From NCBI GenBank assembly GCA_017512555.1, contig JAFWFE010000045.1, positions 62,001 to 126,000 on the forward strand: 64,000 nt of DNA. The letters are read 5' to 3'. This DNA is from Solobacterium sp. (GTDB lineage Bacteria > Bacillota_I > Bacilli_A > Erysipelotrichales > Erysipelotrichaceae). Shown here one piece after another: positions 1 to 64,000 of this stretch. The first letter of the stretch is position 1. The number at the start of each line of letters is the position of its first letter. The notes under the pieces were generated by a model. It made no database searches. It saw only the letters and a program-made list of their open reading frames with translations, and was not told where the DNA came from. Both the position numbers and the translations under genes were made by a program.

Positions 1-255
1 GCATTTGGTCTGTTGTTCACTCAGCAGGCCTGCGCTGACCAGATCTCCGGTACTGCCCGGATTCTGATCATACTCCAGACGATACTGCAATATCGCAGAA
101 TCAACGACTTTTACCTGTGCCTGACAACCTTTTTTATTGACTATACCCAGTACTTTCTGGATATTGGGTACAGTCAGAAGAAAGAGGATGGAAATAATAC
201 ATACGACCACAACCATTTCCAGTAAGGTAAAACCTTTCTTGTAGTTCTTCTTCAT
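1..255 (-). CDS. comGC: ComGC, major competence pseudopilin (partial, C-terminus outside window)
   Basis: The first 85 codons are present and the reading frame runs off the left edge. The start codon at 255 follows a strong AAGGAGG ribosome-binding site. The N-terminus is basic, followed by the type IV prepilin cleavage motif GFTLLEM and a hydrophobic stretch (VVVVCIISILFLLTV), which is the signature of pseudopilins. In known competence systems ComGC is processed by ComC and assembled on the outer face of the membrane into the DNA-uptake pilus. It lies 11 bases downstream of comGB in the same direction, in the classical comGA-GB-GC order. The remaining comG genes should lie just outside the window. 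Confidence 0.93.
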   Translation of the reverse strand, partial: MKKNYKKGFTLLEMVVVVCIISILFLLTVPNIQKVLGIVNKKGCQAQVKVVDSAILQYRLEYDQNPGSTGDLVSAGLLSEQQTKC

Positions 256-266
256 GAAATCCTCCT

Positions 267-1289
267 TTATAACTGTGTAAGAATACTCATTGGAAGCATC
301 AAAATCTGATATACAAAGATCAGTACGATTCCAATCAATGTATAAGTAATCAGCTGAACGGTATTCGTTAATCTTTTACACTGACGATCCAGACGTTCTT
401 CCGTAAGCTTCAGATAACCTTCAAGCATTTCTGTAAGATTGGAAGAATAAACCGCGATCTTGATGAACTTGACCAACAGACGGTCAATATCTTTCTGTTC
501 AAACGCTTCAACAAATTCATGTCCTGCGGATAACTGTCCGGCAATCTGTTCCGCCATATGGCAGATCAACAACTTATCGGGAATACTGCCGATGATCAGT
601 AAAGCCTGACGTGTGTGGATATTCCGTCTGGTACACTCAACGAAGTACCGGATAAACTCCGCGGAAAGATACTGTGTGACCACAGAATCCGGAAAATAGC
701 GAACTAGCAGGGAATATCCGCGCATCAGATGTGATTTCCGGGTATACCACAACAGGATCATCCCACCGGAAAACGACACAATAACGATACCGAAGACAAT
801 AACAGTAATCACCTGATGAATACGGTTCATTCCCTGAGTATCTACTTTAAAACTGCTCATCAGATCTAAAAGGGAGGGGAAACAGACCTGATTGAAAAAG
901 GTAATGCCCACCACTGCGGAAAACAATAACAATACAGGATATAAAAGTTTCTTCAGGTAAAGATCACGTTGTTTATCCGCATTTTCATGAATGGATAAGG
1001 ATAACGACAACGCGTCCGCAAAAGGGAGAAAACGCAAGAAAGCAGTAATATAGGATCTGTATGCTTTCGGACAAAAACGGGGGAATACAGAAGATATGGA
1101 TAGACCTGAAGAGAGATCGTTACGTATCGCCTCCAGAACTTCATGATTCCCTGCGGTTTCCAGAAGATTCATCGTTTCCTGCAGGGTAAATCCACTTTCC
1201 AGAAGCTTGGAAAATCCCTGACAATCCAGTTTATCCAGCAAGATCCTGCGATGCCAGAGCGGCAGGGAGGACACCTTCATCCACGGCAT
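267..1289 (-). CDS. comGB: ComGB, competence type II/IV secretion-like polytopic membrane protein
   Basis: A protein of about 340 residues with two GspF-like halves. Membrane segments are visible near residues 116-136, 160-180 and 312-333, as expected for the inner-membrane platform of the competence pseudopilus. The frame stays open upstream to 1478, but that part is the shadow of comGA, so I place the start at ATG 1289 (alternative 1280), inside the last 60 bases of comGA. Neither ATG has a clear ribosome-binding site, which suggests translational coupling to comGA. In known systems ComGB recruits the ATPase ComGA to the membrane. Function is clear; the exact start is uncertain. Confidence 0.85.
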   Translation of the reverse strand: MPWMKVSSLPLWHRRILLDKLDCQGFSKLLESGFTLQETMNLLETAGNHEVLEAIRNDLSSGLSISSVFPRFCPKAYRSYITAFLRFLPFADALSLSLSIHENADKQRDLYLKKLLYPVLLLFSAVVGITFFNQVCFPSLLDLMSSFKVDTQGMNRIHQVITVIVFGIVIVSFSGGMILLWYTRKSHLMRGYSLLVRYFPDSVVTQYLSAEFIRYFVECTRRNIHTRQALLIIGSIPDKLLICHMAEQIAGQLSAGHEFVEAFEQKDIDRLLVKFIKIAVYSSNLTEMLEGYLKLTEERLDRQCKRLTNTVQLITYTLIGIVLIFVYQILMLPMSILTQL

Positions 1290-2208
1290 TCTGGATCTGT
1301 CTGGAGAGACTGACGAAGGACTCTGAGTTTCTGTTGTTCCGGAAGTAATAGCCGATTTCTTTTTTATCCATGATTTCATAAATACATAACCTGTTATCTT
1401 CCGCGATATTGTACAACCGCTGATTGACGATACCGGTGAGGACATCTTGAAGTTGAAGCAGAGATACACCCAGTTCATTCAGCCGGTGAATTGCCTGCGC
1501 GGAGGAAGAAGAATGGATCGTCGTAACCACCAGATGTCCGGTGAGTGCACAGCGTACAGCCATCTCCGCAGCTTCACTGTCACGGATCTCACCAACCATC
1601 ACGATATCCGGATCATGACGCATTAACTGTTTGATTCCATCCGCATAACTGAGATTCATCTTGTCGTTGACCTGTAACTGTACATAACGTTCAAAATAAA
1701 TCTCCACAGGATCTTCCAGAGTAAATATCTTCTTACCCTGGATCTCGTTCAAAATCGTATACAGAGTAGTGGTTTTTCCGCTTCCCGTAGGACCACTGAA
1801 TACGATCAACCCGTTACGATGATTCTGTATGTTCGAAAACCACCGGATTTGTTCCGGATCTCTGCTTAACATCTTGACACTTAATACTTGATGATTATTC
1901 AGGATACGCAGGACACAACTGGTCATATACAGACTCGACACAAGCGCAAGACGTAGAGACAGCGTATAACCGTCAATAGATACTTCAAAACGTCCTGTCT
2001 GCGGCATATAGGTATCACTGACATCCAGGTTGGCTTTATACAGCAGATAGCGGAAGAAACTGATATCGTACTGTTTACGCAGTTTGCGTATCACTCCGTT
2101 TACCCGCATCTCTACTTCCAGATGATCCTGGTTCGCCAGATTAAAATGAATATCGGTGACATTGTACTCCAAAGCAATACGCAGACACTCCATCAGTAAC
2201 TCTTCCAT
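1231..2208 (-). CDS. comGA: ComGA, competence pilus assembly ATPase
   Basis: A 325-residue secretion ATPase of the GspE/PilB family, short like other Gram-positive ComGA proteins. Visible motifs are the Walker A GPTGSGKT (about residues 139-146), an Asp box (LEDPVEI), the Walker B region DPDIVMVGEIRD (about 194-205) and a His box (TGHLVVTTIHS). It powers assembly of the ComGC pseudopilus at the cytoplasmic face. It heads the comGA-GB-GC run and follows a small unknown gene by 2 bases. Its 3' end overlaps the comGB start. No nearby regulator is seen. Confidence 0.95.
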   Translation of the reverse strand: MEELLMECLRIALEYNVTDIHFNLANQDHLEVEMRVNGVIRKLRKQYDISFFRYLLYKANLDVSDTYMPQTGRFEVSIDGYTLSLRLALVSSLYMTSCVLRILNNHQVLSVKMLSRDPEQIRWFSNIQNHRNGLIVFSGPTGSGKTTTLYTILNEIQGKKIFTLEDPVEIYFERYVQLQVNDKMNLSYADGIKQLMRHDPDIVMVGEIRDSEAAEMAVRCALTGHLVVTTIHSSSSAQAIHRLNELGVSLLQLQDVLTGIVNQRLYNIAEDNRLCIYEIMDKKEIGYYFRNNRNSESFVSLSRQIQNAVDEGVLPAALASQDLAG

Positions 2209-2210
2209 GG

Positions 2211-2495
2211 TTAGTTCAGCACTGTATCTTCAGACTCCCGTACTTCAAAAAACACCAATACCTGGATCTTCTGGTCATTACTGCCGTATAACGTATACAA
2301 CATCCCGTTTTCTACGTATTTGCCTACCGCGACATCCATATCCATGATTTCAATATCCGCATACTCATCCATCTCCCGGAATAAGACCAGAAAATGCTTG
2401 ATTCTTCGTTCCAGAAACAGACTGAAGTCTTCTTCCAGTTCTTCCTGCATGGCCTCCATATGACCCTGAACCGTACAAATTTTCACACTGATCAT
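2211..2495 (-). CDS. Small acidic protein of unknown function upstream of comGA
   Basis: A 94-residue protein that I do not recognise. It has a good ribosome-binding site (GGAGGTG, 6 bases before the ATG). The N-terminal half is Glu-rich and predicted helical (residues 12-45); the second half alternates hydrophobic residues, suggesting beta strands. No signal peptide, membrane segment or metal motif is visible. It ends 2 bases before comGA, so it is very probably the first gene of the comG transcript. A role in competence is inferred from position only. Confidence 0.75.
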   Translation of the reverse strand: MISVKICTVQGHMEAMQEELEEDFSLFLERRIKHFLVLFREMDEYADIEIMDMDVAVGKYVENGMLYTLYGSNDQKIQVLVFFEVRESEDTVLN

Positions 2496-2610
2496 GTTTC
2501 ACCTCCACACATTACATAGGACAAAAAAACAAAATTCCCCGAAGAATACTGAAATATGTTAATGTTATACAGGAAAGTATCCGATTTTTCATAGTATACA
2601 GGAGATCATT

Positions 2611-2910
2611 ATGTTGAATATTAGTACAAACAAAGAAAACGAACAGCTTGTCATGGAACTTGAAGGCAGATTAGACACAACAACAGCCCCTCAGCTGGAA
2701 GAAGCAATCAATACTTCTCTGGAAGGTATTACTTCTCTGGTTTTCGATTTTGAAAAACTGGAGTATATTTCTTCCGCTGGTTTACGAGTTATGCTTAGCG
2801 CACAGAAGATGATGAATGATAAGGGAACCATGAAAGTCATTCACGTCAATGATGTCATCCGTGAGATCTTTGAGATTACGGCATTCAACGAAATACTGAC
2901 AATTGAGTAA
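2611..2910 (+). CDS. STAS-domain protein, anti-sigma factor antagonist family (SpoIIAA/RsbV-like)
   Basis: A 99-residue single STAS domain. The order is an N-terminal strand pair, the conserved ALEG-like turn (LEGRLDTTTAP), a FDF strand, and the phosphorylation segment EYISSAGLRVML, whose serine is the usual target of RsbW/SpoIIAB-type kinases. The ribosome-binding site is CAGGAG. It lies 17 bases upstream of a PP2C phosphatase/kinase-domain fusion, the classical partners of such an antagonist. By family knowledge the unphosphorylated form binds the kinase and releases its client. No sigma factor is encoded nearby, so the client is unknown. Confidence 0.93.
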   Translation: MLNISTNKENEQLVMELEGRLDTTTAPQLEEAINTSLEGITSLVFDFEKLEYISSAGLRVMLSAQKMMNDKGTMKVIHVNDVIREIFEITAFNEILTIE

Positions 2911-2927
2911 CAATACCGGTAAAGGAT

Positions 2928-4811
2928 ATGAATCTGAAAGATCGGTTAATCGCGAAAATCCGTGAAGAGTTCCTGCAGACGACAGAGACACTCTGGAATA
3001 ATGAAATACGTGCGAATCTTTTTACTGCGCGCGCAATGCTGGTCACCGCAGGATTAACCGTACTATTCTGGATCTTATCCAAACTGGGTGTATTTTCCAT
3101 CAGTAATTCCCAGATCACCTGGCTTGTATTTCAGGCCGTACTGGAACTGATTATTCCTGCAGGAATCTGTATCTGGCTGAAAGGAGAAAGAAAGTGGCTG
3201 AAACTGCTTATGCTTTCCCTGTACACGCTTGTATTGGCAAGGATCGAGATGGTACTGACCCACAATATGGTACTCAGTATGGTCTTCCCGGTACTGATTT
3301 CCATCCGTTACTATTCCCGTACAATTACATCCTCTGTCGGAATCCTGACGATCCTGCTCACATTCATCTCGAATTACTTATCCATCATTTTTCATCTTGG
3401 AAGAATCGATATGAATATGGTTACTCTTCCTGCCGGTACCGTACTGCAGTTTACGGATACCGCTGTCCTCAGAGAAATCGTCATGAGCCAGGGAGTGATT
3501 GATTATCATCAGCACTGGCTGTATTCCCTGAGTAACAGTTATATTCCCAAACTGATCATGTTCAGCCTGATCATCTATGTATGTACAGAAATCGCAGGCA
3601 GGGGAAGAGAAGCCATCTTTGAACAGCAGAAAGAAACGAAAGATGCTGAACGTCTGGCTACAGAGTTACACTTGGCCAAGACCATACAATCCAGCATGCT
3701 GCCGGAAATCTTCCCGCCGTTTCCCGAACATCAGGAATTTGATGTCTATGCCAGTATGCGTACTGCCAGGGAAGTAGGAGGAGACTTCTATGATTTCTAT
3801 ATGATCGATGATGATCATATGGCCATGCTGGTTGCTGATGTATCCGGAAAGGGTATTCCTGCCGCAATGTTCATGATGGCATCCAAGATCATGATCAACA
3901 ATATGTCATTACTTAATGAACCGGATCCGGCAAGAATCCTGGAAATGGTCAATCAGGAGATTGCCCCCAAGAATACCGCGGAGATGTTTGTGACTGTATG
4001 GCTGGGAATCCTGGAAATCTCCACCGGAAAACTCACCGCGACCAATGCCGGTCATGAATATCCGTTTATCCGTCAGAACGGTAAATTTGATATTTTTAAG
4101 GAAAAACACGGATTTGTACTTGGTGGGATGGAAAACACCAAGTATCAGAATTATGAGATACAACTGGAACCTGGTGACGCGGTATTTGTGTATACCGACG
4201 GTGTCACGGAAGCGAAAAACAAAGAGGGAGATCAATTCGGTATTGAGCGTCTTGAAGAAGCCCTGAATGATTCTCCGGAACTTCCTGTATCCGGAATCAT
4301 TAACCATGTCAGTGAAAAACTGGATAAGTTTGTGAATAATGAGGAACAGTTTGATGATATAACGATGGTTATTCTTTCTTATAACGGAGTGACGAATATG
4401 AATAAGTTGACAGTAGAAGCGATGATTGAAAACATCCCGGAAGTGACTGCTTTTGTGGAGTCTAAACTGGAAGAAATCGATTGTCCGCCCAAGATTCAGA
4501 ATCAGATCGATATAGCGATCGACGAACTATTCAGTAATATTGCCAAGTATGCCTATACACCGGATACCGGACCGGCTACGGTAAAAGTAGAAGTCGAAAA
4601 GGATCCTCTGGCCGTTATCATTACATTTATTGATCACGGACAGCCGTATGATCCGCTGACTTCGGAGAATCCGAATCTATCTCTGCCTGCAGAAAAACGG
4701 GAGATCGGAGGATTAGGTATCTATCTAGTGAAAAAGACCATGGATGATATTGTCTATGAATATAAGAACGGACAAAACATCCTCAGAATAAAGAAAGAAA
4801 TACAGGTATAA
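2928..4811 (+). CDS. Membrane PP2C (SpoIIE-like) phosphatase fused to an RsbW-like HATPase domain
   Basis: A 627-residue fusion. Residues about 30-225 carry some six hydrophobic membrane segments. A short helical linker follows (to about 245). A PPM/SpoIIE phosphatase domain spans about 250-480, with the metal motifs REVGGDFYDFY and ADVSGKGIPAAMFM and the late motif FDDITMVIL. Residues about 491-627 form an anti-sigma-kinase-type HATPase with an N box (AIDELFSNIAKYA) and G boxes (DHGQPYDP and GGLGIYLV). The phosphatase would reactivate a STAS antagonist and the kinase domain would phosphorylate it, so opposing activities sit on one chain. An in-frame ATG at 4398 has its own GGAG 8 bases upstream. 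The true start at 2928 follows AAAGGA. Confidence 0.92.
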   Translation: MNLKDRLIAKIREEFLQTTETLWNNEIRANLFTARAMLVTAGLTVLFWILSKLGVFSISNSQITWLVFQAVLELIIPAGICIWLKGERKWLKLLMLSLYTLVLARIEMVLTHNMVLSMVFPVLISIRYYSRTITSSVGILTILLTFISNYLSIIFHLGRIDMNMVTLPAGTVLQFTDTAVLREIVMSQGVIDYHQHWLYSLSNSYIPKLIMFSLIIYVCTEIAGRGREAIFEQQKETKDAERLATELHLAKTIQSSMLPEIFPPFPEHQEFDVYASMRTAREVGGDFYDFYMIDDDHMAMLVADVSGKGIPAAMFMMASKIMINNMSLLNEPDPARILEMVNQEIAPKNTAEMFVTVWLGILEISTGKLTATNAGHEYPFIRQNGKFDIFKEKHGFVLGGMENTKYQNYEIQLEPGDAVFVYTDGVTEAKNKEGDQFGIERLEEALNDSPELPVSGIINHVSEKLDKFVNNEEQFDDITMVILSYNGVTNMNKLTVEAMIENIPEVTAFVESKLEEIDCPPKIQNQIDIAIDELFSNIAKYAYTPDTGPATVKVEVEKDPLAVIITFIDHGQPYDPLTSENPNLSLPAEKREIGGLGIYLVKKTMDDIVYEYKNGQNILRIKKEIQV

Positions 4812-4867
4812 ACACAATAAGTGTTACCTGGAACAGAAATAACTGCTAGAATAATCGGAGGCTGATT

Positions 4868-6046
4868 ATGGAATATATCGATGCTGAAAAACTAGAAGAT
4901 CATGTAGTCATAGCGCTGAAGGGACATATCGATTCTGCCAATGCCGAACAGGTAGAGAACGAGATCAACACATTCCGTACAGGTTGTGAACAACTGCCGG
5001 TGACGATCAACGCACAGGAACTGGAATATATCTCCAGTGCCGGTCTTCGTATACTGCTCCGTCTGAAAAAATCCACGGATATCAAGATTGAGAATGTTTC
5101 CAGTGAAGTATATGACGTATTGGAAATGACAGGATTTACCGAGATGATGGAAGTTCATAAGGCTTACCGTCAGCTATCGGTAGAGAATTGCGAAGTGATC
5201 GGACAGGGTGCCAACGGTAAGGTGTACCGTATTGATCCGGATACCATCGTCAAGGTATACCATGACCCGGATGCTTTGCCGGAGATTCAGCGAGAAAGAG
5301 AATTAGCCAGAACTGCTCTGATTCTGGGAATTCCTACAGCGATACCCTATGATGTCGTTAAAGTAGGAGATTGTTACGGATCTGTATTTGAACTGCTGAA
5401 CGCGAAATCCTTTGCCCAGCTGTTGAAAGAAGATCCTTCCAAAATCGATCAGATCGCGGAGATGTCTGTTGACCTGTTGAAGAAGATCCATGGTACATTG
5501 GTCAAACCGGATGCCATGCCGGATATGAGGGAAGTCGCTTTGAACTGGGCTGCATTCATGAAAGACTATCTTCCGGAAGAAGAGGCGCAGAAACTCTATC
5601 GATTAGTGGATGAAGTCCCTCAGGATCTGCATATGCTCCACGGGGATTACCATATCAAGAATGTCATGTTACAGAATGATGAAGTCCTGTTGATCGATAT
5701 GGATACACTATGTACGGGACATCCGATCTTCGAATTCGCCTCCGCCTTTAACGCCTATCAGGGCTTCAGTCTGTTTGATCACGAACAGATTGAGCGCTTC
5801 CTCGGTATATCTTATGAGACCGGTGCACAGATGTGGGATAAACTGCTTCACCTGTATTTCGCCGATAAATCCGAAGAAGAAATACAGCAGATCGCGGATA
5901 AGGCAAAACTAATTGGCTGTACCAGGATCATGCGCCGCGCAATACGCCGGAAAGCATTAGAGACAGAGGAAGGTAAAGCTTCTGTAGAACAGTATAAAAA
6001 CCTGATTATTGAGCTTGTAAGAAAGATCGATACACTGCTTTATTAA
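4868..6046 (+). CDS. STAS domain fused to an aminoglycoside-phosphotransferase-like kinase
   Basis: A 392-residue two-domain protein. Residues about 1-95 are a second STAS domain, again with the phosphorylation segment EYISSAGLRILL. Residues about 105-390 are an APH/choline-kinase-fold domain. It has a glycine-rich loop (GQGANGKVYRI), an ATP-binding lysine (IVKVY), the catalytic loop HGDYHIKN (near residue 258) and the metal-binding LIDMDT. The catalytic residues look intact, so it is probably an active small-molecule or protein kinase. The ribosome-binding site is GGAGG. It is 56 bases after the PP2C/HATPase gene, with the same direction and no terminator between. The substrate cannot be told from sequence; antibiotic resistance is not implied. 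Confidence 0.88.
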   Translation: MEYIDAEKLEDHVVIALKGHIDSANAEQVENEINTFRTGCEQLPVTINAQELEYISSAGLRILLRLKKSTDIKIENVSSEVYDVLEMTGFTEMMEVHKAYRQLSVENCEVIGQGANGKVYRIDPDTIVKVYHDPDALPEIQRERELARTALILGIPTAIPYDVVKVGDCYGSVFELLNAKSFAQLLKEDPSKIDQIAEMSVDLLKKIHGTLVKPDAMPDMREVALNWAAFMKDYLPEEEAQKLYRLVDEVPQDLHMLHGDYHIKNVMLQNDEVLLIDMDTLCTGHPIFEFASAFNAYQGFSLFDHEQIERFLGISYETGAQMWDKLLHLYFADKSEEEIQQIADKAKLIGCTRIMRRAIRRKALETEEGKASVEQYKNLIIELVRKIDTLLY

Positions 6047-6095
6047 AAGTACAGGAAGATATATTCAACTTAAGAAAGAACCGGTTTAGTATTGT

Positions 6096-6123
6096 TTGAC
6101 AAATACTCATGGTTCAATAAAAT
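6096..6123 (+). promoter_or_regulatory. Sigma-A-type promoter for efp
   Basis: A perfect TTGACA (6096-6101) is followed by a 16-base spacer and TAAAAT (6118-6123). It lies 24 bases before the efp start codon. Confidence 0.75.
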
Positions 6124-6147
6124 GGAATGGTAGGAGAGTAGAAAAGT

Positions 6148-6705
6148 ATGATTATTGTTAATGATTTGAAACCAGGCACAACTTTTGAATATGAGGATGG
6201 TATCTTTACCGTTCTGAATATCGAACACAATAAAACAGCTATGCGTCAGATGATCGTTAAGGTTAAAGTTAAGAATCTTCGCACTGGTGTTATTAATGAA
6301 ATATCCTTTACCGGTGGTGACAAGGTAGAACAGGCACACATTGAAAAGAAAGAAATGCAGTATCTGTACGATGATGGTGAATCACTGGTATTCATGGATA
6401 ACAGTACCTATGAACAGATTGAGATACCCAAGACACGCCTGGAATGGGAAATGCAGTTCATGAAACCAAACGATAACGTCAATATTACGATGTATGAACA
6501 GGAAGTCCTCGGTGTTATTCTTCCTGATAAAGTAGAACTGCAGATCGTTGAATGTGAACCAGCAGTTAAAGGAGATACTGCTACTTCCGCAACCAAAAAT
6601 GCGAAGTTAGAGACAGGTCTGGATATTCGTGTTCCGTTATTTATTCAAAACGGAGAAATCGTGCTTATTTCCACAGCAGACGGCAAATACTCCGGCAGAG
6701 CATAA
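6148..6705 (+). CDS. efp: Elongation factor P with atypical tip loop
   Basis: A 185-residue, full-length EF-P with KOW-like, OB and C-terminal domains. It aligns without gaps to typical EF-P (DNSTYEQIE, the VKGDTAT segment, SGRA C-terminus). EF-P binds between the P and E sites and rescues ribosomes stalled at polyproline. The tip loop that normally reads KPGKG, with a modified Lys at residue 32, reads KTAMR here: residue 32 is Met (codon at 6241) and the PGKG turn is lost. Everything else looks like a normal, working EF-P. The next gene starts 9 bases downstream. Confidence 0.96.
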   Translation: MIIVNDLKPGTTFEYEDGIFTVLNIEHNKTAMRQMIVKVKVKNLRTGVINEISFTGGDKVEQAHIEKKEMQYLYDDGESLVFMDNSTYEQIEIPKTRLEWEMQFMKPNDNVNITMYEQEVLGVILPDKVELQIVECEPAVKGDTATSATKNAKLETGLDIRVPLFIQNGEIVLISTADGKYSGRA

Positions 6706-6714
6706 TATACAGCT

Positions 6715-8676
6715 ATGACGGACGCAGAAAAGAATACGGAAATTAAGACGGAAACAACCTCTTCTGAAGCAGTAAAAGAAGAGGTTTCTTCAACGTCTAA
6801 ACCAAGAAGAAGAAAAAAAGCATCTCCTGAACAGGAGAATCTTTCTGCTGAAGAAAAACCCGTCAGAAAAACACGAAAAACAACCAGAAAAACAGAGACA
6901 CCTGCAACAGAAGAACCAAACAAGAAAACAACACGGAAAAGAAAAACCGTAACAGAAGATCGTACGGAAGAAAAACCGAAAACCCGCAGAACCAGAAAGA
7001 AGAAAGCGGAAGAAGAAGTACCGGCTGAAGTAAAGGTTACCTGGCTTACGGAAGAGGCAGTAATTGATAAAGTCAAAGCGGATGATCCTGTAGTTACTGA
7101 ACCTGTGACAGAAACTGCAGAAGTCATTGCAGAAGAAATCATCACCGGTGAAACTGCCGCGGAAGAAACTCCGGCAGAGATTATTGAAGCTCTTCCCGAA
7201 TCGGCGAATACTCCGGTAAATGAAGAAATGCCGGCTGATACTCCGGAAGAAACCATCAACAGTGAGGTTGTACCGGAAGAAGTAACGGAAGAAACGGCAG
7301 ATTCTACGGAGATCACGGAAGAAGTTATCCCTGTTGATGAGAATAAGCCGCTGGAAAGTGCAATCCCGGAAAAAGAACCTGAAGCGTCTGATGAGGAAGT
7401 GACTCCGGCAGTAACAGAAGAACATCCTGAGCAGACAGAAATTTCGGATATTCCTGAGACTCCTGCTGAAGAAGCACCGGAAACTGTCATTTCAGAAACA
7501 CATGAACTACCGGAAGGGCAGGATGAGATTGAATCTCCTGAGGTAACAGAAACGGAAGAAACAAGTGAAACTCCGAAAACTGTTGAACAGGAACCAGAAG
7601 AAGCTTCTTCAGAAAATGCGGAAAACCCTGAGGAAAGTACGGAAGAAGATACTGTTCCGGAAACGGAAGAAACTTCGGAAGAAATAACCGAAGAAGTGAA
7701 GCAGGAAGAACCGGAAACTGACGAAGCGGAATCCGAGGAGACGACTGAAGATCAGATAACAGATTCTCCGGCAGAGAAAACAGATTCTACAGAAGTAAGT
7801 GAGGAAGATGTCATTGTTGCTGAGGAGAAAAATCCGCAGGACAGTGAACTCACAGAGAATGAACCGGAACCGGTGAGCACGGAAGATACTCCGGAAGAAA
7901 TCAAAACAGAGAAACCGGCAGAATTATTCCCTGAACTGAAGAAGAAATCCTTCTTCAAACGGAAGAAAACCGAAGATACCATCCAGCTGGATATTACGAA
8001 GATCAACGATGAATCGATCGCAATTAAAAATGTACCGACCAATGATTCCTCACTGATTCTGATTACCAAGTTATCACTCCCGTTATGGAGGATGATCTTC
8101 ATGCCAATCTGGACAGTAAACAGATTCAAGGAGGAGAGTAAGACTTCTTATCCGTATTCCTGGTGGAGTCTGATCATCAAGTGGTCTTTAATAGGTCTCG
8201 GCTTCGCCATGGTATTCCACAAGGTATTCAACCTTGATCCGTTCAGTTACGCAAGGATGAACTTCACGGATGCGGCCTGGCTGTGGATGCGTGTATTCGG
8301 TACAGGAATCGTTACAGAGTTATTCATCTTATTGCTGATCACTGTTGTCTATCACATGTTTGACAAGACGATCATGTTAAAACACGTGATGTTGATGCAG
8401 AATACTCCGAATATCCTGATCGGGCTGTTTATCGGCTTGAGTTTGATCACCATGAGGTATCATCCGTATGTTGGTACAGTTCTGCTGCTTGGGTCAATCA
8501 CTACTGCAGTGAAGCTTCATGACAACTGTTATGTACATACAGAGAATATCCCGGACTGGCTCAGAACACTGACGATCTTCATCAGTTATTCGATCGGAGC
8601 TCTGTGTATCATGTATTTCATCCATCTGTTTGGACAAGATATGATCCTGATCTTCAGGGCAATCTTTAACTTATAG
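6715..8676 (+). CDS. Glu/Thr-rich low-complexity protein with C-terminal multi-pass membrane domain
   Basis: A 653-residue protein of unknown function. Residues about 20-105 are rich in Lys/Arg (KPRRRKK, KTRRTRKKK). About 105-400 are a long, strongly acidic low-complexity region full of TEE/PEE/EET units. About 405-430 are basic again (LKKKSFFKRKK). The last 200 residues carry about five hydrophobic segments and resemble YIP1-like membrane domains only in general layout. There is no signal peptide, so the charged region is probably cytoplasmic. No ribosome-binding site is visible; the ATG lies 9 bases after the efp stop, suggesting coupling. It could be a membrane-tethered scaffold, but that is a guess. 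Confidence 0.75.
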   Translation: MTDAEKNTEIKTETTSSEAVKEEVSSTSKPRRRKKASPEQENLSAEEKPVRKTRKTTRKTETPATEEPNKKTTRKRKTVTEDRTEEKPKTRRTRKKKAEEEVPAEVKVTWLTEEAVIDKVKADDPVVTEPVTETAEVIAEEIITGETAAEETPAEIIEALPESANTPVNEEMPADTPEETINSEVVPEEVTEETADSTEITEEVIPVDENKPLESAIPEKEPEASDEEVTPAVTEEHPEQTEISDIPETPAEEAPETVISETHELPEGQDEIESPEVTETEETSETPKTVEQEPEEASSENAENPEESTEEDTVPETEETSEEITEEVKQEEPETDEAESEETTEDQITDSPAEKTDSTEVSEEDVIVAEEKNPQDSELTENEPEPVSTEDTPEEIKTEKPAELFPELKKKSFFKRKKTEDTIQLDITKINDESIAIKNVPTNDSSLILITKLSLPLWRMIFMPIWTVNRFKEESKTSYPYSWWSLIIKWSLIGLGFAMVFHKVFNLDPFSYARMNFTDAAWLWMRVFGTGIVTELFILLLITVVYHMFDKTIMLKHVMLMQNTPNILIGLFIGLSLITMRYHPYVGTVLLLGSITTAVKLHDNCYVHTENIPDWLRTLTIFISYSIGALCIMYFIHLFGQDMILIFRAIFNL

Positions 8677-8677
8677 G

Positions 8678-8705
8678 TTGTAAACACGGAATATTATTGT
8701 ATAAT
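8678..8705 (+). promoter_or_regulatory. Promoter for the FMN riboswitch-ribU transcript
   Basis: TTGTAA (8678-8683), a 16-base spacer and TATAAT (8700-8705), 11 bases before the riboswitch P1 stem. Confidence 0.7.
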
Positions 8706-8716
8706 TTGAAAGATAA

Positions 8717-8820
8717 AACTCAGGGCAGGGTTCAATTCCCGACCGGTGGTATACCCCACGAGGCGAAAGCTTGAACCGGTGAGATTCCGGTGGCGACAGT
8801 ATAGTCTGGATGAAAGAGTT
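8717..8820 (+). ncRNA. FMN riboswitch (RFN element)
   Basis: The conserved RFN blocks are present in order: AGGGCAGGGT, AATTCCCGACCGG, the TGGTATA block, the GGTGAGATTCCGG block, and GGCGACAGTATAGTCTGGAT. P1 pairs AACTC (8717-8721) with GAGTT (8816-8820). It is followed by an intrinsic terminator and the riboflavin transporter gene. By family knowledge, FMN binding favours the terminator and lowers riboflavin uptake. Confidence 0.97.
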
Positions 8821-8838
8821 CTCTTTCTTTTTATGCCT

Positions 8839-8862
8839 GAGGTTTATATAAACCTCTTTTTT
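8839..8862 (+). terminator. Riboswitch-controlled intrinsic terminator
   Basis: An 8-bp stem GAGGTTTA/TAAACCTC with a 2-base loop (so the closing pairs probably open), followed by six T. It lies between the FMN aptamer and the ribU ribosome-binding site, as expected for transcriptional control. Confidence 0.85.
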
Positions 8863-8884
8863 GATGGTTAGGAGGTAAGCGGTT

Positions 8885-9475
8885 ATGCAAGACTCAAGAG
8901 TTAAACTACTGACAAAAATCGCTGTATTAGGCACAATATCCTTTATCCTGATGGCATTTGATTTTCCAATCCCCTTGATCCCGGTCTTCTATAAAATTGA
9001 TTTCAGTGAAGTGTTTATTCTGATCGGAGGGTTTGCGTTAGGACCTATGCCCGCAGCAGCGATTGAAGCACTCAAGGTTATACTTAAGCTCATGATCAAG
9101 GGAACAGATACAGCCTATGTAGGAGATATCGCAAACTTTATCATCGGATGTGCGATGGTGATCCCGGCATCCCTGATCTATCACCGCAACAAAACACGTA
9201 AAGGAGCTATTACCGGGATGATTGCCGGTATATTGGTTATGACGTTAGTCGGTGTAATCGTGAATTACTTTGTTTTGCTACCGGCATATTCTTATTTCTA
9301 TCATCTTCCCATGGATAAACTAATTGGTATGGGAAGTGCGCTGATTCCTCTGATCAAGGACAAGCTGACTTTTGTCTTACTGGCAACAACACCGTTTAAT
9401 CTCATCAAAGGATTTCTGGTCAGCCTGATTACCATGTTGGTCTATAAGAGGGTATCACCGTTACTGCACCGGTAG
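8885..9475 (+). CDS. ribU: RibU, riboflavin-specific S component of an ECF transporter
   Basis: A 196-residue integral membrane protein with about six hydrophobic segments. It has the S-component layout, including the N-terminal AVLGTISFILMAFDFPIPLIP and the FALGPMPAA segment near residue 57 typical of ECF S components. The ribosome-binding site is TAGGAGGT. Identification as the riboflavin protein rests on both the family look and the FMN riboswitch directly upstream. It needs the shared ECF ATPases and T subunit, which are not in this window. Expression should fall when FMN is plentiful. Confidence 0.93.
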   Translation: MQDSRVKLLTKIAVLGTISFILMAFDFPIPLIPVFYKIDFSEVFILIGGFALGPMPAAAIEALKVILKLMIKGTDTAYVGDIANFIIGCAMVIPASLIYHRNKTRKGAITGMIAGILVMTLVGVIVNYFVLLPAYSYFYHLPMDKLIGMGSALIPLIKDKLTFVLLATTPFNLIKGFLVSLITMLVYKRVSPLLHR

Positions 9476-9547
9476 TTTGTTACGTTTAAATGAGGTATAG
9501 CATTCTGGTATTCCGATGTTTATTATGCGTTAACCATATCGTAACTA

Positions 9548-9556
9548 TGTTATAAT
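9548..9556 (+). promoter_or_regulatory. Extended -10 promoter for the 9581 operon
   Basis: TGTTATAAT is an extended -10 (TGN plus a perfect TATAAT at 9551-9556), 24 bases before the ATG at 9581. The -35 region is weak (TTAACC at 9530). Confidence 0.55.
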
Positions 9557-9580
9557 AATTGCATTAATGGAGATGGCAAT

Positions 9581-10561
9581 ATGACAAAATACTCACGTAC
9601 ATCGAAATACGAAGAACTCCGCAACAAACTTCAGAATGATGCTGAAGAAGAAATAAGAAGCAGAGAATTATCCTCTTTTGAAGCCAGACTGAACCAGATC
9701 AATAGTAGTAACTTTGAGAATAAAGGGGAGTACAATGCGGAAGATCACGATCCTCTGCATGCCCGTCATCAGCAGTATCTGCAGAATGCGCAGGCTCAGG
9801 AGCCTTCTTTCCGTGAGCCTTCACGTCCTTTGGATTATGGTCTGCAGAACTCTTTGTTCGGTAAGAATGAGAACTATAACTCATCTTTTAACAATGAGTA
9901 CCTGGATGAGTATCTCAACGAAGTTAAACAATACAACATCGATAACGGGAATGCGTTCAGTACAGATACAGATTTGAATATTCTGCAGTCTTTAAAAGGA
10001 CAGCCTGAACCGAAGAAGCCCGTTGCTCCGTCAAAGCCATATCCCGCAACCACAACCCAGAATACGATGAACTACATTCCGACGGTCAATCCTCCGCGAC
10101 CTCAGCAGGCCGTAAAGGAAGAAAAGAAACGGAATGATACGACCGATCTGTTATTCTTCCCTCCGAAAGAGAAAGACTCTTTTGAGGAGTATATCAATAA
10201 CAAGCAGGAAGTTGCTCCGCGTCCCGCAAATACTGCCACAATGACCAGAGAAGACATCGCTGCCGAAGTCAAGAATCTGATCAACCAGCAGGAAGAACCG
10301 GTAGTATCTACCGGTAAGACAAAAGAGAACGCGGTAGAGAAGAAAGATTCCGGTTATGATACAAGACAGCAGTTACTGAATGAAACGACACAGATGCGTG
10401 CCCAGCTGGATGATTATGAAGATAATCTTACTGCTGTCAGTGACCGTATGCAGAAGACCAATCGTATTCTTAACGGGGTTCTGATCGTCTTTATTATTAC
10501 TTTATCGATTATGTTATTGATCGTTCTCTATTGGATCTTAAATGCCAGAGGTATACTGTAA
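9581..10561 (+). CDS. Tail-anchored protein of unknown function
   Basis: A 326-residue protein that I do not recognise. The N-terminal 60 residues are charged and predicted helical. Residues about 60-250 are polar, Asn/Gln/Pro-rich and probably disordered. A short coiled-coil-like stretch (TTQMRAQLDDYEDNLTAVSD) precedes a single C-terminal membrane segment (VLIVFIITLSIMLLIVLYWI). There is no signal peptide, so most of the chain is predicted to face the cytoplasm. The ribosome-binding site is GGAGAT. Its stop codon overlaps the cmk start by one base (TAATG), so it is cotranscribed with cmk-der-gpsA. Confidence 0.8.
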   Translation: MTKYSRTSKYEELRNKLQNDAEEEIRSRELSSFEARLNQINSSNFENKGEYNAEDHDPLHARHQQYLQNAQAQEPSFREPSRPLDYGLQNSLFGKNENYNSSFNNEYLDEYLNEVKQYNIDNGNAFSTDTDLNILQSLKGQPEPKKPVAPSKPYPATTTQNTMNYIPTVNPPRPQQAVKEEKKRNDTTDLLFFPPKEKDSFEEYINNKQEVAPRPANTATMTREDIAAEVKNLINQQEEPVVSTGKTKENAVEKKDSGYDTRQQLLNETTQMRAQLDDYEDNLTAVSDRMQKTNRILNGVLIVFIITLSIMLLIVLYWILNARGIL

Positions 10562-11232
10562 TGAAAATCAATATTGCTGTAGATGGCCCCAGTGCTGCCG
10601 GTAAAAGCACAATATCAAAAATCGTATGTAATACGCTGAATTATGTTCATCTGGATACTGGTGCCATGTACCGCTGTACTGCGTACAAGGCATTGAAGCA
10701 GGGCATCTCTCTTGAGGATGAGGAAGCGGTATGCAAGATGCTGGAGGATACAGAGATCGTTCTTACTCCGGACGGAAAAGTATTCCTGGATCAGGAAGAT
10801 GTCTCTCTGGCAATCCGTGAGGATGCTGTAAGCATGGCTGCGAGTAATGTCTCCAAGCTTCCCAAAGTCCGTGAAGATCTTGTCAAACGTCAGCAGGAAA
10901 TGGCCAAAGACAAAGGATTTGTCATGGATGGCAGAGATATCGGTACAGTTGTACTGAAAGATGCTGAACTGAAGATCTATCTCACCGCATCCGTAGAAGC
11001 CAGGGCACTGCGCAGGTATAAACAGAACCAGGAACAGGGTGTTACGCTCCAGGATATCCACGTGATCGAAAAGGAAATCGCAGAAAGAGATTACCAGGAT
11101 ATGCATCGGGAACATTCACCGTTAAGACAAGCAGAAGATGCTGTAGTCATCGACAGCTCAGATATGACTATCGATGAAGTTGTTGCGGAAATTCTCCGTC
11201 TTGTCGATCAGGTGATTGAGGCAAATCAATGA
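10561..11232 (+). CDS. cmk: Cytidylate kinase
   Basis: A 223-residue (d)CMP kinase. It has the P-loop [10 protein letters not shown] at residues about 8-17, the [10 protein letters not shown] motif and the LID region [13 protein letters not shown]. It phosphorylates CMP and dCMP with ATP in pyrimidine salvage and nucleotide supply. I chose ATG 10561 rather than an upstream in-frame ATG because [10 protein letters not shown] is the standard N-terminus and the codon is coupled to the previous stop. It overlaps the der start by 4 bases (ATGA). The cmk-der pairing is common in Bacillota. Confidence 0.97.
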
Positions 11233-12539
11233 GTGTAGGAACCATTGCAATCGTTGGCAGACCTAATGTAGGTAAATCAACGATTTTTAATCGCATTATC
11301 GGCGAAAGAAGATCCATAGTAGAAGATAGTCCCGGCGTTACCAGAGACCGTATTTACGCGTCTTCTGAGTGGCTGGGAACACAATTCAGGATCATCGATA
11401 CCGGTGGTATACAGATGGCAGATCAGCCTTACCAGGTTGAAATCAAAGCTCAGGTGCAGATAGCTTTGGAAGAGGCAGATGTCATCGTTTTTGTGGTGAA
11501 CGGAGCAGAGGGAATGACGGAAGATGACCGCTATATTGCAGGTCTTCTCCACCGTAACAACAAACCGGTGATCCTGGCTGTAAATATGATCGATGATACT
11601 TCACGGATCCCGCTTATCTATGAGTTCTATTCCTTAGGTGTAGGAGAACCGGTTGCTTGCTCCGGTGTTCATGGCATAGGTATCGGAGATATCCTGGATG
11701 AATGTGTCAAACACTTCCCGGAAGAGAATGAAGAAGAACCGGAAGGACTGAAGATTGCGGTGATCGGAGAACCAAACGTTGGCAAGTCCTCACTGGTCAA
11801 TGCGATCCTCAAGGAAGAACGTTCCATCGTTTCTAACGAACAGGGAACCACCAGAGACGCTGTAGATACATCCTTTGTATACGAAGACAGACCATACGTT
11901 ATCATCGATACAGCAGGCATACGCAAACGCGGCAAAGTCTATGAATCCGTGGAAAAGTATTCTGTATTACGTGCCATGTATGCCATTGAGCGCTGTGATG
12001 TCGCATTATTCCTGATCGATGGTGAAAAGGGTATCCGTGAACAAGATAAACATGTGGCAGGATATGCCTCGGAAGCCGGGAAACCAATTGTGATCGTAGT
12101 GAATAAATGGGATCTGGTAGAAAAGGATTCCTATACGATGAATCAGTTTACAGAAACGATCCGGAAAGAATTCGTGTATCTCAGTTATGCGCCGGTCATC
12201 TTCGTTTCCGCAAAAACCAGACAAAGAATCGATCAGATCATTCCTCTGGCCGATCAGGTCTATGAGAATTCCTGCCGCAGAATCATGACGAACGTACTAA
12301 ACGAAGTCATTGCGGATTCACAGGTAACGACTCCGGCTCCGGCAAGAAACGGCAAGAGATTCCGTATCTATTATGCTACCCAGGTAGCAATCCAGCCGCC
12401 GACATTTGTCTTATCGTGCAATGATCCTAAACTCATGCATTTCTCCTACCAGAGATTTATAGAGAACACACTACGTGAAGCATTTGATTTCACCGGCACA
12501 CCGATACGTATTATCGCAAGAAAGAAGATCAGCGAATGA
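11229..12539 (+). CDS. der: Der (EngA), double GTPase in 50S ribosome assembly
   Basis: A 436-residue protein with two consecutive Era-like G domains, the hallmark of Der. The first has G1 GRPNVGKS (about 9-16), DTGG and NMID in the NKxD position. The second has G1 GEPNVGKS (about 180-187), DTAG and NKWD. A C-terminal KH-like domain follows (about 350-436). It acts in maturation of the large ribosomal subunit. It overlaps cmk and gpsA by 4 bases on each side, so the three are translationally coupled. Confidence 0.98.
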
Positions 12540-13531
12540 AAATCACAATCATGGGAACCGGAAGCTGGGGAACAGCTCTGGCACAAGTACTAGCCGATAA
12601 TCATCAGGATGTTCTTTTGTACGGAATCAACCCCGAACAAATCCGGGATATCAATGAAAATCACCGGAATACCGCATTCTTTGAGACACCGATCAATGAA
12701 AATCTTCGTGCTACCGATGATATCTCCTGTGTAAAAGACGCGGATATTGTCCTTCTCGCGGTTCCTTCCCAGGCGATAGAATCTGTTGTGGTCAGCCTCA
12801 AACAGTATCTGACACATCCTGTCATCGTAATCAATGTGGCAAAGGGATTCCATCCCGTAACACACGAACGTCTCAGTGAGATCGTATGCAGAAATATGGA
12901 TGAACATCTGTTAACGGATGTTGTATCCCTGATTGGACCTTCGCATGCGGAAGAAGTCATTCTGCGTCTTCTGACGGCAGTCAACGCTGTATGTATACAC
13001 GAAGAATCCGCAAAAATCGTACAAAACCTGTTTGCCAATGATTATTTCCGTGTCTATACCAATACGGATGAAATCGGTGCGGAAATCGGTGTATCCGTGA
13101 AAAACGTCATGGCTATTGCCAGTGGTATCCTTCATGGACTGGGGCAGGGGGACAATGCCAGAGCGGCTCTGATGACACGTGGTCTTGCGGAAATGACCAG
13201 ATATGGTGTATCCCGGGGCGGCAGACAATCCACATTCCTTGGTCTGGATGGTGTCGGAGATCTGATCGTTACCTGTACATCGTTCCATTCCCGTAACTTC
13301 ATGGCCGGCTACGCCATAGGTAAAGCAGACAGTGCGGAAGAATTCCTGCGCACAAACAAAAAAACCGTGGAAGGCATCGCAGCTTCCAAGGTTCTCTATG
13401 AAGAATCGAAGAAGAATCATATCTCCATGCCGATAACCGAGCAAGTCTATAAGATCTTATACGAAGGGAAGATTCCGTCCCAGGCAATCCACGAACTGAT
13501 GTTAAGAGATCTGAAACCTGAAACGATCTGA
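12536..13531 (+). CDS. gpsA: Glycerol-3-phosphate dehydrogenase [NAD(P)+]
   Basis: A 331-residue enzyme with the N-terminal nucleotide-binding motif [10 protein letters not shown] (about residues 7-16), the GPSHAEEV motif and the catalytic-lysine region [11 protein letters not shown]. It reduces dihydroxyacetone phosphate to sn-glycerol 3-phosphate for phospholipid synthesis. It is the last gene of the 9581-13531 operon and is followed at once by an intrinsic terminator. The glycerol kinase at 35331 would give a second route to the same product. Confidence 0.97.
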
Positions 13532-13550
13532 ACACCCGAAAGGGTGTTTT
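13531..13550 (+). terminator. Intrinsic terminator after gpsA
   Basis: A 7-bp stem AACACCC/GGGTGTT with a GAAA tetraloop followed by TT. It closes the cmk-der-gpsA transcript. Confidence 0.8.
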
Positions 13551-13575
13551 AAAAAGCCAATGGTTATCCATTGGC
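13551..13575 (-). terminator. Intrinsic terminator after the PBP1A gene
   Basis: On the minus strand an 8-bp stem GCCAATGG/CCATTGGC with loop ATAA is followed by five T. It sits directly after the stop codon of the convergent PBP gene. Confidence 0.85.
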
Positions 13576-16347
13576 TTACCAGTGTGCTTCTACCCAGTTA
13601 CCGTTTTCGTCCCACCAGCCATCCTGGTTTTCTTCTGTCCAGGTTTCTTCCACCGGCGCATAGTGGGCAACGACACAGGACGTCTGATCTGATGTGGATG
13701 AACCACCACATACTTTAACTGTTCCCCAGAGATCCGCTACCCAGCCATGGAAATAACTGGTATTACTGGATACGCTTCCTGCCGCATTTCCGTCAACATA
13801 GACCGTTGCCCAGTAAGAATCACCGGATGATCTTGCCAGCCAGGAAAGATCCACAAGACAGGTTCCCCATTCATCAATATCATTCCATTGATCATGAAGA
13901 GAGATATTCTTTGAACCACCGCTGCAGAAGACATCTCCGGAACCCCAGGTAATATTCATATTCCCGTACTGGTCATAGGAGGCAGATACGGAGAAGTTAT
14001 CACCCTGTGACGCTACAACTGCATCCATATACTCATCTGAACTGACGAGAGGCTGTGACTCTGCGCCGGCCTTGGAGACGAGGGAAGTAATCGCGGCACT
14101 GCCGTTCATCCAGTCTTCCATACGTACGTGAGGGAATGTACCATAGACATACGTCTGTTCAATTACATCGTTCGGCATCTCCACACCGCCCGGCAAATCC
14201 TCAGACAGAGTATCTTCCGCATCCAGCAGGAGCTTACATATATTACCGGGAATATTCAGGTTTTGTTTATACACAGTGAAGTAAGTCTGTTTACCGGAAA
14301 TCGCCATATCATAGCCAACCCATACCGCATTGGTATATTGTGAGTTACTGGCAACCATCCACTTATCCTTCATGGCACCTTCCGGAATCCCATACTGCAT
14401 ACCATCTTTACCCCAGTCCGTAGTACCTGTTTTAGCATATACAGGATAACTTCTCTTCAGTAACTGCATCAAGTTGTAGTAAGGACCGTAAACGTTGTTA
14501 TACATCAGATCACACGCAAGATACGCGCTGCCGCTGCTTAACACTTTCTTGTTCTGGTTCTGCGGGAAGTATTCCGTACCGTCACTTAATTCGATACGGG
14601 ATATCGTATGCGGTTCGTTGTAGACACCACCGTTGATCAGCATACTATGTGCCCCGGCAAGTTCCTTGACCGTCGTTTCAAACCATGTACCGCCGATTGC
14701 AAACGATAGATGGAAGTTATCATTCGTAATCCTGGTAAATCCGATATTCTGCATGTACGAGACGATCTTTTCCTTACCGACTTTATTCTCAACTCTCTGT
14801 AAAGTCTGAATCGCCGGAATGTTCAATGACCATGCAACCGCATCCTTGATGGGGATATCCCCGATCCATTTACGGCTGGCATTCTGCAGTACCATGCTTT
14901 CTCTCGGATAGGTCATCGGCTTATCCAGCAGGACCTCATCCAGAGAATAACCCAGATATTCAAACGCCAGGGCATAAGACAATACAGGTTTGATGGATGA
15001 ACCAGGCTGTTTATAGTTCATGGTTGCACGATTCAGAAGTCTAGCGCCGTCGTAATATCTGCCGCCGCCGATACCGATGATCGCGCCGTTATGATTGTTC
15101 ATGGAGATGATTGCCACCTGCATCAATTCATCCGGGAACTGTACCGAAGTCTCACTGTTCTGAATGTTATCGATTTCCTGCTGGACCGTCTGATTCAGAT
15201 ACGTATAGATCTTCATGCCGCGTACGGAAGGATCCAGACCGGTGATTGCCTGTGCCTCAGACAGGACTGTATCAATATAGGACTGATACTGCGAATCCGC
15301 GGTAGCTACACGCATATCTCCGGCCAGCTGATTCTCTACCCGGATCGTCTTGGCTAATTTTGCTTCTTCCTGTGTGATATATCCGTGATATACCATCAGG
15401 TTCAATACTTCATTTCTGCGGACAGACGCATCATCCAGATGGTAGTAGGGATTGTATCCGTTCGGCAGGTTGACAATGCCCGCAAGCAGGGCAGCTTCAG
15501 ATAAATATAATTCTTCGCATTCTTTACCGAAATAATACAGGGAAGCTTTCTGGACACCGCGGATATGACCGCCGAAGTTCAGACGGTTCATATACAACTG
15601 GAAGATTTCTTTCTTGTTCAGCAGGTGTTCCAGCTTGATTGCCAGGAAGATCTGCTGCACCTTGTATTCGATACTCTTTGTACGCTCCACACTGGAATCT
15701 CCGTTATCCAGAGTAAAGTAGGTATTCTTGACCAGCTGCATCGTAAAGGTGGAACCACCCTGGCCAAAACTTCTTGTCTGCAGATTCTTAATGGCAGCCA
15801 TCGTAAAACGAGGGATATCGAAACCGAAATGGGTAAAGAAACGGGAGTCTTCGATTGAGAGGAAGGCATCCACCAGGGCTTCCGGACAACGATCGTAGGT
15901 AATATTCTCACGCAGGTAGACACCAATCTCGGTGATCTGGTTTCCGGCATCATCATAGATCAGGGAAGACTCTTCACCGATAAAGTCCTTAAACTCCAGT
16001 TCCGGCGCATCCGCAATCATCTTCTTGACAATGTTCAGACCGATAACACCGACAGTGATACAGGCAATGATGATCAGCGCAAGAATCGCGTTGAAAATCC
16101 GCAGTCTGCGTAATCTTCGTATACGTTTCTGCTGTTCGGTATTCTTCTTCTTTACTTTCTCCGGCGAGTTATGGACGATCTGGTAAACCTTGGTCGTATC
16201 CGATAACCTGCGTTCCGCGGACTCATCAATATCATGTCCGGATTCTTCGTTTTTATCTTCACGATCGAAGAAAGAATTGGCTTCCGGTTTTTCCGTAGTC
16301 TCTTCTGTAGTCTCCGTGTTTTTGTTTTCTTCGTTATATTCGCTCAT
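13576..16347 (-). CDS. Class A penicillin-binding protein (PBP1A-like bifunctional peptidoglycan synthase)
   Basis: A 923-residue protein. It has a charged cytoplasmic tail of about 100 residues and one membrane anchor (about 103-125). A GT51 glycosyltransferase domain follows, with IEDSRFFTHFGFD and GGSTFTMQLVKN. The transpeptidase domain has the active-site serine in GSSIKP, the SLN triad element and KTGTT. It polymerises and cross-links peptidoglycan outside the membrane. The C-terminal ~180 residues are Ser/Gly/Trp-rich with beta-like repeats and end in a Trp-rich tail (WWDENGNWVEAHW), possibly wall-binding. No strong ribosome-binding site is seen. It is divergent from dnaE. Confidence 0.95.
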   Translation of the reverse strand: MSEYNEENKNTETTEETTEKPEANSFFDREDKNEESGHDIDESAERRLSDTTKVYQIVHNSPEKVKKKNTEQQKRIRRLRRLRIFNAILALIIIACITVGVIGLNIVKKMIADAPELEFKDFIGEESSLIYDDAGNQITEIGVYLRENITYDRCPEALVDAFLSIEDSRFFTHFGFDIPRFTMAAIKNLQTRSFGQGGSTFTMQLVKNTYFTLDNGDSSVERTKSIEYKVQQIFLAIKLEHLLNKKEIFQLYMNRLNFGGHIRGVQKASLYYFGKECEELYLSEAALLAGIVNLPNGYNPYYHLDDASVRRNEVLNLMVYHGYITQEEAKLAKTIRVENQLAGDMRVATADSQYQSYIDTVLSEAQAITGLDPSVRGMKIYTYLNQTVQQEIDNIQNSETSVQFPDELMQVAIISMNNHNGAIIGIGGGRYYDGARLLNRATMNYKQPGSSIKPVLSYALAFEYLGYSLDEVLLDKPMTYPRESMVLQNASRKWIGDIPIKDAVAWSLNIPAIQTLQRVENKVGKEKIVSYMQNIGFTRITNDNFHLSFAIGGTWFETTVKELAGAHSMLINGGVYNEPHTISRIELSDGTEYFPQNQNKKVLSSGSAYLACDLMYNNVYGPYYNLMQLLKRSYPVYAKTGTTDWGKDGMQYGIPEGAMKDKWMVASNSQYTNAVWVGYDMAISGKQTYFTVYKQNLNIPGNICKLLLDAEDTLSEDLPGGVEMPNDVIEQTYVYGTFPHVRMEDWMNGSAAITSLVSKAGAESQPLVSSDEYMDAVVASQGDNFSVSASYDQYGNMNITWGSGDVFCSGGSKNISLHDQWNDIDEWGTCLVDLSWLARSSGDSYWATVYVDGNAAGSVSSNTSYFHGWVADLWGTVKVCGGSSTSDQTSCVVAHYAPVEETWTEENQDGWWDENGNWVEAHW

Positions 16348-16436
16348 AGTGTTAATATCATATCACAATTATCATTATATAATGCGAAGAAAGAAAAAAC
16401 TTAAATATTGAGTTAACCGTGGTACTATTACTGTAC
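16348..16436. promoter_or_regulatory. Divergent promoter region between the PBP1A gene and dnaE
   Basis: An AT-rich 89-base gap. A TATATAAT at 16376-16383 can serve as a -10 on the plus strand, and its reverse reads TATAAT on the minus strand. The -35 elements are poor in both directions, so the assignment is tentative. Confidence 0.4.
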
Positions 16437-19400
16437 ATGGCAGTACATTTACATATACAAAGTTCCTATACACTTCTGCACAGTACGATACGTATTCCTC
16501 AGCTTATCCGTAAACTCAAGGAATACGGTTTTACTTCGGCCGCATTAACGGATCATCAGACAATGTTCGGGGCGATGTCCTTTGCCAGAGAAGCCGAAAA
16601 AGCAGGGATAAAACCGATCCTTGGTCTGGAAGTTGACTGTATATATCATGATCTGTCCATACCGTTTTTACTCCTGGCCAAGGATAATCTGGGTTTTTTA
16701 AACCTGATTCATCTCAGCTCCCGGCTGAATGATCAAGACCAGAAATGCACGCTGGAAATGTTAAAAGAATACAGCGATCATTGTTTTCTGATCGTTTACG
16801 GTGAAGGAGGATACTTTGATTCTGAGCTGATTGCGGAAGATCGTGACGGTATTGTACATAAGCTGACGCAGATGAAAGAAGAACTGCCTCCCTTTGATGT
16901 GGCCTTATCCTACATGGATTCCTCACTCTGGAAACTGAAAAACAGACTGTTAAAGAGAATCTGCCGGTCTCTGCAGATCTCTGTCTGTGCCATAAACAAG
17001 ATCTATTACCTGGAAAAAGAAGAAGATGAACTTCATCAGATCCTTACCGGCATCCGTACCCAGAAGAACCTGCAGGACCATACACTTCCGAAAATCTCCG
17101 GAAGATATCTTCTCCGTCCGGAAGAGATGGCAGAACTATACGAAGAAGAGGAACTGGCACGTACTGATACGATCAGTCATGCCTGTACAGTCAATCTCTC
17201 ACAGATGTCAAAGACCAGTCTTCCGCAGTATCCTTCACCGGCACCGTTAAGCAGCGCGCAGTATCTGACGCAATTATGTCTTGCCGGACTGCAGAAACGG
17301 CTGAATCACCAGGTCCCGCAGGAGTACACCAAGCGTCTGAAAAAAGAGCTGGATATCATCCTGGAGATGCATTACGAAGATTACTTCCTGATTGTCTATG
17401 ACTTTATCCGGGAAGCACGGAAGAAGAATATTCTCGTTGGTCCGGGCAGGGGAAGTGCCGCCGGTTCACTGGTGTCGTACTGTCTGGGTATCACGCAGAT
17501 CGACCCGATAAAATACAACCTCTTATTTGAACGCTTCCTGAATCCCGAAAGAATCACCATGCCGGATATTGATACGGACTTTCCGGATAACCGCCGCGGT
17601 GAAGTGATCGACTATGTATACCATCGTTACGGAGAAGATCACGTCGCGAATATCGTTACCTTCGGTACTCTCGGTGCCAGACAAGTCCTGAAAGATGTCG
17701 GAAAAGTGATGAATATCCCGACAAGAGATATTGATGTCCTGACCAAGCTTGTGCCGAATACACCGAAGATCACGCTCCAGGACGGGATCCGCCGCAGTCC
17801 GCGCATGCAGGAACTGATCCGTGCCGAGAAACGCTATGACCAGCTGATCCGCTGTGCCTTGAAACTGGAGGGACTTCCCCGGCATACCAGTGTTCATGCC
17901 GGAGGAATTGTTTTCAGCCGTCTCCCGTTACAGGATATCCTGCCGACGATGCGGATCGGAGAAGGGATACGAACGACCCAGTATTCGATGGAATATCTTG
18001 AGGATCTCGGATTAATCAAGATGGACTTCCTCGGTCTGCGGAATCTGTCAATACTGGACGGCATCATCCGCAGTATTCAGGATAAGGATCCATCCTTTAA
18101 TATCATGAATATTCCCATGAATGATACACGTACTTTCCAGGTATTCCGGGATTGTGATACGGTAGGCGTATTTCAGTTTGAATCTGACGGAATGAAGAAT
18201 CTTCTGGCAAAGATGAGAGTATCTTCGTTTGAGGATATTATTGCGGCTCTGGCTTTATTCCGGCCCGGTCCGATGGAAAATATACCGCTGTATCTGGAAA
18301 ACCGCAGAGATCCTTCCAAAATCACATATCCTGTCCCGGAATTAAAACCGGTACTGGAAGAAAGTTACGGAATCATGATCTATCAGGAACAGGTCATGCA
18401 GACAGCAGAAATCGTTGCCGGTTTCTCCCTGGGAAAGGCAGATGTACTGCGGCGCGCAATCAGTAAGAAGAATGAAACTGAAATGTCCGCACTTCGTCAG
18501 GAATTCATCCGCGGTGCCATGAATAATCACTACGATGAGAATATTGCCGGCAGATTATTTGACTTGATTGAGAAGTTTGCGGGATACGGCTTTAACAAGT
18601 CCCATGCGGTAGCGTATGGACTGATTGCCTACCAGATGGCCTATCTGAAAGCTAACTATCCGGAACTGTTTTACTGTGCATTGCTGAGCAGCGTGATCGG
18701 GGATGAAAGAAAGACCAGTGAATATATTGATGAATGCAGAAAACGCGGGATTGAGGTACTGTATCCGGACGTTAACCAGAGTCAGAACGAATATATCTAC
18801 TTGGATCATACGATACGTTTACCTTTATCCATGATCAAATCTGTGGGTAAGACATCTTCCGCAACGATCCTGCAGGAAAGAAACAAAGGCATATTCCAGG
18901 ACTTCTTTGACTTCACCGCCAGAATGAGCGCTGCCCGGATCAACAGACAGGTGATCGAGAACCTGATCAAGGCAGGAGCCTGCGATTGTTTCGGTCAGGG
19001 CAGACAGACATTGCTGAATGCTCTGGATGACGCACTGAATTACGCGGAACTGGTACGTATCGAAACTGACGGACAGACGTCTATCGATCTTGGACTTGTC
19101 TCCAAGCCGGTAATCATACGCCGTAAAGATACGGAATACGAAAACAGCGAGAATGAACGTCTGGCACTGGGTTTCTGTCTGGGACCGCATCCGGTCATCT
19201 CCCGCCGGGCAGGTTATCATATCCAGGCAGAACCACTTACACGCATACATACAACTCAAGGTTATTTCACCGGTTTTGTAATGATTGAGAAAGTCCATCA
19301 GCACAGAACCAAGAAGGGGGATATGATGGCTTTTGTCAAGGTCAGCGATGAAACCGCTGAAGCTGAACTGACTGTCATGCCAAAGTTATTCGCCCAACAT

Positions 19401-19496
19401 GCGGATTCACTGCGGAGAGGGGAATATATCCTGTTCCGTGGTAAAATAAACACAGACGGGTCTTGTATACCGGATCAGATTAGTTTTTATGAATAG
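16437..19496 (+). CDS. dnaE: DNA polymerase III alpha subunit, DnaE type
   Basis: A protein of about 1019 residues, shorter than the ~1100-1160 usual for DnaE. It starts with a PHP domain (HLHIQSSYTLLHS, ALTDHQTMFG). The polymerase core has GPGRGSAAGSLVSY and the catalytic PDIDTDFPDNRR, and a helix-hairpin-helix region lies near residue 830. It ends in an OB-fold (FTGFVMIEKV to the C-terminus), with no tau-binding tail after it. I chose ATG 16437 because MAVHLHIQSSYTLL matches the family; a GTG at 16419 in the same frame is possible. Neither has a ribosome-binding site. It replicates DNA in the cytoplasm; in Bacillota it usually works alongside PolC, which is not in this window. Confidence 0.95.
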   Translation: MAVHLHIQSSYTLLHSTIRIPQLIRKLKEYGFTSAALTDHQTMFGAMSFAREAEKAGIKPILGLEVDCIYHDLSIPFLLLAKDNLGFLNLIHLSSRLNDQDQKCTLEMLKEYSDHCFLIVYGEGGYFDSELIAEDRDGIVHKLTQMKEELPPFDVALSYMDSSLWKLKNRLLKRICRSLQISVCAINKIYYLEKEEDELHQILTGIRTQKNLQDHTLPKISGRYLLRPEEMAELYEEEELARTDTISHACTVNLSQMSKTSLPQYPSPAPLSSAQYLTQLCLAGLQKRLNHQVPQEYTKRLKKELDIILEMHYEDYFLIVYDFIREARKKNILVGPGRGSAAGSLVSYCLGITQIDPIKYNLLFERFLNPERITMPDIDTDFPDNRRGEVIDYVYHRYGEDHVANIVTFGTLGARQVLKDVGKVMNIPTRDIDVLTKLVPNTPKITLQDGIRRSPRMQELIRAEKRYDQLIRCALKLEGLPRHTSVHAGGIVFSRLPLQDILPTMRIGEGIRTTQYSMEYLEDLGLIKMDFLGLRNLSILDGIIRSIQDKDPSFNIMNIPMNDTRTFQVFRDCDTVGVFQFESDGMKNLLAKMRVSSFEDIIAALALFRPGPMENIPLYLENRRDPSKITYPVPELKPVLEESYGIMIYQEQVMQTAEIVAGFSLGKADVLRRAISKKNETEMSALRQEFIRGAMNNHYDENIAGRLFDLIEKFAGYGFNKSHAVAYGLIAYQMAYLKANYPELFYCALLSSVIGDERKTSEYIDECRKRGIEVLYPDVNQSQNEYIYLDHTIRLPLSMIKSVGKTSSATILQERNKGIFQDFFDFTARMSAARINRQVIENLIKAGACDCFGQGRQTLLNALDDALNYAELVRIETDGQTSIDLGLVSKPVIIRRKDTEYENSENERLALGFCLGPHPVISRRAGYHIQAEPLTRIHTTQGYFTGFVMIEKVHQHRTKKGDMMAFVKVSDETAEAELTVMPKLFAQHADSLRRGEYILFRGKINTDGSCIPDQISFYE

Positions 19497-19507
19497 TGGG
19501 GATAGAT

Positions 19508-20179
19508 ATGGCAAAGATTTTAATCGTTGATGATGAAAAGAACATCCGGGAAGTAGTCAAAGAATATGCATTGTTAAATGGGTATGAAGCTGAGGAAGCG
19601 TCCAATGGTTTAGACGCGATCACCATGGTAAGTAATTCGGATTATGACTGTATTATCCTGGATATCATGATGCCGAAGCTGGATGGTTTTTCTACCTGCA
19701 AGCAGATCAAGCAGATGAAGAACATCCCTATAATCATGTTAAGTGCTCGTCAGGAAGAATATGATAAGTTATTCGGTTTTGAACTAGGTGTAGATGATTA
19801 TGTAGTAAAACCGTTCTCACCCAAGGAATTGATGGCCCGGATCAAAGTTGTACTGGACCGTGCCCAGAAAGTACAGACAAATCCCAGGGATATTCTGCGT
19901 TTTGACGGCCTGGTGATCAATGTCCCGGGACGCAGTGTTACGGTGGACGGAGAGAAGGTAAATCTGACACCGAAGGAAATTGACCTGTTGCTGTATCTTA
20001 CCGCGCATCCGAATGTGGCTTTATCCCGTACAAAATTATTGGAAGAAGTCTGGAATTATGATTATTTCGGAGATGACCGCACCGTGGATTCCCACGTGAA
20101 AATGCTGCGGCACAATCTCGGAAGATACAGAGATATGATCGTTACCGTACGAGGAATGGGGTATAAGTTTGAAGTTTGA
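19508..20179 (+). CDS. OmpR/PhoB-family response regulator
   Basis: A 223-residue regulator. Residues about 1-120 are a receiver domain with acidic pocket VDDEK, phosphoacceptor Asp in ILDIMMPKLDG and the KPFSPKEL lysine. Residues about 128-223 are a winged-helix DNA-binding domain (LTPKEIDLLLYL, DDRTVDSHVKMLR, VRGMGYKFEV). ATG 19508 is preceded by GGGGAT; a GTG four codons earlier is less likely. The histidine kinase gene overlaps its 3' end by 11 bases, so the two form a two-component pair. Target genes and signal are unknown. Confidence 0.96.
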   Translation: MAKILIVDDEKNIREVVKEYALLNGYEAEEASNGLDAITMVSNSDYDCIILDIMMPKLDGFSTCKQIKQMKNIPIIMLSARQEEYDKLFGFELGVDDYVVKPFSPKELMARIKVVLDRAQKVQTNPRDILRFDGLVINVPGRSVTVDGEKVNLTPKEIDLLLYLTAHPNVALSRTKLLEEVWNYDYFGDDRTVDSHVKMLRHNLGRYRDMIVTVRGMGYKFEV

Positions 20180-21647
20180 CCGTCATGGCATACGTTTTCA
20201 ATTCTGGTTCTTTTATCTGATTTTCGCGGTTTTCATCGTGCTTCTTCTGGGTATACTTCAGTTTTCCCTGATCAAGCCATATTACCGCAACAACCAGATC
20301 CGGACGGTACAGTATGTATCCAATGAGATACAGCGTTTTATTATTGACGATAACGGAAATACATCCAACGCAACCAAGGCAACCCAGGTAGCAGTAGATA
20401 ACAACGTATGTGTAAATATCATCAACGATTACGGCAAGGTCGTCTATGAGGCGGACAGTCTTGGTTCGGGATGTGTTTTTCATACTCCGGTCAGTTTGTT
20501 ACAGAATACACCGGTATCCATGCAGGATGCGGTTACCTTAAGAGAATATCTGATATCCAATAATAATGAGATGAGTATCAACTTGATCAATGACCGTTCC
20601 AAGCAGGAAATGGTTGTCTACGGACGTACTATACGCTCAAATCTCGGGAACTATTATCTGTTTGTGAATTCTCCTCTGGAGCCTCTGGATTCCATTGTTG
20701 ACTTCTTCTCCAAACAATATATCTTGTACATGCTGATCGTCATTGTTGCGGCATCTCTGATCTCTCTGATCATCTCCCGAAGCTTGTCCGATCCGATCAT
20801 CAAGATGCAGAAAGAGGCAGACAAACTGTCACACGCTGATTATGCTACTGAGTTTGACGGCGGCAGATATACCGAGACAAGAGAACTGGCCGAGACCTTA
20901 AATGACGCGTCTTCCCGTTTGTCCCAGATCGATGAACTGCGGAAAGACCTGATTGCGAATGTTTCCCACGATATCAAGACACCGCTGACCAGCATCAAGG
21001 CCTATGCGGAAATGATCAAGGATATCTCCGGTGAGAACCCGGTAAAGAGGGAAGAACACCTGAATGTGATCATCGATGAGGCTGATTACCTGAATCATCT
21101 GGTCTCGGATATGAGTGAATTATCCAAGATCCAGTCCGGGAATTATATACTACGCTTGTCGAACTTTGATCTGGCGATGAAGATCCGTGAAATTGTGCGG
21201 AATAACTCTGTTCTGATCAATGAAGGTCATTTGACTGTGGATACCGAACTTCCGGATCTGCTTACCGTATACGCGGATGAGACCAAGATAGCCCAGGTGA
21301 TCTATAACTTCTTATCGAATGCCATCAAACATACTCCCGAAGGCAAAACCATTCTGATCCGTGCTTACCGTAAAGAAGATGAAGAAACTGTCCGTGTTGA
21401 AGTCATTGACCAGGGCACAGGAATTGATGAGCAGGAACTCCCGCATATCTGGGACAGATACCAGAAGAGCAGTTCCTCCTTCTCCCGAAGTATTTCCAGT
21501 ACCGGATTAGGACTGGCAATCGTAAAAGCGATTTTGGACGCCCATCACGCGAACTACGGTGTATTCAGCGAAAAAGATGTCGGTTCTACATTCTGGTTTG
21601 AATTGAAACAACCGGACCAGCTGGAAGAGGATGACAACGATGCCTGA
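20169..21647 (+). CDS. Sensor histidine kinase paired with the response regulator
   Basis: A 492-residue membrane kinase that starts at a TTG inside the end of the regulator gene. It has a membrane segment at about 12-34, an extracytoplasmic sensor region of about 145 residues and a second membrane segment at about 182-202. HAMP and HisKA follow, with the phosphoacceptor His267 in NVSHDIKTPLTSI, then a HATPase domain with N box (VIYNFLSNAIKHT), DQGTGI and STGLGLAIVK. The 11-base overlap shows translational coupling. The sensor region resembles no family I can name, so the stimulus is unknown. Confidence 0.96.
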   Translation: MKFDRHGIRFQFWFFYLIFAVFIVLLLGILQFSLIKPYYRNNQIRTVQYVSNEIQRFIIDDNGNTSNATKATQVAVDNNVCVNIINDYGKVVYEADSLGSGCVFHTPVSLLQNTPVSMQDAVTLREYLISNNNEMSINLINDRSKQEMVVYGRTIRSNLGNYYLFVNSPLEPLDSIVDFFSKQYILYMLIVIVAASLISLIISRSLSDPIIKMQKEADKLSHADYATEFDGGRYTETRELAETLNDASSRLSQIDELRKDLIANVSHDIKTPLTSIKAYAEMIKDISGENPVKREEHLNVIIDEADYLNHLVSDMSELSKIQSGNYILRLSNFDLAMKIREIVRNNSVLINEGHLTVDTELPDLLTVYADETKIAQVIYNFLSNAIKHTPEGKTILIRAYRKEDEETVRVEVIDQGTGIDEQELPHIWDRYQKSSSSFSRSISSTGLGLAIVKAILDAHHANYGVFSEKDVGSTFWFELKQPDQLEEDDNDA

Positions 21648-22296
21648 TTATCTTCCGTTTACTGATTTTACAGTCGATCAGGGAGATGACATGTATCATT
21701 TCAACAGTGATTCTGTTCTTCTCGGAAGATTTATGATGGCGAAGCATAATCATCGTGTTCTTGATATCGGCTGTAATCAGGGTATATTGATGCTATATGC
21801 CTCGTTGTATAAGCCCGCTGAAATCACCGGTATAGATCTGTTCCCGGAAGTTCTTGAGCTATGCAGGCATAACCTTGAAATAAACCATGTTTCCGCAAAC
21901 CTGGTATGTACAAATCTTCAAAGTTATCAGGATGATCCGTATCATGTGATTGTCTGTAATCCACCGTACTATGAAAGCGCGGATCATCTCAGAAATGAGA
22001 ATAAATATCTGCGGGTCGCAAGGCATACAGAATCTCTGAATACTGAGGACTTGTTTGCCGGTGTTGACCGCTTACTGCACGAAACGGGTACATTCTATAC
22101 GATCTGCCGTTCTTCGCAGCTGATGAAGGTAATAAACACTGCGCAGAAACATCACCTGTTTCCCAGCACTTTACGTATCGTTTATGACCATCCGGAAGGT
22201 ACCGCAAAATCTGCATTGATGGCCTTTACCAGAAGTAAAACCAGAGATACAGAAATCCTGTATCCTGCATATCTGAACGATAAGAATACATATTAA
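21640..22296 (+). CDS. TrmN6-like tRNA1(Val) (adenine-N6)-methyltransferase
   Basis: A 218-residue Rossmann-fold methyltransferase. It has the SAM-binding motif VLDIGCNQGI, an acidic strand end (ITGIDLFPE) and the catalytic NPPYYES typical of N6-adenine methyltransferases. The length and opening (DQGDDMYHFNSDSVLLG) match the YfiC/YabB group that methylates adenine 37 of tRNA1(Val). I prefer ATG 21640, with GAGGATG 6 bases upstream, to the ATG at 21631. It overlaps the histidine kinase gene, so it is cotranscribed. The substrate is inferred from the family. Confidence 0.88.
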   Translation: MPDYLPFTDFTVDQGDDMYHFNSDSVLLGRFMMAKHNHRVLDIGCNQGILMLYASLYKPAEITGIDLFPEVLELCRHNLEINHVSANLVCTNLQSYQDDPYHVIVCNPPYYESADHLRNENKYLRVARHTESLNTEDLFAGVDRLLHETGTFYTICRSSQLMKVINTAQKHHLFPSTLRIVYDHPEGTAKSALMAFTRSKTRDTEILYPAYLNDKNTY

Positions 22297-22306
22297 GGAG
22301 TATTGT

Positions 22307-23374
22307 ATGAACAAAGAATTTCTGTATACATTGTTAGATACTGTATCTGTCAGCGGATGTGAAGAACCGAATCAGAGAAATGTCCTGGAATATATGAAAG
22401 ATATCGCGGATGAACAGATCGTTGATCCTGTGGGCAATGTCATCAATGTCATACATCCCGAAGCAGAGATGAAAGTACTGCTGGGCGGACATATTGACGA
22501 GATTGGTTTCCGTGTGACGTATATTGACGACCGCGGGATGATTCATGTGCAGAAGGCAGGCGGAGTCAGGCCGGTCCTTTATCTTGGCGCACCAATGCAG
22601 ATCATGCATGAAGTATATGCGGATGGTGTTACCAGTTATCGTAAAATCGAGGGTGTTGGTGTCGTAACTTCCGATTTGACAAAAAAGGGGGATATGAAAG
22701 ATTCCGATCTTCTGATCGATATCGGTGCATCTTCCAGGGAAGAAGCTGCCGCCTGTGTTTCTGTCGGTGATCCCGTATGTGCGGATACCACCGTGCATGA
22801 CTTGCTGAATAACCGTTTCTCCTGCCGTGCTTTGGATGATAAGACCGGTGCCTTTGTGATCCTTGAGGCAGCCAGAAGAGCGAAAGAAAAGGGCTGTAGG
22901 AACGGAATCTACGCGAATACGACGGTTGGTGAAGAAACAACCGGAAGAGGCGCATATTTTGCCGGTGCGCGTGTACAGCCTGATTGTGCCATCATTGTGG
23001 ATGTGACCTGGGCAAACGATTGTCCGGGAACCGATCCTGCCGATACCGGAGATGTGAAAGTCGGCGGTGGTCCCGTGTTATGTCAGAGCGGAATGGTAAA
23101 TAAGAAGATGAATCGTCTGCTGGAAGAAATTGCCGCAGAGAAGAACATACCTGTACAATACGAAGTCGCCGGAGGCAGGACCGCGACAGACGGAGATACT
23201 GTTCTGCAGACCGGTAACGGTGTACCGATCGCGCTTGTCTCTGTTCCGTTACGGTATATGCACAGTTCTGTAGAACTCGCTTCTTATCAGGATCTGGAGA
23301 ATTGTATAGAACTGATTTCCGAATTCCTGGTACGGATAAACACATCTTTTACGTTTTTACCGATTAGTGTTTGA
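22307..23374 (+). CDS. M42-family metallo-aminopeptidase
   Basis: A 355-residue zinc peptidase. Metal and catalytic residues are visible in GGHIDEIGF (about residues 64-72), DDKTGAF and GEETTGRGA, and the C-terminal region has VSVPLRYMHSSVE. Members form large tetrahedral complexes that trim peptides in the cytoplasm; some relatives were annotated as cellulases, which is unlikely here. The ribosome-binding site is AAGGAG. Its stop codon overlaps the -35 box of the rplU promoter. Confidence 0.95.
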   Translation: MNKEFLYTLLDTVSVSGCEEPNQRNVLEYMKDIADEQIVDPVGNVINVIHPEAEMKVLLGGHIDEIGFRVTYIDDRGMIHVQKAGGVRPVLYLGAPMQIMHEVYADGVTSYRKIEGVGVVTSDLTKKGDMKDSDLLIDIGASSREEAAACVSVGDPVCADTTVHDLLNNRFSCRALDDKTGAFVILEAARRAKEKGCRNGIYANTTVGEETTGRGAYFAGARVQPDCAIIVDVTWANDCPGTDPADTGDVKVGGGPVLCQSGMVNKKMNRLLEEIAAEKNIPVQYEVAGGRTATDGDTVLQTGNGVPIALVSVPLRYMHSSVELASYQDLENCIELISEFLVRINTSFTFLPISV

Positions 23375-23399
23375 CGTGATATAAAGTTTTATGTATAAT
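23371..23399 (+). promoter_or_regulatory. Strong promoter of the rplU-rpmA operon
   Basis: TTGACG (23371-23376), a 17-base spacer and a perfect TATAAT (23394-23399). The -35 overlaps the stop codon of the upstream peptidase gene. Confidence 0.88.
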
Positions 23400-23401
23400 C
23401 T

Positions 23402-23500
23402 CTATGTTACTGCCTCTGCGGAGGTCTGTAACCGCTCGAGAAAGGGTTTTAAGTACAGTAAATGTCCCCTTGACGGCGCGTCTTAAGATAGTATGCAGGA
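23402..23500 (+). ncRNA. Probable L21 leader (ribosomal protein autoregulatory RNA)
   Basis: About 100 GC-richer, structured bases lie between a strong promoter and the L21 gene, with self-complementary parts (CTCTGCGGAGG, then a CGGCGCG region). L21 leaders that bind the protein are known in Bacillota at this place. I assign it by position and general look, not by a confirmed consensus. Confidence 0.55.
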
Positions 23501-23510
23501 GGTGTAAAGA

Positions 23511-23822
23511 ATGTACGCAGTTATCGAAACAGGCGGAAAGCAGTTAAAAGTTGAGAAGGGACAGAGCATCTTTGTAGAAAAGATCGTTGCTGAACCGGGT
23601 GATGAAGTTGTTATCGACAAGGTATGTCTGATTTCTGACAACCAGGTAAAGATCGGTAAGCCTTATATTGAAGGTGCCAAGGTTACCTGCAAAGTTGAAA
23701 AACAGGGAAAAGACAAGAAGATCGTTATCTTCAAGTACAAACAGAAGAAGGGTTCTACCCGTCGTAAACAGGGTCATCGTCAGCCGTATACAAAACTGCT
23801 TGTCGAAGCAATTGAGGGTTAA
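23511..23822 (+). CDS. rplU: 50S ribosomal protein L21
   Basis: A 103-residue L21 of normal length, with [11 protein letters not shown] at the N-terminus and the RNA-binding [11 protein letters not shown] near the C-terminus. The ribosome-binding site is AGGAGGTG. The prp gene starts on the base after its stop codon. It binds 23S rRNA in the large subunit. Confidence 0.99.
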
Positions 23823-24128
23823 ATGATCCGGGTAAACATCACCAGAGAAGATGACAGGATCCGTAAGCTTACGGTTGAAGGTCATGCGGAAATGGATGAT
23901 GCAGGAAAAGACCTTGTATGCGCAGGTGTAAGCAGTATCATGTACGGCTTATGCAACGCGCTGGATGAGATGAATGCCGGCTGTAAGATCAAAGTCGGGG
24001 AGAACCGCTTTGAGATCCAGGATCCGGGATCTTCCGAAACATCGAAGATCATCTTATCTACAGGGTATTATCAGTTAAAAACAATCGAGGAAGTTTATTC
24101 TGAATTCATTAAAATAACGGAGGTGTAA
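23823..24128 (+). CDS. prp: Prp, ribosomal-processing cysteine protease
   Basis: A 101-residue protein with the conserved His of [11 protein letters not shown] and Cys of [10 protein letters not shown] that form the catalytic pair of Prp (YsxB). In Bacillota it removes the N-terminal extension of L27, which is needed for a working ribosome. It sits between rplU and rpmA, the invariant order, and the next gene indeed carries the cleavable extension. Confidence 0.96.
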
Positions 24129-24133
24129 ATATC

Positions 24134-24421
24134 ATGAAATACACATTAAATATTCAGTTCTTCGCAAGTAAGAAGGGTGTCTCTTCCACAAAGAACGGCC
24201 GTGATTCCGCAGGCCGCAGACTTGGTGCGAAAAAAGCCGATGGTGAGTTCGCTACTGCCGGTTCCATTATCTACCGTCAGAGAGGAACACGTATCTATCC
24301 GGGCAAGAATGTCAGCCGCGGTGGTGATGATACATTGTTTGCGACAGCAAGCGGTATCGTTAAATACGAGCGTCTGGGCCGGGATAAGAAACAGGTTTCG
24401 GTTTATCCCCAGCAAGCTTAA
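24134..24421 (+). CDS. rpmA: 50S ribosomal protein L27 with Prp-cleaved extension
   Basis: A 95-residue L27. The first ten residues end in [11 protein letters not shown], the Prp recognition site, where cutting after FF exposes the functional N-terminus that reaches the peptidyl-transferase centre. The rest is typical ([27 protein letters not shown]). The ribosome-binding site is GGAGGTG. An intrinsic terminator follows before obg. Confidence 0.98.
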
Positions 24422-24432
24422 TTCGTTGAACT

Positions 24433-24457
24433 GCTCCTGTGAATCAGGAGCTTTTTT
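24433..24457 (+). terminator. Intrinsic terminator between rpmA and obg
   Basis: A 7-bp stem GCTCCTG/CAGGAGC with a 5-base loop and six T. Only 14 bases separate the T run from the obg start, so obg must be read through this site or use a promoter inside rpmA. Confidence 0.85.
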
Positions 24458-24471
24458 GAAGTGAGGAACAT

Positions 24472-25749
24472 ATGATTGACTTTATCCATATCAAAGTTAA
24501 AGCAGGAGACGGCGGTAACGGTGCCGTAGCTTTTCGTCATGAGAAATATTATCCCAACGGCGGACCTTTCGGCGGTGACGGAGGACGCGGAGGAAATATC
24601 TATTTTGAAGTGGATACCAATGAAACCACACTTGCCAAACTACGCTTTACCCGTAATGTCAAAGCCGGCAACGGCGGTAACGGTATGACCAAGAAGATGC
24701 ATGGCAAAGATGGTGAAGATGTAACGATCAAAGTACCTCTCGGCACAATGATCCGCAATGCCGCAAACGGAGATCTGCTGGCAGACCTGACCAAGCCCAA
24801 CCAGGTAGCACTGATTGCGCGGGGCGGTAAAGGCGGTCTGGGCAACGTACATTTTGCGACAAGCCGGAATTCGGCACCGGAATATGCGCAGCCCGGTCAG
24901 CCCGGCGAAAGCCTGGAATTACAGATAGAATTACGTCTGCTGGCAGATGCCGGATTGATCGGATTGCCATCTGTAGGTAAATCCACATTCCTGTCCGTTG
25001 TCACCAATGCCAGACCGGAAATCGCAGAGTATCACTTTACGACCATAGAACCCAATATCGGCGTAGTTACACTTCCGGATGAACGAAGCTTTGTCCTGGC
25101 AGATATGCCCGGATTAATTGAAGGTGCAGGCGCAGGACGTGGTCTCGGTCATGAATTCCTGAGACATATCCGTCGTTGTCTGGTACTCATCCATGTGATT
25201 GATATGAGCGGTGAAGAAACCGATCCCTGTGAGGCATATGAAGTCATCAATAAAGAACTGGCAGAGTATGATCTCAGTCTGGAAGAAAAGCCGCAGATCG
25301 TTGTCGCAAATAAGATGGATACGGAATACGCGCAGGAATATCTGGAAGAGTTTAAGCAGAAATATCCTGACTTGAAGGTATATGAAGTGAGTACGCTTCG
25401 TCATGAAGGTCTGGATCCTGTATTGTACGCGGCAATGGATCTGATCGAAGAGAACCGCCAGGTAGAAGAAGACGGAGAAAAAGAAGAAGTTGTCGTCTAC
25501 CGCTATGAACCGAAACAACCGTTATTCAAGATCCTGAATCTCGGTAACCATCGCTGGAAAGTAGAAAGCGATAAGATTGATCGTATGGTGGATGAAGTAG
25601 ACTTTGAATCTGATGAGAGCATCTATCAGTTCGCGCATACTTTACAGCGCCTTGGCGTGGATGATGCGTTGCGTGAAGCTGGTTGTATTAACGGTGATCA
25701 GGTAATTGTCGGTACATATATCATGGATTTTGAGGAGGGAGAAGAATGA
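24472..25749 (+). CDS. obgE: Obg (CgtA) GTPase
   Basis: A 425-residue three-domain Obg. It has a glycine-rich N-terminal domain (GGDGGRGGNIYFEVD), a G domain with G1 GLPSVGKST, DMPGLIEGA and NKMD, and a C-terminal OCT domain (about 350-425). It takes part in late 50S assembly and stress control. The ribosome-binding site is GTGAGGA. Its 3' end overlaps ruvA by 4 bases. Confidence 0.98.
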   Translation: MIDFIHIKVKAGDGGNGAVAFRHEKYYPNGGPFGGDGGRGGNIYFEVDTNETTLAKLRFTRNVKAGNGGNGMTKKMHGKDGEDVTIKVPLGTMIRNAANGDLLADLTKPNQVALIARGGKGGLGNVHFATSRNSAPEYAQPGQPGESLELQIELRLLADAGLIGLPSVGKSTFLSVVTNARPEIAEYHFTTIEPNIGVVTLPDERSFVLADMPGLIEGAGAGRGLGHEFLRHIRRCLVLIHVIDMSGEETDPCEAYEVINKELAEYDLSLEEKPQIVVANKMDTEYAQEYLEEFKQKYPDLKVYEVSTLRHEGLDPVLYAAMDLIEENRQVEEDGEKEEVVVYRYEPKQPLFKILNLGNHRWKVESDKIDRMVDEVDFESDESIYQFAHTLQRLGVDDALREAGCINGDQVIVGTYIMDFEEGEE

Positions 25750-26321
25750 TAGCGTTTGTCAGCGGCCAGGTCGTATCCTACGGAGCAGACTGGGTCATCG
25801 TGGATAATCACGGCATGGGGTGGTATATCAATTTCCCTCATACAGCAAATCTCCGCTTGCATCAGGAAGTACAGATCTATACGTATATGCATATCAGTGA
25901 GAATGATGTGGCATTGTATGGTTTTGAGAGTATGGAAGAGCGTGATCTGTTTTTGCGTCTGATCAGTGTAAAGGGACTGGGGCCAAGGACAGCATTGAAC
26001 ATGTTGTCCAAGACGACCGCCGGAAGATTGATCATGACGATTGAACAGGGCGATGTTGCATACCTGAAGAGTATGCCCGGAATCGGCAATAAAACCGCCA
26101 GCCAGATTATCCTGGATCTCAAAGGTAAGCTGGTGCAGCATCAGGAAGAGGATAAACAGGTATCGGATGAGATCCGTGACGCGATGGAAGCGCTGAAGAC
26201 ATTCGGTTATAAGCAGAATGAGATCAATCAGGCAGTAAAGATTATACGTGAACAGCCGGGACTGACCAGTGATGCATATCTTAAACTGGCCTTGCAGTTT
26301 CTGGCAAAGAAAGTGGGGTAA
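25746..26321 (+). CDS. ruvA: RuvA, Holliday junction-binding subunit
   Basis: A 191-residue RuvA with an N-terminal OB fold, two helix-hairpin-helix motifs (VKGLGPRTALNML and MPGIGNKTASQIIL) and a C-terminal domain that contacts RuvB. It binds four-way DNA junctions and loads RuvB. It is coupled to obg (ATGA overlap) and 6 bases ahead of ruvB. ruvC is not nearby, as is usual in Bacillota, which use RecU. Confidence 0.97.
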   Translation: MIAFVSGQVVSYGADWVIVDNHGMGWYINFPHTANLRLHQEVQIYTYMHISENDVALYGFESMEERDLFLRLISVKGLGPRTALNMLSKTTAGRLIMTIEQGDVAYLKSMPGIGNKTASQIILDLKGKLVQHQEEDKQVSDEIRDAMEALKTFGYKQNEINQAVKIIREQPGLTSDAYLKLALQFLAKKVG

Positions 26322-26327
26322 TCTTTT

Positions 26328-27335
26328 ATGTATGAAAATGATCGCTTGTTATCCGCCTATGCCAACAGCAGAGATGAAGAAGAAACTATCCGTCCTCGTA
26401 CTTTGGAAGAGTATGTCGGTCAGGATGATCTGAAAGGGAATCTGAAAATCTTTATCCAGGCCGCAAAACAGCGTAATGAAGCTCTGGATCATGTCTTATT
26501 GTACGGTCCTCCAGGCTTGGGTAAGACGACACTGGCCTATATTCTTGCGAACGAGATGAATACCCGGATCAAGATCGTATCCGGTCCCAGTATTGAAAAG
26601 AGCGGGGATCTTGCGGCTGTATTGTCGATCCTTGAACCAGGAGATGTCTTGTTTATCGATGAAATACACAGACTTCCCAAGGTAGTGGAAGAAGTATTGT
26701 ATCCGGCAATGGAAGATTTTGTGATCGATGTCATGGTCGGAAAAGAGAGCGGGGCACATAGCGTAAGATTGGATCTGCCTCCGTTTACCCTTGTCGGCGC
26801 TACGACCAGAGCCGGTGATTTATCTGCGCCTCTGCGTGACCGTTTCGGTATTATCTCCAAACTTGAGTATTACACTAATGAACAATTAGAGAGTATTATT
26901 CACAGAACTTCCCGTGTTCTTGGTGTACAGATTGATGATCAGGCTGTATCCGAAATTGCGAAAAGATCCAGAGGGACGCCGCGTATCGCCAACAGACTTC
27001 TGCGCAGGATCCGTGATTTTGCGCAGGTATTGAATGACGGAAAGATCACACAGAAAGTAGCACACGAATCTCTGGAGAAGCTGCATGTGGATTCTCTGGG
27101 ACTGGATGAAGTGGATATCCGTTATCTGAAGGGTATTATTGAACGTTTCCACGGTGGTCCTGTCGGTCTGGATGCCCTGGCAAACTCCATCAGTGAAGAA
27201 ACAACTACTCTGGAAGATGTCTATGAACCTTATCTGATCCAGATTGGGTTTGTGAACCGTACATCCAGAGGCCGTGTAGTCACAGAAAAAGCGTATCAAC
27301 ATCTCAAGATCACGCACAGCGGCAGATTATTCTGA
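26328..27335 (+). CDS. ruvB: RuvB, Holliday junction branch-migration ATPase
   Basis: A 335-residue AAA+ motor with Walker [12 protein letters not shown], Walker [10 protein letters not shown], sensor [18 protein letters not shown] and a C-terminal winged helix ending near GRVVTEKAY. With RuvA it drives branch migration in recombination and repair. It is the last gene of the obg-ruvA-ruvB run. Confidence 0.98.
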
Positions 27336-27361
27336 GAGTAAGCATCTTAGAAGGTATTTGT

Positions 27362-28579
27362 ATGATGAAAATGAATCGTATGTATTTTCTGATTCTGTTG
27401 TCATTGTGCCTGTTGATCGCGACCGGTGTAGGTCTGATGGCGAATCTGAACGGGTTGTTTTTTACTCCGATTGCAGATGAATTCCATATCTTGAAAGGAT
27501 CTGTCAGTCTGACACAGACAATATCCAATCTTGCGTTTTCCTTCGGAGGTATCATGTCTCCCAAAATCATCAAAGAATCCAATTTCCGTAAGGTGTTGGT
27601 TCTGGGAACGATTATTGAGGTGGGATGTACGCTGATCCTCACAGTATGTACAAATATCTATTTGATGTATATTCTTCACGGAATGCGTGGTTTCATGGCT
27701 GGTGTCATGGGATTTGTGTTTGTGACGATCGTGATCAATCACTGGTACCAGGCTAATGTCGGTCTGATCACCAGCATAGCCCTGGGATTCAGCGGTCTGG
27801 CAGGTGCAGTATTCTCACCGGTCATCTCTTCTGTAATACAGAACCACGGGTGGAGGACAGGTTATATAGTCATTGCGGTTATGATGGCGGTATTGAATCT
27901 TCCTGCAATGTTCTTTCTGCCTTCCATTAAACCTGAAACCAAAGGATTGAAACCGTACGGTGAATCCGCGGAAATCAGTAATTCAACAGGTTCATCGATC
28001 CGGTCATATGAGATTACATCCGGCAGAATGATATTGATGTATGTGTATGCCATGTTTGCCTGTATCTGTACGGCATTGGTTTCTCATTTTCCCGGATATA
28101 CACAGAATCTTGGTTTGGCTGCTTCAGTCGGCGCGACCATGTTGTCCATCAGCTTGCTGGCTAATACCGGCGGGAAGATCATCCTGGGGATCCTGGTCGA
28201 TAAAATAGGGGCGAAGAAATCACTGGTCCTGTTCTCATTGCTCATCCTGACAGCACTGTTGATCTTCTTGTACATTCCTATGGCGATGACACTTTACGTT
28301 GGTGCTTTATTGATCGGGTTGTCGTATTCATTGGCTACTGTCGGTATCGTAACCATGTCCAAGGATCTGTTTGGTGTGGATAATTTCGGAAAAACATATC
28401 CGAAGATCTCCTTTGCCGGAACCATGGCCAATGCACTGTTTATCACAGTAATCGGATATCTATACGATTATTTCGGAAACTATACCATAACCTTGTATAT
28501 TCTTCTGGGAATGATTATCGTAGTATTACTGATAGTCTTCCGTGTCTACGGGATCATTGAGAAAAGAAAAACAGTGTAA
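27362..28579 (+). CDS. Major facilitator superfamily transporter
   Basis: A 405-residue protein with about 12 hydrophobic segments in two halves. The loop GKIILGILVDKIGAKK in the second half is the usual MFS loop motif. It resembles the oxalate/formate or monocarboxylate antiporter branch, but the substrate cannot be read from sequence. The start has AGAAGGT upstream; ATG 27362 or 27365. It lies 26 bases after ruvB, with a bidirectional terminator downstream. Confidence 0.88.
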   Translation: MMKMNRMYFLILLSLCLLIATGVGLMANLNGLFFTPIADEFHILKGSVSLTQTISNLAFSFGGIMSPKIIKESNFRKVLVLGTIIEVGCTLILTVCTNIYLMYILHGMRGFMAGVMGFVFVTIVINHWYQANVGLITSIALGFSGLAGAVFSPVISSVIQNHGWRTGYIVIAVMMAVLNLPAMFFLPSIKPETKGLKPYGESAEISNSTGSSIRSYEITSGRMILMYVYAMFACICTALVSHFPGYTQNLGLAASVGATMLSISLLANTGGKIILGILVDKIGAKKSLVLFSLLILTALLIFLYIPMAMTLYVGALLIGLSYSLATVGIVTMSKDLFGVDNFGKTYPKISFAGTMANALFITVIGYLYDYFGNYTITLYILLGMIIVVLLIVFRVYGIIEKRKTV

Positions 28580-28583
28580 ATGA

Positions 28584-28610
28584 AAAGTCTGAACGTTCTG
28601 TTCAGACTTT
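28584..28610. terminator. Bidirectional terminator
   Basis: An 11-bp stem AAAGTCTGAAC/GTTCAGACTTT with a 5-base loop lies between the convergent MFS and SRAP genes. Confidence 0.75.
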
Positions 28611-28622
28611 ATTCGTTTCCGA

Positions 28623-29201
28623 TTATATCCGCATATCCCTGGTATTTTTCATGATCCGGGGATTTACTGAGGCATGGATCATCTTTTCTACATTGCGGGT
28701 ACTGCACCATTCTTCCGCGTCTTTTCGCGTGAGGATGACCGGTTGCCGGTTGTGGATGGCTTTTTCCGGCAGCTGTGCTTCTTCCGTGAGGATCACAAAT
28801 TCATAATGGTCCATATAGTAACGATACAGACCTGCCATGTACAAGGGCGTTTCCTCCACTGTAAAGTAGTACTTTTCCTTAGGCTCTTTCGACCACTCAT
28901 AGTATCCCTGGGCGATGATCACACAAGGACGGCAGTCCCGGAACATCGGTTTCTCTTCCAGCGTTTCACTTCTGGCGTTGATCAGTAATTTCTTGCCGGC
29001 AGGGAAACCCCAGGTCATGGTCGTGATTCCAAAGCGATTATTATTGGCATTCCATACTCCGATACATACTTCCTGTCCGGGAGCGACTTCCCCAAAAGAT
29101 AAACGATTAAATCGTTCTTCCGGCAGGATCTCCTTAAGTTTACTGATCAGAGAGTTGATCCGTTCATTCTTTTCATCAAAAAACTGATATCTTCCGCACA
29201 T
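28623..29201 (-). CDS. SRAP-domain protein (YedK/HMCES family abasic-site protease/shield)
   Basis: A 192-residue SRAP protein. The start at 29201 gives MCGRYQ, so the catalytic Cys2 becomes N-terminal after Met removal; a longer frame from 29222 would bury it. Other family motifs are WGFP, INARSETL, GYYEW with the active Glu, and IHNRQPVIL with the active His. Such proteins form a covalent adduct with abasic sites in single-stranded DNA and protect them. There is no ribosome-binding site. A TACAAT box lies 6 bases upstream of the ATG on the minus strand, so the mRNA may be leaderless. Confidence 0.92.
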   Translation of the reverse strand: MCGRYQFFDEKNERINSLISKLKEILPEERFNRLSFGEVAPGQEVCIGVWNANNNRFGITTMTWGFPAGKKLLINARSETLEEKPMFRDCRPCVIIAQGYYEWSKEPKEKYYFTVEETPLYMAGLYRYYMDHYEFVILTEEAQLPEKAIHNRQPVILTRKDAEEWCSTRNVEKMIHASVNPRIMKNTRDMRI

Positions 29202-29221
29202 AGATACATTGTAACTATTCA

Positions 29222-29250
29222 TTTTCTATTTGAAAATATCGGATTATAAT
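29222..29250 (+). promoter_or_regulatory. Promoter abutting the 29257 start codon
   Basis: A perfect TATAAT at 29245-29250 has only a weak -35 (TTTTCT at 29222). It ends 6 bases before the GTG start at 29257. It faces the promoter of the SRAP gene on the other strand. Confidence 0.5.
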
Positions 29251-29256
29251 TGACCT

Positions 29257-29499
29257 GTGCAGGAAGAAATCAAAAAGAAATCCAGGAATCTGAAAATACA
29301 GTATCTGTATACTTCGATGCTTAGTTTTATTCTTGTATTCATGTTGATTTATTTTTTTCTGGTGATCTTTCTGACGATCGTTCAGGCACATCCGTATTTT
29401 TATCTTGCAGCAGTACTTCTGGCGTTGATCGGGGATATTTATATTACGAATTATCTGATCAATGTCTTATGGAAAGATCGCTGGCAGATAAAAGATTGA
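29257..29499 (+). CDS. Small two-span membrane protein of unknown function
   Basis: An 80-residue protein with a basic N-terminus (EEIKKKSRNLK) and two hydrophobic segments (about 17-43 and 47-68). I do not recognise it. It starts with GTG, has no ribosome-binding site and lies 6 bases after a TATAAT, so a leaderless transcript is likely. The codon pattern looks normal for the window. No function can be given. Confidence 0.65.
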   Translation: MQEEIKKKSRNLKIQYLYTSMLSFILVFMLIYFFLVIFLTIVQAHPYFYLAAVLLALIGDIYITNYLINVLWKDRWQIKD

Positions 29500-29525
29500 T
29501 TATTGGAGTTATCTTCAGTTATAAT
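29496..29525 (+). promoter_or_regulatory. Promoter of the valS T-box transcript
   Basis: TTGATT (29496-29501), an 18-base spacer and TATAAT (29520-29525), overlapping the end of the preceding small gene. Confidence 0.6.
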
Positions 29526-29531
29526 TGATAC

Positions 29532-29733
29532 GCTGAGAACAGAAGTAGTATTCCTGCAAGGACAGTACAGAGACTCTGGGGTGGTGGAAACAGAGCTGGG
29601 TAACAGGAGGAAGTCGTCTGGGAGCTGAACATCTGAACGAAGAGTAAGTTGTTCCGTTATGCACGTTACGCAGTCAAGAAGCAAGCAAGGTGGTACCACG
29701 CTTAAATACGCGTCCTTCGTCGGACGTTTTTTT
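29532..29733 (+). ncRNA. T-box riboswitch (Val, specifier GUC) with terminator
   Basis: The T-box sequence AAGGTGGTACCACGC is at 29688-29701. It is followed by a terminator hairpin CGTCC/GGACG with seven T (29711-29733). Aligning this leader with the thrS leader over their shared CTGGGAGCT segment places a GTC (Val) at 29613-29615 exactly where the other has ACC (Thr). Uncharged tRNA-Val should stabilise the antiterminator and switch on valS. Confidence 0.95.
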
Positions 29734-29749
29734 ATGGGAGGAGAAGTAT

Positions 29750-32362
29750 ATGCAGAAGAATCTGGAACCAAAGTATAACTATCATCAGGTGGAAGAGGGG
29801 AAGTATGATCATTGGGTGAAACAAGGCTATTTCACGGCCGGAGACAAGTCCAAGGAACCTTTTACGATCGTAATTCCGCCGCCGAATGTCACCGGTATAT
29901 TACATATCGGACATGCCTGGGATAATGCCCTGCAGGACATCATTTCGCGTTATAAGAAGATGCGTGGATATGACATGTTATACCTGCCCGGTATGGATCA
30001 TGCCGGAATTGCCACACAAGCAAAGGTAGATGCCCGTCTGAAGAGTGAGGGGATCTCCCGCTATGATATCGGACGTGAAAAGTTCCTGGAACGGGCCTGG
30101 GAGTGGAAAGAAGAATACGCCGCTACCATCCGCAAACAGTGGGCGAAGCTGGGAAACAGTCTGGACTATACCAGAGAACGCTTTACCATGGATGAAGGCT
30201 TTAATGATGCCGTCAAGCATGTCTTTGTCTCCCTGTACAACGAAGGTCTGATCTACCGCGGATGGAGAATTATCAACTGGGATCCGGAAGCACGTACAGC
30301 GTTAAGTAATATTGAAGTTTATCACCAGAATATTCCCGGAAAGATGTATTACTTCAACTACAAGGTAGTGGAAACAGAGGATTCCTTTACGGTTGCGACT
30401 ACACGTCCGGAAACCATGTTCGGTGATGTCTGCGTTGTCGTAAACCCTAAGGATGAACGCTTTACTCACCTGATAGGCAAACACGCGATCAATCCCGCAA
30501 ATCACATGCCTCTGCCGATCATCACGGATGAATACGTCGATGTGGAATTCGGTACCGGTGCGATGAAGTGTACACCTGCCCACGATCCCAACGACTATCA
30601 GATTGCGGAAAGACATGGTCTGGAAAAGCCGATCTGTATGAATCCTGACGGTACCATGAACGCTCTGGCAGGGAAGTATGAAGGCATGGACAGATATGAA
30701 TGCCGTGACAAGCTTACTTCGGATATTGAGGCAGAAGGCAACCTGATCAAAATCGAAGATATTGAACACGAAGTCGCACATTCCGAGAGAACACACTGTA
30801 TCGTTGAACCGTATCTGTCCGAACAGTGGTTTGTAAAGATGAAACCTCTGGCACAGGATGTTCTGGATCATCAGAAAGATCCCGACCAGCATATCTATTT
30901 CTATCCGGAACGTTTTGAACGTACATTTGAACAATGGCTGGAGAATATTGAAGACTGGTGTATTTCCCGTCAGTTGTGGTGGGGTCACCGGATTCCGGCC
31001 TGGTACCACAAGGAAACCGGAGAAGTCTACGTTGGTGAGAAAGAACCGGAAGATATTGAAAACTGGACCCAGGATGAAGATGTCCTGGATACCTGGTTCT
31101 CCAGTGCGCTGTGGCCGTTTGCGACCCTGGGATGGCCGGAAGACACGGAAGATTATGAACGTTATTATCCGACAAGCACGATGGTTACCGGTTACGATAT
31201 CATCTTCTTCTGGGTTGCCCGTATGGCTTTCCAGGCAAGACATTTCACTAAGCAGAGACCTTTCAAGGATGTGCTCATCCATGGTCTGATCCGTGACGCC
31301 AAAGGCCAGAAGATGTCCAAATCCCTGGGTAACGGTATTGACCCGATGCAGGTCATTGAAGACTACGGTGTGGATGCGCTGCGTTTCTTCCTGACCACAA
31401 ATAGTACACCAGGACAGGATATGCGTTATATTCCGGAGAAAGTGGAAGCCTCCTGGAACTTTATCAACAAGCTCTGGAATGCCAGCAGATTCGTACTTTT
31501 AAATCTGCCGGATGATTTTGATCCAAAGAGTATCTCTTTCGAAGATCTGACAGAATCCGATATCTGGATCCTGAACAAGCTGAACGAGACAATTGCCCAT
31601 GTCACCCAGAATATGGAAAAGTATGAGTTTGCGTTAGTCGGCAACGAGTTATATTCATTCATCTGGGAAGACTTCTGTAACTGGTATGTGGAATTATCCA
31701 AGGCCAGCCTGAACAGTGATGATATCAAGCTGCAGAAGAGCGCGCAGGGAACCCTGTATATCTGTCTGCTGAATATCCTGAAGCTCCTGCATCCGTTTGT
31801 GCCGTTCGTGACCGAAGAAATCTACCAGACCTTCTGCCATGACCAGGAGAGTCTCTGCCTGGAATCCTGGCCGGAAGTGATCAATGAAGTACCGCAGATC
31901 GATACCTTATCCATGGATCGTCTGATCTCCGTAATCAAGAAGATCCGTGAAGTAAAGATCGTCAGTCATCTGAAGCCAAGCGCACCGCTCGATATCATGA
32001 TCAAGGATCTTGACGGCAACGCTCTGCCGGTGGATCCTGCGCAGGCAAATATGCTGCAGAGAATGGCCAAGGCAACCTGGCTGGATAAGATTGAAGGGGA
32101 CCTGGCAGTTGAAACGGTCTATGCCGGAACATTACTGATTCCTTCTGAAGAACTCCTGGATAAAGAAGCCGAAATCGCGAAACTGAAACAGGAAGAAAAA
32201 CGTCTGAACGGCGAACTGGCAAGAAGCCGCGGTATTCTGAATAATCCTGGTTTCCTGAACAAAGCTCCGCAGGCCAAGATCGATGAAGAGAAGCGCAAAC
32301 AGAGCGATTATGAGAAGCAGCTGAGCGCGGTCATCGAACGTCTGAAAATGCTTGATAAATAA
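29750..32362 (+). CDS. valS: Valine-tRNA ligase
   Basis: An 870-residue class I synthetase with the HIGH motif (LHIGHAWDNA, about residues 46-55), a CP1 editing domain, the KMSKS loop (GQKMSKSLGNG) and a C-terminal coiled coil (about 805-870) that contacts tRNA. It charges tRNA-Val. ATG 29750 follows GGAGGAG and lies just after the T-box terminator; the upstream open frame is leader. Regulation by the T-box is clear from sequence. Confidence 0.98.
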   Translation: MQKNLEPKYNYHQVEEGKYDHWVKQGYFTAGDKSKEPFTIVIPPPNVTGILHIGHAWDNALQDIISRYKKMRGYDMLYLPGMDHAGIATQAKVDARLKSEGISRYDIGREKFLERAWEWKEEYAATIRKQWAKLGNSLDYTRERFTMDEGFNDAVKHVFVSLYNEGLIYRGWRIINWDPEARTALSNIEVYHQNIPGKMYYFNYKVVETEDSFTVATTRPETMFGDVCVVVNPKDERFTHLIGKHAINPANHMPLPIITDEYVDVEFGTGAMKCTPAHDPNDYQIAERHGLEKPICMNPDGTMNALAGKYEGMDRYECRDKLTSDIEAEGNLIKIEDIEHEVAHSERTHCIVEPYLSEQWFVKMKPLAQDVLDHQKDPDQHIYFYPERFERTFEQWLENIEDWCISRQLWWGHRIPAWYHKETGEVYVGEKEPEDIENWTQDEDVLDTWFSSALWPFATLGWPEDTEDYERYYPTSTMVTGYDIIFFWVARMAFQARHFTKQRPFKDVLIHGLIRDAKGQKMSKSLGNGIDPMQVIEDYGVDALRFFLTTNSTPGQDMRYIPEKVEASWNFINKLWNASRFVLLNLPDDFDPKSISFEDLTESDIWILNKLNETIAHVTQNMEKYEFALVGNELYSFIWEDFCNWYVELSKASLNSDDIKLQKSAQGTLYICLLNILKLLHPFVPFVTEEIYQTFCHDQESLCLESWPEVINEVPQIDTLSMDRLISVIKKIREVKIVSHLKPSAPLDIMIKDLDGNALPVDPAQANMLQRMAKATWLDKIEGDLAVETVYAGTLLIPSEELLDKEAEIAKLKQEEKRLNGELARSRGILNNPGFLNKAPQAKIDEEKRKQSDYEKQLSAVIERLKMLDK

Positions 32363-32401
32363 TTTCGATACAAAGAATCACGATATTCTATCTAAGAAAT
32401 A

Positions 32402-32430
32402 TTGTGAAAAAACTTTCACTAATTTATAAT
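32402..32430 (+). promoter_or_regulatory. Promoter of ppdK
   Basis: TTGTGA (32402-32407), a 17-base spacer and TATAAT (32425-32430). A strong AAGGAGG ribosome-binding site follows. Confidence 0.75.
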
Positions 32431-32454
32431 CAAATTGTCAAATAAGGAGGTTAT

Positions 32455-35229
32455 ATGACAACTACTAAATATGTCTATAAATTTACCGAAGGCAATGGTT
32501 CCATGCGTGAACTGCTGGGTGGTAAAGGTGCCAATCTGGCGGAAATGGCCGGATTAGGACTGCCTGTTCCGATGGGTTTCACGATTACAACTGAAGCATG
32601 TAATCAGTACTATGCGGATGGTGAAAAGATCAACGATGAAATCATGGCACAGGTCAAAAAGAATCTGACATGGCTTGAAAAGACCATGGGCAAGAAACTC
32701 GGTGATCCGAAGAATCCTCTGCTGGTTTCTGTTCGTTCCGGTGCACGCGCAAGTATGCCTGGTATGATGGACACAATTCTTAACCTTGGTATCAACGATG
32801 AAGTAGTAGAAAAGATTGCGGAAGCAAGTAATAATCCACGTTTTGCGTATGACTCTTACAGACGTTTCGTTCAGATGTTCTCTGACGTTGTCATGGGTCT
32901 GTCCAAGAAGAGATTTGAAGTTATCATCGATGAAATGAAGGATGCCAAGGGCATTAAGAACGACATCGATCTTGACGCTGATGACATGAAGGCTCTGACC
33001 GCAAAATTCAAGGAATTCTACAAGGCTGAGAAGGGTGAAGACTTCCCTCAGGATCCGAAAGTACAGCTGGAAAGAGCTATTGAGGCTGTATTCCGTTCCT
33101 GGAATAACGAACGTGCAATCTTCTACCGTAAGATGAATGATATCCCGAGTGACTGGGGTACCGCTGTAAACGTACAGTCCATGGTCTTCGGTAACATGGG
33201 TAATGACTGTGCTACCGGTGTCTGCTTCACACGTGACCCGTCCACAGGTGCTAATGCTTACTTCTATGGTGAATACCTGATCAACGCTCAGGGTGAAGAT
33301 GTTGTTGCCGGTGTCCGTACACCTCAGCAGATCTCCAAGAAGGGATCTCAGATCTGGGCTAAGAGCAACGGTATCTCTGAGAAAGAAAGAAAAGAAAAAT
33401 ATCCTTCTCTGGAAGAAAAGATGCCTGAAACATACAAGGATCTGGATAATGTCCGTAAGAAACTGGAAGCTCATTATCATGATATGCAGGATATGGAATT
33501 CACGATCCAGGAAGGCAAACTCTTCATGTTACAGACACGTAACGGTAAGAGAACTGCTGCTGCAGCATTGAAAGTTGCTGTTGATCTGGTCAAGGAAGGT
33601 CTTGTTGATACAGACCAGGCTCTAATGATGGTTGAACCGAAACAGCTGGATGACTTACTGCATCCGACATTTGACGCAAAGGTTCTGAAAGCTCATCAGG
33701 ATGATATTATAACCAAGGGTCTTGCTGCTTCTCCTGGCGCAGGTTCCGGACAGATCGTATTTACCGCTGCTGATGCCAAGGCATGGACAGACCAGGGTAA
33801 GAAAGTTGTTCTCGTACGTCTTGAGACATCTCCGGAAGATATCGAAGGTATGCATGTATCTGAAGCTATCGTTACCGTACGTGGCGGTATGACCAGCCAT
33901 GCGGCAGTTGTTGCCCGTGGTATGGGTGCCTGCTGTGTATCCGGTGCCGGTGACATCAAGATGAATGAAGAAGCGAAGGAATTCACGGTTAACGGTATGA
34001 CCTTCAAAGAAGGTGACGTTATCTCTGTTGACGGTTCTACAGGCTTCATCTATAAAGGTGAGATTCCGACATCTCCTGCGAAGATCTCCGGTGACTTCAA
34101 GAAGTTCATGGAATGGGCAGATGCCAAACGTACACTGAAAGTACGTACAAATGCGGATACTCCGGAAGATGCAGCAAAGGCTGTTGAATTCGGCGCAGAA
34201 GGTATCGGTCTTGTCCGTACAGAACATATGTTCTTCAACTCCGCGGAAAGAATCAAGGCTATCCGTATGCTCTGTGTAGCACAGAATACAGAACAGAGAA
34301 TGGTTGCTCTGAATGAATTGGAACCTTATCAGCAGGAAGACTTCGAAGGTATCTATGAAGCAATGGGTAAGGGCAGAAATGTAACTGTACGTCTGCTGGA
34401 TCCGCCTCTGCATGAATTCCTTCCGAAGACGGAAGCTGAGATGAAAGATGTTGCTGCTTCTCTGGGTATCAAGGTATCTGAGGTTAAAGCTGCTGCCGCA
34501 TCTCTCCATGAATTCAACCCGATGATGGGTCACCGTGGATGCCGTCTGGATGTTACTTATCCTGAAATTGCTGAAATGCAGACACGTGCAATCATCAAGG
34601 CTGCAATCAACACCAACAAGAAACATCCGACCTGGAAGATCGTTCCGGAAATCATGATCCCGCTCGTAGGCGAACCGAAAGAACTCGAATACGTTGCCAA
34701 GATCGTCAAAGCTACTGCTGACAAGGTGATCGCTGACGCTAAGGCGAAGATGACCTATCATGTTGGTACCATGATTGAAATTCCGCGTGCTGCGTTAACT
34801 GCAGACAGACTTGCGGAAACAGCTGAATTCTTCAGCTTCGGTACAAACGACCTGACACAGATGACCTTCGGCTTCTCCAGAGATGATGCCGGCAAGTTCC
34901 TGGGTGACTACTATGACAAGCACATCTATGATCTTGACCCGTTTGCTCATGTCGATACAGAGGGTGTCGGACAGCTGATCAAGATTGCTGCTGAAAGAGG
35001 CCGTGCTACACGTAAAGACCTCCATCTTGGTGTCTGCGGCGAACACGGCGGTGATCCTGCATCTGTAGACTTCTTCCACAGAGTTGGTCTGGACTATGTT
35101 TCCTGCTCTCCGTACCGTGTACCTCTGGCAAGACTTGCTGCTGCTCAGGCTGCTATCAAGTGTGAGCGTGAAGCTGCTGCTGCAAAAAAAGCCGCAAAAG
35201 CCCAGAAAGCAAAGAAAGCCAAGAAGTAA
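32455..35229 (+). CDS. ppdK: Pyruvate, phosphate dikinase
   Basis: A 924-residue enzyme with an N-terminal ATP-grasp domain (GGKGANLAEM), a swivelling domain with the phosphohistidine in GGMTSHAAVVARGMG and a TIM-barrel PEP/pyruvate domain (TEHMFF, CGEHGGDPASV). It interconverts pyruvate, ATP and phosphate with PEP, AMP and pyrophosphate, and in anaerobes often runs in glycolysis. A Lys/Ala-rich tail of about 25 residues (ending QKAKKAKK) extends past the usual end. The strong promoter, strong ribosome-binding site and biased codons suggest high expression. The regulatory kinase partner gene is not adjacent. Confidence 0.98.
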   Translation: MTTTKYVYKFTEGNGSMRELLGGKGANLAEMAGLGLPVPMGFTITTEACNQYYADGEKINDEIMAQVKKNLTWLEKTMGKKLGDPKNPLLVSVRSGARASMPGMMDTILNLGINDEVVEKIAEASNNPRFAYDSYRRFVQMFSDVVMGLSKKRFEVIIDEMKDAKGIKNDIDLDADDMKALTAKFKEFYKAEKGEDFPQDPKVQLERAIEAVFRSWNNERAIFYRKMNDIPSDWGTAVNVQSMVFGNMGNDCATGVCFTRDPSTGANAYFYGEYLINAQGEDVVAGVRTPQQISKKGSQIWAKSNGISEKERKEKYPSLEEKMPETYKDLDNVRKKLEAHYHDMQDMEFTIQEGKLFMLQTRNGKRTAAAALKVAVDLVKEGLVDTDQALMMVEPKQLDDLLHPTFDAKVLKAHQDDIITKGLAASPGAGSGQIVFTAADAKAWTDQGKKVVLVRLETSPEDIEGMHVSEAIVTVRGGMTSHAAVVARGMGACCVSGAGDIKMNEEAKEFTVNGMTFKEGDVISVDGSTGFIYKGEIPTSPAKISGDFKKFMEWADAKRTLKVRTNADTPEDAAKAVEFGAEGIGLVRTEHMFFNSAERIKAIRMLCVAQNTEQRMVALNELEPYQQEDFEGIYEAMGKGRNVTVRLLDPPLHEFLPKTEAEMKDVAASLGIKVSEVKAAAASLHEFNPMMGHRGCRLDVTYPEIAEMQTRAIIKAAINTNKKHPTWKIVPEIMIPLVGEPKELEYVAKIVKATADKVIADAKAKMTYHVGTMIEIPRAALTADRLAETAEFFSFGTNDLTQMTFGFSRDDAGKFLGDYYDKHIYDLDPFAHVDTEGVGQLIKIAAERGRATRKDLHLGVCGEHGGDPASVDFFHRVGLDYVSCSPYRVPLARLAAAQAAIKCEREAAAAKKAAKAQKAKKAKK

Positions 35230-35255
35230 TTCATTACCGCTAAAGAGTTAAAGTA

Positions 35256-35280
35256 AAAACTGTTCTTCGGAACAGTTTTT
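35256..35280 (+). terminator. Intrinsic terminator after ppdK
   Basis: A 10-bp stem AAAACTGTTC/GAACAGTTTT with a TTCG loop and trailing T. Confidence 0.88.
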
Positions 35281-35281
35281 A

Positions 35282-35309
35282 TTGATTAGGTCTTGATTCG
35301 TTCTATAAT
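35282..35309 (+). promoter_or_regulatory. Promoter of glpK
   Basis: TTGATT (35282-35287), a 16-base spacer and TATAAT (35304-35309), just after the ppdK terminator. Confidence 0.65.
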
Positions 35310-35330
35310 TTTGTTAGTGAGGTTAAGCAT

Positions 35331-36827
35331 ATGACTAAGTATGTAATGGCTATTGACGAAGGTACGACCAGTACACGTGCAATCATTTTTGATCATGATC
35401 ACAATATCATTTCCGTATCACAGAAAGAATTTACACAGTATTTTCCTCAGCCCGGCTGGGTAGAACACGATCCCAATGAGATCCTTCTGGCAGTACAGGC
35501 AGTCATGGCATCCAGTCTGATGGAAGCGAATCTGGAGCCCTCGGATATCGCTGCGATCGGTATTACCAACCAGAGAGAAACCACCGTTGTATGGAACGCC
35601 GAAACCGGATTGCCAATCTACAGGGCAATCGTCTGGCAGTCCAGACAAACTGCCGATATCTGCGACAAACTAAAGGCAGACGGCTATGAAGCACTGTTTG
35701 AAGAAAAAACCGGATTGAAGATCGATCCTTATTTCTCTGCCACAAAGATCCGCTGGATCCTGGACCGTGTACCCGGTGCCCAGCAGATGGCTGAGCAGGG
35801 AAAATTACTTGCCGGTACAATTGACAGCTGGCTGGTTTATTACCTCAGCGGACAGAAATACCACATTACCGACTATACCAATGCCAGCCGTACATTACTG
35901 TTTAATATCTATGAGAAAAAGTGGGATGAAGAACTCTGTAAGATCATGAACATCCCGATGTGCATGCTGCCCGAAGTCAAGGATTCCAGTTGTCTTTATG
36001 GCACAACTGCGGATTACCGCGGATTTGGCTGTGAGATCCCGATTGCCGGTATTGCCGGAGACCAGCAGGCCGCGTTATTTGGACAGAACTGCTTTGATGA
36101 AGGCAATGTCAAGAACACCTACGGTACAGGCTGCTTCATGCTTGTCAATACAGGCAAAACCCCGAAGAAATCCTCCAGCGGTCTGGTTACCACGATCGCC
36201 TGGGGTATCGATAACGAGATCACCTATGCCCTGGAAGGCTCCATCTTCGTTGCCGGATCCGCCATCCAATGGTTACGTGACGAGATGCACTTCTTTGAAC
36301 AAGCCGCTAAATCTGAAAAACTTGCTCTGCAGTCCAAAGAAAACCAGAGTGTGATCCTCGTACCGGCATTTGTCGGTCTTGGCGCACCATACTGGGATGA
36401 CCGATGCCGCGGCGCTATCTTCGGCATTACCAGAGGAACCACGATCTCCGATATTACTAAGGCAACCCTGGACTCTCTTGCCTATCAGACAAAAGATATC
36501 CTGAATGCCATGGAAGCCGATATCGGTAAGCCGATTGAGAGTCTGCGGGTTGATGGAGGCGCCTCCGCAAATAACTATCTGATGCAGTTTCAGGCAGATA
36601 TTATCCAGCACGATGTCATCCGTCCCGCAAGTATTGAATCTACTGCGATCGGTGCCGCAAACCTGGCAGGTCTCGCTGTTGGATACTGGACCATGGATGA
36701 CCTGAGACAGCCGATGCAGGGAGATAAGATCTATACACCGGAAATGACTCCGGAGAAGGCCGCCAGACTGTATAAGAGATGGCAGACAGCTGTAGAAGCC
36801 GCCAGACAGTTCCCGGCTGAAGATTGA
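35331..36827 (+). CDS. glpK: Glycerol kinase
   Basis: A 498-residue FGGY kinase with the N-terminal DEGTTSTRA phosphate-binding loop, the substrate region [17 protein letters not shown] and the C-terminal [17 protein letters not shown]. It converts glycerol to sn-glycerol 3-phosphate. The activation loop, which in enterococcal enzymes carries a PTS-phosphorylated His (in a DYHFYG-like context), reads DYRGFG here, so that control is probably missing. No glpF or glpO lies next to it. It has its own promoter and is followed by the thrS T-box. Confidence 0.97.
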
Positions 36828-36828
36828 A

Positions 36829-36857
36829 TTGACACGCACTGTCAAATGATTTATAAC
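36829..36857 (+). promoter_or_regulatory. Promoter of the thrS T-box transcript
   Basis: A perfect TTGACA (36829-36834), a 17-base spacer and TATAAC (36852-36857). The -35 begins 2 bases after the glpK stop. Confidence 0.85.
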
Positions 36858-36863
36858 TAAAAT

Positions 36864-37069
36864 AGCGTTGAACAGGACATGATCTGTGGTTTCAGATAGA
36901 GAGAGACTGCTGGCTGGTGGAAAGCAGTCGAAGAGAAACAGTATTACCGCCTGGGAGCTACTCTTTAATCAGATGTCGTTATTCCGCGTTAAGGAAACCA
37001 AAGTGTCCATGAATATGGAAATTAAGGTGGTACCGCGCAATTCAGCGTCCTTAAACAGGGCGCTTTTTT
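36864..37069 (+). ncRNA. T-box riboswitch (Thr, specifier ACC) with terminator
   Basis: A Stem I with AGAGAG and the CTGGGAGCT segment, an ACC codon (Thr) at 36946-36948, the T-box AAGGTGGTACCGCG (37024-37037), and a terminator GCGTCC/GGGCGC followed by six T (37045-37069). Uncharged tRNA-Thr should induce the gene. Confidence 0.95.
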
Positions 37070-37084
37070 CTTTCAGGAGGATAT

Positions 37085-38842
37085 ATGATCAATTTCAAGG
37101 AAAACGAAGCGCTAAACACATTGAATCACAGTTGTGCACACCTGATGGCACAGGCAGTCAAGCACCTGTATCCGCAGGCAAAGTTCTGGGTAGGACCGGT
37201 TGTTGAAGAAGGATTCTACTATGACATCGATCTCGGTGATGAAGTCATCCGTGATGAAGATCTTGCCAAAATCGAAAAAGAGATGAAGAAACTGGCAAAA
37301 GACGGAAAGCGTATCACCAGACATGAGCTGACAAAAGAAGAAGCTCTGGAGATGTTCAAGGATGATCTCTACAAGGTAGATCTGATCAGCCGTATGGATG
37401 AATCCGAACAGGTAATCTCCTGCTACACACAGGGAGACTTTACCGATCTCTGCCGTGGTCCTCATGTGGAGAATACAAAGTTACTGCGTAATTTCAAGCT
37501 GATCAAACATTCCGGTGCTTACTGGAAAGGGGATAAGAACAACAAGGTCTTACAGAGAATCTACGGTGTATGTCTGCCTACTGCAGAAGAACTGGAAGCT
37601 CACCTGAATGATCTGGAAGAAGCCAAACTCCGTGATCACCGCAGACTTGGCAAAGAACTGCAGATGTTCATGTTCTCGGAAACCGTTGGTTCCGGATTAC
37701 CGATGTGGCTGCCGAACGGATTTACCACCAGAAGAGTATTAAGTGACTATATCATGGATAAAGAACTGGCAAACGGTTATCAGCACGTCATGACTCCGTC
37801 TGTTGTCAGTACAAAACTGTATAAGATTTCCGGTCATCTAGCTCACTACAAAGATGATATGTTCCCGATCATGGAGACAGATGGTGATGACTATGTCTTA
37901 CGTCCGATGAACTGTCCGGAACATATGATCATGTATAAGAGTACATTACACTCCTACAGAGATCTTCCTGTCCGTATTGCCGAGATTGCGAATGATTTCC
38001 GCTTTGAAGCAGGCGGAGCCCTGACCGGTATTGAGCGTTCCCGCGCATTTACCCAGAATGACTCGCACTTGTTCTGCCGTCCGGACCAGATTGCTCAGGA
38101 AATCAAGGCTGTAACAGGAATGATCCTGGATGTCTATAAAGACTTTGGCTTTGAACAGTACTCATTCCGTCTGTCATTACGTGATCCGCAGAATACAGAT
38201 AAATACTTCGGCAATGACGAATTATGGGAAAGAAGTGAATCTGAACTTCGTAAAGTACTGAATGAGATGGGTGTGAATTACTACGAGGCAGAAGGAGAAG
38301 CTGCTTTCTACGGACCGAAGATCGATGTCCAGGTCAGAAGCGCTCTTGGTCATGATGTAACACTTTCCACGATCCAGCTGGACTATCAGCTGCCGGAACG
38401 TTTTGAACTGGAGTATGTGGACAGGGATGGTCAGAAAGCACGTCCTGTGGTTATCCACCGCGCGATTCTCGGTTCTCTCGACCGTTTTGTGGCATTCCTG
38501 CTGGAAGAAACGAAGGGCGTATTGCCGCTGTGGCTCTCTCCGACACAGGTTACTGTGATCCCTGTAGCACCGGAACACCATGGGGATTACGCGGCAGAAG
38601 TTGTACAAGAACTCAGACAAATCGGTATGCGTGTAGAACTGGATGATCGTAACGAAAAGCTCGGCTATCGTGTAAGAGAAGCGCAGACAAGAAAGATTCC
38701 GGTAGAACTGGTTGTCGGTGATCAGGAAGTGCAGGGCAGAGGTGTTACACTGCGCCGTTACGGTCAGCGTGCAGAAACAAAGATGTCTCTGGAAGAAGTC
38801 AAAGAATTACTGCAGAACGAAGTAAAGAACAGAGTTCGATAA
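37085..38842 (+). CDS. thrS: Threonine-tRNA ligase lacking the N-terminal TGS domain
   Basis: A 585-residue class II synthetase; the usual bacterial form is about 640. It starts directly in the editing domain, with the HSCAHLMAQAVKHL motif (HxxxH) at residues about 15-28 and the CRGPH motif. The catalytic core has motif 2 (FRFEAGG) and VDVQVRSALG-like elements, and a standard anticodon domain closes it. The TGS (N1) domain is absent. The strong AGGAGG ribosome-binding site lies between the T-box terminator and ATG 37085, so no upstream exon-like extension is hidden. Editing should be intact. Confidence 0.97.
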   Translation: MINFKENEALNTLNHSCAHLMAQAVKHLYPQAKFWVGPVVEEGFYYDIDLGDEVIRDEDLAKIEKEMKKLAKDGKRITRHELTKEEALEMFKDDLYKVDLISRMDESEQVISCYTQGDFTDLCRGPHVENTKLLRNFKLIKHSGAYWKGDKNNKVLQRIYGVCLPTAEELEAHLNDLEEAKLRDHRRLGKELQMFMFSETVGSGLPMWLPNGFTTRRVLSDYIMDKELANGYQHVMTPSVVSTKLYKISGHLAHYKDDMFPIMETDGDDYVLRPMNCPEHMIMYKSTLHSYRDLPVRIAEIANDFRFEAGGALTGIERSRAFTQNDSHLFCRPDQIAQEIKAVTGMILDVYKDFGFEQYSFRLSLRDPQNTDKYFGNDELWERSESELRKVLNEMGVNYYEAEGEAAFYGPKIDVQVRSALGHDVTLSTIQLDYQLPERFELEYVDRDGQKARPVVIHRAILGSLDRFVAFLLEETKGVLPLWLSPTQVTVIPVAPEHHGDYAAEVVQELRQIGMRVELDDRNEKLGYRVREAQTRKIPVELVVGDQEVQGRGVTLRRYGQRAETKMSLEEVKELLQNEVKNRVR

Positions 38843-38863
38843 ACGTTTCTATACAAATTTCAG

Positions 38864-38890
38864 AAGTCCTTCGGAAGAAGGACTTTTTTA
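38864..38890 (+). terminator. Intrinsic terminator after thrS
   Basis: A 9-bp stem AAGTCCTTC/GAAGGACTT with a short loop and a T run. Confidence 0.88.
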
Positions 38891-38933
38891 TCTTGCATAA
38901 ATAAATCTAATATGTGAAAAAATTAATTTGCGA

Positions 38934-38961
38934 TTGACGGAAGTTTGCAAAAGTGTAAGAA
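38934..38961 (+). promoter_or_regulatory. Promoter ahead of the lipoprotein-permease-hydrogenase run
   Basis: TTGACG (38934-38939), a 16-base spacer and TAAGAA (38956-38961; AAGAAT with spacer 17). Confidence 0.55.
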
Positions 38962-38962
38962 T

Positions 38963-39006
38963 AGGTGCAGCAGAAAGACATACCTGGTATGGATTCTGCG
39001 GGAGGA
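38963..39006 (+). promoter_or_regulatory. Compact hairpin leader before the lipoprotein start
   Basis: GCAGAA (38970-38975) pairs with TTCTGC (38994-38999), and inside it CATAC pairs with GTATG. The hairpin ends one base before the GGAGG ribosome-binding site, so folding could affect translation. Words such as AGGTGC, ACCTG and TGGAT recall parts of a TPP element, but the RNA is far too short for a full aptamer. Confidence 0.45.
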
Positions 39007-39013
39007 AAGAAAC

Positions 39014-39994
39014 ATGAAAAAGTTACTCATTGCGTTAACAAGCCTTGTATTATTTGCAGGGTGTGCAAACAATACTGCACCGGCAGCCACATCTACACCG
39101 GAAGTAACTCCGGAAGCTACACAGGAAGCCGCAGCAACACCGGAAGCCACTGCAGCTCCGGAAATCAATACCGGATTAAAGATTCTTGCGCCGAACGGAG
39201 CTCCCGGACTGGCAGTAATTCCGGCAGTAAAAGAAGGTTATGATGTGAATTTTGTTGCCGGTTCTGATCCGCTGCAGGCTGCGTTTGTTGCTCCGGAATC
39301 TGAATATGATGTGATCGTTGCGCCGACAAATCTCGGTGTTAAACTCAATACCGTAGGTAATTCGTCCTACAAACTTCTGGCGGTAGTTACCTGGGGCAAC
39401 CTTTATGTCGTAGGTGCTTCCGAAGAACAGTTAAGTGACACGAATGCCAAGATCGGTGCATTTGGCGAAGCAGCAGTACCGGGTCTTGTATTCAAGAAGG
39501 TTTATCCCGATATCAACGCCATGTGGTTTAATGCTGTAACAGATGCCCAGCAGAATCTGTTATCCGGTAACGTGGATGCCGCATTACTTGCGGAACCGGC
39601 TGCTACAGCAACAATCGCCAAGGCTAAGGAAAACAACAAGGAATTCAAGATCATCGGCAATCTCCAGTCAGAATGGGGTGAAGGCGGATATCCGCAGGCT
39701 GCTCTGTTTGTCAAGGAAGATGCATATGCGGCTGATCCTGCATCCTATGACGCTCTTGTGACATTGATGGCTGATTATACTTCTGCAGTGAAAGCAGATG
39801 ATACAGCTGCTTTGGAAGCGGATATCGACGAAATCGGTGCCGAGACACTTGGTGTACCGAACAGTAAGATCGTCGGTAAGACCTGGCCGAGAATGAATAT
39901 CCGTGTTGTCAAGGGCAGCGAAGTAGTCAGTGCCATTGAAGAATTCTGCGGTATCTTCAACATCCAGAACAGTGCTGATGCGGTTCTGAAATAG
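39014..39994 (+). CDS. ABC transporter substrate-binding lipoprotein (SsuA/NMT1-like)
   Basis: A 326-residue lipoprotein. The signal peptide ends in the lipobox LFAGC (Cys18). A flexible Thr/Pro/Glu/Ala linker of about 30 residues follows, then a type 2 periplasmic-binding fold like the nitrate/sulfonate/taurine and thiamine-precursor group. ATG 39014 has a GGAGGAAAG site; the open frame upstream is leader. It sits before a matching permease gene. No ATPase gene is adjacent. The ligand is unknown. Confidence 0.88.
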   Translation: MKKLLIALTSLVLFAGCANNTAPAATSTPEVTPEATQEAAATPEATAAPEINTGLKILAPNGAPGLAVIPAVKEGYDVNFVAGSDPLQAAFVAPESEYDVIVAPTNLGVKLNTVGNSSYKLLAVVTWGNLYVVGASEEQLSDTNAKIGAFGEAAVPGLVFKKVYPDINAMWFNAVTDAQQNLLSGNVDAALLAEPAATATIAKAKENNKEFKIIGNLQSEWGEGGYPQAALFVKEDAYAADPASYDALVTLMADYTSAVKADDTAALEADIDEIGAETLGVPNSKIVGKTWPRMNIRVVKGSEVVSAIEEFCGIFNIQNSADAVLK

Positions 39995-40003
39995 CAGAAA
40001 TAA

Positions 40004-40034
40004 AACATTTTCTGGAGACAGGAAATGTTTTTTT
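40004..40034 (+). terminator. Terminator between lipoprotein and permease genes
   Basis: A 9-bp stem AACATTTTC/GGAAATGTT with an 8-base loop and a run of seven T. It may give more lipoprotein than permease mRNA. Confidence 0.75.
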
Positions 40035-40110
40035 ATGCCCTTGAAGATGAAAAGAGTTTCACTTTATTAATATAAAAAAAATGATATAATTCTTGTGAAA
40101 GGATGCACAG

Positions 40111-40857
40111 ATGAAAAAAGAGCACTTGATATCCCTGATCGTGATGATTGCTCTTTGGCAGCTTGGGGCAGGATTGGTACAGCGTTCTGTACTTTTTCCG
40201 TCCCCGGGTGAAGTTGTGTATTCTTTACTTGCGTTATTGGAGAGTAAAAGTACATATATTTCTGTTGGATATACGGTACTTCGTGTATTCAAGGGATTTG
40301 TACTTTCTCTGCTTACAGCCTTGGTCTGCAGCATTATTTCCGATGAATCGGAAATCTTCCGCAGGTTATTTGCACCTGTAAGTATTCTGGCCAATACAAT
40401 ACCGAATATCAGTTATATGATACTCGCGTTGATCTGGCTGGGGTCTGAAGGTGCCGTTTCTGCTGTCAGTTTCTTTATTCTGTTTCCGATCTTCTATAAC
40501 GGGTTTACCAACAGCCTGTCGCAGGAAGATCTGCGTCTGAAAGATGTACTGAAGATTTATCCGGACAGTATGTTGGAGAAACTGCGGTGCCGCACATTAC
40601 CGTTATTAGGCTATGAGATCCTGGCAACCGGCCGTACGGCTGCGTCCATGGGTCTGAAAGTCGGTGTCATGGCGGAGATCCTCGGAGCAGTCAGAAAAGG
40701 TATCGGGCGGGAACTCTATTATGCGCATGTGAACCTGGATACAGCGCGTGTATTGGCATGGACGCTGATCATCGTGTGTGTATCCGTCGTATTTAATATC
40801 TTATTTACATTTTTGATTCGATTGAGAGATAAGGAGGAAAAAGCATGGAGAAGCTAA
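40111..40857 (+). CDS. ABC transporter permease (SsuC/ThiX-like)
   Basis: A 248-residue inner-membrane permease with about six hydrophobic segments. The EAA-like coupling loop lies around residues 175-205 (GRTAASMGLKVGVMAEILGA). It is the natural partner of the lipoprotein upstream. A possible -10 (TATAAT at 40085) and AAAGGATG precede it. Its last 13 bases overlap the NuoE-type gene, tying the importer to the hydrogenase operon. The substrate is unknown and no ATPase gene is present nearby. Confidence 0.88.
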   Translation: MKKEHLISLIVMIALWQLGAGLVQRSVLFPSPGEVVYSLLALLESKSTYISVGYTVLRVFKGFVLSLLTALVCSIISDESEIFRRLFAPVSILANTIPNISYMILALIWLGSEGAVSAVSFFILFPIFYNGFTNSLSQEDLRLKDVLKIYPDSMLEKLRCRTLPLLGYEILATGRTAASMGLKVGVMAEILGAVRKGIGRELYYAHVNLDTARVLAWTLIIVCVSVVFNILFTFLIRLRDKEEKAWRS

Positions 40858-41339
40858 ATGGGGTCGCTCTCAAAAAAATTGATGACATCGTCGAAAAGCA
40901 CAAGAATGAACCAGGTCCGGTCATTGTCATGCTTCATGAAGTACAGGATGAACTTGGTTACATTCCGTTCGAAGCGATGACAAAGATTGCCGCTGCTACT
41001 GGTGTCAGTCCTGCGGAAGTCTTTGGTGTAGTCAATTTCTATGCCCAGTTCACGACAGTTCCCAAGGGAAAACACGTCATCAATGTATGTCTTGGCACAG
41101 CTTGCTATGTCAAGGGTTCACAGTCATTGATTGAAGCTGTATCTGATCTGCTTGGTGTAGAGATCAACGGTACAAGTGAAGATGGTTTGTTCTCTCTTGA
41201 TGCGACAAGATGTCTTGGTGCCTGCGGTCTTGCTCCGGTATGCGTCATTGACGGCCGTACCATCGGTGCATGCACAAAAGAAAAGCTTGCCCGTGAGATC
41301 AAGTTGATCCAGGATCAGGAACACTCTGCACAGGCATAA
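40845..41339 (+). CDS. hydC: NuoE-like 2Fe-2S subunit of the trimeric hydrogenase (HydC type)
   Basis: A 164-residue thioredoxin-fold protein with four cysteines in CLGTACYVKG and CLGACGLAPV that bind a 2Fe-2S cluster, as in NuoE and HndA/HydC. It passes electrons within the NADH- and ferredoxin-linked hydrogenase. It has a strong AAGGAGG site inside the permease gene. Its stop overlaps the next start by one base. Its NuoF and HydA partners are encoded at 45263 and 47073. Confidence 0.95.
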   Translation: MEKLNGVALKKIDDIVEKHKNEPGPVIVMLHEVQDELGYIPFEAMTKIAAATGVSPAEVFGVVNFYAQFTTVPKGKHVINVCLGTACYVKGSQSLIEAVSDLLGVEINGTSEDGLFSLDATRCLGACGLAPVCVIDGRTIGACTKEKLAREIKLIQDQEHSAQA

Positions 41340-41713
41340 TGTTAGCGAAGGATATCGTTCAGGCAATACAGGCTGAACCATTGTCAATCTGGAACAATAA
41401 TCTTCTGAACAAAGATTATTCCATGGCTTTTGCGAGTGACCTGATGTCTGACGCACTGGCGATGATCCAGAATTATCCTGAGTCTACGATTCTGATCACC
41501 GGTCTGTGTAATTCACAGGTTCTCCGGACCGCGGAAATGCTGGATATCGAGATGATTATCTTTGTACGCGGAAAGAAACTCCCGGAAGAAAGTCTGGAGA
41601 TTGCCGCAGAAATGGGATTCAATATCTTTACCACAGAATACACAATGTATGAAACCTGTGGGATCCTGTTCGGGAAAGGATTGGGTGGTATACGTGGCAG
41701 TCATACTTCATGA
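41339..41713 (+). CDS. DRTGG-domain protein 1
   Basis: A 124-residue protein of the DRTGG family (segments ILITGLCNSQVLRTAEMLDI and IFTTEYTMYETCGILFGKG). Such small proteins are often encoded with [FeFe] hydrogenases, and the domain is a presumed ligand-binding module. No catalytic motif is visible. Start and stop overlap the neighbours, so it is translated with them. A second copy of the family is at 43304. Confidence 0.82.
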   Translation: MLAKDIVQAIQAEPLSIWNNNLLNKDYSMAFASDLMSDALAMIQNYPESTILITGLCNSQVLRTAEMLDIEMIIFVRGKKLPEESLEIAAEMGFNIFTTEYTMYETCGILFGKGLGGIRGSHTS

Positions 41714-42125
41714 GGAATTCAAGGTAGAACGCAATGATTATTCCAATGCCGGAAAGATCAGCAGCCGCGTAAAGGACTTTCTGAAACAGATCGGTGTAAA
41801 TCCCAAGACACTGCGCCGGATCGCTGTCGCATGTTATGAAGCAGAGATCAATCTCGTGATACATTCTGACGGCGGTATGGTGTACATGGATGTCATGGAT
41901 GATGGTTCCATACAGCTGACCTTCGAGGATGTTGGTCCGGGCATACCGGATCTTGAAAAAGCGTTGACACCGGGATTCAGTACCGCCAGTAACGAAGCCA
42001 GGAATCTTGGTTTCGGGGCTGGTATGGGACTACCGAACATCAAACGTGTATCGGATGGATTCGATATCACTTCCAGTCCGGAGGGGACGACACTGAAACT
42101 GTCGTTTACTGACAGAAATGAATAA
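41685..42125 (+). CDS. RsbT/RsbW-like HATPase protein
   Basis: A protein of about 146 residues with a GHKL ATPase fold. The N box is ACYEAEINLVIH, G1 is DVGPGIPD and G2 is GFGAGMGLPNI. It is of the serine-kinase (anti-sigma) type rather than a histidine kinase, since there is no dimerisation domain. The start is a GTG, at 41685 or 41694, inside the preceding gene with AAAGGA upstream. It overlaps the next gene by 8 bases. Its likely role is signalling in the hydrogenase operon; the target is unknown and no STAS partner is adjacent. Confidence 0.82.
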   Translation: MVYVAVILHEEFKVERNDYSNAGKISSRVKDFLKQIGVNPKTLRRIAVACYEAEINLVIHSDGGMVYMDVMDDGSIQLTFEDVGPGIPDLEKALTPGFSTASNEARNLGFGAGMGLPNIKRVSDGFDITSSPEGTTLKLSFTDRNE

Positions 42126-43326
42126 ACGGTCGGTTGTATCCTATACACTGGATCAGTGTGTGAAGTGTCTGAAGTGTGTCAAGGCATGTCCGTCATCTGC
42201 TCTAAGTATGATTGACAACCGCATCATTGTCAGTGATGAGCGCTGCCTGAACTGCGGTAAATGCATCAGTGCCTGCCACAATAAAGGTCTTCTGGCACCG
42301 GGAAGTACACTCAGCGATATCGACAACTACGACTATACCGTATGCATGGTACCAAGCGCGCTTACCAGTAACTGCGCATCCAAGGCAGAGGCGGAACAAC
42401 TCTTCCATGCCATTAAGCTTCTCGGATTTGATGAAGTTGTGGATATCAGTGCTGTAGAAGGCGCGGTAATGAACGAAAATTACAGGCTGGCGGATGAATT
42501 GTCGAGTACATCGGTCATTGCGTCGTTCTGTCCTGTAATTAATCGTCTGATCGAGTATAACTATCCGATGCTGCTGAATCATCTTGCTCCGCTGAATTAT
42601 CCCAGTGAGATTGCTGCCAAGATGATCCGTGAACGCTTAAAAGATCACGGACATGTAGGTATCTTCAATCTCTGTGAATGTGAAGCCAGACTGGAACTTG
42701 CCAAGTATCCTTACGGTAATCAACAGTTTGAGACAGATCATGCGTTGGCTACGGTAGATATTCTGCCGGATATTCAGAGGAATATGGAATCGGGTTCTCA
42801 GCCTCTCTCGTTATCCAGAAGGGGTCTGCAGTCCTGTAATCCTGCATTGATGAAACAGAGACCGGATTATCTGATTGCGGATGGGTTTGACAAATCCATC
42901 AGTATACTGGACCTTGCGGAATTCGATCTGCTGAAATCCTTCAAGTTATTGTATCTGTTCCCGTGCTTTAACGGATGTGTGGGCGGACACCTGTTGTTCG
43001 GCAACAGTTATCTTGCCCGGAACAACATTCATGAACTCGTGGATCTGCACAACGATAACGAGATCGAGATACCGTTTGAATACCTGTATACGGAAGAAAC
43101 CGCAATTACAAAAGAAGAGAAAACTTCCTTTATTGAAAAAGTCAATTTCTTCAATAAAGTAAATCAACAGCTTGAATTACTGCCCGGATATGACTGCAGT
43201 GCCTGCGGAATGCAGACATGCCGTATCATGGCAGAAGAAATTGTAAAAGGTAACCGGCAGCTGATTGACTGCCGTATCCTGGCTGCGATCAAGGAGGATC
43301 CACATGAACATAAAAAATCTGATTGA
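42118..43326 (+). CDS. HydA-like iron-sulfur protein with non-canonical H-cluster motifs (sensory type?)
   Basis: A 402-residue protein. Residues 14-24 and 43-53 form two CxxCxxCxxxC 4Fe-4S motifs. A hydrogenase-like large domain follows, in which the three H-cluster motifs are altered: SFCPVINRL for TSCxPxW, FNLCECEARLE for MPCxxKxxE, and FPCFNGCVGG for the ExMxCxxGCxxGGGQ motif. The cluster cysteines are mostly kept, but the proton-path and cofactor-holding residues are not. The C-terminus carries another Fe-S motif (CSACGMQTC). This fits a redox-sensing relative rather than a working hydrogenase; that is an inference. Confidence 0.85.
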   Translation: MNKRSVVSYTLDQCVKCLKCVKACPSSALSMIDNRIIVSDERCLNCGKCISACHNKGLLAPGSTLSDIDNYDYTVCMVPSALTSNCASKAEAEQLFHAIKLLGFDEVVDISAVEGAVMNENYRLADELSSTSVIASFCPVINRLIEYNYPMLLNHLAPLNYPSEIAAKMIRERLKDHGHVGIFNLCECEARLELAKYPYGNQQFETDHALATVDILPDIQRNMESGSQPLSLSRRGLQSCNPALMKQRPDYLIADGFDKSISILDLAEFDLLKSFKLLYLFPCFNGCVGGHLLFGNSYLARNNIHELVDLHNDNEIEIPFEYLYTEETAITKEEKTSFIEKVNFFNKVNQQLELLPGYDCSACGMQTCRIMAEEIVKGNRQLIDCRILAAIKEDPHEHKKSD

Positions 43327-43636
43327 ACAGACCGGATGGAAACTGGCAACGGAGAAAGCAGATCTCAATACAGAGATTGAAGGAGTATACTGCGGTGACC
43401 TGCTGAGCTGGGTCATGGGAAACGGTGAACCCGGGCAGGCCTGGATCACTGTACAGGTTCATATGAACATCGTTGCGGTTGCCAAACTGCGTGAATTCTC
43501 CTGTATCCTGATCGCGGATAATGCGAATCTGACACCGGAGATTATCGATCGTGCCGAAGGAGAAGAGATCGCTATTATTGAAACAGGAATACCTGTATTT
43601 GAATCCGCAAGAAAACTGATTGAACTAGGTGTGTAA
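43304..43636 (+). CDS. DRTGG-domain protein 2
   Basis: A 110-residue protein of the same family as the one at 41339. ATG 43304 has a strong AAGGAGG site inside the end of the previous gene; the longer open frame is not needed. It has the LLSWVMGNGEPGQAWITVQ and ESARKLIELGV segments seen in hydrogenase-linked DRTGG proteins. The stop overlaps the PHP gene start by one base. The role is unknown. Confidence 0.82.
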   Translation: MNIKNLIEQTGWKLATEKADLNTEIEGVYCGDLLSWVMGNGEPGQAWITVQVHMNIVAVAKLREFSCILIADNANLTPEIIDRAEGEEIAIIETGIPVFESARKLIELGV

Positions 43637-44337
43637 TGTATTACGACCTGCATATGCATAGTTGTCTGTCACCTTGTGCCGAGAACGAGATGACACCGAA
43701 TAATATCTGTAACATGGCATTGATTAAAGGTCTTGATCTGATTGCCGTAACAGATCATAACTCGGTGAAACAGCTCCCGGCATTTGCCCAGGCAGCGAAA
43801 ACCATCGGGATCCGGGCATTATACGGATGTGAGATACAGACGATTGAAGAAGTTCATGTCCTGGGATTATTCGCTGTCCTTGAACAGGCGATGAAACTTC
43901 AGGAATGGATCGATCCTCACATGCCGGATATTCCCAATCAGACAGATTACTTTGGTGATCAGTGGATATGCAATGCGCAGGATGAAATGCTGGAACAGGA
44001 ACCAAGATTACTGCTTGTATCGCTGGATGTCAGCCTGGAAGAAACCGTGGAAAAGATCCATGAACTCGGCGGAAGAGTGATCCTGGCACATGTTCTTGAC
44101 AGGGAAAACAGTGTAACCAACCAGCTGGGATTTATCCCGATGGACTTACCGTATGATGGTCTGGAAGTGAAGACTCCGGAACAGAAGCAGAGAGTCTTGG
44201 ATACACATCCCTGGATCAAAGAAAACAGTACCTATTGGTTTATCGATTCGGATGCGCACCGTCTGATCGATATCTCCGAACCGGAGAATCAGATGTCGGA
44301 AGAAGTATTTGCACGATTGTGGGGTGATTCACTATGA
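43636..44337 (+). CDS. PHP-domain phosphoesterase
   Basis: A 233-residue PHP protein with the metal-binding motifs DLHMHSCLSPC (residues 4-14), TDHNS, GCEIQT, LAHV and DSDAHRL, so the active site looks complete. Members hydrolyse phosphate esters such as nucleotides or phosphopeptide-like bonds. In this position it could reverse a kinase signal, which is speculation. It overlaps both neighbours (TAATG and ATGA). Confidence 0.88.
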   Translation: MYYDLHMHSCLSPCAENEMTPNNICNMALIKGLDLIAVTDHNSVKQLPAFAQAAKTIGIRALYGCEIQTIEEVHVLGLFAVLEQAMKLQEWIDPHMPDIPNQTDYFGDQWICNAQDEMLEQEPRLLLVSLDVSLEETVEKIHELGGRVILAHVLDRENSVTNQLGFIPMDLPYDGLEVKTPEQKQRVLDTHPWIKENSTYWFIDSDAHRLIDISEPENQMSEEVFARLWGDSL

Positions 44338-44888
44338 TGGAAGATCTTGCGATGCATATGATCGAAATCATCATGAACAGCATACATGCCAACTCACGGA
44401 ATATCTCGATCCGTATCCTGGACAGTAAATTACAGAATACGATACGTATGACGATTCAGGATGACGGGAAGGGTATGAGTGAGGAGTTCGTGAAAAAGGT
44501 TACCGATCCCTTTACCACTTCACGTACAACCAGAAGTGTAGGGATGGGATTGGCCTTCATGAAAGGTCTTACCGAACAATGTGCCGGAGACTTCACGATT
44601 GAAAGTACACTTGGTGTCGGCACAACTCTTACCGCATCGGTTCAGAAAGATCACATTGATACGCCTCCGATGGGAAATATCGGATCCATGATGATGCAGT
44701 GCATACAGGCGGATGAAAATATAGACTTTGTATTAGAGTACAAAACTGATAGTAATGAGTTCTTATTCAGAACGGTAGATATAAGGGAACAACTTGAGGG
44801 CGTAAGCATGTTGGAGCCGAGTATCCTCCTCTGGATCAGATCTTATATAAATGAGGGCATTGAACAAGCAAAGGAGGAAATGAGATGA
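44334..44888 (+). CDS. Stand-alone HATPase (GHKL) protein
   Basis: A 184-residue ATP-binding protein. Its N box is EIIMNSIHANS, G1 is DDGKGM, the F box is TDPFTTSRTT and G2 is SVGMGLAFMKG, closest to histidine-kinase ATPase domains. It has no sensor or His-containing domain. The last 60 residues are not typical of kinases. It is the second HATPase of this operon and overlaps its neighbours. A partner carrying a phosphoacceptor is not evident nearby. Confidence 0.82.
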   Translation: MMEDLAMHMIEIIMNSIHANSRNISIRILDSKLQNTIRMTIQDDGKGMSEEFVKKVTDPFTTSRTTRSVGMGLAFMKGLTEQCAGDFTIESTLGVGTTLTASVQKDHIDTPPMGNIGSMMMQCIQADENIDFVLEYKTDSNEFLFRTVDIREQLEGVSMLEPSILLWIRSYINEGIEQAKEEMR

Positions 44889-45259
44889 AAAGTTTGGAAG
44901 ATCTCAAGAAAATGCGTGAAGAAGCACTCAAACGGGTTGAAATGCGCGAGGGAGACAAGGACTATCGTGTCGTTGTCGGTATGGCAACCTGCGGGATTGC
45001 TGCCGGAGCCAGACCGGTACTCAATCGTCTGGTAGAAGAAACGGCTGAAAAATCGTATAACTGTACGATCACACAGACAGGTTGTATCGGTATGTGTGTC
45101 TATGAGCCGATCGTTGAAGTCTATGGCAAAGACGGTGAACATACAACATATGTACATGTAAATCCGGAAAAAGCCAGTGAGATTCTTGCGGAGCATATCG
45201 GTAAGGGTCATGTCATCGACGAGTATACAGTAAATGCTGTACAGAATCAGGGGGTATAA
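44885..45259 (+). CDS. 2Fe-2S thioredoxin-fold ferredoxin
   Basis: A 124-residue protein with cysteines in GMATCGIAAGA and TQTGCIGMCVYEP, matching the small 2Fe-2S proteins encoded beside NuoF-type hydrogenase subunits. The first 25 residues form a charged helix. The ribosome-binding site is AAGGAGG. It lies 3 bases before the NuoF-like gene. It is likely an electron carrier or subunit of the complex. Confidence 0.9.
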   Translation: MKSLEDLKKMREEALKRVEMREGDKDYRVVVGMATCGIAAGARPVLNRLVEETAEKSYNCTITQTGCIGMCVYEPIVEVYGKDGEHTTYVHVNPEKASEILAEHIGKGHVIDEYTVNAVQNQGV

Positions 45260-45262
45260 TTC

Positions 45263-47059
45263 ATGTATCGTACAAATGTACTCTGCTGTGCCGGTACAGG
45301 GTGTACTGCCAGTAATTCTCAGCAGATTTATGACAATTTTAATGAAGCCCTCAAAAAGTATGGACTTGAAGATGAAGTAAAAGTCATCAAGACCGGATGT
45401 TTCGGTCTTTGCCAGAAGGGTCCCATCGTTGCGGTTTATCCGGATAAAGTATTCTATAACCACGTAACACCTGAAGATGTAGAAAAGATCGTATCTGAAC
45501 ATCTGTATAAAGGCCGTGTGGTTAAAGAACTGGAAATGACCGATGAAGATCTGCTCACAAAAGAGACAATTTACGACATCGATAAGATTAAGTTCTATGA
45601 AAAGCAGCAGCGTATCGCCCTGCGCAACTGCGGTAAGATCAATCCGGAAGACATCTACGAATATATTGCGGTAGATGGATATGAAGCTCTTGGTAAAGTA
45701 TTGACAAGCATGACCCCTCAGGAAGTTATAGATGTAATGAAAGCTTCCGGTCTTCGCGGAAGAGGTGGTGCAGGTTTCCCGACAGGCGTGAAATGGCAGT
45801 TTGAAAAGGATCAGCCGGGTGATGAAAAGTATGTCATCTGTAATGCGGATGAAGGCGACCCGGGTGCGTTCATGGATCGTTCCATCCTGGAAGGTGACCC
45901 GAATGCGATCATTGAAGGTATGGCAATCATGGCTTATGCGGTCGGCGCTCATCTCGGATATATCTATATCCGTGCAGAGTATCCGATTGCGGTCAATCGT
46001 CTGCGTATTGCCATCAACCAGGCACGTGAATTAGGTCTGTTAGGTAAGAATATCTTCGGTACAGGATTTGACTTTGATATCGATGTAAGACTTGGTGCAG
46101 GCGCATTTGTCTGTGGTGAAGAAACTGCATTGATTGCTTCCATCGAAGGTAAGCGTGGTATGCCGAATCCGAAACCTCCGTTCCCGGCAGTTGCTGGTGT
46201 ATGGGGCAAGCCGACAAGTATCAACAACGTTGAAACGATTGCCAACGTTCCTCAGATCCTCCTCAAGGGTGCGGAATGGTATTCCAGTATCGGTACAGAG
46301 AAGTCCAAAGGTACAAAAGTATTCGCATTAGGCGGAAAGATCAAGAATACAGGTCTTGTTGAAGTACCGATGGGAACAACATTACGTGAGATCATCTATG
46401 AGATCGGCGGCGGATGCCCGAACAACAAAGAGTTCAAGGCTGTACAGACCGGCGGACCTTCCGGCGGATGTCTGACAGAGAAAGAACTGGATACTCCGAT
46501 TGATTATGATAACCTGATCAAGGCTGGTTCCATGATGGGTTCCGGCGGTATGATCGTTCTTGATGAAGATAACTGTATGGTTGACGTTGCGCGTTTCTAT
46601 ATGGAATTCATCGTTGATGAGTCCTGCGGTAAATGTACGCCTTGCCGTGTCGGAACAAAACGTCTTCTGGAAATGTTAACAAAGATTACCAAGGGTGAAG
46701 GTACTCTGGAAATGCTCGACGAGATGGAACAGCTCTGCTATGAAATCAGAGATACTGCTCTGTGCGGACTTGGCCAGACTGCTCCGAACCCGATCCTGTC
46801 TACGTTATCTCATTTCCGTGATGAATATATCGCTCATATCGTAGATAAGAAGTGTCCTGCAGGTGTTTGTAAGGATCTGCTTACTTACAGTATCGATCCT
46901 GATAAGTGTAAGAAGTGCTCCATGTGTGCCAGAGGATGTCCGGTTCAGGCAATTTCCGGTGTTCCTGGAAAAGAACCGTATGTCATTGATACGACCAAGT
47001 GTATCAAGTGTGGTGCTTGTATGAGTGCTTGCCGCTTCGGTGCGGTTACCAGAGGTTAA
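45263..47059 (+). CDS. hydB: NuoF-like NADH- and FMN-binding hydrogenase subunit (HydB type)
   Basis: A 598-residue subunit. Residues about 1-95 form a thioredoxin-like 2Fe-2S domain (CCAGTGCTAS, KTGCFGLCQKGP). A NuoF core follows, with GRGGAGFPTGVKW (NADH/FMN site), CNADEGDPG, the SLBB region and the 4Fe-4S motif ESCGKCTPCRVGT. The C-terminal end has two ferredoxin motifs (CKKCSMCARGCP and CIKCGACMSACRF). It exchanges electrons between NAD(H) and the Fe-S chain in HydABC-type bifurcating hydrogenases. It is 13 bases upstream of hydA. Confidence 0.97.
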   Translation: MYRTNVLCCAGTGCTASNSQQIYDNFNEALKKYGLEDEVKVIKTGCFGLCQKGPIVAVYPDKVFYNHVTPEDVEKIVSEHLYKGRVVKELEMTDEDLLTKETIYDIDKIKFYEKQQRIALRNCGKINPEDIYEYIAVDGYEALGKVLTSMTPQEVIDVMKASGLRGRGGAGFPTGVKWQFEKDQPGDEKYVICNADEGDPGAFMDRSILEGDPNAIIEGMAIMAYAVGAHLGYIYIRAEYPIAVNRLRIAINQARELGLLGKNIFGTGFDFDIDVRLGAGAFVCGEETALIASIEGKRGMPNPKPPFPAVAGVWGKPTSINNVETIANVPQILLKGAEWYSSIGTEKSKGTKVFALGGKIKNTGLVEVPMGTTLREIIYEIGGGCPNNKEFKAVQTGGPSGGCLTEKELDTPIDYDNLIKAGSMMGSGGMIVLDEDNCMVDVARFYMEFIVDESCGKCTPCRVGTKRLLEMLTKITKGEGTLEMLDEMEQLCYEIRDTALCGLGQTAPNPILSTLSHFRDEYIAHIVDKKCPAGVCKDLLTYSIDPDKCKKCSMCARGCPVQAISGVPGKEPYVIDTTKCIKCGACMSACRFGAVTRG

Positions 47060-47072
47060 GGAGGACTAGATC

Positions 47073-48830
47073 ATGGCTACTGTAAATTTAAAGATCAATG
47101 GTATTAATGTTACAGCTGAATCTGGTCAGACGATCCTTGAGGCAGCTCGTAATGCAGGAATCTATATTCCGACATTATGTTATTTAAAGGGTATTACCAA
47201 ATCCGGTGCTTGCCGTGTTTGTCTTGTTGAAGTAAAGAACGGCAGAACATTGCTGTCTGCCTGCACAACTCCGGTCAGTGAAGGAATGGAAGTATTCACC
47301 AATTCTGAACGTGTACTGAAGGGACGCCGTAATTCTGTTGAGTTGATCATGTCCAACCACAACAAGAACTGTCTCTCCTGTAAACGTAACCAGAACTGTG
47401 AATTACAGAGATTGTGTGAAGAACTGGGTATCCGTGAGAATCAGTTTGAGGGTGAACATACAAAGCCTTCATTCGATGATTTCTCCAATGGTATTGTCAG
47501 AGATACATCCAAGTGTGTACTTTGCGGAAGATGTATCGATACATGTAAGAAGGTTCAGGGCTTAGGTATCCTCGGCTTTGAAAACCGTGGTTTCAATACA
47601 ATCGTAGCTCCGATCTACAACCAGAGTTTTGCGAATGTCAACTGTATGCAGTGTGGTCAGTGTGTCATCAACTGTCCTGTCGGCGCATTAACAGAAAAAG
47701 AGAATATTACGGAAGTAGTGAAAGCTCTGAATGATCCGACAAAGACAGTGATCGTACAGACTGCTCCGGCTGTCCGTGCTTCCCTTGGTGAAGAATTCGG
47801 TATGCCGATTGGTTCCCGTGTAACAGGCAAGATGGCTGCGGCATTAAGACGCTGCGGATTCGACCGTGTCTATGACACAAACTTCGGTGCTGACCTGACC
47901 ATTATGGAAGAAGGCAACGAACTTCTTGAGAGAGTAACACACGGTGGTGTATTACCGATGTTTACTTCTTGTTCACCGGGATGGATCCGTTATATTGAAT
48001 TCGAATATCCGGAACTGCTCCCGCATCTGTCTTCCGCAAAATCTCCGCATATGATGCTCGGTGCTATGGCTAAGTCCTACTGGGCAGAACGTCACGGAAT
48101 TGACCCGAAGGATATCTATGTAGTATCCATCATGCCTTGTATCGCGAAGAAGTCTGAAATCGACCGTCCGGAATGCAATACTTCCGGTTACCAGGATGTC
48201 GATGCTGTATTGACAACACGTGAATGCGCTAGACTGATCAAGATGTTCGGTGTAGAATTTGAAGAATTACCGGATGAAGGCTTTGATGAAGATCTGTTCG
48301 GTGATTACACCGGTGCAGCAGTTATCTTCGGTGCTTCCGGCGGTGTTATGGAAGCTGCGTTAAGAGCTGTTAAACAGAAACTTGACGGACAGAAACTGGA
48401 AAAGGTTGACTTTGAGGCTTGCCGTGGTATGGCTGGTGTCAAGGAAGGTGAAATTGATCTGAATGGTACAAAGATCTGGATCGCTGTAACATCCAGTATG
48501 ACAGCTGCGAAACCTCTGCTTGAAGAAGTCAAGGCTGGTACTTCCAAGTATACATTCATCGAAGTCATGGGCTGCCCGGGCGGCTGTATCAACGGCGGCG
48601 GTCAGTCAATCATTCCGAGCAGAATCAAGAATGGCAAGCTTGGCATGGGATACCGTGAACTTCGTATGAAAGCTCTGTATGATGAAGACGCAATGCAGAC
48701 AATCCGTGTCTCCAGCGATAACGTACAGATCCAGGATCTGTATAAGAACTATCTTGGAGAACCGGGCAGTGAACTCGCTGAGAAACTTCTCCATACAAGC
48801 TACACTTCGAAAGAAAGATTCAAAATCTAA
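47073..48830 (+). CDS. hydA: Catalytic [FeFe] hydrogenase subunit (HydA, trimeric type)
   Basis: A 585-residue enzyme with an N-terminal 2Fe-2S domain (CRVCLVEV) and a His-ligated cluster (HNKNCLSCKRNQNC). Two 4Fe-4S motifs follow (CVLCGRCIDTCKK, CMQCGQCVINCP). The intact H-cluster motifs are FTSCSPGWIRY, MPCIAKKSEI and GCPGGCINGGGQ. It makes or consumes H2 and, with HydB and HydC, couples ferredoxin and NADH in the cytoplasm. Maturation genes hydE, hydF and hydG are not in the window. A strong terminator follows. Confidence 0.98.
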   Translation: MATVNLKINGINVTAESGQTILEAARNAGIYIPTLCYLKGITKSGACRVCLVEVKNGRTLLSACTTPVSEGMEVFTNSERVLKGRRNSVELIMSNHNKNCLSCKRNQNCELQRLCEELGIRENQFEGEHTKPSFDDFSNGIVRDTSKCVLCGRCIDTCKKVQGLGILGFENRGFNTIVAPIYNQSFANVNCMQCGQCVINCPVGALTEKENITEVVKALNDPTKTVIVQTAPAVRASLGEEFGMPIGSRVTGKMAAALRRCGFDRVYDTNFGADLTIMEEGNELLERVTHGGVLPMFTSCSPGWIRYIEFEYPELLPHLSSAKSPHMMLGAMAKSYWAERHGIDPKDIYVVSIMPCIAKKSEIDRPECNTSGYQDVDAVLTTRECARLIKMFGVEFEELPDEGFDEDLFGDYTGAAVIFGASGGVMEAALRAVKQKLDGQKLEKVDFEACRGMAGVKEGEIDLNGTKIWIAVTSSMTAAKPLLEEVKAGTSKYTFIEVMGCPGGCINGGGQSIIPSRIKNGKLGMGYRELRMKALYDEDAMQTIRVSSDNVQIQDLYKNYLGEPGSELAEKLLHTSYTSKERFKI

Positions 48831-48845
48831 CGGATAAACAAAAAT

Positions 48846-48876
48846 AAGCCTTCGGCTCATCTGCCGGAGGCTTTTA
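48846..48876 (+). terminator. Terminator of the hydrogenase operon
   Basis: An 11-bp stem AAGCCTTCGGC/GCCGGAGGCTT with a 6-base loop followed by TTTTA. Confidence 0.9.
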
Positions 48877-49366
48877 CTTTGCGCTGTATTCTGATCAAAG
48901 AACTCTTTTTCAGTCTGATTTTCCATCACAGCAGGTAACTGTCTGCAGGATCTGTCAGGGTAATTCTGCAAGGCATATTCCATGTTGCAGATATACGTAT
49001 GACCATGATTACGGCTCCCGGAAGCAATCTTGTTCACTGAAATGCTTTCTGGTGCTTGTCATCTCCGCTGTGTACAATCAGGGAGATCAGTATTGCCTGC
49101 AAACCTTGGGCGGCAGGGACATAAACATTGGCACAGGATAGAAGAATAGATCACCAGGGAATGAACCCATGCCGCCACCAGGAATGCTTCAAGGGGATTG
49201 AGGAGGATTGCTGAAGCGCTGATCACAATATCATTCAGATCCAGATGTCTTCCGGGAACCGGTAATACGAAAGAATTTATGTCATATTCAGACCCGGAAA
49301 CAATCCGGTCAACGCAAGTATTTACACTTACATTTATGGTTGTATCATACATCTGTACTGGATATA
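48877..49366 (-). pseudogene. Non-coding stretch with a broken minus-strand reading frame
   Basis: About 490 bases without an intact gene. On the minus strand one frame reads from an ATG at 49352 through 97 codons (DLNDIVISASAILLNPLEAF in the middle) to a TGA at 49061-49059. It then continues open in the same frame (NHGHTYICNMEYALQNYPD) towards hydA. The other two frames also have open, protein-like pieces here, as expected after frameshifts. No ribosome-binding site or family could be recognised. It could be a decayed gene divergent to the MocR regulator, or chance. Confidence 0.3.
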
Positions 49367-49395
49367 TTGATATTACCAGAAATCACAAATATAAT
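49367..49395 (+). promoter_or_regulatory. Promoter of the MocR-type gene
   Basis: TTGATA (49367-49372), a 17-base spacer and TATAAT (49390-49395). It ends 8 bases before the ATG at 49404, which has no ribosome-binding site. Confidence 0.7.
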
Positions 49396-49403
49396 AAGAC
49401 CAG

Positions 49404-50465
49404 ATGAAACAGACAAAATACTTGAAAATCTATGAAGATATCAAACAAAAGATCATCAGCGGTATCTATTCTTCTGGCGATAAACTCCCTTCAAAGAGAA
49501 CCCTTGCGGAACAGTATGGTGTAAGCCTGATCACGGTTGAACAAGCTTACCGGATCCTGTCGGAGGAGGGGTATATCCAAACCAGAGAGAGAAGCGGATA
49601 TTACGTTATCTATAAGACAGGGGAGATCTTTACCGGTACATCTTTCCATACAGATGCAGTACCACATAGTACCAGGAATTATGAGGATGAAGACTTTTCT
49701 TTTGCGATACTGGCAAAAACGATGCGTAAGATCATTACTGAATATTATGATTCCTTGGTAGAACGATCACCCAACAGCGGCTGTAAGATATTAAAGGACT
49801 CCATACGTCTATATCTGGCACGTAGCCGGGGAATGATCGTGGAAGAAAAACAGATTATTATCGGTTCCGGTGCTGAACATCTTTATGGATTGCTGGTACA
49901 GTTTTTCGGGGCTGACAAGATCTATGCGACAGAAGATCCTTCCTATTCCATGATCCGGAATGTATATAAGGCATATAAAGTACAAAAGATCGAATATCTG
50001 AAGATGGACCATACCGGTATACGCAGCGATGAATTACAAAGATCACAAGCGGATGTACTGCATGTCACACCGTACAATAGTTATCCAAGCGGTATTACTG
50101 CCGGAGCTTCCAAGAAACAGGAATATGTCCAGTGGGCAATACAACATCATTCGTATATCATTGAGGATGATTTTGATTCAGAGTTTACCTTGTCTTCCAA
50201 AGCAGAAGATACTCTCTACCATTTATCCCCGGATCATGTCTTTTATCTGAATACTTTCTCCAAGACCATTTCTCCTTCGATGCGTGTTGGATATATGATC
50301 GTACCTGAACATCTGGTGGAGGAATACAATAAAAAACTGGGATTTTACTCTTGTTCCGTCCCAGTTTTTGAACAATATCTGATCGCTGAATTAATCAATT
50401 CAGGATCCTTTGAACGTCATATCAACCGTGTACGACGTATGCGCAGACGCCGCTCAGTTGTTTAA
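49404..50465 (+). pseudogene. C-terminally truncated MocR/GabR-family regulator
   Basis: 353 residues against about 460-480 in the family. Residues about 1-70 are a GntR winged helix (YSSGDKLPSKRTLAEQYGVS). The rest is an aminotransferase-like domain with EDPSY, VTPYNSYPSG, EDDFDSEF and the PLP lysine in NTFSKTISPSMRVGY. The frame ends abruptly in an Arg-rich tail (RRMRRRRSVV) whose last 12 bases overlap the 3' end of the convergent proS gene. Roughly 100 C-terminal residues are missing, so the effector domain is probably not functional. Together with the broken frame upstream it looks like a decaying locus. Confidence 0.75.
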
Positions 50466-52136
50466 CAACTCACGTAGTGTGTTGAAGGCATCTTCTGCCT
50501 TTACTTCAATCGCATCACCGATTCTCGGCTTGATCTCTACAATACCTTCCTTGGCTTTTCTTCCTACGGTAATACGGTAGGGGATACCGATCAGTTCCAT
50601 ATCCTTGAACTTGATACCGGGACGCTCACTGCGGTCATCCAGGATCGGTTCAATCCCTTTTTGTACAAACTCATCATAGATTGCATTACCGAGTTTTACC
50701 TGTTCTTCATCACGGTCAGAAATGATCACGATTGCGACAGGGTATGGTGCGATATCTTTCGGCCAGTTAATTCCGTTTTCATCGACATTCTGTTCTACCA
50801 GAGCTGCCATGGCACGGGCAGGACCGATACCATAACTACCCATCCAGACATACTGTAATGTGTTATTTGCGTCCAGATACTGCAGATTCAGTGCCTTGGA
50901 ATACTTAGTGCCAAGCTTGAAGGTATTACCAACTTCGATACCGTGCGCGAAGTGAATTTTACCGCCGCACACAGGGCAGATATCTCCCTCAAGTACATTG
51001 ACGATATCACCGCAGTAATCATACTTGAAGTCTTTGGGATTGGCGTTGATATAGTGATAACCTTCCTTGTTTGCACCACAGCAGAAGTTCTTCATCTTCA
51101 ATACTTCCTGGTCGACCACGATCTTTGCGTTCAATCCGATAGGACCGGTAAATCCAGGAACCGCGTTGCTGGTCGCAATCAGTTCGTCATCCGCAAAGTT
51201 GATCTCATTTGCTCCTAGCAGTTTCAGTATCTTGGATTCATTCAGTTCACGGTCACCGCGGACAAAGCAGATCGTCAGTGTATCTTTGACATTCATCAGC
51301 AATGCCTTGACACATCTATTTTGCGGGATATGCAGGTACTCGCTGACTTCCTCAATACTCTTGCAGTGAGGTGTTTCCACCATTTCCAGGGTTTTCTCTT
51401 CTTCGGTATTCTGGGTAGATACAACCGGAGAGACTTCAATATTGCTGGCATAATCACAGTTATCGCACAACACAAGCGTATCTTCACCGATTGGTGTAAG
51501 TGCCTGGAACTCTTCACTTAACAAGCCGCCCATGACACCGGTATCCGCACGTACGATCTTGTAGTTCAGATGTAATCTGTCCATGATGTTCTTATAGGCA
51601 TTGAACTGTTTGGCATAAGCTTCATCCATGCCTTCTTCATCTTTGTCAAACGTATAGGAGTCCTTCATCTGGAATTCTCTTACCCGGATCAGTCCGTATC
51701 TCGGACGAGGTTCATCACGAAATTTCGTTTCAATCTGATACAGGGAGAAGGGCATATCCTTGTAGGACTGTATCTTCATCTTTGCGGCAATTGCGAATAA
51801 TTCTTCGTGTGTCGGGCCAAGGACGTAATCTTGTCCTTTACGGTCCTTTAACGCAAACATACTGTGCCCGAATCCTTCACGGCGTCCGCTGGCAATATAG
51901 ACATCCTCCGGGATCAATGCCGGCATCAGTAATTCCTGACAACCTGTCTTATCCATTTCATCCCGGATGATCGCGTTGATCTTATGCATGACTTTCATGC
52001 CCAGGGGCAGCATCATATAGACACCGGCAGAACTCTTTTTGATAAAACCGGCACGGCATAACATGTTACTGCTGGCTGAATCTTCGTCTTTTACATCTTC
52101 TCTTAAAGTAAAAAAGTAACTATTTTTCAGTTTCAT
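50454..52136 (-). CDS. proS: Proline-tRNA ligase (bacterial type, with editing insertion)
   Basis: A 560-residue class II enzyme. It has motif 1 (GVYMMLPLGMKVM region), motif 2 (FRDEPRPRYGLIRVREFQMKD region), an inserted editing (YbaK-like) domain at about 225-400 and a C-terminal anticodon domain. It charges tRNA-Pro and edits Ala-tRNA-Pro. ATG 52136 has GAGGAATT upstream and gives the standard MKLKNSYFFTLRED start. There is no T-box. It is divergent from guaB. Confidence 0.97.
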   Translation of the reverse strand: MKLKNSYFFTLREDVKDEDSASSNMLCRAGFIKKSSAGVYMMLPLGMKVMHKINAIIRDEMDKTGCQELLMPALIPEDVYIASGRREGFGHSMFALKDRKGQDYVLGPTHEELFAIAAKMKIQSYKDMPFSLYQIETKFRDEPRPRYGLIRVREFQMKDSYTFDKDEEGMDEAYAKQFNAYKNIMDRLHLNYKIVRADTGVMGGLLSEEFQALTPIGEDTLVLCDNCDYASNIEVSPVVSTQNTEEEKTLEMVETPHCKSIEEVSEYLHIPQNRCVKALLMNVKDTLTICFVRGDRELNESKILKLLGANEINFADDELIATSNAVPGFTGPIGLNAKIVVDQEVLKMKNFCCGANKEGYHYINANPKDFKYDYCGDIVNVLEGDICPVCGGKIHFAHGIEVGNTFKLGTKYSKALNLQYLDANNTLQYVWMGSYGIGPARAMAALVEQNVDENGINWPKDIAPYPVAIVIISDRDEEQVKLGNAIYDEFVQKGIEPILDDRSERPGIKFKDMELIGIPYRITVGRKAKEGIVEIKPRIGDAIEVKAEDAFNTLRELLNN

Positions 52137-52177
52137 AATAATTCCTCGACTGACCATGATTATATCACTTCTATTGC

Positions 52178-52206
52178 TTTACTTTAAACCTAATTCTCAA
52201 TATAAT
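52178..52206 (+). promoter_or_regulatory. Promoter of guaB
   Basis: TTTACT (52178-52183), a 17-base spacer and TATAAT (52201-52206), 25 bases before the start codon. Confidence 0.65.
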
Positions 52207-52231
52207 ATTTGAAATACAGGAGGAAACAAGC

Positions 52232-53740
52232 ATGGCCAAATATTATAGTGAACCCTCTCATACATTCAGTGAATATCTGTTAGTTCCCGGTTTTACCTCG
52301 GAAGAAAATGTTCCTGCGAATGTTAATCTTGAAACTCCGCTTGTTAAGTATAAAAAAGGTGAAGAACCTGCAATCAAGTTAAATATCCCCATGGTCAGCG
52401 CGATCATGCAGTCCGTATCGGATGATAAACTGGCAATTGCTTTGGCCAAAGAAGGTGGTATTTCGTTTATCTTTGGTTCCCAGTCTATCCGTTCTCAGGC
52501 AGAAATGGTAGCCAGGGTTAAGAATTATAAAGCAGGTTTTGTTCTCAGTGATTCCAATATCACTCCGGATACGACCCTGGAAGAAGTCCTGAGTTTACTG
52601 CATAAGACAGGTCATTCCACCATGCCTGTCACCGATGATGGTACTGCCAACGGTAAATTACTCGGTATGGTCACATCACGTGACTATCGTACTTCACGCA
52701 TGGGTCCTGACACGAAAGCGAAAGAATTCATGACTCCGCGTGAGAAACTGATCGTTGCCAATGTACATAACACACTGTCCGATTGTAATGATCTGATCTG
52801 GGATCACAAGCTGAATCAGTTACCGATCGTAGACGACGATGATCATCTGCAGTATCTGGTATTCCGTAAGGACTATGATTCTCACAAAGAGAATCCCAAT
52901 GAATTGCTGGATGATGAAAAACGGTACATGGTAGGTGCCGGTATCAATACCAGGGACTACGAAGAAAGAGTTCCTGCATTGGTTGAAGCAGGCGTTGACT
53001 GTGTATGTATTGACTCCAGTGACGGATATTCCGTATGGCAGGGTAAAACGATCAAGTGGATCCGTGAAAAGTATGGTGATACCGTAAAGGTCGGTGCCGG
53101 TAATGTCGTAGATACCGAAGGCTTCAACTATCTTGCGGACTGCGGCGCAGACTTCATCAAAGTCGGTATCGGCGGAGGTTCCATCTGTATTACAAGAGAA
53201 ACCAAAGGTATCGGACGTGGTCAGGCTACAGCAGTCATTGAAGTAGCGCAGGCCAGAGATGAATACTATAAGAAACACGGTGTTTATATTCCGATCTGCA
53301 GTGACGGCGGTATTGTGTATGACTATCATATCGCTCTGGCACTGGCGATGGGTTCTGACTTTGTCATGTTAGGCAGATACTTCTCCAGATTCGAAGAAGC
53401 ACCTGGCGCTAAATTAAACCTGAACGGAAACTATGTAAAAGAATACTGGGGTGAAGGAAGTAACCGTGCTCGTAACTGGCAGAGATATGATCTCGGCGGA
53501 AGCACTAAGTTATCCTTTGAAGAAGGTGTAGACTCCTATGTTCCTTATGCAGGTATGTTAAAGGACAATGTCATGGGTACGATTTATAAGATCAAGTCTA
53601 CGATGTGCAACTGTGGTGTACTGACGATTCCGGAATTCCAGAAGAACGCGAAATTAACCCTCGTATCTGCGACATCCATTGTTGAGGGCGGAGCACACGA
53701 CGTTATTGTAAAGAATCACGATTCCGACTTCAGTAAGTAA
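52232..53740 (+). CDS. guaB: Inosine-5'-monophosphate dehydrogenase
   Basis: A 502-residue enzyme with a TIM barrel interrupted by two CBS domains (about 95-225). The catalytic-cysteine loop is [10 protein letters not shown], where many IMPDHs read GSxCTTR. The flap region has RARNWQRYD. It oxidises IMP to XMP in guanine nucleotide synthesis. The overall sequence belongs to the divergent branch found in many anaerobic Bacillota. The ribosome-binding site is AGGAGGAAAC. A terminator follows. Confidence 0.95.
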
Positions 53741-53760
53741 ACTGTTGATTATATTCAGAG

Positions 53761-53788
53761 AAAGCTTCGTTGAACCGAAGCTTTTTTT
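53761..53788 (+). terminator. Intrinsic terminator after guaB
   Basis: A 9-bp stem AAAGCTTCG/CGAAGCTTT with a 6-base loop and seven T. Confidence 0.9.
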
Positions 53789-53880
53789 AGTTATACGGAA
53801 TGATTTACGCGTCATACGTAGTATAATCTTAATGCATTAATTTATCGATACAATCATCATTTGTATAGAGGAAATGGGTT

Positions 53881-55704
53881 ATGAATAGTTTCAGGATTAT
53901 CCTCCGTAAAACAACGTATCTGTTACTATGTGCATTTGTTTTATTCTGTAGTTTTTTACCGGTTAAAGCCGCAGAGAATTATCCCGCGGATATCCGCAGT
54001 GAAATCAAAGACGATTATACGGGAAAAACCGTAATCTTGCATTCCAATGATGTCCATGGCGCAATCGATGGTTATGCGGTTATCGCCGGTCTTCGTGAGG
54101 AGTTTGAAGACCGCGGCGCGGAAGTGATCGTGGTGGATGCCGGTGATTACTTTCAGGGAGATCCTTATGTCAATCAATCACTGGGTTCTGACGCGGTGAC
54201 CATGATGAATGCGGTAGGTTATCAGATCAGTACCTTGGGCAATCATGAATTTGATTACGGATATACACAGATAAAAGAGAATCTCAAGAACGCAAAGTTT
54301 GAAGTGGTCTGCGCAAATATCCTTGAGAATGGCAAGGAAGTATTTGAACCGTGGACGATCTATGAGACTTCTTCTTGTAAACGCATTGGTTTTCTGGGAC
54401 TGGCAACACCGGAAACACAGACGAAATCCCGGCCTTCCAACACTCAGGGATTAACGATGCTTGCGGGTAAGGAAATGGCAGATTGTGCGCAGGAACATAT
54501 TCATTCCCTGCAGGAACAGAAAACAGATCTGATTATCGGCTTATGTCATCTCGGGGTAGCTGCGGAATCTGTCAGAGAAGGTAATTCTTCATTAGATCTG
54601 TATCGTCAGATCCAGGGAATGGATATGGTAATCGACGGTCATTCTCATACCATAATGACTGAAGGGAACAATCATGAACCTATCCAGTCAACCGGCACGA
54701 AGTTCGCTTATGTCGGTGTGATCGTGATTGATGAGCAGGGGATTATTGAAGATCATTATCTGATACCCACAGACAATCTCAGAAAAGACGAATACGTCAT
54801 GTCTGTTGCGCAGGATATCAAAGCCAGAATCAACGCGGAATACAATGTGAAGTTTGCGTACAGTGAGGTTGAACTGGAAGGTTCCGGGCTGATCAACCGT
54901 ACACAAGAGTCAAATAACGGAAACCTCATTACGGATGCCTTCCTGTGGTATGCGCAGAACCATGTGGAGATGCTGCCGGGGCCGATCGAAGATGTGATCG
55001 GGTTCATCAACGGCGGTGCTCTGCGCGGCAATATACCACAAGGTGATATCACCAAGAAAGACATCAATACCGTACAGCCCTTTGCCAACACAGTAAACTT
55101 TATAACCGTTACCGGACAACAATTACTGGAGATCCTGGAAGCTGCTACATTCTGTACACCGGACAAGATCGGCGCTTTCCCGCAGACTTCCGGAATGAAA
55201 TTTACTCTCGACACAACCAAAGAGTATGACGCCGGTGAACTATATCCAAACTCTACGTATCACAAGCCTTTATCAATTCAGCGTATTTCTGTTGATTCGA
55301 TTCACGGGATTCCGTTTGATGTAAATAAAAACTATATTCTGGCTTCCACCAACTTCCTTGCGGAGGGCGGTGATACTTATACCATCCTGGCTCAATGTGA
55401 TCATATCGAAACCGGGGATTATACAGATGAAGTTATCATGAATTACATTACCAAAGAACTCGGAGGTGTGATCACACAGGAGAAATACGGCCATATTCGC
55501 GGAGATATGACCATAATCACAGAAGATACGTCTGCGTCTGTACCGGATACATATATCGTAAAACCGGGAGATTGTCTCTGGAACATCGCTGTAAAGGTGT
55601 ATAATAACGGGTATCTCTGGAAACAGATCTACCAGGCGAATACGGATAAAATCGTTAACCCGTCACTGATCTATCCGGGGCAGGAATTACGTATACCTGC
55701 ATAA
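53881..55704 (+). CDS. Secreted 5'-nucleotidase/2',3'-cyclic phosphodiesterase family protein with LysM domain
   Basis: A 607-residue exported protein. The signal peptide covers about residues 1-31 (ending PVKAAEN). The calcineurin-like metal motifs are HSNDVHG, DAGDYFQG, GNHEFDYG and GHSHT. A 5'-nucleotidase C-terminal domain follows (NGGALRGNIPQGDITKKD). The last 50 residues are a LysM repeat (YIVKPGDCLWNIAVKVY to YPGQELRIP) that should bind peptidoglycan. It probably releases nucleosides and phosphate from extracellular nucleotides at the wall. The ribosome-binding site is GAGGAAATGGG. Confidence 0.94.
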   Translation: MNSFRIILRKTTYLLLCAFVLFCSFLPVKAAENYPADIRSEIKDDYTGKTVILHSNDVHGAIDGYAVIAGLREEFEDRGAEVIVVDAGDYFQGDPYVNQSLGSDAVTMMNAVGYQISTLGNHEFDYGYTQIKENLKNAKFEVVCANILENGKEVFEPWTIYETSSCKRIGFLGLATPETQTKSRPSNTQGLTMLAGKEMADCAQEHIHSLQEQKTDLIIGLCHLGVAAESVREGNSSLDLYRQIQGMDMVIDGHSHTIMTEGNNHEPIQSTGTKFAYVGVIVIDEQGIIEDHYLIPTDNLRKDEYVMSVAQDIKARINAEYNVKFAYSEVELEGSGLINRTQESNNGNLITDAFLWYAQNHVEMLPGPIEDVIGFINGGALRGNIPQGDITKKDINTVQPFANTVNFITVTGQQLLEILEAATFCTPDKIGAFPQTSGMKFTLDTTKEYDAGELYPNSTYHKPLSIQRISVDSIHGIPFDVNKNYILASTNFLAEGGDTYTILAQCDHIETGDYTDEVIMNYITKELGGVITQEKYGHIRGDMTIITEDTSASVPDTYIVKPGDCLWNIAVKVYNNGYLWKQIYQANTDKIVNPSLIYPGQELRIPA

Positions 55705-55726
55705 AACTTGAAGGGAGAAAGAAAAC

Positions 55727-56668
55727 ATGAATATAAAACGTTATCTGGTTCCTGCAGTATCCATCGCAGTACTGCTGGGTGGATGTGCAAAGCCTGAACA
55801 AAACAATCAGCCGGCACAATCCGCAACACCGGAACCAACCACAGAAGCATCCACACCTGAACCTACTGCAGAAGCCACTGCACCTGCAGAAGATTACTCT
55901 TCATTAACAGGTATCTATGTGGATTCCATTGCGGGAAGAGGTATGCTGGAACTGAAAGAAGGGGAGAATGATCCTGAAGTGAATATCAACTGGAGCAGCA
56001 GTGCCTTCCAGCATAATGAATGGCATATGCAAGTTCACTACAACGAGGATCATACATCTCTGGAATATCAGGACTGTACGATGGATGAAGTAACCTTTGA
56101 TTCTGCAGGAAAGGAGACAAGGGAAACCAGATATACCGATGGTACCGGATCCTTTGAACTTGTAGATGATACCCTGATCTGGCATGATGATCAGACGGAA
56201 AACGATGAACCTGTCACATTTGTCAGAGATACAGAGTTTGAACATCTACATGGTATGATCAATCCCTGGAGAGAAACAACAGATCCTGACGATGCCGAAA
56301 AGATTGCCGGCTTTGCGATGGATTGTCCGGTAGATGAAGCCATGCCCAACGATATGGTATTCCGGTCATTTGTCTGTATGGATGATGTCTACGGCGCAAT
56401 GTATGACAACGGAAAAGAAGAAATGCTGATCCGTAAGTCTTCTTCCATCGATCCGGAAGAACTCTCCGGTGATTTCTTCACTTATTCCAAATCCTGGGAT
56501 ATCTCTCTCAAAGGCCTGACTGTACACTGCCTCGGGGATGGCAAGACAGTAAATAATGCCTTGTTCTCCAACGGTGAGTATAACTATGTGATCCTGTATG
56601 ATGCAGGGAATGAAGGGAACGGACTTACACCGGACCAGTTAAATTCCCTGATCATGAGTCTGCAGTAA
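55727..56668 (+). CDS. Lipoprotein of unknown function
   Basis: A 313-residue protein with a lipoprotein signal (lipobox LLGGC, Cys20). A Thr/Pro/Glu-rich linker follows (TPEPTTEASTPEPTAEAT), very like that of the lipoprotein at 39014. The mature part is acidic with many beta-strand-like segments and no motif I know; residues about 55-165 recall small lipocalin-like stress proteins only in outline. It lies 22 bases after the LysM nucleotidase gene, so it is probably cotranscribed. It acts on the outer membrane face. Confidence 0.82.
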   Translation: MNIKRYLVPAVSIAVLLGGCAKPEQNNQPAQSATPEPTTEASTPEPTAEATAPAEDYSSLTGIYVDSIAGRGMLELKEGENDPEVNINWSSSAFQHNEWHMQVHYNEDHTSLEYQDCTMDEVTFDSAGKETRETRYTDGTGSFELVDDTLIWHDDQTENDEPVTFVRDTEFEHLHGMINPWRETTDPDDAEKIAGFAMDCPVDEAMPNDMVFRSFVCMDDVYGAMYDNGKEEMLIRKSSSIDPEELSGDFFTYSKSWDISLKGLTVHCLGDGKTVNNALFSNGEYNYVILYDAGNEGNGLTPDQLNSLIMSLQ

Positions 56669-56670
56669 AG

Positions 56671-56692
56671 AAAAGATCCTCAGGGATCTTTT
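56671..56692. terminator. Bidirectional terminator
   Basis: A 9-bp stem AAAAGATCC/GGATCTTTT with a 4-base loop lies between convergent genes. It overlaps the stop codon of the acylphosphatase gene. Confidence 0.75.
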
Positions 56693-57545
56693 AATATCTA
56701 CTCAAATAACTGAATGAAGTCTCTTCGGGGACTAATTCTGTTTCTTCAACATCGATCTGTTTTACGCGGATAAACCGGTTTCCTTTACGGATAGTGCTGA
56801 GATATCTGCGTAAGTCATCTGCCTTGCCCTGGGCATAGAGTTCTACTGATCCGTCATACAAGTTGTCTACACTGCCCGTAAGACCGTATTCTGACGCATG
56901 TGTCACCGCAAATGAACGGAATCCCACACCTTGTACTTTACCGCGTATAATGCAGTGTATGCGCTTCCTGTCATCACCGGAGAGAGTAGACATTGCCGGA
57001 TCACTTCCGGTATACATAGTTCTGATTTTCCTCAGGTTTTGTGCATTTATATCACATTCCGAGACATAATACTTCTCCGGGTAAGGATAACTCTGTTGAA
57101 AGTCCCGGATCAATGTATCCAGAGTTTTCTTATATCCATCATCACTGCCGGAATATGTGTAGTAAATGCTCCGTATTGACTGAACCAGGGAAGACTTCTG
57201 ATCCATTAACCGTACGATTTCAAGCGTATAATCCTGTGCTTCCTGATCCGATAATCCCAGCATGTACAGCAATAAGTACATGTGTACGTACAGTTTCTGA
57301 ATCTCAGTAAAACGTAGTAATACCGGATATCTTCCCGAAGAAAGAACTTTGCAGATTCCGGAAAACGCATGGTCGTTCGTATCGTCGATATCATGATATT
57401 CCGTGATCTTCAGTTTCTTCTGTATATCTTCGGGTATTGTTCCTTTTGAACAATAAATCCTCCCGGAATGAATGATTCCAAAACTTCCGGAATAATCTCC
57501 CAGGTCTACGATCACCGCATCTTTTTCTTTATATACCAGTTTCAT
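56691..57545 (-). CDS. Unknown N-terminal domain fused to acylphosphatase
   Basis: A 284-residue protein. Residues about 195-284 are a complete acylphosphatase domain with the substrate-binding Arg in GKVQGVGFRSF and the catalytic Asn in GSVDNLYDGSVEL. The 190 residues before it are not recognised: they begin with beta-like segments, then have a helical region (VHMYLLLYMLGLSDQEAQD). Acylphosphatases, about 90 residues when free, hydrolyse acyl phosphates. There is no signal peptide. It is transcribed alone, divergent from the M48 protease gene. No clear ribosome-binding site is seen. Confidence 0.85.
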   Translation of the reverse strand: MKLVYKEKDAVIVDLGDYSGSFGIIHSGRIYCSKGTIPEDIQKKLKITEYHDIDDTNDHAFSGICKVLSSGRYPVLLRFTEIQKLYVHMYLLLYMLGLSDQEAQDYTLEIVRLMDQKSSLVQSIRSIYYTYSGSDDGYKKTLDTLIRDFQQSYPYPEKYYVSECDINAQNLRKIRTMYTGSDPAMSTLSGDDRKRIHCIIRGKVQGVGFRSFAVTHASEYGLTGSVDNLYDGSVELYAQGKADDLRRYLSTIRKGNRFIRVKQIDVEETELVPEETSFSYLSRY

Positions 57546-57637
57546 CCTGAATCTATTTTACAGGATATTCCTGAACTACGGCATATTTCAATTCAAGGTT
57601 TTACGAGTACAATAGAACTATAAGGAGAAAATGAATC

Positions 57638-58705
57638 ATGTCGTTTAATTCTGAATACTATACTCATGAATCCGATAAGGCTGCACTGGATGCGTTAAAG
57701 GCAATTCCCGGATTTTCCCAGTTAATGAAAGCATTTATCAAACAATGGAGCGAACGTCAGGGAAAGATACGTAATATGTCCAGTTATATCCGGATCAGTG
57801 AGAAACAACTTCCGCAGTACTGGGAGATGCTGCCGCCGATCTGTGAAAAACTTGGGATTGATGTACCTGAGTTATACCTGATGATGGATGTACGTCCGAA
57901 TGCCTTTACTTCAGGTGATACCAAACCGTACATTGTCTTAACTTCAGGACTTCTGGATACCTTGCCGGAAGAATTGATTCCTACGATTCTGGCGCATGAA
58001 TGCGGTCATATCGCCTGTCACCATGTGTTATATCGTACGATGGGTACGATCCTTCTGGGAGGTACTGCCGGTACCTTAAGCAGATCACCTCTGGGTTCAG
58101 TCATGTCTCTGCCTCTGCAGGTGGCATTCTTCTACTGGATCCGCTGCAGTGAGTACTCCGCAGACCGGGCAGCAGTTTTATGTGACGGTACGGCAGAGAA
58201 AATGACTGAAGTATGTATGCGTCTGGCAGGGTATTCCAAACATATCAATACTGAACCAAACGTTGAAGAATTCTTCGCCCAGGCAAGAGAATACAAAGAA
58301 CTGGTCAATGATTCCAAGTGGGATAAGACACTGGAGTTCTATATGCTGGCAAACGCTACGCATCCGTTTATGGCAGTACGTGCCCTGGAATGCACAGAAT
58401 GGGCTGAAAGCGACCAATACAGGCAGATTTTGGACGGTACCTATATTCCTTCCGAACCAGAAAAAACCGAAGAAAATAAGCCTTTATTTGACCTGGATAA
58501 CCTGGTACACAAGTTTATACCGGAGACAGAGAACAAACCAGAAGAAACGATCTGTCCTCACTGTGGTACAAAGAACAAGCCGGATGCTATATTCTGCAAA
58601 TCCTGCGGAAAGAAACTCGTACAGCCGAAAGTGTGTGATGCCTGCGGTGGAGAACTGGAAGGGGATGAAACCTTCTGTCCACACTGTGGCAAGAAACTAA
58701 AGTAA
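57638..58705 (+). CDS. M48-family zinc metallopeptidase with C-terminal double zinc ribbon
   Basis: A 355-residue protein. The protease motif HECGHIACHH lies near residue 120 and the third zinc ligand is in SEYSADRAAVL. One or two hydrophobic segments near 137-168 may hold it at the membrane. The last 55 residues carry two CxxC...CxxC zinc ribbons (CPHCGTKN...CKSCGKKL and CDACGGEL...CPHCGKKL). HtpX-like proteases of this kind act in protein quality control. The ribosome-binding site is AAGGAG. GNAT and NUDIX genes follow closely. Confidence 0.92.
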   Translation: MSFNSEYYTHESDKAALDALKAIPGFSQLMKAFIKQWSERQGKIRNMSSYIRISEKQLPQYWEMLPPICEKLGIDVPELYLMMDVRPNAFTSGDTKPYIVLTSGLLDTLPEELIPTILAHECGHIACHHVLYRTMGTILLGGTAGTLSRSPLGSVMSLPLQVAFFYWIRCSEYSADRAAVLCDGTAEKMTEVCMRLAGYSKHINTEPNVEEFFAQAREYKELVNDSKWDKTLEFYMLANATHPFMAVRALECTEWAESDQYRQILDGTYIPSEPEKTEENKPLFDLDNLVHKFIPETENKPEETICPHCGTKNKPDAIFCKSCGKKLVQPKVCDACGGELEGDETFCPHCGKKLK

Positions 58706-58719
58706 TCGTAAACACAGAG

Positions 58720-59202
58720 ATGAAACAGATCTTTGAATCAGAGAATATCCGGTTTGTTGAAGTAACTGAACTTCTCGTAAAGGATTATCTGATCCTGGTG
58801 AATGATTATGAGAACGTGAACCGGTATATCGGCAGTAAAAACAAAACCTATACCGAGGAACAAGAAATACGCTGGGTACAGAAAAAACTCGCAGAGAATG
58901 CGCCGGTATACTCCATGATTGAAAAGAAAACAGGGGAGTTTATCGGGAACATTGAGCTGATGAATGTCCAGGATTCATCCGCAGAACTTGGTATTGCCAT
59001 AACCGCAGATAAACAGAATCTCGGCTACGGAACAGAAGCAGTTCTTGCATTAACACAATACGGTCTGAATCAATTGGGACTAGACAGGATCTTCCTTCGT
59101 ACAAATCCGAAGAACAGCAGGGCAATCCATGTGTATGAGAAGTGCGGATATAGTGAATATGACCGTACGGAAGAACACATCTATATGGAGATAACCAGAT
59201 GA
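58720..59202 (+). CDS. GNAT-family N-acetyltransferase
   Basis: A 160-residue acetyltransferase of the RimJ/RimL-like subgroup. The acetyl-CoA motif is KQNLGYGTEAVLALTQYG and the late motif FLRTNPKNSRAIHVYEKCGY. The substrate is unknown: it could be a protein N-terminus or a small molecule. It starts 14 bases after the M48 gene and overlaps the NUDIX gene by 4 bases, so the three are cotranscribed. Confidence 0.9.
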   Translation: MKQIFESENIRFVEVTELLVKDYLILVNDYENVNRYIGSKNKTYTEEQEIRWVQKKLAENAPVYSMIEKKTGEFIGNIELMNVQDSSAELGIAITADKQNLGYGTEAVLALTQYGLNQLGLDRIFLRTNPKNSRAIHVYEKCGYSEYDRTEEHIYMEITR

Positions 59203-59648
59203 GTAAGACAGAGAATGTTGAGCTGACTGTATTATGTCTGGTTGAAGACGATACCCGGATCCTGCTTCAAAACCGTGTAAAAAAAGACTGGCAGGGATAT
59301 GCCTTACCCGGAGGACATGTAGAACCAGGAGAGTCCTTTGTGGATGCTGTAATACGTGAAATCAAGGAAGAAACCGGATTAACTGTCATCAATCCAAGGT
59401 TGGCAGGAATTAAGCAATTTCCAATCAAGAACGGAAGGTATATTGTATTACTGTTTAAAGCAACAGAATGGTCAGGTAAACTTGTCTCTTCCGATGAAGG
59501 TCATATGGAATGGGTTGAATACAGCAAACTTAACAAAATAAAAACAGTTGATGATCTTGATGAACTGTTGAAAGTGATCAACGATCCGGAACTGACGGAA
59601 TTCCAATACATCGTTTCCGGTGATCAATGGACAGTATCTGTGAAATAA
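59199..59648 (+). CDS. NUDIX hydrolase (8-oxo-dGTPase-like)
   Basis: A 149-residue NUDIX enzyme. The full box GX5EX7REUXEEXGU is present from GGHVEPGESF to REIKEETGL (about residues 40-62). The layout resembles MutT/YtkD-type nucleotide sanitising enzymes, but the substrate cannot be fixed. It is coupled to the GNAT gene by an ATGA overlap, and a terminator follows. Confidence 0.93.
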   Translation: MSKTENVELTVLCLVEDDTRILLQNRVKKDWQGYALPGGHVEPGESFVDAVIREIKEETGLTVINPRLAGIKQFPIKNGRYIVLLFKATEWSGKLVSSDEGHMEWVEYSKLNKIKTVDDLDELLKVINDPELTEFQYIVSGDQWTVSVK

Positions 59649-59665
59649 CGAAAACAAAAGAATTG

Positions 59666-59699
59666 AAAAACCGGATAATGATAAATCATCCGGTTTTTT
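59666..59699. terminator. Bidirectional terminator
   Basis: An 11-bp stem AAAAACCGGAT/ATCCGGTTTTT lies between the convergent NUDIX and folD genes. Confidence 0.85.
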
Positions 59700-59720
59700 A
59701 CTGAATCAAAGTGTCTAAGG

Positions 59721-60572
59721 TTATAAAGTTCGTTTCGCAGCTTCTACTACATGGTTCACCAGTACAGAAGTCGTTACCGAACCTACACCACCTGGTACAG
59801 GAGTGATCTTACCAACAATCGGTTCAACTTCTTCAAAGAGGCAGTCACCACACAGTTTATTCTTTTCTGAATTCCAGTTGATACCTACGTCAACAACCGT
59901 CTGTCCTTCAGACACATAACCGGCATTGATGGATTCCATCTGTCCTGTACAGGCGACGATGACATCAGCTTTCTTCGTAATCTCCTGGACGTTGATCGTA
60001 CGTGTATGACAGATCGTTACTGTAGCATTCCTGTTCAGCAGTAACATGGATACCGGCTTACCGACAACCAGAGATCTTCCCAGTACCACGACATTTTTAC
60101 CCTTGGGATCAATTCCGTAGTAGTCCAGGATCTCAATCGCTGCCTGTGCGGTACACGGCGCAAATCCCTGCGGTGTATTGGTGAAGACACCGGTAAGAGA
60201 TCCATCTGTACAGCCATCCACATCCTTTGCGGGATTAATGGATTTTCTGGCCAGTTCATTATCCAGATGTTTCGGAAGGGGACGGAACATCAGAATTCCA
60301 TGAACCTTGGGATCATTATTCATATCTTCCAGAGCCTGATAGAAATCCTCTTTGGATACATCTTCCGGCAGGACAACATTCTTAACTTCCACACCAACTT
60401 CTGTACAACGCTTTGTGGCACCTTTTTCATAGGAGACATCATCACTGCGTTCACCGACACGGAGAATCGCCAGAACAGGGGTAATCCCTTTTTCCTTTAA
60501 CTCCGCGACTGTATTTCTGCTTCTCTCATTGATCGCTGCCGCAACATCTTTACCTTTTAATAACTCAGCCAT
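59721..60572 (-). CDS. folD: FolD, methylene-tetrahydrofolate dehydrogenase/cyclohydrolase
   Basis: A 283-residue bifunctional enzyme. The catalytic lysine is in SYEKGATKRC, and other motifs are HGILMFRPLP, the NADP site GRSLVVGKPVSMLLL and the C-terminal TPVPGGVGSVTTS. It interconverts methylene-, methenyl- and formyl-tetrahydrofolate. The ribosome-binding site GGAGAG lies in the end of the upstream fchA-like gene, with an 8-base overlap. The pair forms a one-carbon unit. Confidence 0.97.
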   Translation of the reverse strand: MAELLKGKDVAAAINERSRNTVAELKEKGITPVLAILRVGERSDDVSYEKGATKRCTEVGVEVKNVVLPEDVSKEDFYQALEDMNNDPKVHGILMFRPLPKHLDNELARKSINPAKDVDGCTDGSLTGVFTNTPQGFAPCTAQAAIEILDYYGIDPKGKNVVVLGRSLVVGKPVSMLLLNRNATVTICHTRTINVQEITKKADVIVACTGQMESINAGYVSEGQTVVDVGINWNSEKNKLCGDCLFEEVEPIVGKITPVPGGVGSVTTSVLVNHVVEAAKRTL

Positions 60573-61182
60573 TTGTCAATCTCTCCATAACGTTTTCATA
60601 ACACTTAACTGCTCTTGCGCTGTATTCCTGAAGTAACTGCGCTACTTCCGCGTCCAGCTGTTCCGCATACTCACGATCATGCATCAGACGGGTATTCACC
60701 TTGACGTTGATATAACCACCGTATAAGGCACCATGTGCCAGCATAACCGATGTCGCCACATCAGATACCGCAATCTTGGAGCCGATCACTGCCAGACGTT
60801 CATCCAGGGTGATCACATCCGTGCAATACTTCAAAATCAGATAAGGAGGGGTAGCCGCATCCTTCAGACATTTTTCCATGGCTTCACGATAGCCTTCCGC
60901 ATTTTTATCCATGGAATAAGCTTTTGCCAACGGTTCAAATGCCTCCGCATCCTTGAGAATGCATTCCAGAAGATCTTTCCTCAGCACTTCCGCCTGGGCC
61001 ATGATCTGCTGGATCTCTTCTTCATATTCCTGATATCTTTTCTTGCCGGTAGTAAGATTGGTTACCATTTCAGCAAGGGAAGCTGCCAGTGAACCAACAA
61101 GAGCACTGACACCTCCTCCTCCGGGTACAGGATCTTTTGTTGATGATGCAATGGAGAATTCCTCTAACGTTTTCTTCAGCAT
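60565..61182 (-). CDS. fchA: Methenyl-tetrahydrofolate cyclohydrolase of the FTCD/FchA family
   Basis: A 205-residue, mostly helical protein of the cyclodeaminase/cyclohydrolase family. It has the conserved opening PVPGGGGVSALVGSLAASLAEMV (residues about 18-40) and the AHGALYGGYINVKVN segment. In anaerobes, stand-alone members (FchA) act as methenyl-THF cyclohydrolase. Its overlap with folD supports a folate role. The ribosome-binding site is AAAGGAA. The choice between cyclohydrolase and formimino-cyclodeaminase is not settled by sequence. Confidence 0.9.
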   Translation of the reverse strand: MLKKTLEEFSIASSTKDPVPGGGGVSALVGSLAASLAEMVTNLTTGKKRYQEYEEEIQQIMAQAEVLRKDLLECILKDAEAFEPLAKAYSMDKNAEGYREAMEKCLKDAATPPYLILKYCTDVITLDERLAVIGSKIAVSDVATSVMLAHGALYGGYINVKVNTRLMHDREYAEQLDAEVAQLLQEYSARAVKCYENVMERLTNG

Positions 61183-61288
61183 AATTATTCCTTTCGTTAT
61201 ATTGTAGTGCTACATACATTATAACAGTTTATACACAAAATAACGTATTCCGGCAGATGATATTTCTGTCGAATTCACTCTTTGACAA

Positions 61289-61297
61289 TGCTATAAT
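61289..61297 (+). promoter_or_regulatory. Extended -10 promoter of the serine dehydratase gene
   Basis: TGCTATAAT is an extended -10 (TGN plus TATAAT at 61292-61297). The ATG lies 10 bases later, leaving a leader of only a few bases. The nearby TTGACA at 61282-61287 is too close to be its -35. Confidence 0.6.
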
Positions 61298-61307
61298 TTG
61301 TACGATC

Positions 61308-62519
61308 ATGCAGGCTATAAAAGAGTTATACAAAATCGGCAGGGGACCCAGCAGTTCCCATACCCTTGCACCGGAGAGAGCGTGCCGCTTATTTACGGAG
61401 AAATACGGTACATATCCTTTTTACCGTGCTGAACTCTACGGATCACTATCCCTGACCGGAAGAGGTCACAATACCGATGGAATCATTAAGGAAACGCTTC
61501 CCGGTGAAACCGAAGTCGTCTTTCTGCTGGACTGGCAGGAGAGCTTTCCCAACGGCTTTTATCTGATTGCCTGTGACGAGAATCACCAGGAAGTTCATCG
61601 CTGGACAGTATTCTCTCTGGGCGGCGGAAGTATACAGATCAAGGAATATCCCCTGGACTGGAACCGCGAAGTCTATACGGAAACCAGTTTCAAAGAGATC
61701 GTACAGGTATGCAGAGAGAAGAACTATACGCTCCAGGAATATGTCTATGCACATGAACCGGAGCTGAAAGAACATCTGCTGGATATCTTACATGCGGAAA
61801 TACAATGTGTTGAACAAGGTTTATCCAATACAGGAGTCCTGCCGGGAAAACTGGGAATGATGCGCAGTGCTCATGATTTATACCGCTCAGCCGTGATCCT
61901 TCCGAAAGATGAGCGGGACCGCCTGAAACTGATGGCTTACGCTTATGCCGCAAGTGAAGAAAATGCCGGCAGTCATACTTGTGTTACCGCTCCTACACTG
62001 GGTGCCTGCGGGGTCATGGCCTCCATGTTGTACTACTGCTGGAAAGATCTTGGTGTAGATGAAGATGTTCTGGCTGACGCATTGGCCGTCGGCGGTCTGT
62101 TTGGGAATCTGATCAAGGCCAACGCCACGATCAGCGGTGCTGTAGGCGGATGTCAGGCCGAAGTCGGAGCTGCTGTATCCATGGCCAGTGCGGCGTTCTC
62201 CTTTGTGGACGACCAGACGATTGAGCAGATTGAATACGCGGCAGAAATCGGTATGGAACACAATCTCGGACTGACCTGTGATCCGGTCCTGGGTTATGTC
62301 ATGATCCCGTGTATAGAACGTAATGCCATGGGGATTCTGCGGGCCAGGGACGCATCTCTGTTATCCCGTACAATGTCCGCAATCAAACCCCATATGGTCA
62401 GTTTTGACATGGTCGTAAACACGATGAACGAAACCGGCAAGCAGATCCCCATCACCTTGAAAGAAACCTCCACCGGCGGTCTTGCCCGTGAATTTGAAGA
62501 ACAAAATCCGGAGAAATAA
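61308..62519 (+). CDS. sdaAB: L-serine dehydratase, iron-sulfur dependent, single chain
   Basis: A 403-residue fusion of the beta part (GRGPSSSHTLAPERACRLF near the N-terminus, about residues 10-28) and the alpha part (SHTCVTAPTLGACGVMASML, GGCQAEVGAA, CDPVLGYVMIPCIERNA). The cysteines that hold the 4Fe-4S cluster are present. It deaminates serine to pyruvate and ammonia. ATG 61308 gives the standard MQAIKELYKIGRGPSSSHT; the upstream in-frame ATG at 61257 would add an untypical leader and lies before the promoter. There is no ribosome-binding site. It is 1 base upstream of the flavin reductase gene. Confidence 0.94.
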   Translation: MQAIKELYKIGRGPSSSHTLAPERACRLFTEKYGTYPFYRAELYGSLSLTGRGHNTDGIIKETLPGETEVVFLLDWQESFPNGFYLIACDENHQEVHRWTVFSLGGGSIQIKEYPLDWNREVYTETSFKEIVQVCREKNYTLQEYVYAHEPELKEHLLDILHAEIQCVEQGLSNTGVLPGKLGMMRSAHDLYRSAVILPKDERDRLKLMAYAYAASEENAGSHTCVTAPTLGACGVMASMLYYCWKDLGVDEDVLADALAVGGLFGNLIKANATISGAVGGCQAEVGAAVSMASAAFSFVDDQTIEQIEYAAEIGMEHNLGLTCDPVLGYVMIPCIERNAMGILRARDASLLSRTMSAIKPHMVSFDMVVNTMNETGKQIPITLKETSTGGLAREFEEQNPEK

Positions 62520-62520
62520 G

Positions 62521-63111
62521 ATGAGCAGGCAGTTTTGGAAACCATCCAACATGTTATATCCGATACCGGCAGTTCTGGTCACCTGCTGTGATGAGGAAGG
62601 GAATGCCAATGTGATGACCGCAGCCTGGACAGGAACCGTATGTTCCGATCCGGTGATGTTATCCGTATCGATCCGTACAAATCGCTATTCCCATGATATC
62701 GTTGAAAGAACCGGAGAATTCGTGGTATGCCTGACTAACCGCAGACTTGCAAAAGTCACGGACTATGTCGGTGTACGTTCCGGCCGGGATATCGATAAAT
62801 TCGCTCTGGAAGGGGAATTACACCTGACCAAAGAAAAAGCACGCTTCGTTGGTGCTCCGTTAATTGAAGAAAGTCCTGTATGCCTGGAATGCAAAGTCAG
62901 ACATGTATTACGTCTGGGAACGCATGACATGTATGTGGCAGAAGTTCTGAGTACGGATATTGATGATCAGTATCTCGATGAAAACGGACGTCTGGATCTT
63001 GCCAAAGCAGACCTGATCACATACTCCCACGGCGAGTACTATACTCTAGGAAAGATGCTCGGGAAGTTCGGTTACTCTGTAAAGAAACCACGCAGAAAAA
63101 AGAAAAGATAA
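62521..63111 (+). CDS. Flavin reductase-like FMN-binding protein (flavoredoxin family)
   Basis: A 196-residue protein with the split-barrel flavin reductase fold. Typical segments are PIPAVLVTCCDEEGNANVMT, SIRTNRYSHD, EFVVCLT and HDMYVAEVL. It ends in a strongly basic tail (KKPRRKKKR). It binds FMN and passes electrons, but the partner is unknown. ATG 62521 has GGAG 9 bases upstream inside the serine dehydratase gene, so the two are cotranscribed. Confidence 0.9.
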   Translation: MSRQFWKPSNMLYPIPAVLVTCCDEEGNANVMTAAWTGTVCSDPVMLSVSIRTNRYSHDIVERTGEFVVCLTNRRLAKVTDYVGVRSGRDIDKFALEGELHLTKEKARFVGAPLIEESPVCLECKVRHVLRLGTHDMYVAEVLSTDIDDQYLDENGRLDLAKADLITYSHGEYYTLGKMLGKFGYSVKKPRRKKKR

Positions 63112-63134
63112 CTCGTTAAGGGTAAATACTAAGG

Positions 63135-63159
63135 CAGGGGCTGTAGATTACAGCCCCTG
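63135..63159. terminator. Hairpin between convergent genes
   Basis: A perfect 11-bp stem CAGGGGCTGTA/TACAGCCCCTG with a 3-base loop. The T run is weak on both strands, but its place after two convergent genes fits a terminator. Confidence 0.6.
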
Positions 63160-63164
63160 TAGGT

Positions 63165-63809
63165 TTATTCGTTGAAACTTGAGATACCGTGGGTATTGAC
63201 TATCGCATCCAGCTTTACGCCTGCCTTGCATAAAGGACATTCATGGTACGGATGGCTCTCATAGTCACTGATAATATCCTTTGTAAAGATGGAAGATACA
63301 GGATATCCCGCACATTCATCGACAGAGGCGAAGATCGAACATACACCGGCAACACTTCCGCCGTAGTACTCGATTGCTTCGATGCCACCCTGTACTGTAT
63401 ATCCGGTTGTTACCGAGGCCGCAAGGATCAGCACATGCTTACCCACGATCATCGGCGCGATATTTTCACGGAAGATCAGCTGGCTTCCCGTAGTATGCTC
63501 AGGTGTGACGACATATACCGTATTATGGGTGTTGATGCTGCGGAAACCGGACTTGGTCAGATCGCTGGCCATACAGGCGCCGACAACTTCGGTGCCATCC
63601 AGACAAAGAATTGTATCGATGATCGTCGAGGGTCTGAATTTACTGGTCAGAACTCTGGCAGCTTCTTTCGCTTCGGAGAGACGATAACGTGTCATGGTCA
63701 GATCAATGTAGTAATTGATATGACTGTGGCTGGTCGCGAAATGTCCGCGGGCAACACGCAATTTCAGATTATTATTCGGATTCGGATATTCCATCATTTT
63801 AATTGCCAT
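63165..63809 (-). CDS. Phosphoribosyltransferase-like protein with altered PRPP motif
   Basis: A 214-residue protein of the type I PRTase fold, similar to orotate PRTase-like proteins of anaerobic Bacillota. The place of the PRPP loop (normally two acidic residues before TTG) reads VLILAASVTTGYT, so the acidic pair is replaced by Ala-Ala. The start has a conserved-looking EYPNPNNNLKLRVARGHF, and the end carries CPLCKAG, possibly half of a metal site. ATG 63809 has AAAGGAAAA upstream. It may bind a nucleotide without catalysing transfer. The function is unknown. Confidence 0.8.
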   Translation of the reverse strand: MAIKMMEYPNPNNNLKLRVARGHFATSHSHINYYIDLTMTRYRLSEAKEAARVLTSKFRPSTIIDTILCLDGTEVVGACMASDLTKSGFRSINTHNTVYVVTPEHTTGSQLIFRENIAPMIVGKHVLILAASVTTGYTVQGGIEAIEYYGGSVAGVCSIFASVDECAGYPVSSIFTKDIISDYESHPYHECPLCKAGVKLDAIVNTHGISSFNE

Positions 63810-63904
63810 AACTAATTTTCCTTTCAAGTAATCCCATGGATTCTTTTTATTATCATAACAAATATTAAAACGCTCGTACCACAAATAAACACAAATATTT
63901 GTAT

Positions 63905-64000
63905 CTATTTGTTCCTGAGCGCTTTCAGGTTTCTGCGTATTTCCGCAAATGTATATTCTTCCCCGTATTCCTCAATCTGACGCAGGATCGCTTCCATGGC
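63905..64000 (-). CDS. C-terminal end of an unidentified gene (partial)
   Basis: The last 31 codons of a minus-strand frame enter from the right edge and end at a TAG (63907-63905). The fragment (QIEEYGEEYTFAEIRRNLKA) is predicted helical. It is too short to identify. Confidence 0.6.
   Translation of the reverse strand, partial: AMEAILRQIEEYGEEYTFAEIRRNLKALRNK

Follow-up and report, generated by a model that had tools for sequence, protein, structure and literature searches.

The window analysed here is a stretch of 64,000 nucleotides from the genome of a Solobacterium-like Erysipelotrichaceae species, a gut bacterium, and it contains a gene for elongation factor P (EF-P) with methionine at the tip of the beta3-beta4 loop. 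The gene and its surroundings, taken from the open reading frame (ORF) list, from domain searches or directly from the letters, are as follows.

267-2208: genes upstream of efp, presumably of competence type
2611-2910: ORF upstream of efp, presumably STAS-like
2928-4811: SpoIIE phosphatase fused to a histidine-kinase-type ATPase domain (domain search)
4868-6046: STAS domain fused to an APH-family kinase, just upstream of efp (domain search)
6132..6136, + strand: AGGAG, putative ribosome-binding site of efp (read from the letters)
6148..6705, + strand: efp, elongation factor P of the Met-tip type, labelled EF-P1, 185 amino acids plus stop, coding part 6148-6702 (ORF list)
6232..6252, + strand: beta3-beta4 loop K29-T-A-M-R-Q-M35, the equivalent of E. 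coli KPGKGQA (read from the letters)
6241..6243, + strand: ATG codon of Met32, in the slot of the modified lysine by gapless alignment to S. aureus EF-P
6244..6246, + strand: codon of Arg33, the basic neighbour of the apex and a proposed substitute contact
6715-8676: ORF of 653 residues immediately downstream of efp; it combines a long low-complexity stretch rich in Glu, Thr and Pro with a hydrophobic C-terminal region and has no match in Pfam
8885..13531, + strand: conserved downstream neighbourhood of efp (ORF list), whose ORFs we take to be a putative ECF S component, a small ORF, a cytidylate kinase-like gene, a Der/EngA-like GTPase and a GpsA-like gene

The protein is a bona fide EF-P: it scores 230.6 bits on NCBIfam TIGR00038 (efp; cut-off 185.8), and the Pfam domains EFP_N, EFP and Elong-fact-P_C (PF08207, PF01132 and PF09285) are all above cut-off. 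Its loop codons are AAA ACA GCT ATG CGT CAG ATG (K29 T30 A31 M32 R33 Q34 M35). The phmmer alignment with S. aureus EF-P places TAMR opposite PGKG and Met32 opposite the modified lysine with zero gaps, in agreement with direct reading and with the earlier note. In the AlphaFold model (mean pLDDT 87.6), strands 18-28 and 36-43 enclose a loop of residues 29-35, which has the canonical length of seven and Met32 at its centre. Foldseek aligned the model to 6s8z with a TM of 0.92, and the best 50 matches were EF-P, EfpL or IF5A structures or ribosome complexes containing them. The fold and loop length are therefore predicted to be normal.

In the prevailing view the loop tip of EF-P must bear a basic side chain that is long and usually modified, and well-studied EF-Ps do carry lysine or arginine there, as the earlier note stated. 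Lys-type EF-Ps of Bacillus and Staphylococcus (PGKG; 5-aminopentanol on B. subtilis Lys32) share the fold, three domains and loop length of the window EF-P. They differ in having KPGKGAA where the window EF-P has KTAMRQM; its TAMR offers no modifiable tip lysine, and YnbB is absent here. Arg-type EF-Ps rhamnosylated by EarP (Pseudomonas, Neisseria) likewise lack a proline two residues before the tip, but their tip is arginine and not methionine; the EarP search gave zero matches in 60 genomes and equally zero in the control genomes. Arg-tip EF-Ps for which no modification pathway is known (Thermus Arg32, discussed in PMC2821294, and those of Mycoplasma-like genomes) also have a seven-residue loop, but carry arginine at the tip itself (e.g., KTGRQQG, KQGRGQA), whereas the window EF-P has methionine with arginine beside it. 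EfpL/YeiP of E. coli acts without tip modification, and a basic residue has been proposed to contact the CCA end (PMC11611912). Its loop has two additional residues and bears proline and R33 at the apex, and EfpL co-occurs with EF-P, while the window protein is a sole EF-P with a loop of seven. Membership in EfpL/YeiP was rejected on this loop length and on scores (NF003392, 135.8 against a cut-off of 216; TIGR02178, 118.5 against 264).

Methionine at the tip has been tabulated before. Among EF-Ps of genomes lacking YjeA/YjeK, 3.4% were reported to have it (2010; PMC2821294); a later survey gave 0.77% of 1166 EF-Ps (2019; PMC6544042), and the residue was mentioned again in 2024 (PMC11611912). 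The window EF-P belongs to the Met-tip class of the Volkwein 2019 survey: the tip residue is the same, and proline is absent at -2, as it always is with methionine in that survey (PMC6544042). As far as the cited portions extend, these surveys give counts and a tree-based order of appearance; new in the present analysis are the clade, the change of the loop as a block, the sole-copy status and the correlation with partner genes. A functional study of a Met-tip EF-P was not found in the open-access literature searched. The possibility that TAMR-type loops are common and already characterised thus holds for their frequency in this clade (see below) and for the tabulation of Met tips (PMC2821294, PMC6544042), but the papers searched gave no functional characterisation.

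An independent sister genome encodes a protein 98% identical with the same loop, NKTAMRQ is present in all nearest orthologues among close relatives, and a TAM loop was found in 27/27 close orthologues examined. The codons for Asn, Lys, Thr, Ala, Arg and Gln vary only synonymously among 27 unique TAM-loop genes, a signature of purifying selection; these genes were found by homology, and a pattern scan fixes the loop by design. Scanning named genomes for TAMRQ gave at least 119 stretches among the matches listed, two of which (L103 and L160) were rejected as chance matches inside unrelated proteins. At least 117 EF-Ps in named records therefore have TAMRQ, which overturns the uniqueness implied in the earlier note. 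Nearly all, among the matches listed, bear the name of Erysipelotrichaceae or of one of its genera (Solobacterium, Holdemania, Dielma, Traorella and Erysipelothrix) in their titles; some others come from Bacilli/Firmicutes bins, and one from a bin with the label Mycoplasmataceae; titles were read for all stretches except the last 39.

Fixed differences between 36 Met-tip and 18 Lys-tip EF-Ps fall at positions 28, 30, 31, 32, 33 and 35, plus only 9 and 38 elsewhere, so the remainder of the protein is ordinary, as had been noted. This comparison shows a loop exchanged as a block in a factor otherwise little altered. R33 is present in 31 of the 36 Met-tip sequences of the tree sample, and the other five have Ala33 with K34 (TAMAKM), so that position 33 or 34 is basic in every one. 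K29 is invariant in a 29-sequence alignment, and T30 in all Met-tip loops. The GDT loop of domain III, part of the conserved EF-P body, is present in many members. The Met-tip loop is an old, stable variant common to a whole branch of bacteria.

Loops were also tabulated from genomes sampled across the class, with families labelled f1, f2 and so on (f1 is the family of the window). Family f1 has TAMRQM, with minorities of TARSAM, TAMRGM and TAMAKM; f19 has TAMRQM or TAMAKM, and f8 has TAMRKM or TAMAKM. Loops are TARAA or QGRLS in f2, QGR in f16, and TGR or SGR in f5 (Mycoplasma/Spiroplasma-like small genomes in which efp reads through TGA). In the other sampled families PGKG predominates; f9 has SARSA, and part of f17 has SANSM. 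In full, these non-lysine tips outside the Met clade (L293-L298 and L301-L302) read KSARSAA (Arg, most of f9) and KSANSMA (Asn, part of f17).

On a tree of EF-Ps built without the loop columns, including the 36 Met-tip sequences, one branch (SH-aLRT 94) separates all Met tips from the other sequences. The Met-tip clade sits inside a proline-less clade in which f1, f2, f5, f8, f16 and f19 lie on one side of another branch (SH-aLRT 98), and which includes the Arg-tip EF-Ps of Mycoplasma-like genomes. Four changes account for all tip residues on the tree, on which the Met tip has a single origin. The Met-tip EF-P is the sole EF-P match in at least 11 f1 genomes that are at least 95% complete, and in every f8 and f19 genome whose EF-P was read, so it must serve alone there. 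Two f1 genomes gave other counts: G276 (99% complete) has zero EF-P matches, and G174 has two EF-P matches with zero HVKPGKG.

Gene order downstream of the Met-tip efp is similar in Holdemania filiformis, an Erysipelothrix sp., Dielma fastidiosa and a Firmicutes MAG. In another record (L112), a Xaa-Pro aminopeptidase-like ORF lies directly upstream, and the Met-tip and Lys-type genes probably occupy the same ancestral locus. We take these surroundings to resemble the efp neighbourhood of Bacilli; the Met-tip gene is therefore probably the vertically inherited orthologue, with the PGKG copy as an addition.

A second EF-P, with about 40% identity and the loop KPGKGAA, is encoded in many relatives. 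These PGKG copies form one clade with full support and a long branch, and nearly all of those in the order have GAPSNQ or similar (GAASNQ) in place of the domain III GDT motif (e.g., L199:5982-6536). Seventeen neighbourhoods were fetched (L199-L215; e.g., L204:4053-8013), 16 of which show the gene and its flanks. In these 16, a FabG/YmfI-like reductase gene comes next after the PGKG EF-P gene and shares its strand, a convergent YnbB gene is usually nearby, and a gene for a PnuC-like membrane protein is often upstream. In the window genome (94.7% complete, 100 contigs), PF01132 found only the gene at 6148, and YnbB (PF06838) was not found. A second EF-P, which the earlier note had offered as one option, is thus lacking in this genome as assembled and present in many relatives. 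Two members of the genus have a third, very divergent EF-P-like protein with 23-25% identity (L071, on G027:C151, with the loop PGNE; and G026:C59).

YnbB is required for modification of B. subtilis EF-P Lys32 (PMC5885033). In the order sample, YnbB is present in 31/31 genomes with a PGKG EF-P and in 0/30 without one, leaving out weak matches (E 1e-8 or worse); in the class sample, HVKPGKG occurs in 47/47 genomes with YnbB, and YnbB in 0/140 genomes without HVKPGKG. The co-distribution has a Fisher probability of 2e-15, a value that ignores kinship among genomes and an association that is partly one linked locus. The link persists where several kilobases separate the two genes (G005, G037, G050) and where they lie on different contigs (G044). 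Two genomes from two other families (G103:C10 and G193:C24) have two HVKPGKG matches each, and a YnbB gene lies no more than about 2 kb from one of the two; this arrangement suggests that the EF-P/YnbB cluster moves between lineages.

GsaB is likewise needed for the Lys32 modification in B. subtilis, but it is absent from the genus of the window at E 1e-40, even in genomes with YnbB. 5-Aminopentanol can therefore not be claimed for the PGKG EF-P here. The locus of PGKG EF-P, reductase and YnbB in this genus, without GsaB, is likely an EF-P modification cluster. EpmA had no match above cut-off in 60 genomes, while two control genomes reached the cut-off. YmfI (NF047420) was rejected as a marker in favour of YnbB (PF06838); other reductases outscore the efp-linked ones, and the FabG/YmfI-like family is too broad to read presence or absence from. 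The search of the window genome gave one efp, no EpmA above cut-off, no YnbB, no GsaB at E 1e-40, no call on a YmfI-type reductase, and hence no complete known tip-modifying set (EpmA; YnbB/YmfI/GsaB).

Proline runs are the expected clients of EF-P, and one ORF in the window is of particular relevance.

29690..32362, + strand: valyl-tRNA synthetase-like ORF with PPPNVTG, PPP codons at 29876-29884

We take this ORF to be valyl-tRNA synthetase and its PPP to be the known one. Valyl-tRNA synthetase PPP needs EF-P in other bacteria. The motif was matched in the organism's own genome at C68:91876, in frame as VIPPPNVTG. The proteins of the 64-kb window contain 16 PP and one PPP in 19,534 residues.

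The reading we prefer, at a probability of roughly two in three, is that the window EF-P is a sole, vertically inherited factor that works without any known tip modification and aids peptide bonds to proline. It would belong to an old subfamily in which KTAMRQM supplanted the whole PGKG turn as a unit, would bind the ribosome as other EF-Ps do, and would help proline-containing peptide bonds form; its activity in proline rescue is predicted from the general behaviour of EF-P. The tip would carry no known modification, because no known modification uses an apex methionine and the genome has no complete known modifying set. Met32 would pack near the CCA end of the tRNA, and R33 or K34 would take over the contact that the modified lysine normally makes. 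The basic neighbour of the apex may in this way stand in for that lysine. Among the three options in the earlier note, an unmodified factor with a different tip has the best support. Service to only a subset of stalls is less likely as its sole role, because the genome has no other EF-P and keeps the PPP of valyl-tRNA synthetase.

Loss of general proline rescue is nevertheless the alternative that survives best, although we consider it unlikely. The Met-tip EF-P would then act on a subset of stalls or in another step of translation, and YfmR/YebC2-type factors would make polyproline. In E. coli EF-P, K34M, changes of P32 and G33A each abolished activity (PMC6544042). B. subtilis copes without EF-P through YfmR and YebC2 (PMC11990639), so the presence of a sole EF-P is no proof of a strong role, and some genomes of the family retain an extra PGKG EF-P. 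Against this, dozens of genomes have the Met-tip EF-P as their sole EF-P match, its body is conserved with the GDT loop of domain III in many members, the gene is under purifying selection, and proline pairs persist in the window proteins. Single changes inactivate the E. coli factor, so the natural loop would have to work in a context that they do not reproduce; the two observations can coexist because the natural loop changes all those positions together.

Somewhat less probable again is an enzyme outside the known sets that modifies another loop residue (K29, T30 or R33), leaving the tip still decorated. Novel modifications of EF-P have come to light several times before, and the invariance of K29 and T30 described above is compatible with such an enzyme. 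However, the genome has no complete known modification set, and the conservation of K29 calls for no new enzyme, since Lys-type EF-Ps, which are modified at a different residue, conserve it equally. A second, Lys-tip EF-P hidden in the missing 5% of the assembly is very improbable: other members of the genus do carry such a copy, but a PGKG EF-P query found no fragment beyond the known gene at E values up to 10, YnbB is missing too, and both genes are absent in the close sisters G003, G007, G008, G022 and G033 (94-97% complete). A sequencing or assembly error or a decaying pseudogene, conceivable from one genome in 100 contigs taken by itself, was rejected on conservation, given the identical loop in independent genomes and in at least 117 named-record EF-Ps, the synonymous variation and the intact domains.

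A broader form of the preferred reading, that of a sole, unmodified Met-tip EF-P, is more tentative, and we would put it slightly below an even chance. In many Erysipelotrichaceae and in related small-genome lineages, the subfamily would be the sole EF-P and would promote Pro-Pro bonds through an unmodified, uncharged Met apex with the charge one residue along, while the Lys-tip EF-P, YnbB and the reductase would have been acquired or lost together. That YnbB and the PGKG EF-P co-occur exactly in the order supports a dedicated role for YnbB in EF-P modification outside Bacillus, and comparing genomes of the lineage with and without this pair separates what modification adds. A conserved lineage with methionine at the tip of its only EF-P is a natural test of the basic-tip rule; if the broader reading is true, a long, modified, cationic tip side chain would not be demanded by EF-P chemistry.
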